Origin: a virus
Length of the DNA: 64,000 nucleotides
IMG/VR virus record: IMGVR_UViG_3300035703_000045
Span: 29,045-93,044 of that record
Strand: one strand, 5' to 3'
The position numbers were made by a program, and so were the translations under genes. This document shows positions 1 through 64,000 of this stretch, piece by piece. Position 1 is the stretch's first letter; each line of letters starts with the position of its first letter. Below the pieces are notes generated by a model. The model worked only from the letters and a program-made list of their open reading frames with translations. It had not been told where the DNA came from and made no database searches.

Positions 1-26
1 GTGGGGGGCGTTGGATGCCTGAGCGG

Positions 27-46
27 TGGCTACGGCGAGCCACCTG
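27..46 (-). terminator. weak stem-loop after WhiB gene
   Basis: Two 7-base arms, GGTGGCT and AGCCACC, flank a 6-base loop just past the stop of the leftward WhiB-like gene. There is no clear U-run after it, so termination is only a guess. It could equally be incidental. Confidence 0.25.
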
Positions 47-49
47 AAG

Positions 50-496
50 TCAGAGACGCTCAGTGCTGGCATTTGCGATCAAGTGCTTGGCTTTGGCAAC
101 CGACACACCCAGCACCTCAGCAAAGTGCTGAATGAACGGAGTCTTGTGGTTCTTCCCTCGTACCTTGCGGAGATCCTTGATGATCGTGGACACCGGCATG
201 GTGTGATCAAGGTTGTTGATATCCAACTTGCGACGTTCACGGGGAACCACGCCACCCCAAATGCCTTGGTGCTCTCCGTTCTCAAGAGCGAACATCAGAC
301 AATCACGGCGCACCGTGCAGGTGGCGCAGGTGAGACGGGAGGTAGCAATCTGATAGGAGCATGCGGAGTGGTTGTCCTTGGTCGGAAAGAACGTGTCGGG
401 GTTGACCCCTGCACACGCTGAGTGCTTGCGCCACTCCCCATTTCCCCAGTTTCGTAGCATCGGTAGTTCAATCAGGTTTGGATTCTGTTCGTTCAT
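50..496 (-). CDS. WhiB-like iron-sulphur transcriptional regulator
   Basis: A 148-residue protein with the WhiB signature: Cys28, then Cys57-x2-Cys60-x5-Cys66, expected to bind a [4Fe-4S] cluster, followed by the turn motif GIWGG (78-82) and a basic RERRK stretch. WhiB proteins are transcription regulators that partner the primary sigma factor and are confined to Actinobacteria and their phages, so this is a main clue to the host. Cys46 lies inside the first spacer and is extra. Residues 100-145, with LGVSVAKAKHLI, could form a helix-turn-helix beyond the WhiB core. The ATG start lacks a strong Shine-Dalgarno. A phage WhiB may reprogram host promoters (known for WhiB of phage TM4); that role is inferred here. 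Confidence 0.88.
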   Translation of the reverse strand: MNEQNPNLIELPMLRNWGNGEWRKHSACAGVNPDTFFPTKDNHSACSYQIATSRLTCATCTVRRDCLMFALENGEHQGIWGGVVPRERRKLDINNLDHTMPVSTIIKDLRKVRGKNHKTPFIQHFAEVLGVSVAKAKHLIANASTERL

Positions 497-534
497 GTTA
501 TGAATCTTATCGGGTGGGTGCTTGGTTTACCAAA

Positions 535-1599
535 TTACCAATTTGTCAGAACATCAATTAGGTTCTTTGCCCCAATTGAGATATCTCGTTGGCGAACCAG
601 ATCTTGGAACTGACTCCCCAGATCCGTGCGGAGAGAGGGGTCACTAAGAGATTTGATACCCCGTATCCAATCATGTGCATTCTTTGCTACCAACCCAATA
701 CCATAGTCATTTGCAAGGGACTTGTATGACGAGGTGTCTTGGGCGATGAATGGAACACCGGCTGAAGCGTACTCAAGACCTTTGATGTCGGACTTGGCTT
801 CGTTGAATGGGATCTTGTTGAGAGGAACCACTCCGATATCCATATCCATTAGGTATGGATACTCCTCCGCTGGCACCGAATTGCGGGTTCTCACCAACTC
901 CTCAGAGACCCCAAGTTCGGAAGCAAAGGTGGGGGCAGACTCATGGTGACCACCGTGGTACAGATGTACAGCACCGTTCTCTGCCATGGGCTTCAGCCAT
1001 CCCGACATCGTTTGGATGTCTTGGCTACGGTGCGCCGTGCTACCCACCCACCCCACCGTAGGGGTAGTGCTTCCTGAATCGGTATGACACCCCTTGAAAC
1101 GGGCGACATCCACATAGTTAGGTAGGACGATTATGGGGCACCGTACAAACTGCTTGATACGGTCAGCAAGGTACGGGGTGCTGACAGTAACAAAGTTTGA
1201 ACGAGCAATGACACCTTTGTAATGGTTGGTGTTCTCTGTCGGATTCTTGGAAGGGTGGTTGATCCAGTACGCCTGATTGGTGACACTCAGTCCCCAATAC
1301 CAGTCGTCTAGATCGTTGATGATGATCTGACCGGCTTTCTGCGCCATGGGGATGTGGGTGAGAAGACCCTGATGCATGAGGCGTTGCATGTAGATGACAT
1401 CTACATCGTGAACTCCCCCAGCAATATCAACGATGAAGAACCTGTTGGATATCCAAGTCAGAACCCCGACATGTGTTTCAAATGGAAATAGGGACACATA
1501 CTGTCCCATCCGTGCCCATCCGCTACCGCCCCAATGGGGTTTGTCGCTATTCAGTTTCTTCGGATGGATCCAATCCCCCGACGCTATTCCTAGACGCAC
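535..1599 (-). CDS. GT-B glycosyltransferase (group 1 type)
   Basis: About 354 residues. The C-terminal half reads as a GT4-like Rossmann domain: VGWVGSTAHRSQD opens it, and the donor-binding region is recognisable in PFNEAKSDIKGLEYASAGVP (Lys/Glu and the conserved A-x-G-x-P). The N-terminal half contains IINDLDDWYW. The likely role is sugar transfer onto DNA, a virion protein or host surface glycan; the acceptor cannot be read. I place the start at a GTG (1599) preceded by AAGGGA at 6-nt spacing, giving MRLGIASGDW. An in-frame GTG at 1653 and an ATG at 1605 are alternatives, but the longer forms overlap the upstream zinc-ribbon gene further. It is followed by the WhiB gene after 38 bases. 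Confidence 0.82.
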   Translation of the reverse strand: MRLGIASGDWIHPKKLNSDKPHWGGSGWARMGQYVSLFPFETHVGVLTWISNRFFIVDIAGGVHDVDVIYMQRLMHQGLLTHIPMAQKAGQIIINDLDDWYWGLSVTNQAYWINHPSKNPTENTNHYKGVIARSNFVTVSTPYLADRIKQFVRCPIIVLPNYVDVARFKGCHTDSGSTTPTVGWVGSTAHRSQDIQTMSGWLKPMAENGAVHLYHGGHHESAPTFASELGVSEELVRTRNSVPAEEYPYLMDMDIGVVPLNKIPFNEAKSDIKGLEYASAGVPFIAQDTSSYKSLANDYGIGLVAKNAHDWIRGIKSLSDPSLRTDLGSQFQDLVRQRDISIGAKNLIDVLTNW

Positions 1600-1780
1600 G
1601 GACATTCCCTTTTCGTTCCATGACAAATGATTTACGGTTCTTGATGGTGTCACCCTTCTCTGTCATGGCTGAACACCTGTGGATAGGTGCCTGAGTCATG
1701 GGAACAAAGATACTTGTCGTTGCACGACAATTAGGGCACACATAGCGACCAGCAGGGAATGTCTCACTCATACAAGACAT
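1547..1780 (-). CDS. small zinc-ribbon-like protein
   Basis: A 77-residue frame with a CPNC pair near residue 15 and HRC near residue 33, spaced as in small zinc-ribbon proteins common in actinobacteriophages, followed by a basic tail. Its 3' end overlaps the 5' end of the glycosyltransferase by about 50 bases. Two ATG codons (1780 and 1771) are possible starts, neither with a strong ribosome-binding site. The Cys/His spacing argues for a real gene; the overlap lowers confidence. Confidence 0.5.
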   Translation of the reverse strand: MSCMSETFPAGRYVCPNCRATTSIFVPMTQAPIHRCSAMTEKGDTIKNRKSFVMERKGNVRASRNSVGGLDPSEETE

Positions 1781-1809
1781 TCTACACTACTGGTCGCTTA
1801 GTGCAACAG

Positions 1810-2025
1810 TCAGACTGTCTTGGTGCGAGGTGCCCGACGCTTCCAAGTAGCCTTGAATGCCTCAATGTGGCGACGATCCCACAGAGGAGTGGCACTCAGG
1901 TTTCCGATGGGCATGGGGAAGTTCTTCCGCTTGCGGAGCGCATGGATCTGTTGCTTGGGGCATTCCAAGATTTCAGCGACTTCTGCTGTTCCGCAAAGGT
2001 CGGAAAGTTGGTAGGACTCTTCCAT
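1810..2025 (-). CDS. excisionase/AlpA-type HTH DNA-binding protein
   Basis: A 71-residue protein that is essentially one winged helix-turn-helix of the MerR/AlpA/excisionase (HTH_17) kind: GTAEVAEILECPKQQIHALR is the HTH and WDRRHIEAF closes the wing. The ATG has a good ribosome-binding site (AAGGAG, 6-7 bases). Such proteins act as small repressors, activators or recombination directionality factors. No integrase is visible, so a regulatory role is more likely. Inverted repeats just upstream (2044-2066) could be its own operator. Confidence 0.8.
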   Translation of the reverse strand: MEESYQLSDLCGTAEVAEILECPKQQIHALRKRKNFPMPIGNLSATPLWDRRHIEAFKATWKRRAPRTKTV

Positions 2026-2043
2026 TGGATTCTCCTTGTGTAC

Positions 2044-2066
2044 GATATGTATATCAATGGTGATAC
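2044..2066. promoter_or_regulatory. overlapping inverted repeats, possible operator
   Basis: GATAT-gt-ATATC (2044-2055) overlaps ATATCA-ATGG-TGATAC (2051-2066, one mismatch), immediately upstream of the ribosome-binding site of the HTH gene. The position is right for autoregulation. No convincing -10/-35 pair was identified. Confidence 0.35.
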
Positions 2067-2100
2067 AAGACTACACCATAGGGCATGGTGTTTACAACTC

Positions 2101-2640
2101 TCACGGCTTATTTAAGTACGCCCACGGAGACCAACCCGAGGAATCCTGAAGCATGACGGCAAAACGGAGGTTGGTTGCTGGGTCGTAGAGGGCATCACGG
2201 CTGATGCCAAGATCGGTCAACCACTTGCTGTGGACTTTGTAGTAGATCTGTGTGAGACCGACGCAGTCCCCGTTGTCAGCGGTGGGGATACACCGGCTCT
2301 CAGTCCATAGGACTTGAGACCAAGTGCCCCAGTCTTCAAGGTCGCCTCCGACCTCTAGAAGAAGGGGCAACCATTCGGCACAGCGTGGATAGATGGTTGC
2401 GTAGTTATTGACCTGTTCCTGATACGCAATAACCATGGGGTCAATAGTTGTGGTGGTTACTTCAGTGGTAGTAGTTGGTGGAGGTGTGATGACAACGGTT
2501 GCACGGGGTTGGGCAACTGTTGTGGGTGTAGCAGTAGTGGTCGTGGGACTTGGGGACTTTGGTGTTGATGCAAGAGTGATGATGGCGAGTGTGGTTGCAA
2601 GTGATATAGCAATGATCGTGAATGATTTATTGATGCTCAA
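2101..2640 (-). CDS. secreted/anchored lytic transglycosylase-like protein
   Basis: A 179-residue protein starting at a TTG with AAGGAG 5 bases upstream; upstream in-frame codons run into a terminator and are rejected. The N-terminus has a hydrophobic segment (about residues 7-25: signal anchor or signal peptide). A Thr/Pro-rich linker (about 28-70) follows, then a transglycosylase SLT/lysozyme-like domain with the catalytic-type Glu in LWTESRC (about residue 114), the GLTQI motif and DPATNLRFA. Cys pairs suggest an extracytoplasmic domain. It would cleave peptidoglycan. Lying among regulators rather than beside the endolysin, it could aid entry, release or wall remodelling. Confidence 0.82.
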   Translation of the reverse strand: MSINKSFTIIAISLATTLAIITLASTPKSPSPTTTTATPTTVAQPRATVVITPPPTTTTEVTTTTIDPMVIAYQEQVNNYATIYPRCAEWLPLLLEVGGDLEDWGTWSQVLWTESRCIPTADNGDCVGLTQIYYKVHSKWLTDLGISRDALYDPATNLRFAVMLQDSSGWSPWAYLNKP

Positions 2641-2652
2641 GGTGACTCCTTG

Positions 2653-2693
2653 ACTAGGGGATAAAAGCAATGCCCGACTACAAGAATCGGGCA
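2653..2693 (-). terminator. Rho-independent terminator after second WhiB gene
   Basis: On the minus strand TGCCCGA and TCGGGCA form a perfect 7-bp stem (2671-2693) followed by TTGCTTTTAT. A second small stem (CCAAAC/GTTTGG, 2707-2725) precedes it. It separates the second WhiB gene from the transglycosylase gene and supports the TTG start of the latter. Confidence 0.65.
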
Positions 2694-2728
2694 CCCTTCT
2701 AGTTTACCAAACGGTTACGGTTTGGCAA

Positions 2729-3109
2729 CTACTTACTTGACATCCTAAACACGACATCATCAAGTTTGTAACTCTCTCCTTGTCGTGGAATAGAGTCAAT
2801 TGATATCGGTAACGATATGTCCTTGGAACAACACGCAGAACAAGAACAACCGAATCGTTTACTTTCAATAGTTCCATGAGGAACACGATTTGGGTTTCGT
2901 CTTTCTTGCGGGGTTAGCCCACCCCAGCATCCCCACACTTCTTCGTTCTTTGTTCCGTATTCCAAACAGTCTTTCCACACTGGGCAGGAATAGCAAAGAG
3001 ACTTACCAATCCGGTAATAGGCATTCTGATTTGGTGCTTCCAAAGGTGGGAACCAAAAGTCGGAATGAAGACCTTTACAAAGAGCGTCTTGCATCCAATC
3101 TAAATTCAT
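2729..3109 (-). CDS. WhiB-like regulator with extra Cys-rich C-terminus
   Basis: 126 residues. The WhiB core is Cys11, Cys39-x2-Cys42-x5-Cys48, then GCWGG and PQERR. Beyond it is a second Cys motif, HGTIESKRFGCSCSACC (about 78-95), of the HGT...GC-x-C-x2-C kind that recurs in actinophage proteins and probably binds metal. So this is a two-metal-site variant, different from the WhiB at 50-496. Start ATG overlaps the preceding stop (ATGA), so it is translationally coupled to the DUF1599-like gene. Confidence 0.86.
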   Translation of the reverse strand: MNLDWMQDALCKGLHSDFWFPPLEAPNQNAYYRIGKSLCYSCPVWKDCLEYGTKNEEVWGCWGGLTPQERRNPNRVPHGTIESKRFGCSCSACCSKDISLPISIDSIPRQGESYKLDDVVFRMSSK

Positions 3110-3405
3110 TGATCAAATTCACGACGGAACAAACATAGAGCAATGACGGTGTAAGTAGCGATGTCAAGAAGACTGTCTTCAACGCCTTCATTCTGAAGAG
3201 TTGATCCGTTGGCATAAGCCTGAAGGCGAACGATCTTGTCGTTCGCTCGCATCATGGCACCGATCCAAGGGCTGATACCCCATTCTGCTGATGCGCTGAC
3301 GTTCGCAAAGAAGTCGTGATCCCGACCGTAGTCGGCACCTTTGCGTTGGTGCATCTCAAGAACTTCAGAGATGACTTGCTCAAATTCAGGGTTATTTCGT
3401 CCCAC
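3106..3405 (-). CDS. DUF1599/MazG-like nucleotide-metabolism protein
   Basis: 99 residues. GTG start with AGAGGAG 4 bases upstream. The pattern KGADYGRDHDFFANV, then MRANDKIVRLQ and EDSLLDIATYTV, matches the DUF1599/MazG-like all-alpha NTP-pyrophosphohydrolase-related fold, where acidic residues chelate Mg. A role in dNTP or modified-nucleotide handling follows from the family; activity is not proven. It is coupled at both ends to its neighbours. Confidence 0.7.
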   Translation of the reverse strand: MGRNNPEFEQVISEVLEMHQRKGADYGRDHDFFANVSASAEWGISPWIGAMMRANDKIVRLQAYANGSTLQNEGVEDSLLDIATYTVIALCLFRREFDQ

Positions 3406-3589
3406 GTCGCTCCTCTGCGATGATGTCTAGAACGTGGGCAACTGCCAATGGCAGAAAGGATGCTGTCGCAAACAACAGCAGGGTTGATGCCACGTCTCGG
3501 TTTGACTGATGAATGGATTCCGTGATGGTAAAGAACACCGTCACGATGAAGGCAAGTGTGTACCGCCGTCTGTGCTGATAAGTGTTCAC
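3392..3589 (-). CDS. small two-helix membrane protein
   Basis: 65 residues from a GTG that overlaps the upstream stop (GTGA). Two hydrophobic stretches (about residues 11-22 and 36-55) are separated by a polar loop, with a basic N-terminus. No family recognised. It could be a membrane-active early protein; a holin role is possible but it lies far from the endolysin. Confidence 0.6.
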   Translation of the reverse strand: MNTYQHRRRYTLAFIVTVFFTITESIHQSNRDVASTLLLFATASFLPLAVAHVLDIIAEERRGTK

Positions 3590-3816
3590 GATGACTTCTT
3601 CGTTCCGTACATGGCGACCGACTGAATTTGGTCAAGAAGCCATGCTGATGCCTCGTTAATACCATCCTGTGAAACAATGTCCCAACTCTGCCAAAGAGTG
3701 CAGTGCTTCTCCTTCAACCACTCCCTGATCAGATCTTGGGTGATGGATACATCTTGGGTTTCGTTAAGTACGTCGTCCATGGACGGGAACTTATCAATTA
3801 TCTTGGCTGATGTCAA
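3586..3816 (-). CDS. hypothetical protein
   Basis: 76 residues, no recognised family. Mixed helical content with Trp residues in REWLKEKH and TLWQSWD. The start overlaps the end of the TGT-like gene by 23 bases, and the end is GTGA-coupled to the small membrane protein, which supports it as an operon member. Confidence 0.6.
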   Translation of the reverse strand: MTSAKIIDKFPSMDDVLNETQDVSITQDLIREWLKEKHCTLWQSWDIVSQDGINEASAWLLDQIQSVAMYGTKKSS

Positions 3817-5230
3817 TCACTGATTGAATAAAACGGTCAGTTTGATTTGCGTTCATACCGCCACCATCCAGTTGACGGGCGGTATCCCCTGCTCGTTGAC
3901 CAAACAGCCTAGAAAGTACTCCTGAACTTCCACGGGCTTCAACTTCAATACGCATCATATCCCGACTATCAGATATGTTCTTAAACCTATCAATGAGGGA
4001 GAACAGGCGATCCATCTCCGAGGATAGGGCTGGGTCAATACCCTGACCCTCCAGTTCTTCAGCAAACCGAGCGAACAAAACACGGCTTGCCTGCATCTCA
4101 ATCATGGCTTGCAGTACTGCGGTCAACTGATCCTTTGTACGGATCTCAACAGGTAGACGAAACCCACATTCTGAATTCTCTTGGAATGCAGGACAACGGC
4201 TGGCTAGATAGCAACTATTGCACTGTCGCAGAGGGTTGCTCTGATACCTAATAACAGGTGTCTCTTGAGGGTCAATTTCTATTAATTCTCCCTGCTCAGA
4301 GTGGGTTTGTGTACCCATTGAGAGCAGGTGTTCAATACCCATAACCGGTAGCAACATACGGTCACTGTCGTGCCTCTTTTGTACTGGGGGTATATCAACA
4401 TTTGTACCCTTCGGAACCATAGAAAGCCCACTTGGGGTTGAGGGGGATATATTAACTATTTCCCCATCTTCAGAGTTTACAAACTCATTCTCATCATCCG
4501 CTGGGGATGGGTCATAGCCCCCAAATGTACGCTCCTCCCACTGCAACCACGAGCGGATTGCAAGGGTTCCCACAGCGTCAACACTGTCCTCCATAACGGC
4601 TTCGTAGTCCACTCCGAGGCGCATGATGTCGGGGCGATGCTTCTTGCGTGATGACTCTTTCTGCTGGGCTGGGTACCGTCGTAGACCATGACCATCCCAT
4701 ACCTGAGTCTCGCCGTACCGGATAGCAGATGTCCATGATCCGACGACCACAACCTCCCATGGCAGGGCTTCAATGATGTCAGGTTTACTTGTTAAACCGA
4801 ACAACTTGGTGTCCCAGCGGTTTGAAAGCGAACGAATGCGAGGAAGAGTTTTAGTATCAATAGCCTTATCAGATATAGCAACACGCCCATATCGCTGGCA
4901 TATCCAAGCGAGACGCTCTAAATCGTCACCGGCGTTCCAAACTGGGATGTACTTGTCTCCAAGCCAGTCGCCGTCCATGTCGGGGCGACCAATTACATAG
5001 GTCAAATAGTCGGCGTACTCACGCACAAAGTCTGTATACCCCGTCAGGTTCTCGTCACCTTCGCTGGTGTAGACCAGCAGTTCCGCTCCAGCAAACACAA
5101 CAGAAGGGTCAAACTCTTTCCGTTTGGGAACAGGGAGATGAGTGACATTGACACCCATTCTTTGTACATTGTTAGCAATCAGGAGGTTTCTGTGGGTGCC
5201 TTTCTCGGCTCCACCTAGAAAGATTCTCAT
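3794..5230 (-). CDS. TGT/DpdA-like N-terminal domain fused to Cys-rich helical domain
   Basis: 478 residues; the ATG at 5230 has GGAG at proper spacing and forms an ATGA junction with the HAD-like gene (a GTG at 5242 is rejected). Residues about 1-230 resemble the TIM-barrel of tRNA-guanine transglycosylases and phage DpdA relatives: MRIFLGGAEKGTHR at the start, a KYIPVWNAGDD strand, and KLFGLTSKPDIIEALPW followed by GSWTSAIRYGE, the place where DpdA has its Ser-x-Asp-Ser/Thr-x-x-Trp segment. After an acidic linker (about 240-330) comes a Cys cluster, CNSCYLASRCP then SECGF, probably metal-binding, and a helical domain rich in Met/Arg. I could not identify the TGT catalytic aspartates or the TGT zinc site with confidence, so the activity may be altered. 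The family call is an inference from motif resemblance. Confidence 0.6.
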   Translation of the reverse strand: MRIFLGGAEKGTHRNLLIANNVQRMGVNVTHLPVPKRKEFDPSVVFAGAELLVYTSEGDENLTGYTDFVREYADYLTYVIGRPDMDGDWLGDKYIPVWNAGDDLERLAWICQRYGRVAISDKAIDTKTLPRIRSLSNRWDTKLFGLTSKPDIIEALPWEVVVVGSWTSAIRYGETQVWDGHGLRRYPAQQKESSRKKHRPDIMRLGVDYEAVMEDSVDAVGTLAIRSWLQWEERTFGGYDPSPADDENEFVNSEDGEIVNISPSTPSGLSMVPKGTNVDIPPVQKRHDSDRMLLPVMGIEHLLSMGTQTHSEQGELIEIDPQETPVIRYQSNPLRQCNSCYLASRCPAFQENSECGFRLPVEIRTKDQLTAVLQAMIEMQASRVLFARFAEELEGQGIDPALSSEMDRLFSLIDRFKNISDSRDMMRIEVEARGSSGVLSRLFGQRAGDTARQLDGGGMNANQTDRFIQSVIDISQDN

Positions 5231-5700
5231 TCTTCTCTCCACGCTTTCTCAGCCATCTTTACTGCCTGATTGTCCATTTCCTCAACCATGGTATCCCATT
5301 CTTTGATGACACGCCCACCGTCCCATTCCGGTCGGATGATGTACGGGCAGGCAACTAGGAGAGTAGGAATGCCCAGTCTCAAGGTTTCGGCGCAGGTACG
5401 GGGGTCATTGTCAATGTACCAATCAACCTTTCCAAAGACAGCAGAGATTCGGTGAACCTTCTCAGCCCTCAAGTTGGGGCTTGGTTCATCAAGGATCTCA
5501 TAGAAGGAAGGCTTGAACCCCTCCTTCTTTAGCCAGTGCTCAATGATCGGACGTTCGTAGTCTTCATTGATAATGACGCACATACGCCCTATGGAGTTAT
5601 CAAATAGGGCATTCCATATCTTGCGTCCGTCAGGATCAGGCTGGCGTAGAGCGAGTGTCTCAGCAGGGCGAGCCAGTACGGAGAAGTTGAACAGAATCAC
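5227..5700 (-). CDS. HAD-like phosphatase-fold protein
   Basis: 157 residues starting at a GTG that overlaps the upstream stop (GTGA). KVDWYIDNDPRTCAETLRLG (about 95-114) matches HAD motif IV, with its acidic pair, followed by a Gly-Ile-Pro-Thr-Leu strand; similar phage proteins are annotated HAD-like. The N-terminal aspartate nucleophile motif (DxD) is not obvious, so catalysis is uncertain. It sits between the zinc protein and the TGT-like protein, all coupled. Confidence 0.55.
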   Translation of the reverse strand: MILFNFSVLARPAETLALRQPDPDGRKIWNALFDNSIGRMCVIINEDYERPIIEHWLKKEGFKPSFYEILDEPSPNLRAEKVHRISAVFGKVDWYIDNDPRTCAETLRLGIPTLLVACPYIIRPEWDGGRVIKEWDTMVEEMDNQAVKMAEKAWREE

Positions 5701-6155
5701 CCGTCATACATCCCTTTGGCAAGGCGGTTCTTGTGAGTTACGAAAGCAGATGCTGGGCAGTAGTGGCAAAGGTATTGGCGGTTTTCCTTGGGAACGCCAA
5801 TCTTACGACCGATGGTCTTCTCTTCGTTCTCATAGTCAATGCACATACCCTTAGGGGCACCATGTCGTTGGAAGCACTTCAGGGCTTCAACCTTGAGATC
5901 GTCACGGAGTTCCCGTACCGCCCACTCGTTCTTCAGGAGTTCCTTCTGAACGGCTGTCTCATCACCAAGTTTCTCCCATGTGGCTTCGTCCACACGGAAG
6001 ATAAGGGACTGATGGGAATCAGGGTTCTTATCCTGAGCCTGACCAAGGTGACGGTTGATCAGTTCCTGAAGTTCCATGTCGTAGTCAGGTGACCCTGTGT
6101 AGTCACGCATTTTGTACATGGTACCGCATGAACGGCAGGCTAGAAGTCTAGGCAT
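5697..6155 (-). CDS. Cys-rich zinc-binding phage protein
   Basis: 152 residues; ATG with AAGGAG 6-8 bases upstream. A CRSC pair near residue 7 and CHYCPAS near residue 132, together with Cys113 and Cys122 in between, suggest one or two zinc sites. The centre is charged and helical. No enzyme motif. First gene of the coupled trio with the HAD-like and TGT-like genes. Confidence 0.65.
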   Translation of the reverse strand: MPRLLACRSCGTMYKMRDYTGSPDYDMELQELINRHLGQAQDKNPDSHQSLIFRVDEATWEKLGDETAVQKELLKNEWAVRELRDDLKVEALKCFQRHGAPKGMCIDYENEEKTIGRKIGVPKENRQYLCHYCPASAFVTHKNRLAKGMYDG

Positions 6156-6190
6156 GTTGTGCTCCTTGTAAGTGTTACGAATAGTCTAGA

Positions 6191-6388
6191 TCAGTTGTAT
6201 GGTGCTGTTTGGATGACACCCATCTTCAGATCACTAATGTTGTACTGAGGCTGAAGAAGAGTGGCTCGCTCATGGATATTCTGCATGTCCACATCTCCAC
6301 CACGATCAGGGGCAAGACTCTTAAAAGCACCATCGTCTACACCGAGGCGAAGGTCTTTATTCATTGAACGATATACATTTTTAGCCAT
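6191..6388 (-). CDS. hypothetical small protein
   Basis: 65 residues, no family recognised. It fills the gap between the large Pro/Gly-rich protein gene and the zinc-protein gene in the same direction. The ribosome-binding site is weak. Confidence 0.5.
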   Translation of the reverse strand: MAKNVYRSMNKDLRLGVDDGAFKSLAPDRGGDVDMQNIHERATLLQPQYNISDLKMGVIQTAPYN

Positions 6389-6429
6389 ATCAATACTTTA
6401 CCATATCTATGTCGGTCGTTTGGTAACGA

Positions 6430-7668
6430 CTATTTTCTGGGGAACCGACCTTTTGAACGACGACGGTCAGCGAGGGACGGTCGTGGTGCAGGGGGTGCAG
6501 GGGGGATTAGTCCACCGCCTAGAGCCTGTGTGTTTGTCCCCTTGTCATATTGCTTGGGCTGGGGGAACGGGCTAGAAGGACCGGATGGTGGTTGGTTGGG
6601 GTTAGGAACGATTGGGAAAGAAGGGAATGACCCTCCTCCCCCTCCGGGGGCGGTAGGCATTTGTGAAGGGGAAGGTAGAGCAGGTGCTCCACCACTACCT
6701 TGACTGGCATATGCCTCGTCAAGGCTCTCAAGAAGTTTACGATTGGCATCAGAAACATTGGATGGTAATGCTCCCATGCTTCCTGCTTTACCGGTGGGTC
6801 CAAGCATCCCGTATGGAGAACCTTCAGGGGTTATTGAAGGATCGGTGACGGTGGGGATCCTACTGCGTGTACCGGCAAACCTTTCGGCGTTGCGCTCATT
6901 GATAACGTCCTGAATGGTGCGACTACCTTCGGGGCGGTTTGCGTTGGCTTCTGCGGCGGCGGCTTGTGTCTCAAGGGTATTGAGACGACCCATAGCCATG
7001 CGATTAGAAGAAGTAACCGTGGGTTCAAGGACATTGGCAGGGTTGGTTCTGTCTCTAGTAACACTGGCTACCACATTGGGGAGGTTTCCCTGAACCCGTG
7101 ATGCAATATCTTGTTGGCGCAACTGTGCTTGTGACTGTCGTGATTGTTCACGCATACCAGCAAGGTTCTTATTGATTTCTATCGTTTCTTTAAGGTTGTC
7201 ATATTGCTGACCAACCTGCGCCTGTTGTTTATCAAGGTCACTTAGGCGTTGAACATCTGCACCGTACTGCTTGTTAAATTTGTAGTTACCGTACAACTTT
7301 TGTGCCAGAGGAATACCCTCTTTGGCAAGAGGTCCAATAGTGGACCCCATGCGACCTTCTTCTCCACCTTCTACAGGTGGTGTCCCAAAGTTCTGTGGGG
7401 CAGTGAGTTGGCGTGGAGCAGGAAGCCCACCACGAATTGGGGCACGGCGAACCATCTCGGACGTTGGGGCGTTGACAGGAAGACGGGTACGGGCTTCCGA
7501 TGTTGGCAAGTTAACGCCACCGCCACCAACGTCATTGAAGTTGGGGCGACTTCCACGAGCAAACTCGTTTTTGTACATGAACTGAAAGCGAGCATTATGG
7601 AGATCGCTAAGAAGGTCAAATGGGTCTTTGAATTGGAAGGAACTCATTCCCCCTTGTGGTTGAGCCAT
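6430..7668 (-). CDS. Pro/Gly-rich protein with central coiled coil
   Basis: 412 residues. Residues about 130-200 are Gln/charged heptad-rich (likely coiled coil). The last 100 residues are Pro/Gly/Ser low complexity ending in a basic SKGRFPRK tail. No catalytic motif. The composition and the neighbourhood of similar orphan proteins suggest a virion-associated or internal/ejected protein, but nothing in the sequence proves it. The start codon shares one base with the upstream stop (TAATG). Confidence 0.65.
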   Translation of the reverse strand: MAQPQGGMSSFQFKDPFDLLSDLHNARFQFMYKNEFARGSRPNFNDVGGGGVNLPTSEARTRLPVNAPTSEMVRRAPIRGGLPAPRQLTAPQNFGTPPVEGGEEGRMGSTIGPLAKEGIPLAQKLYGNYKFNKQYGADVQRLSDLDKQQAQVGQQYDNLKETIEINKNLAGMREQSRQSQAQLRQQDIASRVQGNLPNVVASVTRDRTNPANVLEPTVTSSNRMAMGRLNTLETQAAAAEANANRPEGSRTIQDVINERNAERFAGTRSRIPTVTDPSITPEGSPYGMLGPTGKAGSMGALPSNVSDANRKLLESLDEAYASQGSGGAPALPSPSQMPTAPGGGGGSFPSFPIVPNPNQPPSGPSSPFPQPKQYDKGTNTQALGGGLIPPAPPAPRPSLADRRRSKGRFPRK

Positions 7669-7964
7669 TATGCACCTCCCAGACTGTTCATGGAGTACCG
7701 ACCGGAGCCGGAGAACTCACCTTGATTGAAGTAATTTTGCATGACGGGCATACCGGATACCCACGACCTATATGATACCCCATAGCGAGACATATTAAAG
7801 ATGCTGTCCAAGGTTGGTTCCTGTTTGATCATCCCTCTGGATTGGGGAAACAACTGTTGTGGAACAGCAGGGCGAATTTGACGTATGGTCTCAGGGTCAC
7901 TGATAGCGGTCTCAAGGGCGATATCAACCAACATCTCCTGACGGGATTGCCATGGTTTAGCCAT
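7668..7964 (-). CDS. hypothetical protein
   Basis: 98 residues from the ATG at 7964, which has GAAGGA 7 bases upstream and an 8-base overlap with the preceding 54-codon gene; an ATG at 7973 is an alternative. Contains an amphipathic N-terminal half (QEMLVDIALETAI) and aromatic C-terminal half. Not recognised. Confidence 0.6.
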   Translation of the reverse strand: MAKPWQSRQEMLVDIALETAISDPETIRQIRPAVPQQLFPQSRGMIKQEPTLDSIFNMSRYGVSYRSWVSGMPVMQNYFNQGEFSGSGRYSMNSLGGA

Positions 7965-8121
7965 TGTCGCCATCCTTCGGGTTGGTTGTTAGATCGTAAA
8001 AGTTAGAAGCGTCCTTGTATCGGAAGAACCGTGCAGGGTGATCATCCATAGAGAGAGGGTAGGGGTGACCTTGCGGAGTTCCATCTTCGCTAATCAGCCT
8101 CAAGTCAGGCTTGATAGGCAT
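7957..8121 (-). CDS. small hypothetical protein, 54 aa
   Basis: An ATG frame filling an otherwise empty 150-base gap. It begins MPIKPDLRLISEDGTPQG and ends NPKDGDNG, and overlaps the next start by 8 bases. The N-terminal pattern and the tight packing argue that it is translated. No family recognised. Confidence 0.6.
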   Translation of the reverse strand: MPIKPDLRLISEDGTPQGHPYPLSMDDHPARFFRYKDASNFYDLTTNPKDGDNG

Positions 8122-8122
8122 A

Positions 8123-8443
8123 TCAGTTCTTCTTAGTTTTGATAACCGGTCGCTTCATACCCATGGGAGGGGCTGGATCTGGTTCTGTGTACGGAGTACC
8201 ACCAACTGCTGTGGAGTCCATAGCCTCTGCTCCTCGGGTGACACTGCCACCGTAAACCATCCCTTTTATTCCCTCAGCAATGGTTTTACCCATGCGACTT
8301 ACTTGATTGCTGACAGGGAGGCGAGGTCGTACCATACCTTGTGGGTTGGCATTATCGGATGACTCCATCCGTGCCCTCAGCGATAATGATGGTCTGTCCA
8401 CTTTACGAGACGGATGGTTTGATGAGTCTTGACCTTTAGCCAT
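8123..8443 (-). CDS. orphan protein with MAKGQDS N-terminal tag (1)
   Basis: 106 residues, basic, disordered in appearance. It begins MAKGQDS..PSRKV, the same N-terminal peptide as the gene at 8679-9113, while the rest differs. A shared tag followed by unrelated bodies suggests a sorting or packaging signal. No enzymatic motif; C-terminus PVIKTKKN. Confidence 0.6.
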   Translation of the reverse strand: MAKGQDSSNHPSRKVDRPSLSLRARMESSDNANPQGMVRPRLPVSNQVSRMGKTIAEGIKGMVYGGSVTRGAEAMDSTAVGGTPYTEPDPAPPMGMKRPVIKTKKN

Positions 8444-8446
8444 GTT
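8424..8446. repeat. 23-bp direct repeat, copy 1
   Basis: Exact match to 9094-9116, covering the start codon, the first six following codons and the bases just upstream. It encodes the shared MAKGQDS peptide of two neighbouring genes. Confidence 0.8.
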
Positions 8447-8673
8447 CAGTCTCGCAGTGTGGGTCCGGGTTGACGCAAGTAACCTTGGTTGCCCTTCATA
8501 GATTGGTCAGTAATACCCTTTTCCCACTTTTGGCTGGTGCTCATACCACCCTGATCTGACATAGACCATTCAAGATCACGGGGAGATTTAACTTGAAATG
8601 GGTTGCTGGAAGATTGGGTCAACTCTTGGGGCTGTAGGGGTTGAGCAAACTGTGGTCCACTGGGGGAGGGCAT
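8446..8673 (-). CDS. hypothetical Pro/Gln/Ser-rich protein
   Basis: 75 residues, low complexity (PQFAQPLQPQELTQSSS), no family recognised. Separated by only 2 and 5 bases from its neighbours, so it fits the operon. Confidence 0.5.
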   Translation of the reverse strand: MPSPSGPQFAQPLQPQELTQSSSNPFQVKSPRDLEWSMSDQGGMSTSQKWEKGITDQSMKGNQGYLRQPGPTLRD

Positions 8674-8678
8674 GGTTA

Positions 8679-9113
8679 TCAGTCATCCAGTTGTGAGTTA
8701 TGGGGACGAAGAGTCCAATGCATTGATTGACCGGAATCTGCACGAATACCGTTTGGAGCCATCCTGCCCTCGGCTACCCACTTTGCACCTGCACTTGGGT
8801 TGTTAGGGTTCGTGCCAAAGAATTTGTTGAAATGGTGGGCTGACCCAGAGTCCATATAGGGGTGTTTGAAAGGAATGGAATGACTATCGGTGGCTCCTCC
8901 ACCAGTGGATTCAGCCGTAAAATGGATGTTTCCGTCACCTTTAGCACCTGTGAACCCAGCAATACTTCCGCTGAACTTAGCGGTGCTATGACCGGTTACC
9001 CATTGCTTGGGTACTCCCATGCGTGTTGCCCACTCAGTATGCATCTTGTCCATATGCGCTTCGTGGGTTACTTTACGACTTGGGTCTAATCCTGAGTCTT
9101 GACCTTTAGCCAT
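8679..9113 (-). CDS. orphan protein with MAKGQDS N-terminal tag (2)
   Basis: 144 residues. The N-terminus MAKGQDS-GLDPSRKVTH repeats the tag of the gene at 8123-8443. Body is His/Gly-rich with several short aromatic patches (KQWVTGHST, NIHFTAEST, HHFNKFFGTNPNN). No recognised domain. A role as a virion or internal protein is possible but unproven. Confidence 0.6.
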   Translation of the reverse strand: MAKGQDSGLDPSRKVTHEAHMDKMHTEWATRMGVPKQWVTGHSTAKFSGSIAGFTGAKGDGNIHFTAESTGGGATDSHSIPFKHPYMDSGSAHHFNKFFGTNPNNPSAGAKWVAEGRMAPNGIRADSGQSMHWTLRPHNSQLDD

Positions 9114-9116
9114 GTT
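9094..9116. repeat. 23-bp direct repeat, copy 2
   Basis: Second copy of the exact 23-bp repeat, 670 bases from the first, in the same position relative to its gene. Confidence 0.8.
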
Positions 9117-9146
9117 ACTTTCCTACTTTCGTAATTAAAATCTTAA

Positions 9147-9521
9147 TCAATCAGCGAAATGATTTCCCAAGAGAGATTTTCCAAGGCTGTTTAATTGAGG
9201 TTTTCCACTCGGTGCTTTTGCTGGTTTTGAAATACTATTTAGTTTCTTACCAGCATCTTCGTGGGCTTGAGAACGCTCACCAAAGGGACTAGCGAAAGAT
9301 GATACGTCTGTTCCAGAGATACCAGTCCACATATTCCGTTGCCCTGCCATATCCGCACGAATTGCACCAAGGTTCTTTCGTACCTGACGACCAGTCAAGT
9401 TGTAAGCGTTCTTACCGTGCAACATTTCAGCGGCTGTTGGTGTTTTAGAATCGCCACCGTGAGGGGAATCTCCACGCTTTCCGTAAGAACTGGATGAGGG
9501 TTTACGCTTAAATAGAGCCAT
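9147..9521 (-). CDS. hypothetical basic protein
   Basis: 124 residues from the ATG at 9521 (GAGGA 7 bases upstream, located inside the end of the preceding 54-codon gene). Lys/Ser-rich N-terminus (MALFKRKPSSSSYGKRG), then a helical stretch GRQVRKNLGAIRADM. No family recognised. An upstream in-frame extension overlaps the small gene and is rejected. Confidence 0.6.
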   Translation of the reverse strand: MALFKRKPSSSSYGKRGDSPHGGDSKTPTAAEMLHGKNAYNLTGRQVRKNLGAIRADMAGQRNMWTGISGTDVSSFASPFGERSQAHEDAGKKLNSISKPAKAPSGKPQLNSLGKSLLGNHFAD

Positions 9522-9522
9522 G

Positions 9523-9687
9523 TCATTTTCCTCGCTTTTTAATGGAAGAGTTCGCAATACGGACAGCCTTTGCATCGTCCCCTGTAGATTGTAGCACTTT
9601 ATTGGCTACCTTTGCCCATTGCTTTTTCTCAGCAGGTGTATCGGCTTTTTTAGTCTTTTTACTGGCATCTTTAGGTTTCCAAGGCAT
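9523..9687 (-). CDS. small conserved phage/bacterial protein, 54 aa
   Basis: Begins MPWKPKDASKKTKKADTPAE and continues with QWAKVANKVL and DDAKAVRIANSS. This pattern (KADTP, W-x-x-VAN-x-VL, AIRIAN) is one I recognise from short uncharacterised proteins in many phages and bacteria. Function unknown. Stop and next start are one base apart. Confidence 0.75.
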   Translation of the reverse strand: MPWKPKDASKKTKKADTPAEKKQWAKVANKVLQSTGDDAKAVRIANSSIKKRGK

Positions 9688-9689
9688 AT

Positions 9690-10199
9690 TTATCTCCACG
9701 GTGGTGTTAGTGATTTCAGCATTGACCTACGCTGTAAATCAATCACTTCTTGGTCAGGGCGGGACAGCCCACGGGGGATACCTCGTGGTCCAACCTTTCC
9801 GTCATTTGTCAAACGTACTGGTTCAGCACCAACGGGGGCATACTTCTTTCCCTTGGACTCCATTTGGAGACCGGTATATAGGTTGAATTCAGCAGGCCAG
9901 ATGTAATCGCCAGCGTTGATTCTCTCACCCTTGTGAACACCTCTTGAGTAAGAACGTGTGTTCGTACGCATGACTGCTTTAGTCAACTTGTCATCACGGC
10001 GGTTGCTGGACATTGTGCCCAGATACCCATCGGGGTATTGAACGTCAGGGGAGGCTCCCCAAGAGGCTAGTTGAGCATCCTTGGCTGTGCGGAATACCGG
10101 ACTGGGTCCGATGGCTGGCTGTGTTTCGGGGGTATACGGATCATAACCACCGCTCCAGTTATTGAAGGTCTGCTGGTTACCACTAGCCACGACCGTCAC
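9690..10199 (-). CDS. hypothetical protein
   Basis: 169 residues starting at a GTG (10199) that overlaps the preceding 53-codon gene by 17 bases. Aromatic and Pro-rich N-terminus (NNWSGGYDPYTPETQP), a basic middle, and a helical end. No family recognised; context suggests the same set of orphan proteins. Confidence 0.55.
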   Translation of the reverse strand: MTVVASGNQQTFNNWSGGYDPYTPETQPAIGPSPVFRTAKDAQLASWGASPDVQYPDGYLGTMSSNRRDDKLTKAVMRTNTRSYSRGVHKGERINAGDYIWPAEFNLYTGLQMESKGKKYAPVGAEPVRLTNDGKVGPRGIPRGLSRPDQEVIDLQRRSMLKSLTPPWR

Positions 10200-10344
10200 C
10201 TGTGCCCATACCAGTCAGAGTAGTACCTGCTCTACCGCCTCCATATGCTGATATGGGGCGTGGCGATACCTGCTTCTTACCTTTAACTTTATCCGACTTG
10301 ACAGTCTTGTCAAGTTTCTTAGTAGATTTCTTTTTTGAAGCCAT
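10183..10344 (-). CDS. small Lys-rich protein, 53 aa
   Basis: ATG frame beginning MASKKKSTKKLDKTVKSDK and ending in a Gly/Thr-rich tail. Highly basic first half. Found by reading the gap; flanked by overlapping same-strand genes. Possibly DNA- or RNA-binding by charge only. Confidence 0.55.
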   Translation of the reverse strand: MASKKKSTKKLDKTVKSDKVKGKKQVSPRPISAYGGGRAGTTLTGMGTGDGRG

Positions 10345-10483
10345 GCTTTTGATGCTTACCTTTACGGATGTCTTTGACTTCCTTAATTATCTCTTTTTCA
10401 AGTAGATCGTCGTATTCATCATCAAAGTCATCCCCGTATTGGTTAGCCATTTTACGGAGATCTTCTTTTTTAAGGTTTCTCAT
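10319..10483 (-). CDS. small charged protein, 54 aa
   Basis: The ATG at 10483 forms an ATGA junction with the preceding 430-residue gene. An acidic patch (YGDDFDDEYDDLLEKE) precedes a basic tail (VKDIRKGKHQKHGFKKE), a charge-segregated helix. No family recognised. Confidence 0.6.
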   Translation of the reverse strand: MRNLKKEDLRKMANQYGDDFDDEYDDLLEKEIIKEVKDIRKGKHQKHGFKKEIY

Positions 10484-11772
10484 AGTTCAACGATTGGGTA
10501 TCCTGCCATTGGGGTTTTGTCCAAGATCCGGTCATGGGTCTCAAGCGGATTATTGATGTTGCGTGAGATGATGACGTTACGTCGTTGGTGGTCTTCTAAC
10601 GGAGAAATGCGACCGTCTGGCAATTGGACTCCCAGACGTTGTCCAACATCTAGACGTGTGTTTATAGAAGGGGTTAGTCTGTAGCGATTTAGTCGCTTCT
10701 CGTTGTATTTGTCAAGTTCTTCTTGTTCTGCTTTTCGTGCCGCTAGACGTGCAAGGTTGGCTTGCTTTTCTTCTGGTGTGTCTTCTTTCATCACGGGTGG
10801 TGCTTCCTCTACTCTAGGTGGTGTATCAAAGTATGGCATAGGTGCCTTACTAACTTTAGGTGCTGGCTTTGGAGCAAGTTCTCTCTCTAATTGCAATCTT
10901 ATTGCTTCTTTGTAGGATTCGGGTGTATGTATTGAAGGATCATACACGATACCCGGTACATGTTTGACATCAACAGACTTCGGAGTTTTTGGAGTACTTT
11001 GAACCGTACGTTCGGCACTTCGTTTTTCAAATTCCTTTTCTGCTTTAACTGTTTTTTCGCTAGGCGGGATTGCTTCTCCAGCCGACCGAGCCGCACGTTC
11101 TCTATCCATAGTAGGGGTGACATTAAGGGACTCGTTATCAATTGTAGGTCGTGTCTTTTTGTTTTTGAGGCGGTCAGCCAAGGAATCACTAACCAAGGAA
11201 TCAGTAATAGAAGTCATAGGGGTACGCCCATGAACCATCATTTTACTCATTAGATCATGGAGAGTACTGGCTTCGTCAAAGAGACGGGCTTCTTCACCAG
11301 TAAATATGCGTTGACCCTCTGCTGAACGATCAGCCTCTTGTGCAAGAAAACGTGTTGCCTCGTTGGTAGTCTTTCCTTCTGATGTTATCCGCATGGTTTG
11401 CCCAACAGGAAATCCGAAATACTGAGAAGTATTACGAATGTGTTTAAGGGCATCTCCAACAGTTCTAAATCCTGTTAAACCAAACTCTGCTAAAGCATCA
11501 GCGACATGTGGTTGTATAGGTGTTGTGCTGGTTGTGGGATGAATAGTTGTCATGTCTCCCATTGCCCACCGCTGGGATAATGTTGGTGCAGGATCGGGAA
11601 GTTTGATACTGGCACCAATGTCTCCGGCGAGGTTTGTGAAGGCTTTAGTTTGATTTCCAAGAAGGACATTTCTTGCCTTCTCTTGCTTCCAGTTGTGCTG
11701 TTCGTCAGGGTGCCACGAATCAAACCCTTCAGGGAACGGTTCTCCGTAGGCTGATATTGGATCAATAGACAT
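10480..11772 (-). CDS. large hypothetical protein, coiled-coil C-terminal half
   Basis: 430 residues. N-terminal 200 residues look folded and include FGLTGFRTVGDALKHIRNTS. The segment 230-370 is charged and helical with Pro/Lys/Glu spacers (KAEKEFEKRSAE, EEKQANLARLAARKAEQEE). No catalytic motif or family recognised. It heads the run of orphan proteins (6.2-11.8 kb). A virion role is conceivable. Confidence 0.65.
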   Translation of the reverse strand: MSIDPISAYGEPFPEGFDSWHPDEQHNWKQEKARNVLLGNQTKAFTNLAGDIGASIKLPDPAPTLSQRWAMGDMTTIHPTTSTTPIQPHVADALAEFGLTGFRTVGDALKHIRNTSQYFGFPVGQTMRITSEGKTTNEATRFLAQEADRSAEGQRIFTGEEARLFDEASTLHDLMSKMMVHGRTPMTSITDSLVSDSLADRLKNKKTRPTIDNESLNVTPTMDRERAARSAGEAIPPSEKTVKAEKEFEKRSAERTVQSTPKTPKSVDVKHVPGIVYDPSIHTPESYKEAIRLQLERELAPKPAPKVSKAPMPYFDTPPRVEEAPPVMKEDTPEEKQANLARLAARKAEQEELDKYNEKRLNRYRLTPSINTRLDVGQRLGVQLPDGRISPLEDHQRRNVIISRNINNPLETHDRILDKTPMAGYPIVEL

Positions 11773-11829
11773 ATATCAAACACTTCCCATAGTAAGCATA
11801 CGTCAATGATACCATCTACTCGTTAGTAT

Positions 11830-12111
11830 TTACCGAGGTACTGGCTTGAAGGATATGGCAGAAATGGTATCTCCATTCTCTCCTTCAATATCATCAAATC
11901 CGATTACAAAGCAAAGGTCAACACCACGGGGGGCGACGAAACCACGGGCAATAGCACAAGCCTTAACGGCTTGGTTAACGGCACTTGCTCCGATGGCTCG
12001 CATCTTTGGTGACTGACCGGCGATAACCGAACGGGCGACAATAGACCCTACTGACTGAGGGTTGCTACTTCCCGATACCTTGACGACATCGTCTACTGAA
12101 TCTTGTGACAT
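11830..12111 (-). CDS. SpoVS-family protein
   Basis: 93 residues. Start is the second ATG (12111), which has GGAG 6 bases upstream. VKVSGSSNPQSVGS, MRAIGASAVNQAVKACAIAR and GFVAPRGVDLCFVIGF match the stage V sporulation protein S family nearly end to end. SpoVS has an Alba-like fold and is thought to bind nucleic acid. In Bacillus it affects septation and sporulation, and homologues occur in actinobacteria and some phages. Here it lies between the recombination genes and the orphan set. Function in the phage is unknown; a nucleoid- or RNA-binding role is inference. Confidence 0.88.
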   Translation of the reverse strand: MSQDSVDDVVKVSGSSNPQSVGSIVARSVIAGQSPKMRAIGASAVNQAVKACAIARGFVAPRGVDLCFVIGFDDIEGENGDTISAISFKPVPR

Positions 12112-12129
12112 AGTGTACTCCATAAGTTA

Positions 12130-12147
12130 AAGGTTGTTTCCAACCCT
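12130..12147 (-). terminator. GAAA-loop hairpin before SpoVS gene
   Basis: On the minus strand, GGTTG-GAAA-CAACC plus an extra pair, followed by TTTAACTT, between the nuclease stop and the SpoVS start. Could be a weak terminator or an mRNA-stabilising element. Confidence 0.35.
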
Positions 12148-12153
12148 TAAATT

Positions 12154-12519
12154 TTAAGAGTACCCACCCTCAGATAACAGGGTGACAAAGTCATCTAAGC
12201 GCATAACAACGTAAGTATCACCCAATGCTTTTTCACCTTTACCAGCACGTTTAACAACTAAAGCAGGTAAAGACTTACCGAGACGGGCGGCTTGTTCAAC
12301 TGTGGCATCCAGCCACCCGCTGAGATCAAACTTTCTTTGGTTCTTGCATTGGATTGCTAGGTGGCGTTCTGCACAGAAGTTGAGAATACCGTTGATATCC
12401 CCAGTGTCACCGCTCCCCTTTAAGGTGGTTCTTGATGCCTTTACGAAACCCTTACTGTGTAAGTAGTTAACAATAAGTGTCTCAAAGGCGGTACCCTTTT
12501 GTTTTGCTCTGTTTGCCAT
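12154..12519 (-). CDS. Holliday junction resolvase-like PD-(D/E)XK nuclease
   Basis: 121 residues with the archaeal Hjc-like layout: KGTAFETLIVNYL (Glu13), GSGDTGDINGI (Asp41), AIQCKNQRK (Gln57-x-Lys59). These are the three parts of the PD-(D/E)XK metal site. Likely resolves branched DNA before packaging or in recombination. The neighbourhood (RecA, Cas4-like nuclease) agrees. It could alternatively be another VRR/PDDEXK nuclease. Confidence 0.75.
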   Translation of the reverse strand: MANRAKQKGTAFETLIVNYLHSKGFVKASRTTLKGSGDTGDINGILNFCAERHLAIQCKNQRKFDLSGWLDATVEQAARLGKSLPALVVKRAGKGEKALGDTYVVMRLDDFVTLLSEGGYS

Positions 12520-12520
12520 A

Positions 12521-12736
12521 TCAAACCTCTTTACTTACGATGATACTAATGCCAGTATCAGTAAGTATGGGGTGCATATTAGATGTGAATAATTCACATG
12601 AAAGGATACACTCCTGTAAGGGGGTGTCATCCCGTATACCTAATTCTTCAAGTCGGTGCAACCACAGACGAACGTCATTAACCGTCTTACCGTTTTCAAG
12701 GGAGACCCAGATACTAGCGGTGTTAAGAATTGTCAT
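12521..12736 (-). CDS. hypothetical protein
   Basis: 71 residues from the ATG at 12736; a TTG two codons upstream is an alternative. Contains DVRLWLHRLEELGI, a helix reminiscent of small phage proteins with an LxxxLxxLxI repeat. Overlaps the end of the preceding gene by 14 bases. Not recognised. Confidence 0.5.
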   Translation of the reverse strand: MTILNTASIWVSLENGKTVNDVRLWLHRLEELGIRDDTPLQECILSCELFTSNMHPILTDTGISIIVSKEV

Positions 12737-12887
12737 GTTCAATAACAGCCTTTGTTAGGGAGTCTATTGACTCTTTAATACCAATAAGAACATTCTTTAT
12801 ATCACGAAGGATATCGTTCTGTGTGAAGGCGGCGTTTTGCATGGAACGCTGTCGTAGATCTTCGTTGAGTTCACGAATGCTCGTCAT
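12723..12887 (-). CDS. small coiled-coil protein, 54 aa
   Basis: The ATG at 12887 directly follows the preceding stop and has AAAGGA 5 bases upstream. Helical throughout (IRELNEDLRQRSMQ, IKNVLIGIKESIDSLTKAV). No family recognised. Confidence 0.55.
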   Translation of the reverse strand: MTSIRELNEDLRQRSMQNAAFTQNDILRDIKNVLIGIKESIDSLTKAVIEHDNS

Positions 12888-12888
12888 G

Positions 12889-13065
12889 TTATTCCTTTGT
12901 CTGTTGCTCAAACAATGCTGAACGCAAGCGAATGCGGTCTATCAGGGTATCCACACGGTTCGGGGCTGGTGGATTCAATGCCTCCAGAATTGCTTGGCTT
13001 ACGGCGGTGTCCCATTTGTATTGAATGCTCTCAAAGACTCGCCAGTCATTTAAGTTGTTAAGCAC
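12889..13065 (-). CDS. small hypothetical protein, 58 aa
   Basis: GTG start immediately after the preceding TAA, with TTGGAG 5 bases upstream. Begins MLNNLNDWRVFESIQYKWD and ends in a basic helix (RVDTLIDRIRLRSALFEQQ). Its stop leads into the next start, so the operon continues without a gap. Not recognised. Confidence 0.6.
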   Translation of the reverse strand: MLNNLNDWRVFESIQYKWDTAVSQAILEALNPPAPNRVDTLIDRIRLRSALFEQQTKE

Positions 13066-13566
13066 TTATGCTCCAAATCGTTGGGTACGTTGTTCTTTAC
13101 TATGTAGACCGATACGACGGCTGAGTTCACGAGACAGCAACTGCGAACTACGCTCGCACGATTCAAACATTGCCTCTACGAGTTTTCTATAGGCACGGGC
13201 AACTCGGTAACGCTCCTGCTGGTCAACGACCTCAGGGGTCACATCCCTCTTTGCTTTAGCGATAGTTACACGATCACCTTTGGAATCAGCACCCCATTGT
13301 TTGATTAGGGTTTGGGCTTCTGTAACACGGCACAGGTTTGATTCCCGATCCTCGTCAATCTCAGCCTTGACCAGTTGCGCTTTCATGTAGGAAACCCATG
13401 ACATGAACTGAGTGTACAAGTCCATCAAGCCACTGTCGCTAAGGTCGTCTAGATGATCAGGGATATCCGGTGGGTAGTCATCTGGGCGTACGGGAAGGGC
13501 AAACGACTTGTTAAACTTCGCAATAGCAGGATCTTCCGAACCATCTCGGGGAATGACACGACTCAT
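13066..13566 (-). CDS. hypothetical recombination-module protein
   Basis: 166 residues; the ATG at 13566 forms an ATGA junction with the Cas4-like nuclease gene. All-helical look, with a Pro/Asp-rich N-terminal stretch (RPDDYPPDIPDHLDDL) then LMDLYTQFMSWVSYMKAQLVK. Coupling to a nuclease suggests a partner role in recombination or replication (a mediator such as UvsY is conceivable), but I see no diagnostic motif. Confidence 0.6.
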   Translation of the reverse strand: MSRVIPRDGSEDPAIAKFNKSFALPVRPDDYPPDIPDHLDDLSDSGLMDLYTQFMSWVSYMKAQLVKAEIDEDRESNLCRVTEAQTLIKQWGADSKGDRVTIAKAKRDVTPEVVDQQERYRVARAYRKLVEAMFESCERSSQLLSRELSRRIGLHSKEQRTQRFGA

Positions 13567-14438
13567 GCCCAGCACACTTTCTTGTAAGGACAGTACTTAC
13601 AACCATTTGCTGTGGACGTGGTAGCCCATTGAGGGCGATCAGGAACGATATCCATATCAAGGTGCTCTATTACCGACTTGCAACCATCAAGTACCGGCTG
13701 AATCAGTTCTTGTTGAAACTCAACGGTGAACTCTTTGACCTCTTGGGTTGGCTTCCACTCATACACAAACACGATTGTGTGGATACCTGTGCACAACATG
13801 TACAAACTACCCTGACGGATGTGGGAGGCAAAGGGCTTCTTTATGTTTTTGAACAAGTCCTCAAACTTGACCTCACCTGATGTGTAGGCATTGAACAGTG
13901 TTGGATTCTCCCAACGAAGGGAACCCAAACCAACGCTCTTTATTTCAAGTAGGGCTTTTCCTTGAGCGTCTTGTATCTCCCCATCGGCGTGTCCAATGAT
14001 CCGATATTCATCGCTGTGTATAGGGACTTCACGATATACAACGTCAAGATAACCGCACCCGTGGCAACTATCAGGAGACACTGCATACCAACGATCACCG
14101 CATCCCATACATTCCCACGAACCTGCGAGGACACCGGCTTCTCGGAGCCACCCTTGCCACTTTTCGTGAATCGCATGACCCTCCTCAAAGATATTCAGGC
14201 GACCAAACGACATTGAGTCTTCAGTACCTTCGTACCCTTTTATTTTATACCAAGATGAACGTGGACACCAGTCCTTCTTAGAGATCTCCGAAGGATGAAG
14301 ATGCTTAGTGTCACGATGTGAGTTACGGTCAGCGGTCTTGTTTGCTAGAACCTGAGAAACAACAGGGAGTAGCCGACCTTTTGACTTCAAGGAGTCCTTA
14401 AAGTTCTGCTTATACCATTCTGTCGTGGGGTTACTCAT
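13563..14438 (-). CDS. Cas4/RecB-like exonuclease
   Basis: 291 residues. PD-(D/E)XK core: IIGHADGEI (His150, Asp152) and LLEIKSVG (Glu165, Lys167), then a QGSLYML helix. Cys58 (DWCPRSSWYK) together with Cys280, Cys283 and Cys289 at the C-terminus form the Cas4-type four-cysteine [4Fe-4S] set. An extra zinc knuckle, CMGCG...CHGCG (110-128), is inserted. In phages these enzymes resect DNA ends for recombination. No cas1/cas2 or array is near, so it is not a CRISPR component. Confidence 0.85.
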   Translation of the reverse strand: MSNPTTEWYKQNFKDSLKSKGRLLPVVSQVLANKTADRNSHRDTKHLHPSEISKKDWCPRSSWYKIKGYEGTEDSMSFGRLNIFEEGHAIHEKWQGWLREAGVLAGSWECMGCGDRWYAVSPDSCHGCGYLDVVYREVPIHSDEYRIIGHADGEIQDAQGKALLEIKSVGLGSLRWENPTLFNAYTSGEVKFEDLFKNIKKPFASHIRQGSLYMLCTGIHTIVFVYEWKPTQEVKEFTVEFQQELIQPVLDGCKSVIEHLDMDIVPDRPQWATTSTANGCKYCPYKKVCWA

Positions 14439-14818
14439 TCAAACTTCCATAACTGATCAGGGCAGAAATTGAGAACTGCGGAGGCAGTCAATGCGATAAG
14501 CATCTTCTGAGTGTAGTAGTCAGTTGCAGACTGGTCTAGTGCGGTGGCAACATCCCACGCCTGAGCACCGTTACGAAGTGAGTCGCACACAAGGTAGCCG
14601 GTCTCAAGGAGGTCACGGTCACTCACACCTGTGTTACCAACCTCATTCTGAATGTCGTAGAGGAACTCGTCCTCAGCAGTCCATGAGGCAATTGGTGCGT
14701 CGGTGGTCTTGACAACCTTGGTAGTTGTGTCAGGAGCCTCTGTTGCGGTGATGTACACAGTCTCGGTACCACCACACGCTGTTAACAGCAGTGCTCCAAT
14801 TAGTAGTGTCTTCTTCAT
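14435..14818 (-). CDS. DUF732-like lipoprotein
   Basis: 127 residues with a lipoprotein signal peptide (MKKTLLIGALLLTAC, lipobox Cys at 15), a Thr-rich linker, and a DUF732-type domain (DEFLYDIQNEVG; then a Cys near 78 and FCPDQ near 118, probably a disulphide). DUF732 is typical of actinobacterial secreted proteins. In a phage, a surface lipoprotein could block superinfection; that is inference. It is ATGA-coupled on both sides within recombination genes. Confidence 0.8.
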   Translation of the reverse strand: MKKTLLIGALLLTACGGTETVYITATEAPDTTTKVVKTTDAPIASWTAEDEFLYDIQNEVGNTGVSDRDLLETGYLVCDSLRNGAQAWDVATALDQSATDYYTQKMLIALTASAVLNFCPDQLWKFE

Positions 14819-15156
14819 GGTTCCCCAATCATTAGTTGAAAGTCTTCTTCGGTTAGTACTACATAGTGATGACCTGCAAGATCAAACTGTAGTACGGGTA
14901 TCCGATCTTGAAGAATCGCACGTTCGTTCAATTCTTTTAAATCGTTGTACTTGAGCGTATAGGACTTTGTGTTGGTCGTCAACTTGTTTTCAATTAAGAA
15001 GTCATGAGACCGTACATCATTTTTACGCAACCAACCAGAACCCGATCCAGCGTTACGGCTTCCCTTGTAAATCTTTGCTGACCGTTCCTCCTGCTTTCGG
15101 GAGGCTTTCATGATTGAACGGTGCTTGTCCTTTGGGTCTTCCCGACCAAAGATCAT
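14815..15156 (-). CDS. PD-(D/E)XK endonuclease, resolvase-like
   Basis: 113 residues. RKNDVRSHDFLIENKLT (Asp47, Glu56, Lys58) gives the D...E-x-K metal site. The GSGSGWLRK lead-in and SYTLKYNDLKEL that follow resemble a phage family of small PDDEXK endonucleases with T7 endonuclease I-like or Holliday-junction-resolving predictions. Coupled to recA (ATGA). With the enzyme at 12154-12519, the phage has two candidates for the same job. Confidence 0.65.
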   Translation of the reverse strand: MIFGREDPKDKHRSIMKASRKQEERSAKIYKGSRNAGSGSGWLRKNDVRSHDFLIENKLTTNTKSYTLKYNDLKELNERAILQDRIPVLQFDLAGHHYVVLTEEDFQLMIGEP

Positions 15157-16169
15157 AGGAAATGCTCCGTTGCCTTCTGCTTCAGTTCATTTTGAAGATC
15201 AAGGTCTTCACGAACGGCTAGGAGAAGTGCCTCTTTACCCTGCCACTTCTGACCGTTGTAGTTGTAGTACGCACCAGTTCGGTTGACAACCTCAATCGCA
15301 ATGCAGATGTTGACAATGTCCTTGATGGTATCAAACTCTCCCATATGGAAACCACCACTATCGGCAAAGTAGAAGTCCACTTGGGCGACCTGCTGGGGGC
15401 GGTAGGTCTTGTTCTTCATGGTACGAGCACGAATTGTCTGACCCACCGGCTCGTCCTTTTCCTTAATCCACTCGTCACGCTTGACTTCAACACGGGCAAA
15501 GTAGTGAAAGTTTTTAGCACGACCACCGGGTGTTGTACGGTTGTCTCCATACATCACACCGATCTTCTCACGCCATTGGTTAATGATGAGACCAGTACAT
15601 CCACGGTCGTCATCAATCATGGAACGCTTCTGTGAACTAGAAGACTTGCGGAGAAACTTACCAGTCAGACGTGCGCCAAGACCAACGGTGAACTCTTCCA
15701 TCATCTTCTCTGCCTCATCGTTAGGGACAAGGGCAGGTAGGGAGTCAATGACGATGCAGTCAACAGCACGGTTCTCAAGAGCACGGAGAATCAGGTCATA
15801 TGCCTGCTCCATGATATTGGTTTCAATAACCCATAGGCGGTCAAGGTCAACACCAATTGACTGTGCATACTCTGGAACGAACTCTTCTGCGGCGATCCAC
15901 ATGGCAGTCCAGTCAGGATCAATAGCCTGATTGGACGCAATTGTTTTGTAGGCAAGGGCGGTCTTACCTGATGACTCATCACCGATGATCTCTGACCATT
16001 GGTTCATGGGCCACCCACCACCTAGCATAAGGTCGTAAGCCAATATACCGGTGGTAATACGGGGCAGTTCTTTCTTTACAAAGGAACCTTGAACAATTGT
16101 GTTGTTCCCGTACTTCTTGTTGATAGATGCGACAATAGATTGCCACGTTTCGTGTTGATCAGTTTTCAA
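15153..16169 (-). CDS. recA: RecA-like recombinase
   Basis: 338 residues. TTG start with TAGGAG 5 bases upstream. Walker A GDESSGKT (63-70), catalytic-type Glu95-Glu96 (AAEE), Walker B CIVIDSL (Asp142), and a loop L2-like region RTTPGGRAKNFH. RecA/UvsX family: forms a filament on ssDNA and drives strand exchange with ATP. The neighbours (nuclease, resolvase, polymerase) make a recombination-dependent replication set. It lacks the long C-terminal acidic tail of bacterial RecA, fitting a phage form. Confidence 0.93.
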   Translation of the reverse strand: MKTDQHETWQSIVASINKKYGNNTIVQGSFVKKELPRITTGILAYDLMLGGGWPMNQWSEIIGDESSGKTALAYKTIASNQAIDPDWTAMWIAAEEFVPEYAQSIGVDLDRLWVIETNIMEQAYDLILRALENRAVDCIVIDSLPALVPNDEAEKMMEEFTVGLGARLTGKFLRKSSSSQKRSMIDDDRGCTGLIINQWREKIGVMYGDNRTTPGGRAKNFHYFARVEVKRDEWIKEKDEPVGQTIRARTMKNKTYRPQQVAQVDFYFADSGGFHMGEFDTIKDIVNICIAIEVVNRTGAYYNYNGQKWQGKEALLLAVREDLDLQNELKQKATEHFL

Positions 16170-16181
16170 TTTGGCTCCTAG

Positions 16182-16592
16182 TTATGCCCAGTTTGTTTCT
16201 ATACCTTGGTCGTATATGCCATTCCAACCGCACTCAAAGCATCGTGGGGCTGGGGCTTTTCCGTTGATGGTGGTGTTACCGCCTTTAGCGACACGGTGGA
16301 ACACATTTGAACTACCGCATTCGGGGCATCGCAGATCGCCTTGCTTACGCATAGCCTCGCCACCTTTCCACATGCGGATAGCACTGCCCATATCAATCTG
16401 GGCATCAGCAGGCTGGGACTCATCAAGGAGGCGTTGGTTACCAACAGTCTGTGAATGTTGCTGATACACAGGCTGTTGCTGTTGCGGTGGGAACCGCAAG
16501 GGAGGAGAGGTCGGGGGAATTGATGAAGGTTGTGATCTCTGTACAGGTTGGTTACCAGAGATGCGCCGTGACCACCAATCAGCGTTACTCAT
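16182..16592 (-). CDS. zinc-ribbon protein with Pro/Gln-rich N-terminus
   Basis: 136 residues. The first 55 are Pro/Gln/Ser low complexity. The C-terminal half has CPECGSSNVF and CFECGW, a four-Cys zinc ribbon (about 89-121). Likely binds nucleic acid or protein. Located directly upstream of recA, with an 8-base overlap with the gene before it. No specific function recognised. Confidence 0.65.
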   Translation of the reverse strand: MSNADWWSRRISGNQPVQRSQPSSIPPTSPPLRFPPQQQQPVYQQHSQTVGNQRLLDESQPADAQIDMGSAIRMWKGGEAMRKQGDLRCPECGSSNVFHRVAKGGNTTINGKAPAPRCFECGWNGIYDQGIETNWA

Positions 16593-17031
16593 CTTCTATA
16601 TCCTCGTCATCCTCATCGTATTCGTCTGCTGGAACGATTGTTAAGAACAAACCCATGAAGTCCATGAAGTTCGTCTTTAGGTTATCAGGGTTGTGTGCCT
16701 CAGGGTTGATTAACACAATCTCACTGTCTATTAAATGAGACAGAAGACCAACACCAAATGAAACGATGATGTTGTTTATATTTTCTTTCTCTTCTGCTTC
16801 CCATTCATTGGTGTCCTCCAACATGTCTAACATCCAGTTGGAGCAGGCTTTTATGGATTCAAGGGCACCTATTCCAGAGAGGGTGATCCATCGTTGTATA
16901 ATGTCAAGTAATTCGCTCTCTTGAACCTCTGGTGAGGGTATGGAAAATCCAGCAGAGTGCGCTAACTGTTGACCTTCTAATACTGATAAGGTCAAATAGA
17001 AGTTGCGTTGCTCTACTGGGCTGTACCCCAT
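16585..17031 (-). CDS. hypothetical acidic protein
   Basis: 148 residues, mostly helical, ending in a strongly acidic tail (ADEYDEDDEDIEDE). Its start shares a base with the polymerase stop (TAATG). Acidic C-terminal tails are common in replication accessory proteins; no family recognised. Confidence 0.6.
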   Translation of the reverse strand: MGYSPVEQRNFYLTLSVLEGQQLAHSAGFSIPSPEVQESELLDIIQRWITLSGIGALESIKACSNWMLDMLEDTNEWEAEEKENINNIIVSFGVGLLSHLIDSEIVLINPEAHNPDNLKTNFMDFMGLFLTIVPADEYDEDDEDIEDE

Positions 17032-19121
17032 TACTTGCCTTTAGCCTCTGACCAACTAGATGCAGAGTGGCAAGAAACCTTGAGGGGGATACCTTGATGG
17101 ATTTCTCCATCTCCCATCGCTGTAATTAGTAATGGCATGTAGGTGTCTACCTCGTCCTCAGGAACTATGACCACCAACTCGTCATGGACTTGCACCAAGA
17201 GTTTTGCTGGTGTGTTATAGAAGGTATCATACACCCTAACCATAGCCTTTTTACATATATCAGCCGCTGATCCTTGAACAACAGCGTTTACTGCTTGACG
17301 TTCGGCTCGTGCACGAAGTTCATTACTATCGGACCTAAGGTCAGGCAAACGGCGACGGCGACCAGAGAGTGTCTCTACATACCCCTTCTTAGCCCCGTCA
17401 CGGATCACCTGCTGTTTCCACTTGGTGATACCGGAAAACTGCTGGTAGTAACGATCAATTACAAACTTGGCGTGATCCAAGTCAATGCCTGTGGTGTTGG
17501 CTAGTTTGTGGGCACCACCACCGTAGGCGGTCAAGAAGTTGACACCCTTACCAAGTTGGCGTTCTTCAGAAGTAACTTCCTCAACTGGTTTATTAAGTAC
17601 CAAAGCCGCCGCACCTGAGTGAATGTCTTCCCCAGTTAGGAAGAACTCGCTCATCTTTTTATCACCGGAGAACATGCACATAACCCGCAGTTCAATCTGG
17701 TCGTAGTCAGCCACCAACATTTTGTACCCAGCAGGGGCGACGAATAAACCACGGACACTGCTGTCACGGGGAATGTTCTGCAAGTTGGGGTTGCTGGATG
17801 ACAGGCGACCAGTAGCGGTGCGATGAAGATGGAACGAGGGGTGAAGCGATCCTTGATACAACTTTGTCAATAGGCTGTCAACGTAGGTTGACTTCATCTT
17901 TTTCATTTCTGCCCATTGAATAAGCATGGGTACGACCGGATGCTTGTTCTCCATAGATCGGAGAACCTCCTCATCAACGGAGGCGGCTCCTGTACCAGTT
18001 ATTTTGGTGGGCTTGAGACCGAGACCACCTTCACGCTTTTTGTTAAAGAGCAGTTGCTGTTTGTGCTTGGTGCTATCGGGGTTGAACCCCGGAGGGGCGT
18101 AGTCCATCATGGACAGAAGAAGTTCGTTAAGGTTCTTATCAAGTTCTACACCCAGTTTCTTCATGGACTTTTGATCCACTGGGATTCCGTTGTCTTCCAT
18201 CTCCATGAGTACATACAGGACTCGCATGTCCTGACGGAGACAGTCAAGTAGTTCATTGTTTGAAGACAACTTGGACCATAGTTTGCGGTAAAGCAACCAT
18301 GTCCAACGAACGTCTAGGTGCACATACTTAGATGCTTTATTGAATGGCTCAAAGTCAATAGTGGCACCGATCTTGCCGATCTTGCTGTAGGGGTCGTACC
18401 CATTGAAGTTGTGGGCGATTAACCCCTGAAGAGAGTACGACGAGAGGTTCTCGTTCACGATGTGTTGCATAATCATCGTGTCCAAGAAAGGTTCATTTGG
18501 GAGATCTTGGTTGTAGTACTTCCGTATAGAACGGGTATCAAACTTTACGTTATGCCCTACTTTTGTGATGTCACTAAAGAACAAGGGCTTAAGAATCTCA
18601 AAGACATCAGAGCGATTCAGTTGCACGGGGGGTTCTGAGAATACGGCAGGCTTGAAGTAGCGAGCCTTAGCCATTGATTCTTTACCGTTAGCAAGTAGTT
18701 TGCGGTAGCCGGTAGGGGGAACCGTTGACCCATCACCACGCTCTTCAGGAACAATGATGTCGCCGTTCCGATGACCCATGGGGATAGCCCATGACATTCC
18801 TTCTGTGGCGATGCCAATCCAGAAGATCTCGTTACGCATTGGGTCAAGAGCAAGAGTTGACCGCCACCGATCCACGATGATCTCACGGGAACGAGCGATG
18901 ATGTCGTCATTCTTGGTCTTCAAGGTAGAGACATGTGCTTTGCACTCTTGGTCAATCCACGCCATGACATCGGGGTGACGTTCCACAACACCACGGGTCT
19001 CAACGTCGTATGCAAAGTGTCCGGTTGATTGGCAGATACGAACTACTTCTTGCAGTTGTTCTACCGTAGAAACAACATGGGGGGCTGTGAAGCCCCCCAC
19101 GCTGTCATGACTGTTAGTCAT
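17031..19121 (-). CDS. polA: family A DNA polymerase with 3'-5' exonuclease
   Basis: 696 residues from the ATG at 19121; a TTG two codons upstream is an alternative that overlaps the previous stop. Exo I FAYDVETRG (Asp39, Glu41), Exo II VGHNVKFDTRS, Exo III YVHLDVRW. Polymerase motif A ADYDQIELRV (Asp472), motif B (Arg521, Lys525, then NFLTAYGG), motif C VHDELVV (Asp647). No 5'-3' exonuclease domain, as usual for phage replicative Pol A. Motif A has Asp where Ser is common (DYSQ). The O-helix position equivalent to Phe762 of E. coli Pol I is Phe. Main replicase of this phage by inference. Confidence 0.96.
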   Translation of the reverse strand: MTNSHDSVGGFTAPHVVSTVEQLQEVVRICQSTGHFAYDVETRGVVERHPDVMAWIDQECKAHVSTLKTKNDDIIARSREIIVDRWRSTLALDPMRNEIFWIGIATEGMSWAIPMGHRNGDIIVPEERGDGSTVPPTGYRKLLANGKESMAKARYFKPAVFSEPPVQLNRSDVFEILKPLFFSDITKVGHNVKFDTRSIRKYYNQDLPNEPFLDTMIMQHIVNENLSSYSLQGLIAHNFNGYDPYSKIGKIGATIDFEPFNKASKYVHLDVRWTWLLYRKLWSKLSSNNELLDCLRQDMRVLYVLMEMEDNGIPVDQKSMKKLGVELDKNLNELLLSMMDYAPPGFNPDSTKHKQQLLFNKKREGGLGLKPTKITGTGAASVDEEVLRSMENKHPVVPMLIQWAEMKKMKSTYVDSLLTKLYQGSLHPSFHLHRTATGRLSSSNPNLQNIPRDSSVRGLFVAPAGYKMLVADYDQIELRVMCMFSGDKKMSEFFLTGEDIHSGAAALVLNKPVEEVTSEERQLGKGVNFLTAYGGGAHKLANTTGIDLDHAKFVIDRYYQQFSGITKWKQQVIRDGAKKGYVETLSGRRRRLPDLRSDSNELRARAERQAVNAVVQGSAADICKKAMVRVYDTFYNTPAKLLVQVHDELVVIVPEDEVDTYMPLLITAMGDGEIHQGIPLKVSCHSASSWSEAKGK
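19079..19098 (-). promoter_or_regulatory. perfect GC hairpin inside the polymerase 5' end
   Basis: Eight paired bases, GGGGGGCT and AGCCCCCC, around a 4-base loop, lying 23-42 bases into the polymerase reading frame. It would form a stable mRNA hairpin near the ribosome entry region. It codes for an ordinary Gly-Gly-Phe-Thr-Ala-Pro run, so it may be chance; it may also limit expression. Confidence 0.45.
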
Positions 19122-19123
19122 GG

Positions 19124-19828
19124 TCAATCGTCCAATTCCTCCACGGCGATCTTCAAGAGATCCTTGCGTGACGGAATCTGAATGATCTCAGGACCGTAAG
19201 CCTGCTTGCGGAGAGCCTTGATATCGGTCTCAGTAAGAGCCTCAATCTTCCACTCGTCAAGGTCACGCTCCTTGACCAACTGATGGTTGGTTGCGGAGGT
19301 GGCACCCTTACCGGAACGGCTGACCGCCCAGTAGTGCTTGGAGAGTGGTCCCTGACGGGGATCGGTGTGGAAGTTCTTCAACTGGTCAATGACACGGGGT
19401 CCGACCTCGTAGGACTTCAACAGTGGCTCCGTGTCGGGGGACAGGAGAACAACATTGAACGCAAAGCGTGTTGCAGGGCGGTTGCCAGCCTTGCAGAGGG
19501 GGCAGTCCTCAATGTCTGCAATGCAGGTGAATGACTTCTGACCCTGACGCTCCAGCCAGTGCTGACGGAATGTTGCGTACGGCTCATCCTCAACAAACTT
19601 GATGATGGTGGGTTCCTCTGCCACACGCAGACGCTGTGCGAAAGGTGAGTCAGCGGTCTTTGCCTGTTCCACGGCACCCCATCCACGACGGATGATGCGA
19701 GGGGCGTTGGCAGGACGAGCAGGGGCGGTTTCTTCCATCTCATCCTCGTCGTCGTCAGTGACGGTGCGAGTCTTCGTGTTCTTGATGGGGACTTCGTCTT
19801 CGTCGTCGTAATCGTCGTATTTGCTCAT
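19124..19828 (-). CDS. single-stranded DNA-binding protein, gp32-like
   Basis: 234 residues. Acidic N-terminus (DDYDDEDE and DDDEDEMEE), then a core with FRQHWLERQGQKSFTC and DCPLCKAG, the zinc-type Cys cluster and aromatic residues seen in T4 gp32-like proteins, followed by a beta-rich RFAFNVVLLS stretch. The acidic region is at the N-terminus here, whereas gp32 has it at the C-terminus. Position directly ahead of the polymerase supports the role. Homology is inferred from motif and place. Confidence 0.7.
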   Translation of the reverse strand: MSKYDDYDDEDEVPIKNTKTRTVTDDDEDEMEETAPARPANAPRIIRRGWGAVEQAKTADSPFAQRLRVAEEPTIIKFVEDEPYATFRQHWLERQGQKSFTCIADIEDCPLCKAGNRPATRFAFNVVLLSPDTEPLLKSYEVGPRVIDQLKNFHTDPRQGPLSKHYWAVSRSGKGATSATNHQLVKERDLDEWKIEALTETDIKALRKQAYGPEIIQIPSRKDLLKIAVEELDD

Positions 19829-19839
19829 GGTCTTCTTTC

Positions 19840-20277
19840 CTATGTGTTGGGCCAGTTGTCTTTTATGTGTTTGCGGAAGCCTTCCCAGTTAGCCTTCACT
19901 GGGTCGTCAATTTGATACCGCTCCGCTCCGGTTAGGACGCAGTCTAACTGCTCAAGGCTGTAAAGCCTACGCCCTTTTGGGGGTTTTCCAACAATTGTTG
20001 GACTCTTTGGTACGGACGTTCTGTAGTTCGCCTTCGGAATCCAACCTTGCTGTTCCCACATCCTTATGGTCACTGCTTTGCGCCCTAAGGCACGAGCAAA
20101 CTCTCCCACAGTGAAGAGCACCCTGTCAACTCCATTGATGGAATATACCTTGGATTTTGCTCCACGGTACCGATCTTCGGCAAGACGTGGCTTTGAACCC
20201 TTACGATTCTTTGGTGGAGTCTTGCCGGGGTAATCGGGAAGGTCACCAAACATCCGCATGATGGGGTCGTCACTCAA
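19840..20277 (-). CDS. MerR-like HTH DNA-binding protein
   Basis: 145 residues. FTVGEFARALGRKAVTIRMW followed by EQQGWIPKANYR is a MerR-type winged HTH (about residues 55-85), with GRRLYSLEQLDCV as the wing/second helix. The start appears to be a TTG (20277) that overlaps the previous stop by 8 bases; an ATG seven codons in is an alternative. Basic N-terminal arm. Likely a phage regulator within the replication operon. Confidence 0.75.
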   Translation of the reverse strand: MSDDPIMRMFGDLPDYPGKTPPKNRKGSKPRLAEDRYRGAKSKVYSINGVDRVLFTVGEFARALGRKAVTIRMWEQQGWIPKANYRTSVPKSPTIVGKPPKGRRLYSLEQLDCVLTGAERYQIDDPVKANWEGFRKHIKDNWPNT

Positions 20278-20653
20278 AGGGAGTCCACCCCTCGTTGATA
20301 AAGGAACGATTGAGAGTACGCAACCATCCCTTTTTGCTCATCAGTTGCCCGTGACCTCCGGTGATTTCGCAGGTCATGGCACTGATGTGTTCGTACTTCT
20401 GGACGATGTTTCGCATCTTCTCTGATACCTCGTTGTTAGACATGTCAGAGATATCAAAGTAATAACGCAGGGTACCAAACTTCTCTTTTACTTGAACTAC
20501 TTTGTAGTCAGGGTCTACCGACGACAGTTCACGATCTAGAGATGAGAGAAGATTAAACCAACCTTCACCACATGAGATTATGGGTTTTAAGTCTTCACGA
20601 AATCTCTTGATAATTGGTTGGATGACCTCAGGATAACTAGTTACATCACTCAC
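20270..20653 (-). CDS. conserved hypothetical phage protein
   Basis: About 127 residues from a GTG at 20653 that overlaps the preceding stop. The stretch IISCGEGWFNLLSSLDREL and then VVQVKEKFGTLRYYF belongs to a pattern I recognise from uncharacterised phage and bacterial proteins (GEGW..L, VKEKFG.LR.Y), with a Cys later in the protein. Function unknown. Confidence 0.65.
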   Translation of the reverse strand: MSDVTSYPEVIQPIIKRFREDLKPIISCGEGWFNLLSSLDRELSSVDPDYKVVQVKEKFGTLRYYFDISDMSNNEVSEKMRNIVQKYEHISAMTCEITGGHGQLMSKKGWLRTLNRSFINEGWTPFE

Positions 20654-20837
20654 CACGCACCGCCTTATCACGGAAGTAGATAACGCCGTCACCGTTCAGT
20701 TTCCTGATGACCTTGGACAGCGTGTCAATTTCGGCTTGCAGTCGTTCAATCTCCTTGATGGCATCGCGTACATCCTGTGGGTCGGGGTGAATCATTTGTA
20801 GCGATTCCCGTAGTCGGGTCACGATGTCGTCAGTCAT
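20646..20837 (-). CDS. small coiled-coil protein
   Basis: 63 residues from the ATG at 20837, overlapping the previous stop by 8 bases. Heptad-like helix AIKEIERLQAEIDTLSKVI. No family recognised. Confidence 0.6.
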   Translation of the reverse strand: MTDDIVTRLRESLQMIHPDPQDVRDAIKEIERLQAEIDTLSKVIRKLNGDGVIYFRDKAVRGE

Positions 20838-21246
20838 CACTGTAATCCTTCTTGGCTACGACCTTGAAAGCCCAAGTCTCACGCTGGTTATAGAACTCTG
20901 GCATCTGTTCTTTTAGTGTGGGATCTTCCCATGCGAGACCGAGCATCTTCTCTTCGCTCACGAACTCACGAACCTCTTTGACCAAATCCCATTTGCCTGA
21001 GGCTTTAGCCCATCCTTCAGCCATGTTTTCATTGAATGAGTTGGACACACGTCGTTCACGCTTTAACTGAACATCACCAACGGTTAGCCACAGATGACCT
21101 TTATCATCGGTATACCCGTGGGCAATAACTGCGTCATTGAGAAGTTGCTTGATCTCATCCACACGCTGTTGGGCACGGTTGGCAAACTCCTTTGCCTCTT
21201 CAAACTCTTTGGTCAAACGTGCGTAGTAGGCTTCGTCAATTGACAT
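20830..21246 (-). CDS. hypothetical protein
   Basis: 138 residues; the start shares a base with the helicase stop (TAATG). N-terminal coiled coil (KEFEEAKEFANRAQQRVDEI), then a beta stretch with HLWLTVGDVQLKRERR. Coupled to the SNF2-type helicase, so it may assist it. No family recognised. Confidence 0.6.
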   Translation of the reverse strand: MSIDEAYYARLTKEFEEAKEFANRAQQRVDEIKQLLNDAVIAHGYTDDKGHLWLTVGDVQLKRERRVSNSFNENMAEGWAKASGKWDLVKEVREFVSEEKMLGLAWEDPTLKEQMPEFYNQRETWAFKVVAKKDYSDD

Positions 21247-22793
21247 TATACTCCCGATTCTCGTAAGAAGGTTGAAAGACTGCTGAGGGTGATATCCATG
21301 CCACCCTTACCGTCATGGTGTTTACCATCAACAAAGGCTTCGTTGACGGATCGTTTGTGCTGAAGCATCTCGTATTGGCGTTCTTCAATTGACCCCTGCA
21401 TAACGAACGTAGCAATCGTAACATGCGGAAACTTGGAAGACAACCTAATAATTCGTGCTTCTCGTTGTTCCAACTTACCGCTACTCCAAGGTAAGTCATA
21501 AGATATCAGGTAGTTAGCCATCGGAAGGTCAACACCGTACCCACCGGCATCCGATGAAAGGAACAGACGGGTATTGGGATCGGTAGAGAACTGTTGCTTT
21601 GCCTCATCACGTTCTTCAGCCGACATGCCTCCCATGAATAAAACACTGTTAGTGAGTTTGGCTGTTGCCTTTTGTATGAGGCGCAGATTCTCTTTAAAGA
21701 ATGAGAACAACACCACTTTGTTATCGGGGTGTTGATAAAGAACATCTTCAATGTACTCAACGACTGCGTCTAGTTTCGGGGTGGCGGTAACCCCTGTCAG
21801 CAACCCAGCCTTGACCAAGGTAGCCGCATAGCGACTTCCCTCGTCTGGCTTGGTGTTGTCGTTGTACAAACCAGCCGACCTAACGATGAGTTCTGGGTTG
21901 TCGCAAAGCATCCTCAAGACGGTGAGACGAGACATGATCTCCCCTTGCGCCTCATTGGATTGTGGGTCGTTGTAGTGCTTCCAGATGTTGAACGCCCCAC
22001 CATGCATGCTCATTGCTTGATGGAGATGGTATAACAGATCTTCTGATATCTTACGATACAGCCCTGCCCCACGGGTATCATATGGGATCGGAATGGTCTG
22101 GTGGACAATGTCCGGCAATTGGTCGGCAATGTCCTCCCGTGTCTTACGAATCATGCACTCTGACATGGACTTATGCAAAACAGACAAGTTTCGGTAACGA
22201 GTAGGTTTTCCGAAATAGTCTCTGACGATGAAAGTACGGTCAAACTCGTCAAACTTACCAAGGACTGTTGGGTCAACAAACTCCATAATAGAATACAGTT
22301 CTTCTGGGCGATTCTCAATGGGTTGTCCTGTCAAAGCATACCGGTAGAGGATTGGCTTTGATATACGTTTGATCATTCGTGATCTCTTACTTGTGCGGGA
22401 CTTCAACATCGTGGCTTCATCCACTACAATGCATTGACAGGGGGTGCGCTTGAGAAACTCTTGGTCTTTGATCAGTGACTCAGGGTTCACGATGATGTAC
22501 TGAGCCGATACTGCCCCACGCCATGATTTCTCCCGTGCTTTGGGTGAGCCGTCAATTAGGGCAACACGGGAATCAGTAAACCTTTCTATCTCACGCTTCC
22601 ATTGGTACTTAAGGGAAGCAGGGACGACCACCAAGCAACGGTCAATCTCCCCAAGTTCAAACAAGCGATTTACGGCGGCGATTGTGGTGACCGTCTTACC
22701 AGCACCCATGACCAATCCAAGTAGCACTTGACCACGGTCAAGCATCTTCTCAACTGATTCTTCTTGGTAGGGATACAGAGTTCCGTTAAACAT
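21246..22793 (-). CDS. SNF2-type superfamily 2 DNA helicase/translocase
   Basis: 515 residues. Q-like LYPYQEE at the start, Walker A MGAGKT (Lys33), DEAT box (125-128), SAT-like LTGQP, and in the second RecA domain LFSFFKENLRL, SSDAGGYGVDLP and motif VI QREARIIRLSS. The expected SNF2 motif VI is QAxxRxxRxGQ; here the Gly-Gln is replaced. Phage relatives act in recombination-dependent replication (compare T4 UvsW, another SF2 enzyme). Starts 8 bases inside the primase end. Confidence 0.88.
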   Translation of the reverse strand: MFNGTLYPYQEESVEKMLDRGQVLLGLVMGAGKTVTTIAAVNRLFELGEIDRCLVVVPASLKYQWKREIERFTDSRVALIDGSPKAREKSWRGAVSAQYIIVNPESLIKDQEFLKRTPCQCIVVDEATMLKSRTSKRSRMIKRISKPILYRYALTGQPIENRPEELYSIMEFVDPTVLGKFDEFDRTFIVRDYFGKPTRYRNLSVLHKSMSECMIRKTREDIADQLPDIVHQTIPIPYDTRGAGLYRKISEDLLYHLHQAMSMHGGAFNIWKHYNDPQSNEAQGEIMSRLTVLRMLCDNPELIVRSAGLYNDNTKPDEGSRYAATLVKAGLLTGVTATPKLDAVVEYIEDVLYQHPDNKVVLFSFFKENLRLIQKATAKLTNSVLFMGGMSAEERDEAKQQFSTDPNTRLFLSSDAGGYGVDLPMANYLISYDLPWSSGKLEQREARIIRLSSKFPHVTIATFVMQGSIEERQYEMLQHKRSVNEAFVDGKHHDGKGGMDITLSSLSTFLRESGV

Positions 22794-23709
22794 TTTGAAT
22801 CCACGGTGGCATGACGGTCGCTGTTTTAAGACCGTTCTCTATTTCGTCGTCAGTCATATCCCCGATATCCTTTGCTGAGGTTCCAGCATAGTTCCACCAC
22901 AGCAACCCTTTTCGTGGACGATTCATGAATTTGTACAACTTCTTACTGGATTCAATACCAGCCTCGTCGTTGTCCATAGCCACAATAACACGATCAGCGA
23001 CATGGGTTACTAAGTGCATCTGGTCTTTTGAGACCTGTGCTCCGAAGGTGGCTAAAGCCTGTGGCTTTTCAAAGACCCCAGCAAATCGGATGATGTCCAA
23101 TGGGGACTCCACCAAGATGGCTGTGCGTGAGCGAAAGCGTTCTATACCAAACAGGGTTTTTCCCTTTTCTACGCCTACGGGGAAGTTGCGTACCCACCCA
23201 GTCTTCTTTTCCTGCCAGCCATCTAAACGACCAGTGGCAGACATGATCGGGATCGCCCACGCCTTTGACTTGGGATTCCAACGGACTCCATATCGGTGTA
23301 CCAAGTCTGGGTCTAGGTTCTTGAAGGCACACTTGGCATCGGACACACGGTCAAACCGAAAGAAAGCATCCCGATCCACATAGACAGTTTCCTCACCCTC
23401 TTTGGGAAGGGTGAGATTATTGAAGTTCGTGGAAACCAAGAACTTCTGTATTTCAAGACCGGCTTCAATCCCAGTCAGTTCTGCCAGTAGTGACGAGAGT
23501 GTTCCACGGGCACCGCATGAAAAGCAGATCCATAGACCAGTGTTGGCGTTGATACTCCAAGAAGGTGAGCGGTCTTCACGCCCCACAGTGCGTATGTGTA
23601 CTGGGCATTTGCCGGTGATTTCCCGATCACCGACACGCTTTAGTTCTACTCCTACGGACTGTAGGACTTCTGCGAGGTTAGTCGTATGAGGGGTTGATGT
23701 TTGAGTCAT
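22786..23709 (-). CDS. DNA primase (CHC2 zinc finger plus Toprim)
   Basis: 307 residues. Zinc site Cys35-x2-His38...Cys62-x2-Cys65. Toprim motifs: VESPLD (Glu201) and VIVAMDNDEAG (Asp246, Asp248). This is DnaG architecture without the C-terminal helicase-binding region; the helicase is a separate upstream gene whose end overlaps by 31 bases. Makes RNA primers for lagging-strand synthesis. Confidence 0.9.
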   Translation of the reverse strand: MTQTSTPHTTNLAEVLQSVGVELKRVGDREITGKCPVHIRTVGREDRSPSWSINANTGLWICFSCGARGTLSSLLAELTGIEAGLEIQKFLVSTNFNNLTLPKEGEETVYVDRDAFFRFDRVSDAKCAFKNLDPDLVHRYGVRWNPKSKAWAIPIMSATGRLDGWQEKKTGWVRNFPVGVEKGKTLFGIERFRSRTAILVESPLDIIRFAGVFEKPQALATFGAQVSKDQMHLVTHVADRVIVAMDNDEAGIESSKKLYKFMNRPRKGLLWWNYAGTSAKDIGDMTDDEIENGLKTATVMPPWIQNV

Positions 23710-24931
23710 AGTCGTTTATCTCTTCAAACTCCATCGTTGACCAATCCCACTTAACGTGGACTTCTCCAGTTGGGGCAGTACGAGCGAGCACAACACGGAT
23801 GATTGCTTGATCATCCATATCTGGGTTGCGCTCCACACCGAGAATCAGGTCAGCATCTTGGGCAAACGAAGAGGTGTATCCGATTGCGTCAGCAGTCACC
23901 GCACGGGTCTTTCGGTTTTGGAGTTTCCATGAGAGAACCTGAGTGGTGGCTACGACAGGAATATCAAACCGTTGTGCTAACCGTTTCAAAGAACGAGTGA
24001 TGTTGGTCAATGCCTGTGGTGATCCCTTTGGCTCACCTTCCTCGTCGTCCATCAAATACACACCGTCAACAAACAGAACGTCAGGGTTGTACTCCTGAAT
24101 CTTTCCTGCGAGGGCACTAACAGTCGTAAGCGATGATGTGTCTTCACTGAACACGAAGGGTTGCATGTGCTTGCGTAGCGACAAGGCTTGACGAATCTTC
24201 TTCATATCATCCTTGTTAAGGTCACCACTAAGAATGCGTGTGTATGGAACCTTGGATATCAGAGAGTCATAACGTGCTTCTTGTTCCTCAATACTCATTT
24301 CAAAGGAAACGAAGAGGGGCCGTTTCCCGTGGATGTGTGAGGAATTAGCGAGAATAAGAGCGAAGAGGGACTTACCACGCTTGGGTTCACCGGCAAAGAC
24401 GATGAACTGCTGTGGACGTAGTCCGTGGGTAATTCGGTCAAGCCCATGGAATCCGGTAGGAATGCCACGAAGAGCATTGGGTTGTTGACGCATCTCATCG
24501 TAACGAGCAAGGCGGTTCTCCCAGTTCTGAATGATGTCAATGTCACGAAGACGTGATGCCTCTACCGAGGATTTCTGAATGGCTGACGACAACGAACTGA
24601 TAGCAGTGTTGATGTCGTTGTCATTGATTGCTGGAATAGCAGACGACAAAGCGTCAACGATGATTCGCTGACGGTAAGAGTCAAACACCTCATCCAGCAG
24701 ACGGGAGAATGTCTCGTCAGTTGCGTCTTCTAGTTGGATGTCCCCGTACTGTTGGCTGAACACACGGTCTGTAGGAAGAGCACCATGGGTGCGGTTGAAG
24801 TCAAGCAACCATTCCCAGATGGGTGACCACGTTGATGAGAAGTGGTCAGGCTTGAGTCCTGCACGAACCGGGGTATTGATGTCTTTCTCTTGAATGATCT
24901 TTGAGATAAGTAAGAGTTCGCTAGACGACAT
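23678..24931 (-). CDS. replicative DnaB-like helicase
   Basis: 417 residues from the ATG at 24931 (TGATG junction). N-terminal helical domain, then the RecA-like ATPase: IPTGFHGLDRITHGL, Walker A GEPKRGKS (181-188), SFEMSIEEQEARY, Walker B VLFVDGVYLM and an ATTQV motif. DnaB/gp41 family hexamer that unwinds the fork. It neighbours the primase and the DnaC-like loader. Confidence 0.92.
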   Translation of the reverse strand: MSSSELLLISKIIQEKDINTPVRAGLKPDHFSSTWSPIWEWLLDFNRTHGALPTDRVFSQQYGDIQLEDATDETFSRLLDEVFDSYRQRIIVDALSSAIPAINDNDINTAISSLSSAIQKSSVEASRLRDIDIIQNWENRLARYDEMRQQPNALRGIPTGFHGLDRITHGLRPQQFIVFAGEPKRGKSLFALILANSSHIHGKRPLFVSFEMSIEEQEARYDSLISKVPYTRILSGDLNKDDMKKIRQALSLRKHMQPFVFSEDTSSLTTVSALAGKIQEYNPDVLFVDGVYLMDDEEGEPKGSPQALTNITRSLKRLAQRFDIPVVATTQVLSWKLQNRKTRAVTADAIGYTSSFAQDADLILGVERNPDMDDQAIIRVVLARTAPTGEVHVKWDWSTMEFEEINDYDSNINPSYD

Positions 24932-25374
24932 CAAATGCTCCACGGCTTGTCAGGGCTGACAACTTTACCACGCAATCCAAGAATTGAAGAGTAGTCCTCA
25001 TGTGGTGTGTAGACAACCGCAATAGAACGGTCGTAGACCAAGTCACTTGCGAACTCAATAATTGATGGGTACCACAAAACTGGGGTGCTTACACCTTTAC
25101 GGATTAGCCACTTCTCAATTGGATCAACCGCATCAGGGGAAAGGAAAGTGATGACATGAGTAGCGATGCCCCGCCGGTTAACGCAATCAGAGAGCGACCG
25201 CATCGGCATATCATGAACAGTCCATAGGGGTATCACAGATGACCAGTCAGATGTTCGCTTATGGTAAGCACCCTTAACCTTGCCAACGATGGTTGATGGT
25301 GGGGATGCAAGAACTCCTTCAAACATGGTGACCTGTTTGATACGGGACACGGGATGAATGTCGTTCTTTTCCAT
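24931..25374 (-). CDS. hypothetical protein between helicase and loader
   Basis: 147 residues; TGATG junctions on both sides, so strictly coupled to helicase and loader. Alpha/beta appearance: HVITFLSPDAVDPIEKWLI and SIAVVYTPHEDYSSILGLRG suggest a Rossmann-like fold with a C-terminal aspartate, but no catalytic motif. Could be a HAD-like remnant or a replication accessory protein. Confidence 0.6.
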   Translation of the reverse strand: MEKNDIHPVSRIKQVTMFEGVLASPPSTIVGKVKGAYHKRTSDWSSVIPLWTVHDMPMRSLSDCVNRRGIATHVITFLSPDAVDPIEKWLIRKGVSTPVLWYPSIIEFASDLVYDRSIAVVYTPHEDYSSILGLRGKVVSPDKPWSI

Positions 25375-25982
25375 CAGGCGATCCGAATACCCGTCATGTC
25401 AGAGACTGCTACGGCAATGCGGTCACCATACCGACGAGTGAAGTCAATCTGTGACAGCGTCGTGGTGATGATCGTCGTACGAGAGTCCTCATAACGACGA
25501 CGAATCAAAGAACCCACCTCATGGACTGAGTAATCGGTTTGACGTTCCTGCCCGACACCATCTAGCACCACGACATCAAAGACACCTTGGATGTACTTCA
25601 AGAGGTAAGGCATTGAGTACATCTCTGGGAGAAGACCATTGTCTCCTTCAAAGGAATCCTTCAGCATGTCAATGTAGCGGTCTGCGCTAATGAACCGACC
25701 TGACACGCCTTTTTCACGAATCAGGTACTGAAGGATCGCCTGTGAGGTAACACTCTTTCCACTGCCGTTGACACCGGTCAGGATCAGTGAGTTACCAAAC
25801 TCGTAGTTGTGAACCCAGTGGTTGATTGACTTCATCGCCTTGTCGGAAATGGTCAGGTCATCTAGCCCGATAGAACGCCAACGATTGGGTACCCGAGAAT
25901 GGAACATGCGTTCGTCTACGGGGCGATTACGCCACCACTTCTCCGACTTCCAGTCGGTCGGAACAACATATGTCTGTGACAT
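25374..25982 (-). CDS. DnaC/IstB-like AAA+ helicase loader
   Basis: 202 residues; ATG with AAGGAG 4-5 bases upstream. Walker A GVNGSGKS (about 69-76), Walker B VVVLDGVG (about 137-144), sensor-like TIITTTLS and DRIAVAVSDM with the conserved arginine region. DnaC-type proteins deliver DnaB to the origin. Position next to the initiator matches the lambda O-P and dnaA-dnaC-like arrangement. Confidence 0.85.
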   Translation of the reverse strand: MSQTYVVPTDWKSEKWWRNRPVDERMFHSRVPNRWRSIGLDDLTISDKAMKSINHWVHNYEFGNSLILTGVNGSGKSVTSQAILQYLIREKGVSGRFISADRYIDMLKDSFEGDNGLLPEMYSMPYLLKYIQGVFDVVVLDGVGQERQTDYSVHEVGSLIRRRYEDSRTTIITTTLSQIDFTRRYGDRIAVAVSDMTGIRIA

Positions 25983-25990
25983 GGAACTCC

Positions 25991-27217
25991 TTAGTTACGA
26001 TTGATGCGTCGGTAGTTGTACACAGCAGAAACTATGCTATCTGCCGCTGGTCTAATGCTCTGTTTTGTTGTTGACAGCAATTCTTTTGGCAATGGAATAT
26101 CAGATAATGTTGAATGTATATCTGATACATCAACATCTTCCTCATCCAAATGCCAGCGAACCAGTGAGTTTAAAGCACTCAACATGGGCTGGAAGTTCGG
26201 GGTATCAAACGATGTGTCAATGATACTAGCCACCAACTCAGGGTAGCGGTAGGAGGCATCTAATCCACGGAGGATGACAGCCTGCTGGATCACACTGTCA
26301 AAGGCATCATTCCACGGAAGGTTGATACCTGACCGGTCAAAGTCTGACATCAGGAACCGCAGGGTCACTCCCATGTCGTCATCCAACGTGACTGGCATGT
26401 TCTCCATGAGACTGGTCTGTACTGACTTGGTGCAAAACATGAGCACGGGGGAGTCGGCTTTGATGAACCGTTCGTTGGTGAAAAACCGGTCAATCATTCC
26501 CTTGATGGTGGGTCGGGTAAGACCACCGTCAAGTAGTAACCGGATGTTGCGCCGAAGGATGTTCATGTCCTGAAAGGTGTACGAGCAGTTCATGACAGAC
26601 CGTGGATGGTAGACGAAGTAGTTCGTCAGGTCGTTGACCTCTGGGCGTGGCTTCCGTTTGGTTTCTGACTGCTTGGTCTGTTCAGGTTTGTCTGGGTCTG
26701 CCCCAATGATCATGTCGCCCTCGGCCCTCTTTAATAATTCTCTATGTATCTCTTTATCTATTATTACTCTATGGTTTTCGTTTTGCTGGTCACACGCTGG
26801 AGTTTCTTTGATTTCAATAGGGTCATGGGTGACCCTATCAACCTCATTGGATAGGGTCATGGGTGACCCTATAATAGGGTCATGGGTGACCCCATATGGG
26901 GTCATGGGTGACCCTATTACCTTCTGTGTATAATGCACTTTATATACCGAAGATGCGGGGCGTGGTCGTCGTACAATATTAATGATGTGGTGTTGTTCCA
27001 ACCACTTCAATGACCGCTTAACAGTCTCTTTGGAAGTGCGTGATTTGATGGCGATGTCGGAAATGGAAGCGTCAATCTCTTTGGTGTTGAGGCTCATCAT
27101 GGACACCAACGTGACCAGAATCTGCAAGTCTCGGGGTTGCCCGTGCTCGTTGATGTAGTCCACGGACCACTCAGGAACAGCAATAAATCTACCCCCGAAG
27201 ACATTACTGGTTCCCAT
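25991..27217 (-). CDS. replication initiator-like protein containing iterons
   Basis: 408 residues from an ATG at 27217; a GTG at 27259 would extend it by 14 codons. Neither has a good ribosome-binding site, so a leaderless transcript is possible. N-terminal winged helix (about 35-95): SISDIAIKSRTSKETVKRSL then WLEQHHIINIV, as in phage replisome organisers. A linker encoded by four iterons (GSPMT and VTHDP repeats) follows, and a C-terminal helical domain (about 190-408). The order - DNA-binding domain, iterons inside the gene, loader next - is that of lambda O. Assigned by architecture, not by close similarity. Confidence 0.75.
   Translation of the reverse strand: MGTSNVFGGRFIAVPEWSVDYINEHGQPRDLQILVTLVSMMSLNTKEIDASISDIAIKSRTSKETVKRSLKWLEQHHIINIVRRPRPASSVYKVHYTQKVIGSPMTPYGVTHDPIIGSPMTLSNEVDRVTHDPIEIKETPACDQQNENHRVIIDKEIHRELLKRAEGDMIIGADPDKPEQTKQSETKRKPRPEVNDLTNYFVYHPRSVMNCSYTFQDMNILRRNIRLLLDGGLTRPTIKGMIDRFFTNERFIKADSPVLMFCTKSVQTSLMENMPVTLDDDMGVTLRFLMSDFDRSGINLPWNDAFDSVIQQAVILRGLDASYRYPELVASIIDTSFDTPNFQPMLSALNSLVRWHLDEEDVDVSDIHSTLSDIPLPKELLSTTKQSIRPAADSIVSAVYNYRRINRN
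26728..26917. other. candidate origin of replication
   Basis: The iteron array (26817-26917) lies beside an AT-rich stretch (about 26728-26786, e.g. TTTAATAATTC and TTATCTATTATTAC), both inside the initiator gene, with the AT-rich part on the 3' side of the gene as in phage lambda. That is the expected layout of a binding array plus DNA-unwinding element. Function is inferred. Confidence 0.75.
26817..26917. repeat. four 22-bp palindromic iterons
   Basis: Units at 26817-26838, 26851-26872, 26874-26895 and 26896-26917. Each is a 9-base arm ATAGGGTCA, a spacer TGGG and the matching arm TGACCCTAT. Copies 1 and 2 are perfect; copies 3 and 4 differ only at the outer arm they share (CCCAT and ATGGG). 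Units 2-4 are spaced 22-23 bp, about two helical turns, so a protein would bind them on the same face. Confidence 0.95.
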
Positions 27218-27305
27218 GAGGTGGAGGACGTTATCACCTTTTTTGTCCCTCTGCAACACACGTCACAGAGTGATATTCTGTAATTTGCCGAGCACTGGAG
27301 ACAAA
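27218..27305. promoter_or_regulatory. divergent intergenic region
   Basis: The only divergent gene pair in the window meets here: initiator operon leftward, Dps island rightward. Two promoters must lie in or near these 88 bases. GATATTCTG (27272-27280) is a possible rightward -10 region, without a convincing -35. The Dps ribosome-binding site GGAG is at 27297-27300. Confidence 0.5.
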
Positions 27306-27740
27306 GTGAAAGATTTAATTAAATCGCTGAAAGTGGTCATGTCCGATGTAGTTACTTTCTACTTCATGGCTCATGGGTACCATTGGAACGTGGAAGGTCA
27401 AGACTTCAGCCAGTACCACTCTTTGTTCTCCGACATCTATGAGGATGTGTACGGTTCCATTGATCCACTTGCAGAAAACATCCGCAAACTTGACGACTAC
27501 GCACCTTTCAACCTTCAGAAGTTTATTGATCTACGAACCATTGAATTCAAGGATGTACAGCCAAGTCCAAAGGCAATGGCTGGTTCTCTGATGAAGGCTA
27601 ACGACATCTTGCTTGAGCGTCTTAACGAAGCGTTTGATCAGGCAACTAAAGATAAACAGCAGGGCATCGCCAACTTCCTTGCTGACCGCATTGATATGCA
27701 TATGAAATGGCGTTGGCAACTTAAAGCATCAACGAAATAG
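27306..27740 (+). CDS. dps: Dps-like ferritin
   Basis: 144 residues from a GTG with GGAG 5 bases upstream; the upstream in-frame extension reaches into the divergent gene and is rejected. HGYHWNVEGQDFSQYHSLFSD-like pattern (His23, His26, His38 and following Asp/Glu) is the Dps ferroxidase signature, and a four-helix bundle is predictable. Dps dodecamers bind DNA and oxidise iron using peroxide. A phage copy could protect or compact DNA. First gene of the rightward island. Confidence 0.85.
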   Translation: MKDLIKSLKVVMSDVVTFYFMAHGYHWNVEGQDFSQYHSLFSDIYEDVYGSIDPLAENIRKLDDYAPFNLQKFIDLRTIEFKDVQPSPKAMAGSLMKANDILLERLNEAFDQATKDKQQGIANFLADRIDMHMKWRWQLKASTK

Positions 27741-27748
27741 GAGTTACC

Positions 27749-28039
27749 GTGGCAAGTAAAAAAGATCCCCGTCTTGAACGGGCAGGTGTTGATGGTTACA
27801 ACAAACCAAAGCGTACGCCTGACCACCCAACTAAGTCGCACATTGTTGTTGCCAAAGAAGGCGACAAGGTAAAGACCATCCGCTTTGGTGAACAGGGTGC
27901 CGAGACTGCCGGTAAGCCCAAGGCTGGAGAGTCTGAGCGCATGAAAGATAAACGTGCGTCGTTCAAGGCTCGTCACGCTAAAAACATTGCCAAGGGAAAG
28001 ATGTCAGCCGCCTACTGGGCTAACAAGGAGAAGTGGTGA
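27749..28039 (+). CDS. small basic conserved protein (IRFGEQGA family)
   Basis: 96 residues, GTG start with AGGAG 5 bases upstream. NKPKRTPDHPTKSHIVVAKE, IRFGEQGAETAG and FKARHAKNIAKGKMSAAYWA are strongly patterned; I recognise the same motifs from short uncharacterised proteins of phages and bacteria. Lys/Arg-rich, so nucleic acid binding is possible. Stop overlaps the next start (TGATG). Confidence 0.8.
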   Translation: MASKKDPRLERAGVDGYNKPKRTPDHPTKSHIVVAKEGDKVKTIRFGEQGAETAGKPKAGESERMKDKRASFKARHAKNIAKGKMSAAYWANKEKW

Positions 28040-28230
28040 TGGCTTCTAAAAAGAAGACTGAATCAAAGGTTAACGAGGCTGGTAACTACACAAAGCCAGC
28101 CCTTCGTAAGCGTCTCTTCAACGAGATTAAGGCTGGCACAAAAGGGGGAGACCCCGGTGAATGGTCAGCACGAAAAGCCCAACTCCTTGCCAAACGGTAC
28201 AAGGAAGCCGGTGGTGGGTACAAGGACTGA
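28039..28230 (+). CDS. small basic protein, DUF5872-like
   Basis: 63 residues; the ATG at 28039 overlaps the previous stop. KPALRKRLFNEIKAGTKGG followed by GEWSARKAQLLAKRYKEAGG matches a family of short Lys/Arg-rich proteins (DUF5872, recalled from memory). Function unknown. Confidence 0.75.
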   Translation: MASKKKTESKVNEAGNYTKPALRKRLFNEIKAGTKGGDPGEWSARKAQLLAKRYKEAGGGYKD

Positions 28231-28232
28231 CC

Positions 28233-28481
28233 ATGGCTAAGAAAGAACCACAGAAGGATTTAGACAAGTGGACTAAAGAGAAGTGGCGCACTTCTGATGG
28301 TTCAGAGTCAAAGGGCAAGAAGCGGTACCTTCCTGATAAGGCGTGGAATGAATTGTCTCCACAAGAGAAAGCCGCTACCAATAAAGCCAAGGCTGAAGGA
28401 AACAAGAAGGGAAAGCAGTTTGTTCCCCAGCCCAAGAGCATCGCAGAAAAGACAGCGAAACACCGGAAGGGAGGTAAGTGA
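28233..28481 (+). CDS. small basic conserved protein (KWTKEKWRTSDG family)
   Basis: 82 residues from the ATG at 28233, two bases after the previous stop. LDKWTKEKWRTSDG, KRYLPDKAWNELSPQEKAA and GKQFVPQPKSIAEKTA recur in uncharacterised proteins of phages and bacteria, often near similar small basic proteins. No known activity. Confidence 0.75.
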   Translation: MAKKEPQKDLDKWTKEKWRTSDGSESKGKKRYLPDKAWNELSPQEKAATNKAKAEGNKKGKQFVPQPKSIAEKTAKHRKGGK

Positions 28482-28483
28482 TT

Positions 28484-28600
28484 ATGTGTGCATCATGTGG
28501 ATGTGGTCTCAAGGACAAGAAAGATCCCGGCTACGGCAAGGGACCAAAGAACAGCAAGAAGGCTTCAGAGAAGAAAGCCGCCCCAAAGAAGAAGAAGTGA
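28484..28600 (+). CDS. 38-aa Cys/Lys-rich peptide
   Basis: ATG with GGGAGG about 9 bases upstream. MCASCGCGLKDKKDPGYGKG and a run of Lys-rich residues to the end. The CASCGCG head resembles a known short-protein family and could hold a metal; the tail is nearly pure Lys/Ala. Last gene before the terminators. Confidence 0.6.
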   Translation: MCASCGCGLKDKKDPGYGKGPKNSKKASEKKAAPKKKK

Positions 28601-28631
28601 ACTCACTGATTACTCACAGTTGTGGGTAATA

Positions 28632-28664
28632 GAAAAACCCCTAGCCGTGCGCTAGGGGTTTTTC
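28632..28664. terminator. bidirectional Rho-independent terminator
   Basis: A perfect 14-bp stem, GAAAAACCCCTAGC with GCTAGGGGTTTTTC, and a 5-base loop, with A-run and T-run on either side so it works in both directions. It separates the rightward island from the leftward late operon. Confidence 0.92.
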
Positions 28665-28666
28665 AT

Positions 28667-28690
28667 GTGGTGGGGGAACCACGTTTTTTA
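28667..28690 (+). terminator. second rightward terminator
   Basis: GTGGT-GGGGGA-ACCAC hairpin followed by GTTTTTTA, right after the bidirectional terminator. Tandem back-up for rightward transcription. Confidence 0.65.
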
Positions 28691-28737
28691 TTTAGCCCAA
28701 TGTGACTACTCACATCGGTATGTCATGGAGCACTGTA

Positions 28738-29496
28738 TCAGTGGGTAGTGTGACTGACAACCATCTTGAACATTTTATTTAAAAGTTCTGGGTCTCCCTT
28801 AAACCCAAGTTCAACACCGTTGTTGAACAGCACAATGATTGTGCTGATCTCCCCGTCGTTTTCCTTTGGGTCTTCCTCATGGGTGTTGTTGCCCACAAGC
28901 ACACGGATTGCTTCCTCTTTGGTCTTCACATCATGACCGGCATCACGGGCCATCCGCTTTACAGATGCGGCTGGCATAACCTGAAGGGTCTCTTCATCAA
29001 AAGACATCTCCCCAACGCTAGGGAGTTCTGCGTCACTGACAGGCTTCTCAGGCTCAGACACCTCATCAATAATGATCGGGGTCAGTCCATTGGTGAGTTC
29101 TAGTGAAGGGATACCTGATTCAATGCAGGATGTGGCAATCTCAATGGATCGCTCAGGGTGGCTCTCATCCCAAACGAGCAAAGCAATACCTTTGATATCA
29201 CGTTCAGCAAGTATGTTGATGATATCAAAGTCAACATCGTCGGACTCAATCGTTTCCTTAGCCTTGTCCATGAGAACCTTAGGTGGTTTACGCCCCTCGT
29301 TGCTGACAACCAAGGAAAACATTGCGTCGTTATCCAACATCCAGTCGTAAACAATCTCCATGGATGCCGACACTTTCTTGTTGCCGTACCACGGAACGAC
29401 GTACATAACTTTTGTGGAGACATCCCCCAATGAAGCAATTACTGTGGATGGCTCAACCTCATTGGTTGATCCAATAACCCCGTACAACTCTTGCAT
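28738..29496 (-). CDS. hypothetical protein with C-terminal SAP/Lsr2-like segment
   Basis: 252 residues from the ATG at 29496 (TAGGAG 5 bases upstream); the longer in-frame form overlaps the membrane protein gene and is rejected. The N-terminal half looks like an alpha/beta domain (VMYVVPWYGNKKVSASMEIV, then IKGIALLVWDESHPER). ASVKRMARDAGHDVKTKEEA near residue 190 resembles a small helix-extension-helix DNA-binding motif. Last gene of the leftward late operon. Function unknown. Confidence 0.65.
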   Translation of the reverse strand: MQELYGVIGSTNEVEPSTVIASLGDVSTKVMYVVPWYGNKKVSASMEIVYDWMLDNDAMFSLVVSNEGRKPPKVLMDKAKETIESDDVDFDIINILAERDIKGIALLVWDESHPERSIEIATSCIESGIPSLELTNGLTPIIIDEVSEPEKPVSDAELPSVGEMSFDEETLQVMPAASVKRMARDAGHDVKTKEEAIRVLVGNNTHEEDPKENDGEISTIIVLFNNGVELGFKGDPELLNKMFKMVVSHTTH

Positions 29497-29503
29497 GTTG
29501 CTC

Positions 29504-29761
29504 CTATCGCAAACTCTTTCGGTGTGCCGCATCCCCACTGAGCGTAAGGAGGCGATGAACAGCATGCACTGTACCAGACAGTGAAGCAATCGCCAATCCA
29601 TTAATCACAAGATTTTCACATCCGATGATTAGTCCAGCAACGTACCCAAGAACGATCCCTGCCAAGATCTTTACCCACGGCATTGCTTCTCGGGGAAGAA
29701 CTGCGTCTATGAATTGGAGCGTTTTATATACCGCTAGTGAGGCTAAAAGTATGCTTATCAT
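29504..29761 (-). CDS. small membrane protein, holin candidate
   Basis: 85 residues; ATGA junction with the gpI-like gene. Hydrophobic segments at about 1-12, 29-47 and 50-65, with a basic C-terminal tail (HRRKSLR-like). Holin-like size and topology, and no better holin is visible in the window, but it lies 30 kb from the endolysin gene. Could instead be a tail-associated membrane protein. Confidence 0.55.
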   Translation of the reverse strand: MISILLASLAVYKTLQFIDAVLPREAMPWVKILAGIVLGYVAGLIIGCENLVINGLAIASLSGTVHAVHRLLTLSGDAAHRKSLR

Positions 29762-31449
29762 AATCCCGGTATGTTGTTGTAAGTGACTGTGTACTTCAGG
29801 TTTGAAGTTGGAATCACATTACTATAAACAGTACCGGATGTCACCAATTCGGATGCTGGCAAGATACTGGGGATCAATCTCTTGATCACATTTTTGGTCT
29901 TTTGATAGTTAGCCGTGTACACAGAGAACGACGCATTTGGGTTTGCTGGGTCTAACCAGCGGTAGTCAGAAATTGTGTTCACTCCGTCAACAAGCCAACC
30001 ACCAAGACGGGTGTACCCATCAAAGTATTCGCCCTCGTAATTACGCTCTAGTAAGAGGTACTTAAAGTCGTCAAAGTTATAGTTTACAGAGTTGTAAACA
30101 GACGTGAATGTGATCCGTACCTTTGCGTTAGTGTAACTAGAGAAACTGCTGGGTACGTCAAGTTTCCAGTATTTAGTTGAACCCACTCTAACTGGAGAGG
30201 TGTCCTCGGCAATCAATGCTGAGGCAGAGGTGTACAACCCCACTGATACCACAGCATCTTGAACGGGCTTCAAAAGGCTTCCGGTTTGGATAGAGAAGTA
30301 CAAAGAATCCCCCGAGATAACGGGAACATCTGCTCCTGCTGTTTCCAAAACAAACTGGGTACCATTAGATGGGTTCGGGTAACCAACCCACTTCTGGGTA
30401 GTTACTGTGGCATTGCTTCCACCATCTGTTGGTGTGCCTCCGGTATAAGTAGGGCTAAACGATACCGTCCCTGCAAGACCTGCGTCGTAAACAGTAACGG
30501 AGGTCATGTCAGTAGATGGATAACCACCATCTAGACCCGCCGCTACCCCGTTAACCAGCATAGGGTCTTTTATTAAGTTACAACGCTGAGTGTAGATTTT
30601 AATTGTGTTAGTTGCTGTATCAACTGTTGCTTGTGCCCCAGCCAGCACACTTAGTTCTTTTTCTATTGACGAAATGGTTCCCTTGCTTCGTCGTATAATG
30701 CCTGCGGCATCCATGAGGTTCCGTAGTCGTTCACTACTCAGTTCTGAAGCCGTAAGGTTGATACCCATTTCATAGGCCAACTTGTTCAAAGTTTCCACTT
30801 CGGCTATCTGGGGGTCTTTCATAACGATCATGTAATCAAGTACCGACCGGATATAATCCATGTCCCATCCGAATATGGAAAGATATTTGTACAACGGACT
30901 TCCGTTTTCTTGATCCAACATTCGGTAATAGGCAGGCACTCGTTTATAGAGTGCATCAGTACTTCCATAATTAGTAGGAAGTAGAACCGACAAACGTGCT
31001 ACAGGTTCGTAGTAATCATCAGTGCCATTAGAAAGGAATCGTACGAACATCGTGTAGTACGCCCATGTCCCACTAACATCCGTGTGTGTTATCTCCGACT
31101 GAGTTCTAGTGTTAATTAGTGTGACACCCTCAGCAATTGTTTCGGGGTGACCAAAGGGTGAATACACGATGTACACAGAGTAGGGAACAGGGGTAGAGGT
31201 TGTTGGGGTCTGTAGGGTTATACCCCAATTTAGATTTACCTTCCCGTAGTCATATGCGTAAGCCTCAAACAGTTCTGGGCTACTAAGGACAGCACCAACT
31301 TCCCCACTCGGGGCAATCTGTATTTCATCACCACGCAGGTATGTAGCAGATGCGGCTCCTGCCGATGCAGAGGAGTCAGAAGGGTAATACTGAAGGTATG
31401 ACCCTCCTTCAAATGTGGTTCTGCGTAGGGTAAAGGATTTGCGAGCCAT
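29758..31449 (-). CDS. P2 gpI-like baseplate/tail protein with C-terminal beta domains
   Basis: 563 residues. The middle (about 165-275), with YKRVPAYYRMLDQENG, LDYMIVMKDP and LRNLMDAAGIIRRSKGT, is the phage tail protein I (P2 gpI) type domain that links baseplate to fibres. The N-terminal part is beta-rich. The C-terminal 280 residues look like carbohydrate-binding jelly-roll plus a closing domain (GGWLVDG...YRWLDPANPNASF), possibly host-binding. Follows the gpJ-like gene, as in P2. Confidence 0.8.
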   Translation of the reverse strand: MARKSFTLRRTTFEGGSYLQYYPSDSSASAGAASATYLRGDEIQIAPSGEVGAVLSSPELFEAYAYDYGKVNLNWGITLQTPTTSTPVPYSVYIVYSPFGHPETIAEGVTLINTRTQSEITHTDVSGTWAYYTMFVRFLSNGTDDYYEPVARLSVLLPTNYGSTDALYKRVPAYYRMLDQENGSPLYKYLSIFGWDMDYIRSVLDYMIVMKDPQIAEVETLNKLAYEMGINLTASELSSERLRNLMDAAGIIRRSKGTISSIEKELSVLAGAQATVDTATNTIKIYTQRCNLIKDPMLVNGVAAGLDGGYPSTDMTSVTVYDAGLAGTVSFSPTYTGGTPTDGGSNATVTTQKWVGYPNPSNGTQFVLETAGADVPVISGDSLYFSIQTGSLLKPVQDAVVSVGLYTSASALIAEDTSPVRVGSTKYWKLDVPSSFSSYTNAKVRITFTSVYNSVNYNFDDFKYLLLERNYEGEYFDGYTRLGGWLVDGVNTISDYRWLDPANPNASFSVYTANYQKTKNVIKRLIPSILPASELVTSGTVYSNVIPTSNLKYTVTYNNIPGL

Positions 31450-31450
31450 A

Positions 31451-32920
31451 TTATGCCGACGTGGTCATTCCACCAGTTGTTGTTACCACTACCGTTCCCT
31501 TTTTCAATAGTTCTACAGGTGAGAGTGCCCCAGTTGATATGGGGTTATTACTTGGGTCATACATTTGGAATGTACTAATAGTGCAGTAATCAACACCTTC
31601 AACTGCCATAACCAACTTGTATACATCGGCTACCCGTATTTCTTTTCCAAAGTCAACAGAACTAAACGAAAACAGACCATCAAGCGCATCACTTACATCT
31701 GATTTAACCCAAGCCGCTACATAATTGTCCGACACTTTTACATCAACGCTGATATTTAGTTTATTGACAACCAAAGAACTAGCAATAGTGAGGGTGGTAC
31801 CAAGTACCTTTTTAGGGGTAATTATGCCGGAAACAAGTGATTGAAGATCAGCAGAGACGCTAATGCTGTTTGCTGACAGATTGAGGTAGTCACTTACATA
31901 AGGAAGTGGGTACACGGTTACTGATGCACCACCTGCTCCTGATGTATAAGAAGCCACAGCCTTATACACACCATCTGCCCTAAGTGCGAGATCCTTGTAG
32001 TCCTCTAGGGTAACTGCACGGTCTTGTGACCGTACAACTGCCTGTAGAGAGCGTCGTATTGATTCAACATTCTCTCCGTCTCCACCACCTGTTGCAACAG
32101 AGGAACCAGAGATGGAGAGTGAAGCAGATGGGGAACTCTTAAATGATCTGATTGCATTTTGCGGTATGTTTCCAAGAGAACCAGACCCAACAGTGTAAGT
32201 CACTGTGATGGTGCTACCAGCAACAGGTATACGTCCATTAGCACGGTTACCAAACACAATTTCAATCTCGTCATTGGCTGTTAGGTAAAGAACATAACCG
32301 GGGGTACCAATTGGAATATCGGTGATGTTTCCGTACCGAATCCACCGTTGTGACGTTCCCTCTTCAGTAACGTACACTTGGATAGTTGAAGGCACTACTT
32401 TTGTAGTTGGTATTTTATACCTTTGGCTTGGTTGACCGGAAGACGATGAAGTCAGTACTTGGTCAACGACACGAGTTCCTTCTTTTACAAGAACCGATAC
32501 AGTGGAGGCACTGGCGGCTGTTACTTCTGAGGTGGCATAGAAGTAAAAGTATTCATCGTTTGAGATTCCAACAAACTCTGTGTACTGAGGGATGCTCACC
32601 GATGATGAACTGGAGTTTGAAACGTACACAGTTGCTTCAGAAGATGTTTTAAAGTTTGGCGTATAGTCATACAGATTTGCGTATGCAAGAACGCTCTCTC
32701 GCTGTGTAGCGGTCTCAATAAATGCCTCTTGAGATGCCCGATCAATGTAGTAATGAATGACATCTCCCATGTACGACCATAGGTCTACAAACATCATTCC
32801 AAAGTCAGAGGGGTCACGATCAGTCCACTCGGGAACCGTCGTGGATGCACGGCGCAATAGGTCTTGTTTGATATTGGAAAAGTTACGACTTGCGTAATCA
32901 AATGCTGGGTTAGTAGCCAT
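31451..32920 (-). CDS. baseplate wedge protein, gpJ/gp6-like
   Basis: 489 residues. WTDRDPSDFGMMFVDLWSYM near the start and REVLAYANLYDYTP-like text are the classical Baseplate_J entry motif. NDEIEIVFGNRANGRIP and GGGDGENVESIRRSLQAVVR are typical inner motifs. Forms the wedge ring of contractile tails (T4 gp6, P2 gpJ). Genes for gp25 and gpI flank it, the standard order. Confidence 0.92.
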   Translation of the reverse strand: MATNPAFDYASRNFSNIKQDLLRRASTTVPEWTDRDPSDFGMMFVDLWSYMGDVIHYYIDRASQEAFIETATQRESVLAYANLYDYTPNFKTSSEATVYVSNSSSSSVSIPQYTEFVGISNDEYFYFYATSEVTAASASTVSVLVKEGTRVVDQVLTSSSSGQPSQRYKIPTTKVVPSTIQVYVTEEGTSQRWIRYGNITDIPIGTPGYVLYLTANDEIEIVFGNRANGRIPVAGSTITVTYTVGSGSLGNIPQNAIRSFKSSPSASLSISGSSVATGGGDGENVESIRRSLQAVVRSQDRAVTLEDYKDLALRADGVYKAVASYTSGAGGASVTVYPLPYVSDYLNLSANSISVSADLQSLVSGIITPKKVLGTTLTIASSLVVNKLNISVDVKVSDNYVAAWVKSDVSDALDGLFSFSSVDFGKEIRVADVYKLVMAVEGVDYCTISTFQMYDPSNNPISTGALSPVELLKKGTVVVTTTGGMTTSA

Positions 32921-32928
32921 AGTTATCC

Positions 32929-33330
32929 TTAGAAAGCAGTGTCTTCTGTTATGGTACCGGGATAGGCTACTTTGATAGTGGCTAGTTGTGTAACACCAAG
33001 TGGCAATCTGTATTCAACGTATACCATCATAACATTTTTGCTCTCCTGTAATGAACCCATATTGTTCATGTACATATTACTAATGTTTGCTGTTGATATG
33101 TTGTCCTTCAGATCCATAACGGCATCGGTTCGGTAGTCAGAAAAGATTAACGGATCGTTTATTTCATGAACCATTCCCATGAGTCCAGAGCCGTACGTCG
33201 GGATAGACACTCTTTCCAAAGGCTCTGTGACCAGCACATTTGCAATCTTTTGCTCTGTAATGGTCTCTAAATCTCGGGTTATAGATACCCGACCGTTATC
33301 AAATGAGAATGGTATTTTCATAGATTTCAT
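32929..33330 (-). CDS. baseplate wedge protein, gp25/gpW-like
   Basis: 133 residues; ATG with GGAG 5 bases upstream. ITEQKIANVLVTEPLERVSI and YGSGLMGMVHEIND match the gp25-like/GPW family (EPR-type core motif; here the EPxE of the loop is EPLER). Initiates sheath assembly in contractile tails. Confidence 0.87.
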   Translation of the reverse strand: MKSMKIPFSFDNGRVSITRDLETITEQKIANVLVTEPLERVSIPTYGSGLMGMVHEINDPLIFSDYRTDAVMDLKDNISTANISNMYMNNMGSLQESKNVMMVYVEYRLPLGVTQLATIKVAYPGTITEDTAF

Positions 33331-33340
33331 GGCATCTCCA

Positions 33341-33577
33341 TCAGATCACATTAAGTAGATAAACTTTATCAAAGTTATTACCCTCAACAGCAACAATAAT
33401 CTGTGAGTCAACAGGTGGTGCCCATGTCAGGTATTGCCCATTAGAAGGCTTATGTAGTGCAATACTTTCTGATGGTCCAAGAATGTGGGGTATCTTTACA
33501 TACACATTTCCCGTTGTTGTGTCAGACTGGACTACCAATGCACGGTAGACATCCATATTTGGTTTAGGTGTACTCAT
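33341..33577 (-). CDS. baseplate OB-fold protein, gp5/gpV-like
   Basis: 78 residues from the ATG at 33577 (GGAG 7 bases upstream). VYRALVVQSDTTTGNVYVKI, and VDSQIIVAVEGNNFDKVYLL, fit the OB-fold of spike proteins (T4 gp5 N-terminal, P2 gpV). Only the OB part is present: no beta-helix needle, so the spike tip must be elsewhere or very short. Confidence 0.7.
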   Translation of the reverse strand: MSTPKPNMDVYRALVVQSDTTTGNVYVKIPHILGPSESIALHKPSNGQYLTWAPPVDSQIIVAVEGNNFDKVYLLNVI

Positions 33578-34724
33578 TAACTTTCTCCAATGATGATACC
33601 CATACCCCATTTTTCATTATGGGGGTTGGTGGTTTTATGAAGTTTGATACGTTTGGTACCTCAGGGTCTTGTGTGTAATCATCATTTTTAAATAACTCTA
33701 AATTAGTTACATACTTTTCTTTTCCAATTTTATGGTGAACACTTGAGACATACCATAAACCATCAAACGCTGAGTCATACTTATTTAAATTAACGGTACC
33801 ACCGGGTACTATCCCACCACCAGCGGCTATCTCTGCTTTGGCTCGGTACACACTTTTGTAGCGTTCACTAGAGGCTATTGCTCTTATGTTTTCCTCCACC
33901 GTTTGGTACGGGGTCTTTAGAGGAATAGTAAACTTAGAACTAAGAACTGTCTTATGGTTAGCAATATCTGTGTTAGTTGCATCCATTTCAAAGACATTTC
34001 CTTCACGATCAAGGATCGTGTTGGTTGTTTTACTTGAGTTACCTAGTGATGATAGATGACCTAAGTAGGGGGAAAAAGCCATCACAGAGCACGGGCTGTT
34101 ATTAGAATCAGTTTTCATTGTTAATAAGTCATGGTAAGAAGTGAGCCTTCCAACTGACTTATCACGGTCCCATATGTGCATATGTGTTCCATGCACAGAC
34201 ATGGTGTAACCAAATGTATCTATAACCTTACGAAGAAACGACCAGTCACTTTCAGACGACTGAACAAGTCGTGTTGGCTTAAATGAATCCTTTGGGTAAT
34301 CCACACTAAAGTGGTATTTTGCCGCCATCTCTTTAATAATGTTTCCAAGGGTTGGGTAATCCCATACACGAGATGAAACGGTCTTCATATTTAAGGATGC
34401 ACCAATACAGTTGAGCCGTGTTATCTGTACCGGACTTCTATTTACTAACCCATTTCTTGTAACAATTTGTGGTTCAGTTGATATGATATATCCATAAAAA
34501 GACTGGCTTCTACCATACCCAGAGTCAACAAGAACGTAAACACCGGCACCAAGGTAATCAGTTACGGCTCTTGGGGGTAACCCAACAATGTCTATTGAGA
34601 GCATGTCATGCTCATTCTCCGTCAAATACAAATCCATTCCTTGAACGGCGGTGTAATCAACGGCTACCCCATCAATTGAAAACTCAACATTTGGGGATAA
34701 TGGGTGAAGACTTTTGGTAATCAT
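33564..34724 (-). CDS. baseplate hub protein, gp27/gpD-like
   Basis: 386 residues. Beta-rich, with SVDYPKDSFKPTRLVQ, SSESDWSFLRKVIDTFGYTM and WDGLW-like FDGLWYVSSVHHKIG, the signature of late control gene D/gp27-type hub proteins. It forms the trimeric hub at the tube end. Its end overlaps the OB-fold gene by 14 bases, and its start overlaps the LysM gene stop (ATGA). Confidence 0.87.
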   Translation of the reverse strand: MITKSLHPLSPNVEFSIDGVAVDYTAVQGMDLYLTENEHDMLSIDIVGLPPRAVTDYLGAGVYVLVDSGYGRSQSFYGYIISTEPQIVTRNGLVNRSPVQITRLNCIGASLNMKTVSSRVWDYPTLGNIIKEMAAKYHFSVDYPKDSFKPTRLVQSSESDWSFLRKVIDTFGYTMSVHGTHMHIWDRDKSVGRLTSYHDLLTMKTDSNNSPCSVMAFSPYLGHLSSLGNSSKTTNTILDREGNVFEMDATNTDIANHKTVLSSKFTIPLKTPYQTVEENIRAIASSERYKSVYRAKAEIAAGGGIVPGGTVNLNKYDSAFDGLWYVSSVHHKIGKEKYVTNLELFKNDDYTQDPEVPNVSNFIKPPTPIMKNGVWVSSLEKVNEYT

Positions 34725-34963
34725 ATTGGAATACGCAAAGAACTTCCTGTTGGTATTTGGTCAGGCCATTCAATCTGTGGGTTAATATCAGCAATTTCCC
34801 AGTACCTATTACTGTCACCGAGGAATTTGACTGCCAACAAATCAAATGTGTCACCATCTCTAGATGTGTAGACAGCAAATTTAGTGGATTCCTGCGGCTT
34901 GCGATCAGCATAACGCTTACTATCAGTAAGTTTATAGCGGTCTGTAGATAGGTAACTAGCCAT
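34721..34963 (-). CDS. LysM-domain tail/hub protein, gpX/gp53-like
   Basis: 80 residues, nearly all one LysM domain: VYTSRDGDTFDLLAVKFLGD then YWEIADINPQIEWPDQIP. Small LysM proteins sit beside the hub in contractile systems (P2 gpX, T4 gp53, eCIS). Stop and start are coupled on both sides. Confidence 0.87.
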   Translation of the reverse strand: MASYLSTDRYKLTDSKRYADRKPQESTKFAVYTSRDGDTFDLLAVKFLGDSNRYWEIADINPQIEWPDQIPTGSSLRIPI

Positions 34964-36741
34964 TATGACAAATCCTCCTCAAGACGGTCAGGGGGTCTGT
35001 TTGTATCTACCCAATCAAAGAATAGACTAGTCATTCCAGCCGGTCCTCCAAAAGCGTTTGTTCCATAAGAACCTTGCCGAACTGCTTTGGTGCTGGAGAA
35101 CTTCTCTATTACAGAGTCACCGAACTCTGATGTTCTTGATATCTTAGCCCTTGCACTTGAATAAATAATAAAGTATTTATTCTTAAGATTATCGTATAGG
35201 TATTGATATAACTCTGCGTCACTACCAAACGCAACACTTCCTGCCGACGGTACAAAATCTAGGTAGTTATCAAGAGTCATAGCGTACTGAGATTGGTTCT
35301 CTGAGTTAACACTATTTGAACGACCACCGATTGGGTCGTTTACGTTCGCAGTGTATCGTTGTACCCATTCATCTTCGTTGGCTATGGTTCGTCTAAAACT
35401 GTATTGTCCTACTTTTTTAGTGGATGGAATACTACTCAAGTTTTGTGATGCGGTATCAGCCAAAGCCTGAGTATCATATGGACCATATAGATCAACAAAC
35501 ACAGTGTATTCTATTTTTAATGGTTCTCCGTCTCTAAACAACTTACGAATAGGTTCCTCTTCGTTACCGTCAGGTACGTTGTCTGCACTTGTGTACAATC
35601 TAGCCCAAACAGTTGGGTTACTTACCTCTTTATTATTGAGGTATAGATACCCCGGTCCTACCCACCCCTTAGTCATTAGCCCAACAATTGGGTGACTTGC
35701 ATACCCAGAATCAAAATCTGTGTCAATTAACTCTATGTTGTCACTGTACACAAGAACCATTTTATTTAAATAGTTCTGCGCTAGGTAGTAAAGGGATGTT
35801 GTTGCATCCTTGTCTGCCTTTTGTTCGGCATCTACATCATCTGCTCGTTTATCTAACTGACTTGTTAAGAATGTTTTATCACGAGCAAAACCAATGTAAA
35901 TAGCATTTACCTGTAAAACAACTTTACATTGGATAGGAACCATATTTGTATTAAACTTAGTAAACTGAACGTCAGTACTAGATATGAAACCATCAACCAT
36001 AAATAGGGATGAGAACACAATTCGTACTGGTTGAGGAATAAGGAATGCAGAGTTTCCTAAGTTAATATTTGATGCAAACCTGTCCAACGCCTCAGGTGCT
36101 CGTTGATCATATGTGAATTGTACTGACCCATCCTCATTTGTGATGTCAGCCTTCATCCGTTCATATTCAACTTTTGCATCTTGTTTTAATTTGGATGTCT
36201 GGTAATCCAGCATGTCCTTAGAAAAACCTTGACCAATGATGCTAAATAGTTGTGTTAAATCAGCCATAACGCCAATATCTTTTGCATCTTTATCACTTGG
36301 GTTTTGAAGGTCAGCCGTAAAAGCGTTTAGACCAGTGTTGTTTGCTACTTCCATTGTTCGGTCAAACAATAAGTCAAAAGCAAACGAGGTACTGCCAGCC
36401 GTTGGTTGTATGAACTGTGCTGGATCTTGAAGAATACTAAAGTACATTCCTTCACGCTGTGTAACAACTTGCTGGATATCCTGTGGGTTAAACTGAAAGT
36501 TCAAACGACGTTTTGGAAGCGTTTCACCTGCCCCAAGTCTGGTGTATAGGTTACGCATAAAACCACGATCAAGTGTTACTGCTTTTGATGTAAGTGGTTG
36601 ATCCCATTGACCATTTTGATGAGCAAGTACTCGTACTACTCGGTCTGGGTAAATAAATGGAGGGTTCGTCTTTTCATCTGGGTCGTTACGCCCGTCAGAA
36701 AAGATAGTACTAGGGAAAAACTGGTCGTTACGGTAATTCAT
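34963..36741 (-). CDS. baseplate/tube-initiator protein, contractile-injection-system type
   Basis: 592 residues. RLNFQFNPQDIQQVVTQREG and FAFDLLFDRTMEV (about 75-130) resemble the N-terminal domain of contractile-injection-system tube-cap proteins, and IVFSSLFMVDGFISS with VVLQVNAIYIGF completes the fold. A long variable C-terminal half follows. Position between LysM and tape-measure genes equals that of baseplate hub/tube-initiator proteins in phage and eCIS clusters. The exact counterpart is inferred. Confidence 0.7.
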   Translation of the reverse strand: MNYRNDQFFPSTIFSDGRNDPDEKTNPPFIYPDRVVRVLAHQNGQWDQPLTSKAVTLDRGFMRNLYTRLGAGETLPKRRLNFQFNPQDIQQVVTQREGMYFSILQDPAQFIQPTAGSTSFAFDLLFDRTMEVANNTGLNAFTADLQNPSDKDAKDIGVMADLTQLFSIIGQGFSKDMLDYQTSKLKQDAKVEYERMKADITNEDGSVQFTYDQRAPEALDRFASNINLGNSAFLIPQPVRIVFSSLFMVDGFISSTDVQFTKFNTNMVPIQCKVVLQVNAIYIGFARDKTFLTSQLDKRADDVDAEQKADKDATTSLYYLAQNYLNKMVLVYSDNIELIDTDFDSGYASHPIVGLMTKGWVGPGYLYLNNKEVSNPTVWARLYTSADNVPDGNEEEPIRKLFRDGEPLKIEYTVFVDLYGPYDTQALADTASQNLSSIPSTKKVGQYSFRRTIANEDEWVQRYTANVNDPIGGRSNSVNSENQSQYAMTLDNYLDFVPSAGSVAFGSDAELYQYLYDNLKNKYFIIYSSARAKISRTSEFGDSVIEKFSSTKAVRQGSYGTNAFGGPAGMTSLFFDWVDTNRPPDRLEEDLS

Positions 36742-39506
36742 CAGGTACGCCTCAACATCCGTGTATTAACTTCACGCTCCAATAGTACCCCAACCCTTTG
36801 AGCCAGTCGCTCTAGGTCAATGTCAGCCGGAGTTGCACCTGACATTATTTGAATTGTTGGGGATATCGTTATGGTATGACCGCCTACGATATTGGTAGAA
36901 CCACCTACGGCTCTCGTTGATCCTCCCATCGGGTCTCCTGATTTACCCATTTCTTGGATAATACGAGTAGCCTCAGGCATAATGGTGTTTGTACCATTCA
37001 ATGGACTCCCATTAAATGACCAGTCTTGGAATGGGTCACGCCCATGACCTTTATTCCATTTATACTTTTCAAATGCAATCCGTGCGTTAGTGGCTGGGTC
37101 AAAGAGTGCTTCGTTATTAGAGATCCCCCAAGCGGATCGGTTCCCCTCTGGATTTGTAGCACCGGGAATCATGTTGATTTGCATCAACCCATATGACAAA
37201 TCGTCATCATCGCTAGTGAAACTTCGTGGATTCCATCGTGATTCACGCCAAGAAATGGCAAGAGCATTAACAAGATCTTGACCACGGAACCCAGCGTTAT
37301 ACAAGAACTGTGCTACCTGTTGACCACTTAAAGAACCTCCACCAGTAGGAACATCCGATGTGGAAGAACTATTTCCAGCACCTGATGATCTACCACGACG
37401 TGACCGGCTCGTTGGGTACCCAACAGAGCCACCCTTTACACGAGCACGAGATTTTACTTTCTGAGAAATGGTTCCTGTTGCTAATGAGAACCCGCTGGAC
37501 CCTTTTTCAACAGGAGAATAATCAGGGGTAGACCCACCTCTAAAAGTAGCCGTAGTGGTTGGTGTATTTGGGGTAGTTCCAGACCTAGAATTAGATGGTC
37601 CTACTCCTTCTGGCATACCCCATGGAGAACCTGCGGCTTCATAACCTCTACGAGAGGTTGGGACTCCAGCAGGTTGGACGTGCCATGGTTCATCATTTAC
37701 TTTTGAGAATTCAATAAGACCGAACTTTGCGGCATTAGCAGTAACCCATGCTATATCTCCAACAAGGTCTGCCGCTAGTCCAACTTCGTGCATTGACCTT
37801 CCGGGGGGAGCCATGTCGGCATCCCCCGGATTTATCTTTTCCCAATACTTATCATTCCAGAATATATTTGTTTCTTTGTCGGTTGGTCTGTACCTTTTCA
37901 AGAACCCAGATTCTTGTTCTTGTTCGGTTCGGAAACCGCCACCAAACCCAACATTAGGGTTGGCAACAAACATGTTAATTAGTTGCTCTTGGAACCTTGA
38001 ATTGAGTCGTTTAAACTTAGGTTTATTACGCAATTCGGAAATTGTGATTCTCTGGCTACCATCTCCATAAGGGATAGTCACTAAGTCACTTGCGGATGCT
38101 GGTGTTGAAGATGCCCCATTAGTTGGACTTGCGGAGCCTCCAGAGTCGTTACCTACTCCACTACCGTCTCCAAACATTCCACCAATAAAGTTTCCTGCCA
38201 GAGCACCTAATACAGGTTGACCAAAGAGGGCACCAATACCCAGCCCCAAGCCAGTTCCGACCTTCATACCAATTCGGTTACTCGTACGGGCACCGATTAT
38301 TCCAGACATCACATCTTCAAACTTGCCCATTACTTTTACAAGTTTTTGTGTCTGCTGTTCAAGATCAGCAAAGTTGTCAGCCTGACGGCTGTAGAAGTTT
38401 TCTTCCCGACGAGTTCTTAGTCGGTCTGTTTCCTCTGCTTGAGTAGCAAAGTTATCCTCAATACCCATGCGTTTACGATCCTCTTTTTTAGAGGGGTCGT
38501 ACATTCCTTTTCCACCCTTTTCTTTAAAGGTCTGGTTCTCCATTGCATACTGGATGAGTTGGGTCTGCATATCACCAGTGATACCCATTTGTGCAAGGTT
38601 TGCACGAGTTACCGATCCGGGGGCTAGGGCACCTTTAAGGATACGGGGATCTGACAATCCAGTCGTGCGTACCAGCCCCTGCATGAGGTCCATCATTGAT
38701 CGTTGTTTACCACCCGGTCCAATAAGACTTTGACCGGTCATCATGAACATACGGTTGACAACATCTGGGCTGGCAAGTTGGTTGATCATTCCAACTGCCT
38801 CTTGTCCACCGAGAGTGAATCCCGAGATAGTTCTTAGTGCCTCAACACTTGATGCTTGTTGACGACCACTGATACCAGTCTGGGCTTCTAGCCCCATGAG
38901 AGCATTGATTCCACCAGCACCAAGTCGGTAGTTTGTTAAAGGTTGCCTGTAGGTGTTCTGTACAGCAACCTGACTCATGCCCTTCATCTGCTGGAATAGA
39001 ACAGATGTGCGGTCAGCGGCTAGGGAGTATTCACGGTTACGGTCAACACGGGCATCAATAGCACCCATTGTTTGGTTAAAGGCTTGGTTTGCAAAAGTAG
39101 CAACTTGGCCTATAGCGGCTCCACGAGTTAGACCAATACCACCTTCAGGAGTTTGCCCACCAAGGGGCATATTGAGCCAACTCTTAAATCTCCCACCTGT
39201 TGTACCTCCTACACCCTTATCAATAGGTGTAGGAGTAAAGGTACCTCCAGCAACCTTGGTTCCTCCAATGGACCCAAGGGTTCCTGTCTTTGTTCCTTGG
39301 GTAGCATTTTGTAGTGCCTCAGCAGAAGCACCAGCCTCTTTCAGGGCTTTAGCAATACCTTCTGCTTCCATCCGAATTGAATGGAACTTAATCTTTAGGT
39401 TATTAAGAGTTTGTTCGTCCTGCTTAATACCAATTTTGAGGTTGGTTAGCACAGTATCCGCTCCACCAAGGAGACGGTTTACTTCACTTTCGCCTATGTC
39501 TGCCAA
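36741..39506 (-). CDS. tape measure protein with M15 and SLT domains
   Basis: 921 residues. TTG start with GGAGG 6-7 bases upstream. N-terminal helical part (1-400), Gly-rich hydrophobic segment (411-447), then a VanY-like M15 peptidase domain: Arg526, SMHEVGLAAD (His573, Asp580) and PWHV (His609). Then a Ser/Arg linker and a transglycosylase domain, SWRESRWNP (Glu755), SYGLMQINM and DPATNARIAFEKY. The protein sets tail length and would carry two wall-cutting activities into the envelope on injection. Confidence 0.92.
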   Translation of the reverse strand: MADIGESEVNRLLGGADTVLTNLKIGIKQDEQTLNNLKIKFHSIRMEAEGIAKALKEAGASAEALQNATQGTKTGTLGSIGGTKVAGGTFTPTPIDKGVGGTTGGRFKSWLNMPLGGQTPEGGIGLTRGAAIGQVATFANQAFNQTMGAIDARVDRNREYSLAADRTSVLFQQMKGMSQVAVQNTYRQPLTNYRLGAGGINALMGLEAQTGISGRQQASSVEALRTISGFTLGGQEAVGMINQLASPDVVNRMFMMTGQSLIGPGGKQRSMMDLMQGLVRTTGLSDPRILKGALAPGSVTRANLAQMGITGDMQTQLIQYAMENQTFKEKGGKGMYDPSKKEDRKRMGIEDNFATQAEETDRLRTRREENFYSRQADNFADLEQQTQKLVKVMGKFEDVMSGIIGARTSNRIGMKVGTGLGLGIGALFGQPVLGALAGNFIGGMFGDGSGVGNDSGGSASPTNGASSTPASASDLVTIPYGDGSQRITISELRNKPKFKRLNSRFQEQLINMFVANPNVGFGGGFRTEQEQESGFLKRYRPTDKETNIFWNDKYWEKINPGDADMAPPGRSMHEVGLAADLVGDIAWVTANAAKFGLIEFSKVNDEPWHVQPAGVPTSRRGYEAAGSPWGMPEGVGPSNSRSGTTPNTPTTTATFRGGSTPDYSPVEKGSSGFSLATGTISQKVKSRARVKGGSVGYPTSRSRRGRSSGAGNSSSTSDVPTGGGSLSGQQVAQFLYNAGFRGQDLVNALAISWRESRWNPRSFTSDDDDLSYGLMQINMIPGATNPEGNRSAWGISNNEALFDPATNARIAFEKYKWNKGHGRDPFQDWSFNGSPLNGTNTIMPEATRIIQEMGKSGDPMGGSTRAVGGSTNIVGGHTITISPTIQIMSGATPADIDLERLAQRVGVLLEREVNTRMLRRT

Positions 39507-39508
39507 CT

Positions 39509-40451
39509 CTAACCTCCGTTCTCATTTCTCCATTTTGCCATACGGAACCAGAAGTCCCGCTGGCGCACGGTCATTGACCGTAAATCCGAGAGATTAAACC
39601 CTTTGTAGACGGAGGCTATTAGTTCGTGTTCCCAGTATAGATATTTTACATTAACCCAGTAGAAGGGATACCCAATCTATTGCGATGTCCATGTTTGCTG
39701 AACAATGAGCGCATTGGGTATTCACCTCCTTGATCTTGGGACCAATCTCCACACTGAGAAGGGTCTTAATGATCTTGTTACGGTCGGCAAGACTAAGGGT
39801 CTTGGCCCACTTGATGGGGTCTTCTGGGGCTTCCCCCTCATCCCATACGGCACAGCGAGCAATCATGAGACTGCTTTGTTCTGCCGTTGTCTTACCATCT
39901 TTCACGACCTGAACGCTGTCGTTCCCAGTTGGTATACGGAACTTTACTTTAGTACCTTTACGCAAAATTACTTCTAGTGGCTTCTTTACATCTACGTTTG
40001 GAACGGATATCGGGAAGTCATCAACAAGGTTGATAGTGATATCGCTGTCCTTACCACACAACTCGCAGGTACGGGTGAAGGTTTTCTCTGGCCCATAAGT
40101 AGCCTTGACAACCCCTAAGAACAGGGCATCACGGTCTCCAATTACCAGATCTTGTAGGTAGTTCTGGTTACCGTTAATCGTAATGTTGCCAATCCGCTCT
40201 GTTGCACGAGCCAACAGGGTGTTGATGTATTTGGCGTACGTCATATTGCGGTCATTTTCTAATGACGCAAGGTACTCCTCATCTTCACCAGTCAACTCAC
40301 GAACCTCTGCGGTGGTCTGCCAAAGTCCTGTTGTTGGGTCTACCAGACCACGCTGTAGTTCAACAATCAGGGACTCAGGCTTTCCAATGCTGGGTACCTT
40401 GTCTTTAATGGCATCATTAAACGATGCCACCTCGTTGGTGTCAGTGCTCAA
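39509..40451 (-). CDS. tail assembly chaperone, frameshifted long form
   Basis: Joining the 266-residue frame to the +1 frame within 39654-39676 gives about 313 residues (if +1) and removes an otherwise empty 144-base gap before the tape measure gene. The extension reads YLYWEHELIASVYKGFNLSD and RQRDFWFRMAKWRNENGG, looks coding, has no start codon in its first 31 codons, and stops 2 bases before the tape measure start. Two-frame chaperones just upstream of the tape measure are a hallmark of tailed phages. Confidence 0.7.
39651..39676 (-). other. programmed frameshift window (+1 or -2)
   Basis: Frame 0 reads GTA TCC CTT CTA CTG GGT TAA; the extension is open in +1 (TAT CCC TTC TAC TGG GTT AAT) from just after an in-frame TAG at 39677-39679. 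Slip at TCC-C or at the codon before TAA is plausible. A true shift of +1 (or -2) is required, not the common -1. Confidence 0.6.
39651..40451 (-). CDS. tail assembly chaperone/hub assembly protein, short form
   Basis: 266 residues from a TTG with AAAGGGG upstream. ELTGEDEEYLASLENDRN near residue 53 resembles the T4 gp26/tail-chaperone type N-terminus. CELCG (about 130) and CAHC (about 248) form a likely zinc site. Lies between tube and tape measure genes. Helps load the tape measure before tube polymerisation, by analogy. Confidence 0.75.
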   Translation of the reverse strand: MSTDTNEVASFNDAIKDKVPSIGKPESLIVELQRGLVDPTTGLWQTTAEVRELTGEDEEYLASLENDRNMTYAKYINTLLARATERIGNITINGNQNYLQDLVIGDRDALFLGVVKATYGPEKTFTRTCELCGKDSDITINLVDDFPISVPNVDVKKPLEVILRKGTKVKFRIPTGNDSVQVVKDGKTTAEQSSLMIARCAVWDEGEAPEDPIKWAKTLSLADRNKIIKTLLSVEIGPKIKEVNTQCAHCSANMDIAIDWVSLLLG

Positions 40452-40474
40452 TTTGTAACCCCTTTATGGTTTAA

Positions 40475-41077
40475 TTATGCTTTGCTTGCGATTCCAGCGA
40501 TTTCGGTGTCGCTCCATGCGATGTAGAAACCCTCATGGTGAACAGTCAACTGCTGAATCATAATACCGCTTTCACCAGCGGAAAGGTCGCTGAGAGCGTA
40601 AGCACCGGGCCAGCAGTTGTACAACTTAATAGCCAACTTGGTATCGCCAAGATTTGGGTTTGCAGAGTTAGCCTGCTCTGGCTCTTGGTAGTTACCGGCT
40701 GATACTGGGTGGTCAAATACCTTGACGATAATGTCGCATCGGTAGTCGTTGTTACCACTACGGCTTCCAGTGCTGGCTTGGTTCCATGAGTGCAGGAATT
40801 CCTGCCAACGCCACATGTCTGCACCACCGGCAAACACGCCACGGCTGAAGGTCACAGGAGCAAAGTCTGACTGACCTACCAACTTATGGGTGTGGGTGTT
40901 CATACCACCCTCACGGTAACCAACCATTTCGTTCTGTACTGAGATACCAGACATAACAGAAAAGCCAAGGTTACCAATACCAGCCGCCGCAGTTGCTAGA
41001 CCGCCACCACCCGGAGGAACGATTTGAACTTGGAATTTAAAGTTACGAATCGGATCGTTTGCTGTTGAACGTGCCAT
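40475..41077 (-). CDS. tail tube protein, gp19-like
   Basis: 200 residues. Starts ARSTANDPIRNFKFQVQIVP, with VTFSRGVFAGGADMWRWQEF in the middle and a C-terminal beta stretch (IMIQQLTVHHEGFYIAWSD), the T4 gp19-like tube layout. Directly downstream of the sheath gene. Forms the hexameric inner tube. Confidence 0.92.
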   Translation of the reverse strand: MARSTANDPIRNFKFQVQIVPPGGGGLATAAAGIGNLGFSVMSGISVQNEMVGYREGGMNTHTHKLVGQSDFAPVTFSRGVFAGGADMWRWQEFLHSWNQASTGSRSGNNDYRCDIIVKVFDHPVSAGNYQEPEQANSANPNLGDTKLAIKLYNCWPGAYALSDLSAGESGIMIQQLTVHHEGFYIAWSDTEIAGIASKA

Positions 41078-41091
41078 TATCTATACCCCTA

Positions 41092-42606
41092 TCAGAGTGT
41101 CTCTACGGTGTTTGAACCACCAGTCCATTGACTGATGTTGATGACTACATATTCAGCGGGGTATTGCAGAGCAACACCTACTTCAACGTGAACTTCCCCG
41201 TTGTTAATAGTGGTTGACGTGTTGTTTGAACTATCGCAGGTCACATAAAAAGCCTGATCTGCGTTTGCGCCCTTTAGTCCACCCGAACGCCAGAACTCTG
41301 ACAACAAGGAGGAAGCGACCACACTGAGACGTGACCACAGACGCTCGTCGTTTGGCTCAAATACTGCAAAGGCTGTGGCATCCTTCAATGCCTGCTTCAA
41401 GTAGTTGAGTGAGCGACGGATTGGAATGAACTTGTCTGGTTCGGTCTTGACAAGGGTGCGAGCACCGTTGACAATGATGCCTCCACCGGGGATGGCTTTC
41501 AACATGTTCACGTTGTAGGTGTCGTACAGAAGACCGGTCTGAGTCTCAGTAAACTGAGTTACAAGACCGAGTGCATTTCGTACTTCTACGTTATTACCTG
41601 CTGGAGCCTTAGCAACAGTTCGTGCAATCTCTGTGCGGATGTAAGCACCGGCAATTGCGCCACCGGGATAGGTGGTACGAATTGCGGCTGGACCGCTCTT
41701 AGATGGGTCAACCATCTTCAGGGCTGGGTAGTACACAGCACCGTATGAAGATACGTTGTATGAACCTACGACGCTTCCACCAATAACAGATGGATCGGTA
41801 GCGGTCTTGTCGGGGTCAATGATGACAAACGAGTTTCCTCGTGCCTCTGCCTTGGCAAGGAATGCGTTTACAACCGTTGCTGTGGTCTTTCCAACTGCGT
41901 TAAGGAGAAGCACTCCGTTGATCACATCAAGATTGGTAAGAGCGGCTGTGTAGTCAGCATCAACAATTGATGCACCGTTTGTACCACTAGCACTGGTTAC
42001 GGCAGTGGTGTACCAAGCCCATGTGGCACTAGCGGCAATAGTGGGTACTGATACTGTGACAAACTTGGAGTAGTTGTCTAGTACAGAATCTACATAACGG
42101 TTGCTTGAAGGATCAACTGACAACTCGTTCCAACGCTCTACCTCAACACCATCAAGTTTGATGACGAGGTTAAAGGTAGGAATCTGTGAAGCAGATGCGG
42201 CTACAACTCCAGCAGTTACCTCAAAAGTAAGACCATTACCCCATGTACCTTCGCTTACAGCAGTAGCAGTGAACAAAGTTGCTGAAGCGTTACCGGTACC
42301 GGTTGGGTAATATGGGACAGTAGCGGTTGCCTTGGTGGCACCAGTACCTACTACACGGTTGATATAGGCTTCTTTACCACCGTTAGCGAAGTAGTGGTAT
42401 ACAGCAAAGCCCAACTCATAGTCTTGATCAAGGTCACCATAGAGTGACTTGAATGAAGCCCACGAGTCAACGAAGGTTGCAACAGTGGGTCCACGTCCGG
42501 CCTCACCAAAGAAGGCGGCTACGGACCTTGTTGGGTTTCCCTGCTGTGTGTTGGCTACAAAAGCCGACTCGGTTACATATACGCCGGGGTTCTTGTATGT
42601 CGGCAT
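41092..42606 (-). CDS. contractile tail sheath protein
   Basis: 504 residues. MPTYKNPGVYVTE is the canonical sheath start. AAFFGEAGRGP, SLYGDLDQDYELGFAVYHYF, INRVVG and the C-terminal RRSLNYLKQALKDATAFAVFEPNDERLW with VEVGVALQYPAEYVVINISQ are sheath family features (motifs listed separately, not as one run). It contracts to drive the tube into the cell. Confidence 0.96.
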   Translation of the reverse strand: MPTYKNPGVYVTESAFVANTQQGNPTRSVAAFFGEAGRGPTVATFVDSWASFKSLYGDLDQDYELGFAVYHYFANGGKEAYINRVVGTGATKATATVPYYPTGTGNASATLFTATAVSEGTWGNGLTFEVTAGVVAASASQIPTFNLVIKLDGVEVERWNELSVDPSSNRYVDSVLDNYSKFVTVSVPTIAASATWAWYTTAVTSASGTNGASIVDADYTAALTNLDVINGVLLLNAVGKTTATVVNAFLAKAEARGNSFVIIDPDKTATDPSVIGGSVVGSYNVSSYGAVYYPALKMVDPSKSGPAAIRTTYPGGAIAGAYIRTEIARTVAKAPAGNNVEVRNALGLVTQFTETQTGLLYDTYNVNMLKAIPGGGIIVNGARTLVKTEPDKFIPIRRSLNYLKQALKDATAFAVFEPNDERLWSRLSVVASSLLSEFWRSGGLKGANADQAFYVTCDSSNNTSTTINNGEVHVEVGVALQYPAEYVVINISQWTGGSNTVETL

Positions 42607-43305
42607 TTAAAACTCCTCAGAAAATGGGTCAGTGAATACAGATGGGTTGGTTACGTCTACGTTATTAATGTTACCAACTACGGATGTTACACGCTTGATA
42701 GCCACCAGATCAGATGTAGGCATTTCTGCTGTCAATTGAACTGTATATACTTTTCTAAATATACGCTTTTTGAATCCAGCCTCTTGGTCTAGAAGGTCGG
42801 CAGATGCCCACCCCGCTAGATCAAAACGACGGATTGTGCCATCTTCTGGGATTTCAATGAACCCCCTACGAAAGGGCATAATACGCCGTAGTATTTTACT
42901 TGTTAATTGACGATCATGCAGGGCACTACGGGCAAACGTAGAAATTTGGTATACCAAGATCATTGGTACAAACGATTCCATACGCAAGTAGTTAGACCCC
43001 TGTGTTTGAGCGGCTAGTTCTTGAGCCGTCAGTTCAGATGGGTAGTAGTTTACAAAATCAGCCCTTGCGGATGCTGAGGCAGTAGAACCATAGTAGTAAT
43101 AGTTTTCTGACTGCTGGCGAGAAGTATCGTGTGCGATATCAATTAGTTCAATAGTGATGAACGGATACTTCTTCTCTGTTTCTCCTTCGGGGTACCGGAA
43201 GAAGACGCTTACAGGTCGTTCAGCATTACGGTCATCAGTGACCGTAATCGCAGAAAACCTAGCCTTAACAGCGGCATCTTCGGCAAGTAAGAAACCCTTG
43301 GGCAT
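42607..43305 (-). CDS. neck/tail terminator-like protein
   Basis: 232 residues. Beta-rich with PVSVFFRYPEGETEKKYPF, then FVPMILVYQISTFARSALHD. Position just upstream of the sheath gene is that of tail completion/terminator proteins (gp15-like). Start shares a base with the previous stop. Family assignment rests on place and fold impression. Confidence 0.6.
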   Translation of the reverse strand: MPKGFLLAEDAAVKARFSAITVTDDRNAERPVSVFFRYPEGETEKKYPFITIELIDIAHDTSRQQSENYYYYGSTASASARADFVNYYPSELTAQELAAQTQGSNYLRMESFVPMILVYQISTFARSALHDRQLTSKILRRIMPFRRGFIEIPEDGTIRRFDLAGWASADLLDQEAGFKKRIFRKVYTVQLTAEMPTSDLVAIKRVTSVVGNINNVDVTNPSVFTDPFSEEF

Positions 43306-43691
43306 TAGAACAAAGCCTCCGATATCATACGGGATACACGTTCAGCCACCCGTTGCTGGGCAGAGTATGCGGCTTTGCGAAGGACAGGACGAGGGGGTTG
43401 TCCGTCCCCACCGTACTCAAGGATTTGAGCACGGGGGCTAGTTGAATAGATATTAATCTCTTCAGTGTTTTCGTTGTACACAATATTGATTGTGTCGGCA
43501 ACGTCTCCCCATGATGAACGAGCGTCAGTGCGTACTTGGTCTTGAAACTCATCTAGGGCTTTTTTAATAAAAGAACCCAACTTCTTTTCAACGACAAACA
43601 CGGCGGCTACGGATGCAGGAAGTCCGTATAGGGGCAACTTAGAACTATGGGCATGGTCAGCATAAGGGCTGAGATCAGAGGTAGCGAGCAT
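43305..43691 (-). CDS. HK97-gp10-like neck protein
   Basis: 128 residues. RAQILEYGGDGQPPRPVLRKAA at the C-terminus and a leading helix (FIKKALDEFQDQVRTDARSS) match the HK97 gp10-like minor tail/neck family that joins head to tail. Confidence 0.75.
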   Translation of the reverse strand: MLATSDLSPYADHAHSSKLPLYGLPASVAAVFVVEKKLGSFIKKALDEFQDQVRTDARSSWGDVADTINIVYNENTEEINIYSTSPRAQILEYGGDGQPPRPVLRKAAYSAQQRVAERVSRMISEALF

Positions 43692-43747
43692 GCGTACTCC
43701 GTAGTTCTAGGCGTTGGATTACCTGACGCTCATCAGGTATACACATT

Positions 43748-44284
43748 CTACCCTATAATTGGAAGGCTCGTAGGCCAAGGGGCATTAATGTTTCCAACGG
43801 TTGGAACCACATCGTTGACCATCTCCTGATCAACGTAGATTTCGTATCCTTGAATGGTTACAAAAACCTCACTCTTTAAACGACCCCGAACACGGTAGTC
43901 AGATATTCCATAAAAACGACCATCGTAAAGGAATATGTCGTTTAGGTGGGGTTGGTATTCCCAAACAGACTCAATACCAGCATCCCTCATATCCCGTATG
44001 GACAACTTCATCTGTATAGTCTGGGTCGGTTGGCGACCATCAGCAATTGACCGGCGAGCGTCTTCTGTCTCCTCTACCGTAATCACTGGGAGTGAAACAC
44101 CCGATTTGTAGTTCCTTCCACCAGTCCCATAGACACCTTCGTCGTATACATCGTTGTACACGCTGTTTGCAGATGTTGAGGCTCCTAGAGGAAGGAACTC
44201 ATACCATACGACGTACTCGCCCGTTACACTGTGGTATCTACGGTACTTATCGTGAATATTGTTAAGTTCACGCCGAATGTCCAT
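43748..44284 (-). CDS. head completion/neck protein
   Basis: 178 residues. Aromatic, beta-rich (HLNDIFLYDGRFYGISDY; VTGEYVVWYEFLPLG), resembling stopper-type head-tail proteins. Lies between the HK97-gp10-like gene and the adaptor-like gene in the expected connector order. No firm family. Confidence 0.6.
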   Translation of the reverse strand: MDIRRELNNIHDKYRRYHSVTGEYVVWYEFLPLGASTSANSVYNDVYDEGVYGTGGRNYKSGVSLPVITVEETEDARRSIADGRQPTQTIQMKLSIRDMRDAGIESVWEYQPHLNDIFLYDGRFYGISDYRVRGRLKSEVFVTIQGYEIYVDQEMVNDVVPTVGNINAPWPTSLPIIG

Positions 44285-45084
44285 TAGTAGTACGCATTCG
44301 TCGTCTGACCGGTAAGTGGGGTAGTGTCAACGTAAACGTCTTCACGAAGGTTGTCGTCTTTGACCTCTGGGTCCAATATCCCTGAGTCAATCTCAGGCCA
44401 TAGACGTTCTGTGGGTGAGTAGTCCCCGAACTCTTTTTGCTTGTACAAGGGAACAAGTCGGTTAGTAGTACGAGATACACGACGTAGATTGAATACCTCA
44501 AGACGGTCAAAGCCAATGTTGAGGTTTGTGGCGTGGCGTTCGTACTCCTTTTCCCATTGCATGAGGAGTGCTTGCACCATACGGAAACGCTGACTTGCGG
44601 GGATATGGATGGCTTCTGATGTGATGACATCAATGTCACGACTGTATTCAGTCATGAGTGCCCATAAGCATTCACAGATGGCGGCAATACCAATTGCATT
44701 GATAACCACATCAGCCAATTGGTTTACTGCCAAGTTTGTGGTATGCAGGTGCTTTTCTAGAGCACGTTTAGAGTAGAAAGTTAAATCAGTTGGGGTTACC
44801 CATTCGTAGTAATAGCCTTCTATCAGCAGTTTTGTGTTTGCTGGGTAAGTTGTGGTAAGGCGAAGGATTCCGTTGCGCTCGTCTAGACTGTACTGGGATG
44901 TGGTTAGCGCAGAAGCAGAGCCTGACGAAGAGGTATAGACAGCCACCCAAAGAGACGTTGAATCTACGTTGATCTGACCCAACTCATAGGTTCTTCCTAC
45001 GGCATCAAAGGATGTCTGAAAGAACTTAGGGAAGTCTCGTAGATAGGTACGAGCAATCGTTTCTATATCAGATAGTTCAGCCAC
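44284..45084 (-). CDS. head-tail adaptor-like protein
   Basis: 266 residues from a GTG. N-terminal beta domain (TYELGQINVDSTSLWVAVYT; SQYSLDERNGILRL) and a C-terminal helical part with RFRMVQALLMQWEKEYERHA, as in phage connector proteins of myoviruses. Coupled (TAATG-type) to the stopper-like gene. Confidence 0.6.
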   Translation of the reverse strand: MAELSDIETIARTYLRDFPKFFQTSFDAVGRTYELGQINVDSTSLWVAVYTSSSGSASALTTSQYSLDERNGILRLTTTYPANTKLLIEGYYYEWVTPTDLTFYSKRALEKHLHTTNLAVNQLADVVINAIGIAAICECLWALMTEYSRDIDVITSEAIHIPASQRFRMVQALLMQWEKEYERHATNLNIGFDRLEVFNLRRVSRTTNRLVPLYKQKEFGDYSPTERLWPEIDSGILDPEVKDDNLREDVYVDTTPLTGQTTNAYY

Positions 45085-45098
45085 GATACAAGTGTACC

Positions 45099-45251
45099 TT
45101 ACTGTGGGAGTGAAGGGTTAGGACCGGGAACTGTTTTCTGAGTTGGTTGACTCATCGCTGGTTGCTCTTCTCGGCTACGACCAACAGTAACTCCCCGTTT
45201 GATACGGATATCATTAGGGCTACCTGATGGCGGTGATACCTTTTCTGACAT
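45099..45251 (-). CDS. small hypothetical protein, 50 aa
   Basis: ATG overlaps the collar-fibre stop (TGATG). Pro/Ser/Gln-rich (KVSPPSGSPNDIRI, then PTQKTVPGPNPSLPQ), likely unstructured. Fills a gap between two late genes. No family. Confidence 0.55.
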   Translation of the reverse strand: MSEKVSPPSGSPNDIRIKRGVTVGRSREEQPAMSQPTQKTVPGPNPSLPQ

Positions 45252-46615
45252 CACAACACCCGGATAAACCAACGCATTGTAGTGTATGAAGGAAGTACAC
45301 TAAAAGCAGTTGCTGGGTCGTTTCCGGTGGATCCAGAGGTGTTCACACTTGGACCTTCTGTCGGGGAAGACGTTGGTGTCTGGGTGTTACCAGATACGGT
45401 AATGGTGACTGTGTGGTCGTGACTACCAGCCGTCTGGGTCTGTGCCACGTTAATAACCGACATACCACCTTGGGCACCAACTCCAAGACCATCAATGAGT
45501 CCATCATTGTCGGTGCTGTAGCCAGCCAAGTAGTTTGGGCTGGTGTAAGAACCTAGACGAACTACGACGTTGTTACCGCTGGAGTCACCTTGGTGAGCGT
45601 GTGCACCAGCCAAAGAGGTTGTAACAGTGGATGACGGAAGACTAATTGCGTGAGTGTGTGTACCAATTCCATGAGTGTGATTGGCAAGAGTGTGCGTGTG
45701 CGCTGGAAGGTTGGTAGTTCCCAAGGTGACCGAGTCGGCACCACCAGTAGAACCCGGTGTTCCACTACCCCGAACAAACTTGTTGTTTAGGTCAGGGAGG
45801 GCAAACTGAGTAGAAGTGCCAGCACCATAGGTAGTTCCTAGAAGACCAAACAGCGTCCCGTAGGTACTCTTTGAGAGAAGTTGACCATTACACTCTTTCC
45901 AGAATGTGGGGTCTGGAGCCGTGGTGCTGGGCCACATAATGATCGCACCAATTGGGGTAACAGACCCAGTATTGGATTGAAGGATCAACTCAACCCATGA
46001 ACCATCACGCTTTACATACACACCGGATGAACTTGGTCCTACCGTGTTTTTGTAGTAAAAGTCTCCATTAGAACCAATGGCAGATGACGGAACATTGTCG
46101 CCCCTAAGGCTGGTGGTTGAGGGTACGTTGACACGCTTATCAACGATTGCGGAGTTGGTAATGATGGCAGAACCATTACGGAAAATAGCCGCTAGGACAA
46201 CATCAGTTGCTGGGTTAACGTACGTTAATACGTTGACACCAGTCGTAGTAGACATACGACTTGGAGTCGGAGGGAAGGTTGGGTTGGTCGTGCTTTCCGG
46301 TCCTTGAACAACCACAATGGAAGTAGAAGAACCGGAAAGACGAGCAACTACCAGATCAAACCGTGTGTTGGTTGATGTCGGAGGTGTTGGCATCCCCAGT
46401 GGGGAAATTGACGAGACATCATGTACAACACCCTGAATAGCAACGTGACCCTCAGTTACGGACACAACTCCAGATGACGCTGAAACAGCACATCCAGAAA
46501 GAACCCCTGTTGAACGGTCCCCAAGGATTTGGAAATCCAGTGCATCAGGTTCTGCTTGGTCTAGGGCACCAAACAGTGTTCCAATGTCGGTAGCGTTAGG
46601 GACTATAAGGGGCAT
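45251..46615 (-). CDS. tail fibre with tail-collar domain and HxH tip
   Basis: 454 residues. After an N-terminal attachment part comes a tail-collar domain (about 218-285): PIGAIIMWPSTTAPDPTFWK, CNGQLLSKSTYGTLFGLLG, STQFALPDLNNKFVRG. Then His-x-His pairs (HTHTLANHTHGIGTHTH and SHDHTVT). HxH pairs coordinate iron along the T4 gp37 receptor tip, so a metal-bound needle tip is plausible. Ends in YTTMRWFIRVL. Likely host recognition. Confidence 0.85.
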   Translation of the reverse strand: MPLIVPNATDIGTLFGALDQAEPDALDFQILGDRSTGVLSGCAVSASSGVVSVTEGHVAIQGVVHDVSSISPLGMPTPPTSTNTRFDLVVARLSGSSTSIVVVQGPESTTNPTFPPTPSRMSTTTGVNVLTYVNPATDVVLAAIFRNGSAIITNSAIVDKRVNVPSTTSLRGDNVPSSAIGSNGDFYYKNTVGPSSSGVYVKRDGSWVELILQSNTGSVTPIGAIIMWPSTTAPDPTFWKECNGQLLSKSTYGTLFGLLGTTYGAGTSTQFALPDLNNKFVRGSGTPGSTGGADSVTLGTTNLPAHTHTLANHTHGIGTHTHAISLPSSTVTTSLAGAHAHQGDSSGNNVVVRLGSYTSPNYLAGYSTDNDGLIDGLGVGAQGGMSVINVAQTQTAGSHDHTVTITVSGNTQTPTSSPTEGPSVNTSGSTGNDPATAFSVLPSYTTMRWFIRVL

Positions 46616-46623
46616 TTACTACC

Positions 46624-46878
46624 TCAGAGAGTGTCGTAGATGTTCCCGTTTTGACGAAGGTAACCATAAAGGTCACGGGGCAGTCTGTAACGCTTACCGT
46701 CTTCAAAATCGTAAGAGTCACGTCCCCAGAACATTTTCCATGTTCCCTTAACACGGGCGTTTACTAAATCTGAACCAGAGTTACTAACTACCTGTGGTTC
46801 GTAAGAGATTTCATCAATGACATCTGTGTCGTCATCTGTTTCAACTTCTACAAAGGATTGAGTTGGTTTGCGTGGCAT
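46624..46878 (-). CDS. small structural protein candidate
   Basis: 84 residues. Acidic N-terminus (VEVETDDDTDVIDE), then VKGTWKMFWGRDSYDFEDGK and RYRLPRDLYGYLRQ, which resembles small proteins encoded next to capsid genes in other phages (head fibre/decoration). Function not established. Confidence 0.6.
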   Translation of the reverse strand: MPRKPTQSFVEVETDDDTDVIDEISYEPQVVSNSGSDLVNARVKGTWKMFWGRDSYDFEDGKRYRLPRDLYGYLRQNGNIYDTL

Positions 46879-46918
46879 ATTGTCTCCAATTGTTACTGTA
46901 TGTACGAGGTTTTGTGAG

Positions 46919-46946
46919 GTGGGGCCGCATCAACACACGACCCCAC
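46919..46946 (-). terminator. stem-loop after capsid gene
   Basis: On the minus strand GTGGGGTCG and CGGCCCCAC pair (one G-U) around a 10-base loop, 21 bases past the capsid stop. No U-run follows, so it may partially terminate or protect the abundant capsid mRNA from 3' decay. Confidence 0.5.
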
Positions 46947-46966
46947 CCCACGAACTTTCTCCTTTA

Positions 46967-48055
46967 TCAGGAGATTGCACCACCAAGGGTGTTGAGGATT
47001 ACACGGCTCTCGTGGGTGATTACACCGAAGCCCCAGATGGCGTACCATGCAAGACCGTGCTCACGACCGAAGTCAATGACACCACCGTCACGGAGTTCAA
47101 CCGGGAGGGCGATGGCGTGACCGAAGGCGTTGTCACCAAGCATGATTGCGCTGTAGGACTCAGCGGTCGGAGCCTGAGCACCGCCCTGAGTGGGGCTGAG
47201 GTCTGCGGGGATGCTGAGACCCTTCTTCACCTGAGTGGTTTCAATGAAGACTACGTCGTAGATACGACCGATTTCACCAAGCATGAAGTTGCCGGGGGCG
47301 GCGTACTTGGTGACTTCAATGAACTCAGGCCAGTCACGGAGTGAACGAGCCTGTGAGGGGTGCACGAAGCAGACGTAGGTGTCGCCCAAACGGGGGATGT
47401 TCTGACCGGCGAGTACTTCAACAGCGTCCTTGATGGTGGCTGGTGAGAGGTAACCGGGGGCAGAAGCCGAACCAAGGGTACCGGCATCGTAGGGGCTGAT
47501 TGATCCACGGCTAGCGGCGGCGGTACGACCGAACACGACGCTTGGGGCTACTGCCGACCCACCACCGAACGGTACACCGTTGCTGTAGAGGGTGTTACGA
47601 GCCTCAATGTCCATGCTCTGTGCCATGTGGCGACCGAGTAGACGGCTGGATGATGCCATAACGTCGTCAAACGAGGCATTGAGGAGCAGTTCGGTGACTG
47701 CTACAGCCTTACCGTGTTCGGTGACGGTGATCTGGATCTGGCTTGCTGAGAGAGCCACTGGATCCATGCGTACACCTTCAGTCAGGGTGGCACCGGCACC
47801 TGCGCCGGACTCCGTGACTGCGAGGTTGTTGTAACGCATGAAGTTGATGGTCAAACCGGGCATAACGCCGAGTTCGGTCTTCTTCACAGCGAACTGCTCA
47901 AAGCGAAGCACTGGCATTGCTTGGAACAGGATTTCCTTTGACCAGATCTGCTGGATGGCAGGGGTCAGGGCATCGCTGGCGTTACCAGCGTAGCCGTTTG
48001 CTGAAATAGCGGTGGTACCGGTAATTGCACCACCGTTTGGTGTGGGGTATGCCAT
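46967..48055 (-). CDS. major capsid protein, N4 gp56-like
   Basis: 362 residues; ATG with GGAGGA upstream. ALTPAIQQIWSKEILFQAMP, AVAVTELLLNASFDDVMASS, DTYVCFVHPSQARSLRDWPE and LGEIGRIYDVVFIETTQVK fit the HK97-fold capsid family typified by N4 gp56. No protease domain or cleaved prohead segment evident. Follows the scaffold gene. Confidence 0.9.
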   Translation of the reverse strand: MAYPTPNGGAITGTTAISANGYAGNASDALTPAIQQIWSKEILFQAMPVLRFEQFAVKKTELGVMPGLTINFMRYNNLAVTESGAGAGATLTEGVRMDPVALSASQIQITVTEHGKAVAVTELLLNASFDDVMASSSRLLGRHMAQSMDIEARNTLYSNGVPFGGGSAVAPSVVFGRTAAASRGSISPYDAGTLGSASAPGYLSPATIKDAVEVLAGQNIPRLGDTYVCFVHPSQARSLRDWPEFIEVTKYAAPGNFMLGEIGRIYDVVFIETTQVKKGLSIPADLSPTQGGAQAPTAESYSAIMLGDNAFGHAIALPVELRDGGVIDFGREHGLAWYAIWGFGVITHESRVILNTLGGAIS

Positions 48056-48089
48056 TTGAATATCCTCCGATGGATATGGTTAAGTTGAA

Positions 48090-48869
48090 TTAGTAGCGTC
48101 CCCGCTGTGGACGGGTTGCTGATAGTAGGCGGTCACGCATTTTCATGTACTGATCCATCGGCATGTTGCGGATGTCCTCCGCTGACAACGTCTGGTATTC
48201 CATCTGGTTATCCATTGGTCCAGACGGGGGAGCCGTCACCGGTGCCCCTTTCAGGCGAGTCGGTTGACTTGCCTGCTGGATTGATTCAATTATAGCACTA
48301 CTACGATCACGAAGTACAGCAATGCTATTTTCTATCTCGTCAGGTGAGTTACCTGCAATCAGATCACGGAGTTCAGGAATGATTGTTTCCTGCTCCTCAG
48401 CCATACGTCGCTGACGGTATGTCTCCAACTGCTGTGCCTGACGCTCCTTCTCAAGGAGGGCATCCTGAGCCTGACGCTCTTGCTCCAACTGAGCAAACTT
48501 CTGACCCCACTCCTGCTCAACCTGATTGATTCGTTTATTAAACTCATCTTCACGCTTGGCAAGGAGTTCCTTGGCAGACAGTTCCTCAATTTCACGCTGA
48601 CGCATCAGTTCGGACTCTTTACGAGCACGTTCCTCTGCCTCTTTAATAGCCTGCTCACGCTCACGGGAAAGCAAGTTCAACTGCTCTTCCATTTGCTTGA
48701 CACGACCATCGGAATCCTCAAGACGCTTGTACATCTTGTCCTTCTCCTGCTGACGGATCTTTTGAACATCCTCTTCAGAGAAGTACTTTTCTTCCTTGGT
48801 CTGGGCCTTTGGCTCAATGATGGTTTGTTCAACGGGAATGGTAATCCCGTCTTCTGAATTAACTGGCAT
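48090..48869 (-). CDS. scaffolding protein
   Basis: 259 residues. A long charged coiled coil (about 25-185: VQKIRQQEKDKMYKRLED and Glu/Gln/Arg repeats), Pro linker and a C-terminal part ending RDRLLSATRPQRGRY, which would bind capsid protein. Placement between portal and major capsid genes is typical. Confidence 0.87.
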   Translation of the reverse strand: MPVNSEDGITIPVEQTIIEPKAQTKEEKYFSEEDVQKIRQQEKDKMYKRLEDSDGRVKQMEEQLNLLSREREQAIKEAEERARKESELMRQREIEELSAKELLAKREDEFNKRINQVEQEWGQKFAQLEQERQAQDALLEKERQAQQLETYRQRRMAEEQETIIPELRDLIAGNSPDEIENSIAVLRDRSSAIIESIQQASQPTRLKGAPVTAPPSGPMDNQMEYQTLSAEDIRNMPMDQYMKMRDRLLSATRPQRGRY

Positions 48870-48923
48870 GTTTTTTACCTCTGTTAGTTTGGCTGTTATT
48901 AGCAGGTTTAAAGCAACTGTTAA

Positions 48924-50600
48924 TTATTCTTCGTCAGGAGTACGACGCTGGGCGAACCTAGCCCCGTATGCCCGTTGTATCAATTTGTTTAACGTGTCCA
49001 TTTCTGGACCACCTATTTGCATACCGGGGAGTGGGCCTTGCGCCCCACCCTGACCGGCTGGTGTAACACTAGCACCTTCCATAGCGGGTGTGCCGTCAGG
49101 AAGCATACCAGTTGTTAGCATTACGGATTGCTGAATTTGGGCATTGAGCATTTGAAGTGCCCCTTGATCCAAAGCATCCTCCATAAGTTCTTCAAAGATT
49201 TCTGCCATCTTCTCGTTGGGGAATTCCTCACCAAGAATGCGAAGAGCACCCCGCTTGGATTCCAAACCAAGAGCCATCTTGGTCTGCACTTCATTAAGTT
49301 TAATGAGTACATCAACTGGGAGTGGCTCGGGCCAGTGGATCTCCGTCTGATATGTGAGTGGATCCGCAGGATCAAGTTGTGTTGCTTGATCACGTTCTGG
49401 CATTTCTGCCGTAGTTGGGTTATAGATAAGAGACTCAGGTTGGAAAACAACAGCAGTACGAATGATCAGTTCGTTGATTTTCTCAAGACCCTTAGTGAAG
49501 TGAATACGCTTCATCATGTAGCGGTTCATCATGGGCTGGTACTGGATGGCTAGAGCCACACCTGAGGTGTTAGATACGGGCTGGAACTGACCGAGGGCTG
49601 TTTCAGGTACGCCTGTAATCTCGTGCATAGCCCGTTTCAAGAATGAGATGTACTCAAGTGCACCAGCCATCTCTCCACGGGACTCAAGGTTAAAGACAGA
49701 GGCTTCCTTGGGAAGACCCGCCCAAACCTTCTTTGGACCACGCTCCAACTGGCTGGCCTTGGCTCCAGTAATGATGGTTACGGGGGCGGCGTGGTAGTTG
49801 ATAATGTCCGATACCTCGGTCATCTTTTCGTTTAACTCACGGTTAAGCGGGATGATGTCCCAGATGTCGGACTGACCCCAAGGGGACGACGATACGGTCG
49901 TATTAGGCATATGGACCACTGGGATATGCCCAATTGGGTTGGGGTACTGATCAATTAGTTCGTCATTGATGTACTGCTCAATAAGGTCGTCAGTAAGGAT
50001 CTCGGTAAATGTATAAACTTGACGAGTTCCTTCAGGGCTGGTTCCCCAGAAGCGGTACTTCAACTTGAACCTTAGAAGACGGTCACGGTCGTGAGGGTGG
50101 TACTCAGGGAAACAGTGAGACGGGTTCAATGGGATGATTCGGATTCTTCCCTCATGAGGAATTCCGATACTGTCTACATAAGGCTCCTCGTAGGCAACCT
50201 TTACGAAGCAGTCACCGGTAACTCCAGCCAACTGCCCCATTTCCCAGAGTACATAATGCTTTGAGTTATGTACTTCCCATACCTTATGTAGCAGGTAGGG
50301 AATAATGGCGGCATTCTGCTCTGGGCACTTAAACTGAATACCCTTACCAAAGCAGAAGTTTGTAATGTAATCCGACATGGTTCGGACGTAGTTCATGGTG
50401 ATATTTTGTTCACCCATTTCCCTACGGTACGACCAGTGGTGACCAAGGTACCAAGCCCAACAAGAGGAATACCGGTTAAGTCTTGGACCGTGTACCTCAA
50501 ACTCTTCGTCGGCTAGTTCAACCAAGCCCAAAGGGGATACGGATACCGTAAGGTCACTTGAGGAAGCCCTATAACTTGGTGACCAGAAATCAATCGGCAT
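48924..50600 (-). CDS. portal protein
   Basis: 558 residues. Starts MPIDFWSPSY. DYITNFCFGKGIQFKCPE, LNRELNEKMTEVSDIINYHA, GVPETALGQFQPVSNTSGVA and LEKINELIIRT are characteristic of myovirus/siphovirus portals. C-terminal Gly/Gln-rich tail. It forms the dodecameric DNA port and docks the terminase. Confidence 0.92.
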   Translation of the reverse strand: MPIDFWSPSYRASSSDLTVSVSPLGLVELADEEFEVHGPRLNRYSSCWAWYLGHHWSYRREMGEQNITMNYVRTMSDYITNFCFGKGIQFKCPEQNAAIIPYLLHKVWEVHNSKHYVLWEMGQLAGVTGDCFVKVAYEEPYVDSIGIPHEGRIRIIPLNPSHCFPEYHPHDRDRLLRFKLKYRFWGTSPEGTRQVYTFTEILTDDLIEQYINDELIDQYPNPIGHIPVVHMPNTTVSSSPWGQSDIWDIIPLNRELNEKMTEVSDIINYHAAPVTIITGAKASQLERGPKKVWAGLPKEASVFNLESRGEMAGALEYISFLKRAMHEITGVPETALGQFQPVSNTSGVALAIQYQPMMNRYMMKRIHFTKGLEKINELIIRTAVVFQPESLIYNPTTAEMPERDQATQLDPADPLTYQTEIHWPEPLPVDVLIKLNEVQTKMALGLESKRGALRILGEEFPNEKMAEIFEELMEDALDQGALQMLNAQIQQSVMLTTGMLPDGTPAMEGASVTPAGQGGAQGPLPGMQIGGPEMDTLNKLIQRAYGARFAQRRTPDEE

Positions 50601-50940
50601 TAGACCCTCGGGTATGTAGTTCGTTTAACATCAATTGCACAATACTAGCAGGCAAATCAATGTACGTTATTGATTGTACCATTCCCGCAGGTATGTGAGC
50701 GGGATTGCTGTAGGAAATAAAATCAGATGATTCGTCATTCCTATCTACCAAGAATGTCCCTACTAGGTTGACGTGGTCATCTAACATCTCTTCAATAATC
50801 CATCCAACGCTAAATGGGCGTATAGGATGAACTTTGTACCTATCCTTTGATATCCACCCCGTAGGGCCATCAAAGGCATCAAGCCACTCAACTATGGCAA
50901 GTCGGGGTATACCCTTTTCAGGATTCTTTTTCTTTGCCAT
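50590..50940 (-). CDS. hypothetical protein
   Basis: 116 residues from the ATG at 50940 (GAGGAAA upstream); longer in-frame starts overlap the phosphoesterase and are rejected. KGIPRLAIVEWLDAFDGPTGW and AHIPAGMVQSITYIDLPAS look folded. Overlaps portal start by 11 bases. Recalls short conserved proteins of actinophages; function unknown. Confidence 0.65.
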   Translation of the reverse strand: MAKKKNPEKGIPRLAIVEWLDAFDGPTGWISKDRYKVHPIRPFSVGWIIEEMLDDHVNLVGTFLVDRNDESSDFISYSNPAHIPAGMVQSITYIDLPASIVQLMLNELHTRGSNAD

Positions 50941-52081
50941 AGAAGATCTTTCCTCGGTAGAAGGCTTCGCCGTCGTGAATGGGCACTTGCTCATAGTGGA
51001 AACGGGCTTCACCTTGTGGCTGATATGTAACCACAGCAAGACCCTGTTGCCAGTTCTCTACGACGGTCAATGGGCGACCATCTAGATCCAAACCACCTTT
51101 AGTGGATGGGACATCACCAGTTGTCTTGGCTAGGCATCCGGGGGATGCCGCCATAATGGTTTTTGGACCATCCCAATCTTCTCGTGTTTTTTCATTCCAC
51201 TCACGACGGTGAACATGTCCATAGATGACCGACACCTTCTCGGAGTTCAGGTACATATGGCTAGTAGAACCGTTTGACTTCACACGGTCACCATGAATGA
51301 TCTTCAATCGTTCGTTTACCCAGTAATGGGATGCGGGGTATCCCGGTTTGAATGTGACCCCATACTCATCCATACGGCATAGGTATGGCACTGACATAAC
51401 GGGCCACGACTCAGGTGTGTTTCCTTTGCGTAGGCCAAACGCAGAAACTGCGTTGTCAATCAGCATTCGTGGGAGACGTTCTTCGTGGTTACCAGCGAGC
51501 CAAATGATCTCTGCGTTAGGAGCGGCGTTACGCAACTCAGCACATAGTGTGGTTGCCCTATCAATTGTTGCCTGCGTTGTTCGCTGGTAAGCGGGGCTAA
51601 GTCGGTATTTACCAAACTCAGGAAAGTCTAGGTTGTCTCCCAGCAGAATGATTTTGTCTGGCTTAACCGACTTTGTGATTGCTAAAGCAACAGACAGGGC
51701 AGTTTCGTCATGTGTTGTTGCTAGTGAATCGTCCTGTGACCGGTAATAGCCAATCTGGATGTCTGGAAGAATAACTGCGGTTTGGTAATCACTGCCGTTT
51801 GGTTTAGTACCAGCATTGATTGGTGGAACTTTGTATGACGGACCTTGTGTAATAACAGGCCATTCTGGACCACTAGCCCACTTAGGACTGAATTGGATAG
51901 CGGTGAGGTCATGAATTTCTGCCTCACCCTCATCATTCTTAGTGAGTGACTGATAGATGGAGACCCGTTTGATATCTCCAATATCGTCAACATTGATATT
52001 GTTTTTATCCAACAAGTCTGCAAGGCGGCCAAGTTTTGATTTCTGGTCTGCCACCTTTAGATCTTTAATGAGATCACTCAC
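50918..52081 (-). CDS. calcineurin-like metallophosphoesterase
   Basis: 387 residues from a GTG overlapping the upstream stop; an ATG at 52096 is possible. Metal-site motifs: ILPDIQIG (Asp107, with Gln109 where His is usual), LLGDNLDF, AGNHEERL, IHGDRV and YGHVHRREW. The DIQ replacement of D-x-H is notable; the other four motifs are intact. The first 80 residues are a helical extension. Could act as nuclease or phosphatase during packaging or on host DNA; target unknown. Confidence 0.87.
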   Translation of the reverse strand: MSDLIKDLKVADQKSKLGRLADLLDKNNINVDDIGDIKRVSIYQSLTKNDEGEAEIHDLTAIQFSPKWASGPEWPVITQGPSYKVPPINAGTKPNGSDYQTAVILPDIQIGYYRSQDDSLATTHDETALSVALAITKSVKPDKIILLGDNLDFPEFGKYRLSPAYQRTTQATIDRATTLCAELRNAAPNAEIIWLAGNHEERLPRMLIDNAVSAFGLRKGNTPESWPVMSVPYLCRMDEYGVTFKPGYPASHYWVNERLKIIHGDRVKSNGSTSHMYLNSEKVSVIYGHVHRREWNEKTREDWDGPKTIMAASPGCLAKTTGDVPSTKGGLDLDGRPLTVVENWQQGLAVVTYQPQGEARFHYEQVPIHDGEAFYRGKIFYGKEKES

Positions 52082-52346
52082 AGCCACACCGCCCATTGAA
52101 GTGACGGAGAACCGTACTGGCACTGATCTGATGACCATTCTTTTTTAGAACTTCAGATAACCAAGTTCCTGAGAATGTGCGTGAGCGACCGTTTCCTGTT
52201 TCTTTTTGTATTGCTTCTTCAATGTTAGATAGGGCTTGTTGCTCTTCATCAGTCATTGATTCTTTAATTCGTGTGTAACCACACTTCTGCTTTGTGCTGT
52301 TAGTGGTTCTACTTAATAGATCCTGCACCAGATTGCTTTTTGACAA
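52074..52346 (-). CDS. small HTH-like protein
   Basis: 90 residues; TTG start with AAGGAG 6 bases upstream. SGTWLSEVLKKNGHQISAST followed by VLRHFNGRCGC reads as a helix-turn-helix at the C-terminus. The N-terminal half is polar and helical. Perhaps a regulator of the late genes; a small terminase role cannot be excluded. Confidence 0.7.
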   Translation of the reverse strand: MSKSNLVQDLLSRTTNSTKQKCGYTRIKESMTDEEQQALSNIEEAIQKETGNGRSRTFSGTWLSEVLKKNGHQISASTVLRHFNGRCGCE

Positions 52347-52370
52347 CTTGTGCTCCTTGTGTTTGACGAC

Positions 52371-52511
52371 TTACGCCGTTTTCTTTTCTTTTTGTGGTAC
52401 TAACGCTCGTAGAGACTGTATCAGATGTATTAGATCTCGTTCTTCATCTTTTCCACGAGGTGTTACTCGCTCTAAATAGTACAAAATACGGTCAGCACTA
52501 ACTTTACCCAC
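52371..52511 (-). CDS. small helical protein, 46 aa
   Basis: GTG with AAGGAG 5 bases upstream. Helical: VSADRILYYLERVTPRGK then ERDLIHLIQSLRALV. A well-placed ribosome-binding site and its fit in a 230-base gap argue it is real. The remaining 52512-52579 shows no feature I can name. Confidence 0.6.
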   Translation of the reverse strand: MGKVSADRILYYLERVTPRGKDEERDLIHLIQSLRALVPQKEKKTA

Positions 52512-52579
52512 TGCCACTCCTTAATCACGGTAGATGAAGAGGATAGCAGAGTGCAGTTATTTTGGTTGTACTTTAGCGG

Positions 52580-53650
52580 TCAGTCGTTTAAGAAAACGCC
52601 ATGTTGACTGAGAGAACTGCTGGGACGGACAAAGTTCTCATCACCAGATTCAACCTGCTCTTCACCTGTAGTCAACCGACGGATTGGGAGTACAACTGCA
52701 TGACCACCTTGTGGATCAAGGAATCGCATGTCATGTCGGTATCCACTAATAGTTTGGTATGCATCTCCACCAAAATGGAATCTTCCACCGGGGATCATTG
52801 CGGTTTGATGACCACCAAAGAATGGATGTCTTTCAGAGATAGCAACAGGAACAGCAAAGTTTTGATTACGGCTTGCCAGTTGGCGCACCCGCTCTGGGGT
52901 GGTTCCTTCATGAAGGCTGTGGATATAATACAGGTTAGGAGTTGCCTTCAAACGTGCGTCTTCTTGACCGAGTTCTTCTGAAGACAGTGCTCCACGAGTA
53001 TTATGCTTTGTGTACTCGTTGAACTGTACTTTGTCACGACCATAGTCTTTAAAGAAGATATCCGCTGTTGGCAACATGTCATAACGGATATCAGTTGTTC
53101 CATTAAAGCGAACAACAGGTCGTACACCTGCTCCAGCCGCTTTATTTTGGAACTTCTCTAGGTTTGCGTGGAGAATTGTCAAGAAGTGCTCTGGGTGAGC
53201 GGAAGCAAAGGCCGTCCGAACACGGAGTGCATGCTGTTGTGCTGGAAATCCTAATTGACCAGACCCACTTAGACAGGCGGCACGACATCCTGCTGAAGAA
53301 CAAACACAGGAGTTTACCAGCGGGATGTGTGGCTCTCCTCGCAAAGAACGAACCATGTTGTTCATTCTGATAGCGGCATTAGCCTCATTTGCTGGTGCTG
53401 AATACTGAACTATTTGACCGTGACCAGCAGTTTCCTCTGCCCCAGCATTGTGACGCAGTTTGGCACTATCAGTGGTCATCAAATAGGGGGATTTACCACC
53501 AACTATTGTCTCGCCGGTTGTGGGGTGAGCACCTTCAAAAGAGGTAGAAAACTCACGAAATCGTCTGCGGGAGTCGGCAATACCCTTCCGACTTAAATCA
53601 AGATCGGAAGGTTGTACCGTCGCAAGAATATTCTCAAGCGGTTCAGCCAC
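52580..53650 (-). CDS. Gp88-like Cys-cluster protein
   Basis: 356 residues, GTG start. NSCVCSSAGCRAACLSGSGQ (near 115-132) is a four-Cys cluster, followed by a long alpha/beta part with VVRFNGTTDIRYDMLP, DIFFKDYGRDKVQFNEYTKH. This fits the family of phage Gp88-like proteins (RFNGTSD, Y-x-YTK), found in actinophages and of unknown function; the Cys cluster may bind iron-sulphur or zinc. The internal order suggests an enzyme fold. Located in the packaging module. Confidence 0.7.
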   Translation of the reverse strand: MAEPLENILATVQPSDLDLSRKGIADSRRRFREFSTSFEGAHPTTGETIVGGKSPYLMTTDSAKLRHNAGAEETAGHGQIVQYSAPANEANAAIRMNNMVRSLRGEPHIPLVNSCVCSSAGCRAACLSGSGQLGFPAQQHALRVRTAFASAHPEHFLTILHANLEKFQNKAAGAGVRPVVRFNGTTDIRYDMLPTADIFFKDYGRDKVQFNEYTKHNTRGALSSEELGQEDARLKATPNLYYIHSLHEGTTPERVRQLASRNQNFAVPVAISERHPFFGGHQTAMIPGGRFHFGGDAYQTISGYRHDMRFLDPQGGHAVVLPIRRLTTGEEQVESGDENFVRPSSSLSQHGVFLND

Positions 53651-53655
53651 TTAAA

Positions 53656-54057
53656 TCAGTCCGATACCACCGTGGGGTTTGGACGATTCATGTGGGTGCC
53701 GGTGTTGTAGACATACTCAAATGTCGGCATCATGTCACCAGCCATAGCACCCTTGACGAAGTCGCCCAACATTGCTGGTGCTTCAATCCAAGTGGAGGAT
53801 CCAACGTGAGCACGTTCACGCATGGTCTCCTCGGGATACTTGTAGAACATCTCAGGGTTGTTGTGGTTCATCCGCATGGGGGATGGGGCGGTGTCCTCGT
53901 AAGCACCAACACCAAAGTCCATGGGAACGTCAGAGTCAGTTGCAATACCCTCTTCAAAACGAAGAGGCCCACGGTTCATTGGGATGCTAGGGGCGTAAGT
54001 GCGCTCAAACATAGGCATTCCCTTTTCTGGGAACATAGGGGCTGGAGCAACATTCAT
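53656..54057 (-). CDS. hypothetical Met/Pro-rich protein
   Basis: 133 residues with a strong AGGAGG ribosome-binding site. Met/Pro/Asn-rich (MFPEKGMPMFERTYAPSIPM), ending in short helical and NRPNPTVV segments. No family. High expression signal suggests a structural or virion-associated protein. Confidence 0.6.
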   Translation of the reverse strand: MNVAPAPMFPEKGMPMFERTYAPSIPMNRGPLRFEEGIATDSDVPMDFGVGAYEDTAPSPMRMNHNNPEMFYKYPEETMRERAHVGSSTWIEAPAMLGDFVKGAMAGDMMPTFEYVYNTGTHMNRPNPTVVSD

Positions 54058-54119
54058 GTGTATTTCCTCCTGATGGAGAGTTGGGGTACCTATATAAAGA
54101 GTACCATGTTTTTAGGAAC

Positions 54120-55676
54120 TTATCTGAAGAATGGGTTATCAGATACGGTTACCATTGGCATTGTATCAGCAACTGATAGGGCGCATGCGATGGCGAGGGA
54201 GTCTGGGTAGTCATCAAATGCCCCCTTTTCGTCGGGGGCTTCGGCTAGTAGGTAGGGTCCACGGTAGACCTTTTCCAAGTCCAACATTTGTTGATTAAAC
54301 CGCTTCCAAGAACGAGTTCTACGGGCTTTGGAATGCCCCGGAATAACCAATTGTCCTCTTTGCATTAACTCTGTTAAATGCACCCAGCGGTCGTTCTGGT
54401 TCTTGGCATCTGAGGTAACGGGCATAACTTCTATATGAGGCAAAAGCACCTGTAGACGTTCCGCTACGGCTCCACCAACACCTTGAGCATCCACACCAAT
54501 ACGATATATATCGTAATTGCGTAAAAAGTCAATGATCTCAAAGTACTGGGATTCCCATTCCTCATTGTTGATTTCTAGCCAATTAAGTACACGATGTTCG
54601 TAGAAGCCAAATGGGTCTGGGTGATCCCAATCCACCCACACGATGGTCACCACTGTTGAGTCGTTAGAACGAGCCACGTCAATACCAGCAACAACTGGAG
54701 TTCTCCACCATTGTTTAATGAGTCCCATACTGGGGTCGTACAAAGAGGACAGACGGTCGTCTGTCACGAACATTCCCTTTTCCAGAATCCACTTATTACA
54801 GTAAGACATCTGGAACTCATCTGAGTCTTCACCAATTCGTACCTTTTCTTTGGCGATGAACTTGGCGTAGTTATCATTGTATTTAGCCGCTATACGCCAG
54901 TCGTACTCAAAGTGTGATTGTCTATGACCACGACGACCGTTTACGTCACGTCGTTTATTGAATTGGATCATCTTGTAGAAATACGACTTATTGCGGGTGG
55001 CAGTTCCGGTTAGAGCAATACTTCCGTTGTTGAACGCCAACATTGGCTTGATGGACTTTGAAATCATGAACTCATCGGCTTCCTGAGCCTCGTCAATCAT
55101 TACAAAGTGGTATGTCTTTGATTCAATCTTTGCCTTTGGGTTACATGTCTGCATACGACAAAGTGACCCTGAGTTTTTCAAAGCAATGATCTTGCCCTTA
55201 CCACGGGAACCACCAGAAGCCGCCTTGTCGTCAATCTCGGGGTCAAGGAGGAAATCCATGGCGTGGTCACTAGTAAGTTTAGAAACGACACGACTAAACA
55301 CCGTGTCTGCCTGATCCTCTGTGGGAGCAAATACGCCAACCCAGAATCCCTTTTCAAACTTTCCAAGCCAAGTTGGGTAAACCTTTGACAGTTTTGGAAG
55401 AATAACCATTAGGGAAGCAATTACGTTTGACAACACTTCCGATTTACCAGACTGACGAGTTGCAACAACAGTCAGTTCTTCACCGTCTCCAAGAACTATG
55501 GATTGTATAAGGCGGTGTGCGATAGGTACCTGATATGGGAACAACTCAACGTCACAGAATTCCTCAAGGAAAACAATCAGTTTTAGTACGAGTTGCTCAA
55601 TGAATTCTGAGGAAGTCTCATCTAGTTCTTCTACAAGGTCTTCCTCAAGAAGGTTTTCTTCTACGAGTTCTTCCAT
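54120..55676 (-). CDS. terL: terminase large subunit
   Basis: 518 residues from the ATG at 55676 (a TTG two codons earlier is an alternative). ATPase: Walker A ATRQSGKS (Lys78), Walker B FVMIDEAQ (Asp195, Glu196), coupling LTGTAT. Nuclease: VAGIDVARSNDS (Asp333) and IGVDAQGVGG. Acidic N-terminus (VEENLLEEDLVEELDE). Powers DNA into the prohead and cuts it. Classic arginine-finger A-x-R-Q-S-G-K form, as in T4 gp17-like enzymes. Confidence 0.95.
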   Translation of the reverse strand: MEELVEENLLEEDLVEELDETSSEFIEQLVLKLIVFLEEFCDVELFPYQVPIAHRLIQSIVLGDGEELTVVATRQSGKSEVLSNVIASLMVILPKLSKVYPTWLGKFEKGFWVGVFAPTEDQADTVFSRVVSKLTSDHAMDFLLDPEIDDKAASGGSRGKGKIIALKNSGSLCRMQTCNPKAKIESKTYHFVMIDEAQEADEFMISKSIKPMLAFNNGSIALTGTATRNKSYFYKMIQFNKRRDVNGRRGHRQSHFEYDWRIAAKYNDNYAKFIAKEKVRIGEDSDEFQMSYCNKWILEKGMFVTDDRLSSLYDPSMGLIKQWWRTPVVAGIDVARSNDSTVVTIVWVDWDHPDPFGFYEHRVLNWLEINNEEWESQYFEIIDFLRNYDIYRIGVDAQGVGGAVAERLQVLLPHIEVMPVTSDAKNQNDRWVHLTELMQRGQLVIPGHSKARRTRSWKRFNQQMLDLEKVYRGPYLLAEAPDEKGAFDDYPDSLAIACALSVADTMPMVTVSDNPFFR

Positions 55677-55678
55677 GG

Positions 55679-55912
55679 TCAACTCTTGCGACTTTGTATC
55701 TCATCCCAAAGAGCAGAGAGAACATCTACATGTTGTGTTACTTCCGTGGATTCACCACCTTGGTAACGCCACCTATCAAATGCGTTACCCATTGTCATTA
55801 TTGTGGTGTCCATCCAATTGATTAAGGACGGAGTATCCATTCGGTGGATACGATCAATGTTGTGGGGTTTGTTAGTAGCACGGTCTTCTTTTGAACGCAT
55901 GAATAACTTCAT
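55679..55912 (-). CDS. hypothetical protein upstream of terminase
   Basis: 77 residues from the ATG at 55912 (GGGAG upstream, ATGA junction). Helical (DTPSLINWMDTTIMTMGNAF). Being directly upstream of terL it is a candidate small terminase subunit or cofactor, but it lacks a recognisable HTH. Confidence 0.55.
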   Translation of the reverse strand: MKLFMRSKEDRATNKPHNIDRIHRMDTPSLINWMDTTIMTMGNAFDRWRYQGGESTEVTQHVDVLSALWDEIQSRKS

Positions 55913-56262
55913 TTCCACTCCCTAATTTCTTTAACAGGTGTTGTCAACTGATGACCCTTTAGGGCGTACAGCAATCCGCTGTGATCATCATCAGAAACAG
56001 TTTGGTTTGCCTTCTTACAAAGACCTAGTTGGAATATGTATTTATTACATCTAACTTGTAAACCTTTTCCAGTTCGCCATGGGGAACTTGTTTGACGCAT
56101 GAATCCGATGCTAAGGATACTATCTTTTTTCTTACCGGAGTCACGGAGAATCCAATACACAGGACCAAATGTCCAAAGTGAATTAATGTGGCGATATCCA
56201 GTTACAATTGTGACTAAAGTCACAAAGCCTGTGGATAACATTGTCGCCAATACTAGTATCAT
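55909..56262 (-). CDS. hypothetical protein with N-terminal membrane segment
   Basis: 117 residues; ATGA junctions on both ends. Hydrophobic segment at 1-20 (MILVLATMLSTGFVTLVTIV) then a basic, Cys-containing body. Possibly membrane-anchored. No family recognised. Confidence 0.55.
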   Translation of the reverse strand: MILVLATMLSTGFVTLVTIVTGYRHINSLWTFGPVYWILRDSGKKKDSILSIGFMRQTSSPWRTGKGLQVRCNKYIFQLGLCKKANQTVSDDDHSGLLYALKGHQLTTPVKEIREWK

Positions 56263-56834
56263 ATGCCTGCTACTCCTGCTCCATATGGGAATCCATCCGT
56301 GTTTTGATACCCATATGCCTCTAGCATATGAGTAACCGCACGTCCTTTTGAATAGTACTCTCTGAACACTCGGTACACAGACATTGGAATAAATTCTGTG
56401 GTGCCATAAACGTACAGGGTTCTTGGTCTTTGGAACCTAACAAAGACGTACCCGTAGGGGCCATGCTCATAGTCCGATATCGGGGTGTTACCGTACTTTG
56501 CGTTACTTACCGTAAACTCACCAGTAGTGGGTTGGTAGTTATCCGTCATTCCTTTATTCTTTACAACAAAAGGAACACCTTGGTCATCCACGGGGATAAA
56601 ACTGTGAGCCGCCACTCTAGTGCTTAATTGTGGGCCTTGGTAGTACTGGTCAGCCTTACCAACAAAATACGGGCCAATGTCATGCCCAGATGGGATATAA
56701 ATATCCGCACCTTTTTGCTTTACAAATGTGGTTGGATCTTCTGGTGGGGCAGGTCTTAGGTCGGTGCCTACCTGCTCCATCAATTCTCGTATACGGTGAA
56801 GACCTTCGTCTCCCATACCTCTTCGTTTAGCCAT
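56259..56834 (-). CDS. hypothetical protein with KTSC-like end
   Basis: 191 residues. GYVFVRFQRPRTLYVYGTTE then SVYRVFREYYSKGRAVTHM (about 125-170) resembles the short KTSC-type fold (beta strands, then S/G-Y-F...Y). N-terminal part unrecognised. Weak assignment. Confidence 0.55.
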   Translation of the reverse strand: MAKRRGMGDEGLHRIRELMEQVGTDLRPAPPEDPTTFVKQKGADIYIPSGHDIGPYFVGKADQYYQGPQLSTRVAAHSFIPVDDQGVPFVVKNKGMTDNYQPTTGEFTVSNAKYGNTPISDYEHGPYGYVFVRFQRPRTLYVYGTTEFIPMSVYRVFREYYSKGRAVTHMLEAYGYQNTDGFPYGAGVAGI

Positions 56835-56842
56835 GTTGAGTC

Positions 56843-58255
56843 CTAACTATATGTTGTGGCAGTGCACTCAATACCAGTCAAAACTAGGTCATCTGCAAGC
56901 CAGTAGTCACCACTAGTGCTTAACGCACACCCGGAGGTCATTCCTTTGCCTGCCACAGCCCCAATGTAGAATCTGTACGAGTTAAGAATAGAACCACCAG
57001 TGGAAGTTGTTACAGTTCTTGTTGAGTAGGAAGCACTAAAGTTTCCTCCCGGCACGGCATCTTCTTGCAAAACCCCAAAGATATTTCCACCCGATTTTGG
57101 ATAGTAATAACGCACGTTTGAAGAGTTAGACAAAGCATTTCGGTCAAATGTTTGACCGACTGAGTAATCAGGTGTACCTACGGCAGGTTTACGACCTGAT
57201 ACAAAACGTGTAGACATTGAATCAACCCGAATGTACCCAGCAGTCCCCGGTGTGTCAGCCACTCCAGAGAATTGGTATGAGAAGCGAACAGGGTCGCATC
57301 CTGAAGGTGCTGTTGAAGTGTTAATAATAACAGTTTCTGAAGAAGTACCATACCAAGTTCGTGGTGCCTCAGCAATGCCTGTGGTCATATATCTGTAGTT
57401 AGACGTACCAGATGTACCACCAGTATTTCGTGCACGGACAAAGAAGTTATATGATGTGTTTTCTACAACAGGAACATCATAGGATGTTGTTCCTGAACCA
57501 ACCGTTGCAAACAACGATCCATTTGCGTAGATATCGTAGTTGTAAGCGTAAGTTACGCTGTTCCAACTAAGTCGTGCGAAACTGCGTTCGCTTGCACTTT
57601 GTGAGTAGAACGATAATGTTGGAGTTTCAGGGGTCGGAGGTCTTGGAGTTTGAGAACTCCCAGACGATGCTGATGAACGGTCCCCTGCTGTTGTAACTGT
57701 CCGTACATATACTGTGTATGTTGTGTCGTTTGTTAGACCAGTAATTGCGTACGGTGAAGATGTTCCAGCACTAGACCATGTTGACCCGTTGAGGCTGTAT
57801 TCGTACGAGGCGTTTGCGTCTGTTCCCTGTGGGGCAGAGAACGAAACGGTGAGTTGTTGGTTACCAGAAGAAACTCCAGTAATAGTAGGTGCCACTGGGA
57901 TGGCTACTGGACGTGCTGACGCACTAGACGACCCATCTGATGATCCAATTGAGTTAACCGCCCTTAGTTTGACACTATAGGTGGTACCGTTTGTGAGACC
58001 AGTGATGTTCAATGGTGAAGCGGTTGTACCTACTAAACGGTTTGACCAAGTAGCCCCGTTGTCAATTGAATATTGATAGGTGGTCGTAGGGCTTGTACCC
58101 TCTGACCCAGCAGTAAAAAACACATCAACGGTTGTACCGGTTGTTCCATTGATAGCGTTAGAAATAGACGTAATGGTAGGAGCACCCGGTCTGATACCAC
58201 TACCAAGGCCCAGTGATCGTGAAGACCCTGCTGAGAAACTGGATATTAAAGGCAT
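56843..58255 (-). CDS. fibronectin type III repeat adhesin
   Basis: 470 residues. Three FN3 domains (about 25-115, 118-210, 215-295): recurring TYQYSIDNGATWSN, YEYSLNGSTWSSAG, ITGLTNGTTYSVKLRAVN-type strands and prolines at domain starts (PGAPTI, PVAPTITG, PETPTL). The C-terminal 170 residues form an unassigned beta domain ending in TATTYS. Likely a virion surface or fibre protein that touches the host or its glycans. Shares a base with the next start. Confidence 0.82.
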   Translation of the reverse strand: MPLISSFSAGSSRSLGLGSGIRPGAPTITSISNAINGTTGTTVDVFFTAGSEGTSPTTTYQYSIDNGATWSNRLVGTTASPLNITGLTNGTTYSVKLRAVNSIGSSDGSSSASARPVAIPVAPTITGVSSGNQQLTVSFSAPQGTDANASYEYSLNGSTWSSAGTSSPYAITGLTNDTTYTVYVRTVTTAGDRSSASSGSSQTPRPPTPETPTLSFYSQSASERSFARLSWNSVTYAYNYDIYANGSLFATVGSGTTSYDVPVVENTSYNFFVRARNTGGTSGTSNYRYMTTGIAEAPRTWYGTSSETVIINTSTAPSGCDPVRFSYQFSGVADTPGTAGYIRVDSMSTRFVSGRKPAVGTPDYSVGQTFDRNALSNSSNVRYYYPKSGGNIFGVLQEDAVPGGNFSASYSTRTVTTSTGGSILNSYRFYIGAVAGKGMTSGCALSTSGDYWLADDLVLTGIECTATTYS

Positions 58256-59163
58256 TACGCAAATTTAGTCTGTGAAGCAAACACCGTGTAAGTAGCAGGT
58301 GCGGTCTTGACAATTGTGTATGCGTACACGTCAATACTGTTAGCGTTACCAGCAGAAGGTGCAGTTCCACCCTGCCACTTCGGGGTAACTGATGATCCGT
58401 CAATTTGGAAAGCAGTTGGCCTGTAAGCCGTTCCTCCGTTTGTAACGGCAACTACGACGGTCATGCTCTGTCCATTAGACATAACGCTGTTTAATGTGTT
58501 AGAGCCATCTCCACGAACATTTAAAGTCCAGTTATTTGCAGAGTTTGATGTGTATAACCATGCACCGGAGGTGTTTGCGTCAATGTTGGTGGTTGACGAT
58601 GGTGCTCCAGCAACAACATTCCATACCTCTATGGGAGACGTAAGGACTCCCTTTGATATGGCTGGAGAACTAAAAGTACCGCTGGTAACGCTAGGGGATG
58701 ATACAACTGGATTGGTGAGAGTCTTATTAGTAAGGGTCTCTGAACCGGTTAGAGTAACTGGTGGCAACGCCCACTCTAGACCAGTTGCCGTTGCGGAGTT
58801 TGCAGTTAGTACATAACCATTTGATCCGACTGCTAAAGCGGAAGGTACGTTATCCGCTGTTGCGGTGATAATGTCACCTTTATTATCTACAATAGCCCGT
58901 GCAATAGCACCGGAAGATGTAGTTGTGTCTAGGGTTAGTACTGCTGATCCTGCCGAGGCACTACCAGATAGTCCAGAACCACCGGTAACAGATGTAATAG
59001 TTCCGGTAGCGTAATAGGCTAAAGCAGACCAACTAAGTGAGCCATCCCCTATTTTGAACTGACGTGTATCAGTTTCAAAACCTGCCTCACCAGCGGAAAG
59101 AGTGGGGTTAGCACTAGTCCATTCACTAGCGGTACCACGTCTTAGTTGAATTTTTACTGCCAT
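58255..59163 (-). CDS. tail fibre with Mtd-type N-terminus
   Basis: 302 residues. VKIQLRRGTASEWTSANPTL, then LSAGEAGFETDTRQFKIGDG is the N-terminal attachment segment shared with the major tropism determinant (Mtd) family. A Gly/Thr/Ser-rich shaft follows (NKTLTNPVVSSPSVTSG) and a small C-terminal domain. Likely bound to the baseplate. Confidence 0.82.
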   Translation of the reverse strand: MAVKIQLRRGTASEWTSANPTLSAGEAGFETDTRQFKIGDGSLSWSALAYYATGTITSVTGGSGLSGSASAGSAVLTLDTTTSSGAIARAIVDNKGDIITATADNVPSALAVGSNGYVLTANSATATGLEWALPPVTLTGSETLTNKTLTNPVVSSPSVTSGTFSSPAISKGVLTSPIEVWNVVAGAPSSTTNIDANTSGAWLYTSNSANNWTLNVRGDGSNTLNSVMSNGQSMTVVVAVTNGGTAYRPTAFQIDGSSVTPKWQGGTAPSAGNANSIDVYAYTIVKTAPATYTVFASQTKFA

Positions 59164-59176
59164 TTAAGGCTCCTTG

Positions 59177-59989
59177 TCAGCCGAACATCTTCTTCCATGT
59201 TACAGGACCAACGATGCCGTCTGCCTTTAGGCCATTAGCCGCCTGCCAAGCCTTGAGGGCTTCAGTGCTCTTTGGACCAAAATCACCATCTGGAGTAGCC
59301 CCAATAATGGCTTGAACCAACTTAGCGGCATCACCCTTAGACCCTTGTTGTACAGGAGTGCCGGGGTAGTCAAACTTTAAACCGCCCGATGCTGGAGCAG
59401 ATGCGGGGGCTGAAGCAACAGGAGCAACTTGTGCCGAACCATCTGGGGTCTTATCACCAAGGCAATACTGCCAGTGCCAAGCCTCAAATTCTTTTGATTG
59501 ACGGTTATCGGTCTGAAGGTAGAACCCGTACTTGGGGGCATTGGCGCACATCCAATCAAAGCAGGCACCACCCATCCCAGTAAGTTTACCACCTACATCA
59601 TAACCAAGGTCAATCGCAAGACCCCACCCGTGGTTAGAACCTTTAACGCCAGTCGGATCTGGAGCGGCTGAAGGAGCCTTACCCGGCTTCAAGTACCACG
59701 TCTTGCCCTCATACTGACGGGTGACCTGAGGACTACGACCCTGATCGGTGGTGGTGTAGCGGTCCATGAACATCTTTAACTGGTCTTCAAAACCACGATA
59801 GTCACCGACGTTCTTCAGTTTAAAACCAGCCGCAAGAGCGGCATCGTACATCTTATTAAACTGCTCGGCTACCGGAGCATACATACGACCACCGGTCTTA
59901 ACAGGTGCAAGAACATTTGCAGGTAACTGCCCATTCTTAAACTGCTTTAGTGCAGTTGGTACAACTAACTTAATGTAGGGCAGGTTCAT
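59177..59989 (-). CDS. endolysin: M15 peptidase plus peptidoglycan-binding domain
   Basis: 270 residues. M15 (VanY/L-Ala-D-Glu type) domain: VGDYRGFEDQLKMF, NHGWGLAIDLG (His120, Asp127), EAWHWQY (His172). Ala/Pro linker (185-200), then a PG-binding type 1 domain (about 205-270) with LVQAIIGATPDGDFGPKSTEALKAW-like text. Cleaves cross-links for lysis. Start overlaps the stop of the 50-aa gene (ATGA). Confidence 0.9.
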   Translation of the reverse strand: MNLPYIKLVVPTALKQFKNGQLPANVLAPVKTGGRMYAPVAEQFNKMYDAALAAGFKLKNVGDYRGFEDQLKMFMDRYTTTDQGRSPQVTRQYEGKTWYLKPGKAPSAAPDPTGVKGSNHGWGLAIDLGYDVGGKLTGMGGACFDWMCANAPKYGFYLQTDNRQSKEFEAWHWQYCLGDKTPDGSAQVAPVASAPASAPASGGLKFDYPGTPVQQGSKGDAAKLVQAIIGATPDGDFGPKSTEALKAWQAANGLKADGIVGPVTWKKMFG

Positions 59990-60138
59990 ACAGCCTCCTG
60001 TGGAGTTTTCTTGACAGCCTCAATTGTAGCCTCTAATACAGCGATACGCTGGGCCTGTTGAGCAATCTGATTAGATAGAGACTCAATTACTTTGTTTACG
60101 TCAATTGTAATTTCTGGTGTTTTTGCCTTACTGGACAT
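59986..60138 (-). CDS. small coiled-coil protein, 50 aa
   Basis: ATGA junction with the endolysin start. KVIESLSNQIAQQAQRIAVL and EATIEAVKKT form a regular heptad helix. Small coiled-coil genes before an endolysin may be lysis or chaperone factors. No family. Confidence 0.6.
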   Translation of the reverse strand: MSSKAKTPEITIDVNKVIESLSNQIAQQAQRIAVLEATIEAVKKTPQEAV

Positions 60139-60850
60139 CATCGTCTCCTAAGTGGTCGTGGGGATGGTCATGGTCATGTGGATGGTCATGGTCTTGTATG
60201 GGTGTAGAAGGATCTCCTTGCGGAGGCTCCATATCTGTATTCACAATAAACGAAGAGATAATCCATTTATCGTTAGTTATTGGAACACAAGATTCGTGCA
60301 GATGAGTCCACACAGCAGGAAACAAAACGATACGTCCTGCTTTAGGTGTTACATGTACGTTATGCAACGGGAAGTTTGTTTCTCCACCGTATTCCACATC
60401 ATTTAAATACATGACTGACGCAAGAACCCTATTGTGAACACGAGAACCGGGGAATGAATCAACATGGGGGCGGTAATACCCGTAGTTCTTGTAATACCGT
60501 TGAACTTGAAATCCGGTGTCTGCTACGGATATCCAGTTGTCAAGATGACGATATTGCTGTTTGTAAATTGCTACAGCAGAAAGCAAGTTACTGGAGAAAT
60601 GGTCTTCAAGATCTCGCCATTCAATACCCCATTGAATATTTAAATCCCTAAAAGCAACTTCTGAAAAGTTCATATCTTCAGTTGTTTTAGTTCGCCAGTC
60701 AACACCTCCAAGTGTTTTACCAGCATGAGATCTATCCCATACAGTCTTAAGTCTATTAACTAACTCAGAACATTTGTCTGGATTTATTAGTCCATCAAAA
60801 ACCGTGATAAGGCCAGCACTACCCGCTGGTTGTTGAACTTCTATCTGCAT
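60128..60850 (-). CDS. 2-oxoglutarate/Fe(II) oxygenase, prolyl 4-hydroxylase-like, with His/Asp tail
   Basis: 240 residues from the ATG at 60850 (GGAG 6 bases upstream); an earlier in-frame start is rejected. Core: YYRPHVDSFP (His129, Asp131), ASVMYLNDVEYGGETNF, AGRIVLFPAVWTHLHESCVP (His185) with Lys195 for 2OG. The C-terminus (about 217-237) is a His/Asp repeat, DHDHPHDHDHPHDHLGDDD, an unusual metal-binding-type tail. Likely hydroxylates a virion or host protein; the substrate is unknown. Overlaps the previous gene by 32 bases. Confidence 0.85.
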   Translation of the reverse strand: MQIEVQQPAGSAGLITVFDGLINPDKCSELVNRLKTVWDRSHAGKTLGGVDWRTKTTEDMNFSEVAFRDLNIQWGIEWRDLEDHFSSNLLSAVAIYKQQYRHLDNWISVADTGFQVQRYYKNYGYYRPHVDSFPGSRVHNRVLASVMYLNDVEYGGETNFPLHNVHVTPKAGRIVLFPAVWTHLHESCVPITNDKWIISSFIVNTDMEPPQGDPSTPIQDHDHPHDHDHPHDHLGDDDVQ

Positions 60851-61535
60851 CGTATTCTCCAATTGACCTAGTTGTAGAAATCTTTGTATACAGCCATTCA
60901 CTGAATTCATCGCTTAGTGGTGGTATTTGTGAAATGTCTGCCCTGTCCTGAGCGTTTGTGGAACCCGTCAAGAATTTACTTACCTTTTCTTCAGGAACCT
61001 CAGAAAGTAACCACTCTTTTATGTTTTCTGGTATCTGTAGAACTTCTACCATACCATGACTTACTTCAGCGATACGTTCTCTATTTCCTAACTCTGTGTA
61101 AGCAAAGTCCCACTCAAGGAGGAGCCGAAACACTTCTTGAAGAGTTCGTGCTGAATCGCTATGGGGTTCTTTAATAGTCCGTACTTCATCCTCTGGATCA
61201 AGCATTTCAAAGTACATAATATGCCCGTATGGTAGTGCCTCAATAACAGGAAATATTGCTGTTATTTTCCCAAATGCAATGTAATGGTGACCTGTAAGAG
61301 GGTACGGTTCTTCACTCTTTCCGCATGAACATTTATCACCAAGCCACGAATGGAACCCCTGTGGCCCCTTTCGTGAGGTTGCATCACAACGAGTTGATTC
61401 ACCGTCCGTTACTTGAATATTCCTAATAGGGACGTGTTGGGCAATACCAAATGTTCCTACGTCGTCCGTGTCTCCAACGATCTTTTCCCAGAACCCTATT
61501 GTCCCGTGTTCTTTTGTAAAATCACTTAGTTTCAT
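60819..61535 (-). CDS. hypothetical protein with Cys-His patch
   Basis: 238 residues. GFHSWLGDKCSCGKSEEPYP (about 60-79) suggests a metal or structural site; the rest is mixed alpha/beta with an acidic helix near the C-terminus. Lies between collar fibre and hydroxylase. No family recognised; could be a fibre-related accessory or chaperone. Confidence 0.6.
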   Translation of the reverse strand: MKLSDFTKEHGTIGFWEKIVGDTDDVGTFGIAQHVPIRNIQVTDGESTRCDATSRKGPQGFHSWLGDKCSCGKSEEPYPLTGHHYIAFGKITAIFPVIEALPYGHIMYFEMLDPEDEVRTIKEPHSDSARTLQEVFRLLLEWDFAYTELGNRERIAEVSHGMVEVLQIPENIKEWLLSEVPEEKVSKFLTGSTNAQDRADISQIPPLSDEFSEWLYTKISTTRSIGEYDADRSSTTSG

Positions 61536-63181
61536 TATGACACCCGGATAATAAACACAATATCTACTGAAGGCACAGTGTGGGTATGAGACGGTGTGGA
61601 TGAGTTTATGGTACTAGCGTTACCAGCAGTAAACGAGGAGTTAACACTTCCAGCAGTAAATGACGAGTTTACGTTTCCAGCAGTAAATGACGAGTTAATT
61701 GATGTTGCGCTTGGGTTACCAGTGGTACCGCTAACGGAGTGATAGTGCAGTTGGTCAGTTTCTGCGTTAGGTATTGATTGCGCCCCAGTTCGTTGACCAA
61801 ATAATGACCATGTATGACTGTGGTCTCCACCACCACCAGTGTTGTTGTTTGCACCAGAGTTTGGTTTAAAGTAACTGTGAGTGTGGTTACCAGAGTTGCT
61901 TGTTCCTACGCCTGCCGCAGACCAGAAGTGGTAGTGGTAGTTGCTTTCGTTTCCGCTGTTAGCACTAAATGAGTGAGTGTGTGACGTAGCATTACCGGCG
62001 GTAAATGATGAGTTTACGCTACCTGCGGTAAACGATGAGTTTACGTTACCGGCTGTAAAAGACGAGTTGACACCATGGGTGTGTACATCCACAGCCGAAG
62101 ACGAATTAGAAGTTATAGTTGTCGGAACTGTAGGGGTACCTGTTGTCAACCCCTTTGGAACTCGTGCTGAGAATGAGGGAAGTTTAAAGTGGGTGGACCC
62201 AGCACCACCTGAACCATTGGTCAACGCCCCATAACGAGTTCCAATAACAGCGTATAACGCTCCATATGACGCAATGGCAAGTTCTGCTCCGTCACAAATA
62301 GCCCACCCTGTGGGAGCAGAGGATCCTGCGTACATTTGTACAGCACCAACAGGTGAAAATCCTGAGTACGCTGTGTCTACTGATACTGTTGCAGTAGACC
62401 CTTCAGACGGGGTATGAGAGACACTAATACCTGTTCCTGATGAAACATCCGACATGTAATTTCCTACGGTGTCGGTACCCAGATTAATTGCGTCGTTTAC
62501 CCACAAAGTGCCGTTGTATTTTAAGAAGTCACCTGATGCAGGAGCATTTGTTACGAGGTCAACATCATGAATCTCGTCTAATTCATAGCCATTTTGTGTG
62601 GCTACATATATAATTCCGTTGTTAGTTGCCCTTACAACAACACCTACATACACCAGATGTTCTGGTGCGTATGGTTTAGTAGTGGTATAACCACCATTTT
62701 CACCAAGGTATAGTGTCTGACCAGCGGTGTAGCCACTACTCAAGTCCATACCAGTCACATAACCACGGGTTACCACTGGACCATTTGCCCCAGCGGCTAT
62801 TGCCTCCGCCACTACTCCTACGGTTTTAGCCGAGGTTGAGTCTCCGTCATTATCGGCTCTCTTAACGCTTGCATGGTTACCCACATTACCGTATAGATAT
62901 ACAACTTCACCAATTTGTAGGGTGGTTGATTCGGCGTTGTTTACAAGACTGACAGTTGTTGGATATTCATTTATCCATGTTGACCCATCATAAACAAGTG
63001 TTTGATATTGTTCAGCGGATGAAACCGTAACATCGGATAGGTCGTCTAACGCAAGAGACCCAGATCCGGGGGCGGCAGGGGCAAACTTTGATCCGTTGTA
63101 TGAAAGGACGTTACCGGTGGACGCACCAGTAGTATCAATTTCAACCCCCTTAATAAAGAGGGACTTTAAAAAGTTAGCCAT
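61535..63181 (-). CDS. tail fibre with collar-like domain and HxH/SSFTAG repeats
   Basis: 548 residues. The shaft includes GYTAGQTLYLGENGGYTTTK. A tail-collar-like domain (about 277-345) reads SPVGAVQMYAGSSAPTGWAI, ICDGAELAIASYGALYAVIG, FKLPSFSARVPKG. Then come two arrays of the 9-residue repeat V/I-N-S-S-F-T-A-G-N/S and several HxH pairs (VHTHG, SHTHSF, NHTHSY, DHSHTW, LHYHSV, SHTHTV). Ends PSVDIVFIIRVS. HxH pairs suggest a metal-bound needle, as in T4 gp37. Likely receptor-binding. Confidence 0.83.
   Translation of the reverse strand: MANFLKSLFIKGVEIDTTGASTGNVLSYNGSKFAPAAPGSGSLALDDLSDVTVSSAEQYQTLVYDGSTWINEYPTTVSLVNNAESTTLQIGEVVYLYGNVGNHASVKRADNDGDSTSAKTVGVVAEAIAAGANGPVVTRGYVTGMDLSSGYTAGQTLYLGENGGYTTTKPYAPEHLVYVGVVVRATNNGIIYVATQNGYELDEIHDVDLVTNAPASGDFLKYNGTLWVNDAINLGTDTVGNYMSDVSSGTGISVSHTPSEGSTATVSVDTAYSGFSPVGAVQMYAGSSAPTGWAICDGAELAIASYGALYAVIGTRYGALTNGSGGAGSTHFKLPSFSARVPKGLTTGTPTVPTTITSNSSSAVDVHTHGVNSSFTAGNVNSSFTAGSVNSSFTAGNATSHTHSFSANSGNESNYHYHFWSAAGVGTSNSGNHTHSYFKPNSGANNNTGGGGDHSHTWSLFGQRTGAQSIPNAETDQLHYHSVSGTTGNPSATSINSSFTAGNVNSSFTAGSVNSSFTAGNASTINSSTPSHTHTVPSVDIVFIIRVS
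61619..61699 (-). repeat. 27-bp coding repeat array, 3 copies (C-terminal)
   Basis: Three in-frame units (61619-61645, 61646-61672, 61673-61699), each encoding V/I-NSSFTAG-N/S. Units differ by synonymous changes. Confidence 0.9.
61991..62071 (-). repeat. 27-bp coding repeat array, 3 copies (N-terminal)
   Basis: Three in-frame units (61991-62017, 62018-62044, 62045-62071) with the same peptide and the same unit order (N, S, N endings) as the other array 372 bp away, but different codons. Confidence 0.9.
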
Positions 63182-63203
63182 ACGGCTCCTTTAGAACGAC
63201 TTA

Positions 63204-64000
63204 TTAAGCAAGTATAACAACACGGTACTGGTTTGAAGTAGGTGCTGTTGCAAAAGATAGAGTTGTAGTTGTGCTTGTGTTAACAATATCAGCGTAAACG
63301 ACCTCGCCAGTTGACACTTCATAAACAGAGACAACAAGATCAGCAGTTGCTAGACCGTGTGTGATTGCATATGAAGTAGCACTTGTGCTGAGTGTTTCTG
63401 AGTGCTTCTTCTTTGACCACTGTGGTGCTGAACCGCTTGAGGTTAGTACATAGTCCGAAGTACCAATACCAAGGGTAGTCGTGGTAGAAGACCCACTTTG
63501 ATATACCAGCGATCCTGCGGCACCACCAGTTACGTTGGTAGCAGTAGTGGCAGTTGAGGCGTTACCAGTGTACTGAGAAGCCGAAAGAACTTGGGTACCA
63601 GCAATCTTAAGAACCTTGCCTGAAGCCAAATCAAGGTTTTCAGATAGGGTCCATGAAGACGTACTATTAGTGTATAGAATAGTCTTGTCTGTGGTTCCCT
63701 TAAGTGTGATACCGCCACCATCAGCACCTGCATCTGAAGGTGTATACACCCCAGTTGCTGTGCCGAGTTCAATGTTCTTGTCGTCAACAGTCAGAGTTGT
63801 ACTGTTGATTGTTGTAGTTGTGCCATTTACAACTAGGTCACCGTTAATAGTTGTAGTGCTGTTTGAGGCACCTATGTTAACGGCAGTAGCCGCACCAGCG
63901 AAGTTAACAGTGGTAGCGGTGGTATTGACTAGATCAAACGAGGTAGAAGCAGTTGTGATGCTAGTACTAATGGCTGGTGAGATGCTAAAGACCGCCTTAG
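63204..64000 (-). CDS. tail fibre protein, 5' end beyond the window
   Basis: The reading frame is open from 63204 to the window edge (64000), over 260 codons, with no stop; an internal GTG at 63749 is not the true start. N-terminal visible part is Thr/Asn/Ala-rich (FDLVNTTATTVNFAGAATAV, TTTIN repeats), followed by TLTVDDKNIELGTATG, ITLKGTTDKTILYT and TTLSFATAPTSNQYRVVILA at the C-terminus. The pattern is typical of long trimeric fibre shafts. Missing its start, so domain content upstream cannot be judged. Confidence 0.85.
   Translation of the reverse strand, partial: KAVFSISPAISTSITTASTSFDLVNTTATTVNFAGAATAVNIGASNSTTTINGDLVVNGTTTTINSTTLTVDDKNIELGTATGVYTPSDAGADGGGITLKGTTDKTILYTNSTSSWTLSENLDLASGKVLKIAGTQVLSASQYTGNASTATTATNVTGGAAGSLVYQSGSSTTTTLGIGTSDYVLTSSGSAPQWSKKKHSETLSTSATSYAITHGLATADLVVSVYEVSTGEVVYADIVNTSTTTTLSFATAPTSNQYRVVILA

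Follow-up and report, generated by a model that had tools for sequence, protein, structure and literature searches.

A probable replication origin inside the initiator gene of an uncultured phage, with phased palindromic iterons and a TpA-rich stretch

Can a repeated palindrome, translated as part of a replication gene, be the site at which that gene's product starts replication? The question is raised by a stretch of 64,000 nucleotides (the window), taken from an uncultured virus record of 93,044 bp (IMG/VR record IMGVR_UViG_3300035703_000045), where an earlier note, made from the sequence alone, had proposed a lambda-O-like replication origin inside the initiator gene. The comparisons described here indicate that the palindromic array, along with the AT-rich stretch next to it, is very probably a phage replication origin embedded in its own initiator gene; as a conserved, origin-like element it is real. 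The features of the region are the following.

25991..27259, minus strand: initiator gene, 422 aa, likely start ATG at 27217; predicted N-terminal winged helix, linker, helical C-terminal domain
27011..27034, minus strand: recognition-helix octet SKETVKRS, residues 76-83; residue 81 (K) covaries with the half-site
26817..26838, no strand assigned: iteron unit 1, ATAGGGTCATGGGTGACCCTAT
26851..26872, no strand assigned: iteron unit 2, ATAGGGTCATGGGTGACCCTAT
26874..26895, no strand assigned: iteron unit 3, ATAGGGTCATGGGTGACCCCAT, one outer base different
26896..26917, no strand assigned: iteron unit 4, ATGGGGTCATGGGTGACCCTAT, one outer base different
26728..26777, no strand assigned: AT-rich, TpA-rich stretch, candidate unwinding element, on the gene's 3' side of the array
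25374..25982, minus strand: DnaC-type AAA+ helicase loader, next gene (phrog_50 E 1.3e-20, IstB PF01695 1.3e-6)
24931..25374, minus strand: conserved gene, 147 aa, function unassigned, between loader and helicase
23678..24943, minus strand: DnaB-type replicative helicase
22786..23709, minus strand: DNA primase

The array unit is GGGTCA-TGGG-TGACCC; the four units span 26817-26917, each lying inside a 22-bp near-palindrome, and occupy codons 115-147 of the ORF at 25991-27259 (minus strand). The four palindromes with a TGGG spacer, reported in the earlier note, are found in the initiator frame: their inner 16 bp, GGGTCATGGGTGACCC, are exact in all four (starts 26820, 26854, 26877 and 26899), while the full 22-mer is exact in two, one outer base being changed in each of the others. 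Unit 3 ends in CCCCAT and unit 4 begins with ATGGGG. Allowing up to three mismatches, the unit is matched five times in the window, four of the matches being the array units, versus 0.67 +/- 0.79 times in shuffled sequences; none of 100 shuffles reaches five. The window contains 46 perfect 6+4+6 palindromes, and the array arm is the only one to occur more than once. No further exact copy of the unit was found in the whole 93,044-bp record.

In the structure model of the initiator, a winged helix (residues 28-112) is followed by a low-confidence stretch (113-168) and then by a helical domain; the array codons fall within the low-confidence stretch and presumably encode a disordered linker. The winged-helix N-terminus anticipated for this protein is supported by the predicted model, which for residues 28-112 has many winged-helix fold matches at Z 8-10. 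Sequence matches of the window protein to HTH_36 and PHROG replication-initiation families are weak (E 5e-5 to 0.06; 0.03-0.06 for the O-like phrog_678/391), and no Pfam family is found in it at E up to 0.1. For the family as a whole, phrog_270, a phage replication-initiation family, is matched by 12 of 14 members, and the O-like phrog_678 by 10 of 14 (best 5e-8). The C-terminal domain is modelled with pLDDT 87. A known fold was sought for it and rejected, the PDB matches listed being weak: the best of them, a lambda P chain (Z 5.6 over 77 residues), is not significant. No match falling in this domain was obtained from whole-protein scans of the Pfam and PHROG libraries; its single strong viral-library match, an HTH protein, is probably a family member. 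Residues 183-190 (window 26690-26713) form a (M/P)I(L/F)GADPD motif, near-invariant in the alignment within an otherwise variable linker, which could be a docking site for loader or helicase.

The initiator gene is the first of a replication operon, in the order initiator, DnaC-type loader, 147-aa gene, DnaB-type helicase, primase, SNF2 helicase; a PolA-type polymerase and RecA are encoded further along. This agrees with the earlier description, where the loader was placed next to the initiator and the helicase two genes on, and the phage was credited with its own polymerase, primase and RecA. A tail-sheath protein, also encoded, supports a contractile tail. Other observations concern the rest of the window. 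A Dps/ferritin-like gene (27216-27740) is divergent from the initiator gene, and adjoins it in many relatives. Past several small genes in a row, at 28632-28664, two perfectly complementary 14-bp arms around a 5-nt loop, with a T-rich end, resemble a terminator. A queuine tRNA-ribosyltransferase-like gene is found at 3794-5242 (phrog_887 E 1.6e-41); such genes can be part of phage deazaguanine DNA modification.

Conservation of the palindromes was evaluated in relatives sampled by peptide patterns outside the array: a search with the initiator profile gave 63 loci, a search with the loader 27. Loci lacking the N-terminal part of the initiator (ORF shorter than 340 aa or missing) were left out (2 of 63 and 4 of 27), and relatives were scored positive from two units upwards, a single mismatch being allowed in the arms of a unit. 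Units are present in all 23 relatives found through the loader, and in 58 of the 61 found by the profile, a sample not fully independent of the array because 12 of the 14 profile rows came from the array scan (as did all 8 rows of the GTGTCA-member profile described below). Of the 63 profile loci, 37 lie on contigs also present in the array scan; the N-terminal part is available for 24 of the other 26 contigs, with units in 21 and a swapped type in 3. The palindromes are kept although the initiator protein drifts to 27-56% identity, as expected by the earlier note for a functional site.

In the three relatives without units (L148-L150, alike), a C-terminal domain of the family's kind is preceded by a different N-terminus, of HTH_36 type (E 2.9e-15 in L148); where the array would be, L148 carries three copies of CACCAACGGGCGGACA, with spacings of 22 and 23. 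Since a different HTH and a different repeat are found at the same place, along with the C-terminal domain of the family, a joint exchange of DNA-binding domain and iteron seems to have taken place. The N-terminus of these proteins (L148:2509-3762, L149, L150) resembles those of proteins of Microcystis, Arthrobacter and Pseudomonas phages.

No isolate of the family was found by tblastn with the window protein or with L087. With L148, 34 records were retrieved, none over 80% of the protein, and the 15 matches listed cover only its first 77-145 residues: no full-length homolog was thus found among isolates by tblastn with three members. The replication region gave no blastn match against phages. 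The Streptomyces phages BRock and GiJojo have the loader, helicase and primase genes in common with the window, as well as one more helicase gene; no exact repeated palindrome was found in the stretches of them that were read. A wide family alignment, intended for an unbiased scan, was dropped as too diverse.

Arrangement of the units was analyzed in a set obtained from 131 family ORFs, 120 of them full-length, which reduce to 24 at 90% identity. All but one of these carry an array, of three or four units, for a total of 79 units called with up to two arm mismatches (57 exact). The 56 start-to-start spacings all measure 22/23 (28), 33/34 (19) or 44/45 bp (9), falling on about two, three or four helical turns with a period near 11.1 bp; the genes being homologous, neither these counts nor those of the reading frames, reported next, represent independent events. 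Eleven distinct spacing layouts are observed among the relatives. As to reading frames, 32 units are in frame 0, 46 in frame 1 and one in frame 2, where the TGA of the arm becomes an in-frame stop; the single frame-2 unit (L140) has AGA there.

The AT-rich stretch, which the earlier note had placed next to the palindromes, towards the 3' end of the gene, was confirmed: positions 26728-26777, with 78% A+T, are the most AT-rich 50 bp of the initiator gene. The 50-bp segments located up to 130 bp from the array were compared for A+T content: in 23 of 23 array-bearing genes the richest one begins 34-48 bp past the array and belongs to the top 1% of such segments of its gene, being the gene maximum in 20 (all but L146, L031 and L057). 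Codon usage was compared, in the array-bearing relatives, between the zone 38-92 nt past the array and the rest of the gene. Within the zone, valine is encoded by GTA in 30 out of 30 cases (rest of the gene: 23% of 641), isoleucine by ATA in 73% of 62 (16% of 459), arginine by AGA in 58% of 31 (15% of 553), leucine by TTA or CTA in 76% of 38 (25% of 765). AAT for asparagine (70% vs 32%) and GAT for aspartate (62% vs 42%) are higher too; glutamate and lysine codons show no shift between zone and rest. TpA steps seem therefore to be favoured over A+T alone, because GTT is as AT-rich as GTA, and ATT as ATA. Tandem TAR trinucleotides are likewise frequent on the coding strand (26 versus 11.8 +/- 3.3; none of 300 shuffles reaches this count), with no enrichment on the other strand (5 versus 3.7). 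Such a switch among synonymous codons is an exceptionally clear mark of selection acting on the DNA itself, in favour of an unwinding element within a gene.

A further candidate for a general part, a conserved hairpin past the AT stretch, was rejected: long perfect repeats are present in 6 of 24 relatives only. These six (L146, L151, L153, L163, L006, L012), mutually alike, have, directly past the AT-rich stretch and about 58-92 nt from the array on its 3' side, perfect inverted repeats whose arms measure 15-16 bp. L148 has inverted repeats of 10 and 7 bp past its AT stretch; 5-6-bp stems elsewhere are near chance. In the window no inverted repeat of at least 5 bp was found 3' of the AT stretch, and the folding energy of this part is not unusual in most relatives.

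Two other indications gave a different outcome. The TATAAT hexamer reported to abut the array does exist (26929-26934); a role for it is not supported, as it is found in one of 23 relatives, namely the window itself, and promoter-like matches in the array region do not exceed expectation (1 versus 1.5 in shuffles). It was rejected as part of the system, and looks like a chance feature. Cumulative GC skew, indicated as a check by the earlier note, gives no support to an origin here: it has its minimum near 24 kb of the record, the array being at 55.9 kb, and was rejected as evidence because it is uninformative, ranging only from -109 to +290 (the SD of a random walk of the record's length is about 210, by our own estimate).

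The relation between the recognition helix and the palindrome arms was then considered. Within the initiator family, TVKR goes with GGGTCA, TVIR (L087/L145) with GTGTCA and TVQR (L133/L141) with AGGTCA; members with SPSTVKRS or SQSTVKRS have one arm TGACCT or another one-base change. IMG/VR was scanned for paired units: GGGTCA-N4-TGACCC was found on 55 contigs, the GTGTCA type on 73, the AGGTCA type on 3 (two being those of L133/L141, while the third array runs off the contig end) and a shuffled arm on one, which also overlaps an O-like HTH gene. Viral arrays mostly fall within a winged-helix ORF or immediately 3' of it: 54 of 56 for GGGTCA, window included, and 55 of 73 for GTGTCA, while the same HMM matches 13 of 4492 ORFs located away from arrays in these viral loci. 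In cellular genomes, 4 of 17 GGGTCA pairs are at winged-helix genes (one marginal, L100) and 13 elsewhere. GCGAGCGGGGTCAnnnnTGACCCCG-type palindromes were observed away from winged-helix genes in Thermoguttaceae and Planctomycetota MAGs (L089, L090, L093, L096, L099). Two viral contigs (L026:1630, L040:4864) contain paired GGGTCATATATGACCC units outside any ORF, probably sites of another regulator.

When the HMM-aligned ORFs were clustered at 70% identity (L100, a marginal match at E 0.014, is in no cluster), Lys occupies the covarying position in all 20 GGGTCA clusters versus 4 of 23 GTGTCA clusters; the latter have Ile in 9, Met in 4, Val in 1, Gln in 3, Tyr in 1 and Ala in 1. The association of a hydrophobic residue with GTGTCA has a Fisher p of 1.1e-5, kinship being ignored. 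A peptide pattern outside both helix and array, seeded with eight GTGTCA members, retrieved 88 relatives; the 80 retained yield 45 unique winged-helix sequences, with Ile, Met or Leu in 45 of 45. The leading half-site, callable in 36 of the 45, is GTGTCA in 27 and a variant (GTGTCT, GTGACT, GTGACA or GTATCT) in 9; GGGTCA is not present among the leading three half-sites of any of the 45. Lys and Gln occur with GTGTCA too, in other lineages, which argues against a simple rule.

On the tree, which omits L104 and matches above E 1e-4, at least six half-site changes are placed, giving three independent pairs on supported branches and six on all branches: a non-Lys residue goes with GTGTCA in 2.9 of the 3 supported pairs, a hydrophobic one in half. 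The sign test on independent pairs is not significant, because too few of the changes are independent. A clean statistical proof of a helix code was accordingly rejected: by groups, the strictest cut gives Lys in 7 of 7 versus 2 of 9 (p 0.003) and looser cuts are not significant, the test shrinking because blastp linkage merges most proteins. The relation, as far as sequences indicate, is suggestive of something broader than one family. It is plausible, if somewhat short of probable, that iterons of their own, just past the winged helix, are found in many phage initiators from unrelated contexts, with one helix position largely setting base 2 of the half-site (Lys: GGGTCA; Ile or Met: GTGTCA). 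Were this the case, a single uninterrupted DNA cassette might carry origin specificity, which could be read from it and exchanged with it, and protein sequence might serve to predict the cognate origin of an uncultured phage. Among the matches listed in topic searches, which covered mainly papers outside subscription, there was no paper on this half-site rule. At least one of six iteron words occurs in 285 papers; the 20 listed contain none of the four 16-mers, their matches being to the two 9-letter words.

Similar arrangements were noticed outside the family. Gene O of the E. coli K-12 phage mEp554 (L253:1441-2427) has a TAMR helix and four GTGTC-N5-GACAC iterons with spacings of 23, 22 and 23, and offers a cultured test case for the relation between helix and half-site. 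Other repeats are found just past the HTH of initiator-like genes in Nostoc phage Nsp-JY10 (L252) and in the Arthrobacter phages Decurro, Bolt007 and Bumble (L251, L249, L254), in part read by eye, pointing to a general habit. A further set (L255-L334) is composed of short proteins, many of about 160-190 aa, with a GPF..P.W winged helix, GTGTCA-type arrays and little beyond the array: possibly, these are split initiators.

Explanations other than an origin have to be weighed against these data. That the repeats are kept for the protein, as a repeated linker peptide, or derive from chance expansion, is hardly credible. They are indeed translated, yet the two frames in use yield different peptides, GSxxT and VTxDP, and it is the DNA that stays constant: the N4 spacer takes 21 forms among the 79 units (CCCA in 25), whereas 26 out of 948 arm positions differ in units called at up to two mismatches. 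Chance expansion is, in turn, at odds with the shuffled-arm control, which gives one contig versus 55.

The two remaining alternatives accept a DNA site, and assign it a different role. According to one, the array is an operator of the same protein, used for autorepression or as a transcription road-block of its own operon, and not an origin. Palindromic dimer sites are typical of winged-helix operators, and HTH matches by sequence and fold include CRP and MarR-type regulators; this reading is nonetheless improbable, as the sites are located about 300 bp inside the coding region rather than at the gene start, no conserved promoter was found near them, a TpA-rich stretch follows at a fixed distance and the gene heads a replication operon. 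The two roles, operator and origin, could coexist. According to the other, a partition (centromere) or packaging site is situated in the initiator gene by chance. The winged-helix centromere-binding proteins pNOB8, AspA and TubR are among the fold matches, but no partition gene is present among the 20 window proteins scanned, the terminase is 27 kb from the array, and the AT-rich element and the helicase-loader neighbours fit an origin: this possibility appears even more remote than the operator. The reading of the locus as an origin inside the initiator gene, in contrast, is supported by palindromes which are conserved, helically phased, followed by an unwinding-type stretch and tracking the recognition helix.

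How such an origin would work may be sketched by analogy with lambda, iteron plasmids and RepA_N systems. The winged helix of the initiator would most likely bind each palindromic unit as a dimer, each GGGTCA half-site being contacted by a single recognition helix. Aligned on the same side of the DNA, three or four such dimers would pack into a compact, phased nucleoprotein array, and the strain of this array would open the TpA-rich stretch, 34-48 bp onwards in the gene; there the phage DnaB helicase would be placed by the DnaC-type loader together with the initiator's C-terminal domain. On this reading, a likely origin is located for a group of uncultured phages, the 23 array-bearing clusters at 90% identity. 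Since relatives keep the layout, and a change of helix goes with a change of site, the family is a good, though not unprecedented, system for the study of origin choice: natural matched pairs of a DNA-reading helix and its DNA site make the choice of origin by initiators, and its change, directly testable.

An origin inside the initiator gene is of an already known kind, to which the window system adds a member. The products are mislabelled in the lambda sequence record used for comparison, and the gene names O and P are those of PMC7466680 and of general usage. As in the window, in lambda O four iterons with dyad symmetry lie in the middle of the initiator gene, an AT-rich stretch is found 3' of them and a loader gene comes next; iterons start at 348 nt in lambda O and at 345 nt in the window (303 from the likely ATG), and the spacings are comparable (20/24/23 in lambda, 22/23/34 in the window). 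Iteron sequences differ, and so does the position of the AT-rich maximum (+4 versus +42). The term "lambda-O-like", used in the earlier note, holds for the layout and not for the partner, which is a P-type loader in lambda and an AAA+ DnaC-type loader in the window; the window phage, unlike lambda, also has its own helicase, primase and polymerase. In PMC7466680, the lambda origin is described as inverted-repeat iterons in mid-gene O with an AT-rich tract; phased iterons and opening of the lambda origin are treated in the review PMC5043065. Origins within or next to repA are suggested for mycobacteriophages in PMC7157519. The phage initiators with HTH_36 (PF13730) share with the window protein a winged-helix N-terminus.

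RepA_N plasmids are similar in another respect. For pSK41, PMC5703833 reports that a winged helix of about 120 aa, at the N-terminus of Rep, binds four Rep boxes central in rep, and that the origin encodes the linker, the C-terminal domain being separate. In the window, too, the boxes are central in the gene and encode the putative linker (codons 115-147), binding by the protein being putative; the RepA_N domain (PF06970) has no match in the window protein at E up to 0.1. As to the DnaD-like C-terminal domain of RepA_N initiators, the comparison yielded, for the modelled C-terminal domain of the window protein, no significant PDB match among those listed. RepA_N iterons are semi-palindromic, according to PMC7145576. 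An Amphibacillus RepA_N gene contains three GGGTCAAATATGACCC units; in five other RepA_N-type plasmid genes considered no GGGTCA array was found, four featuring other repeats and one none. Exchange of modules has precedents as well: PMC5703833 describes pPR9 Rep as a natural chimera with a pfam13730 N-terminus, and PMC8263062 reports that RepA_N domains and origins covary as modules in PLE satellites. Both resemble L148, in that a new DNA-binding domain comes with its cognate origin and the C-terminal domain is retained. The PLE origin is, however, intergenic, whereas in the window family helix and iterons lie in one contiguous frame, and single residues are paired with half-sites.
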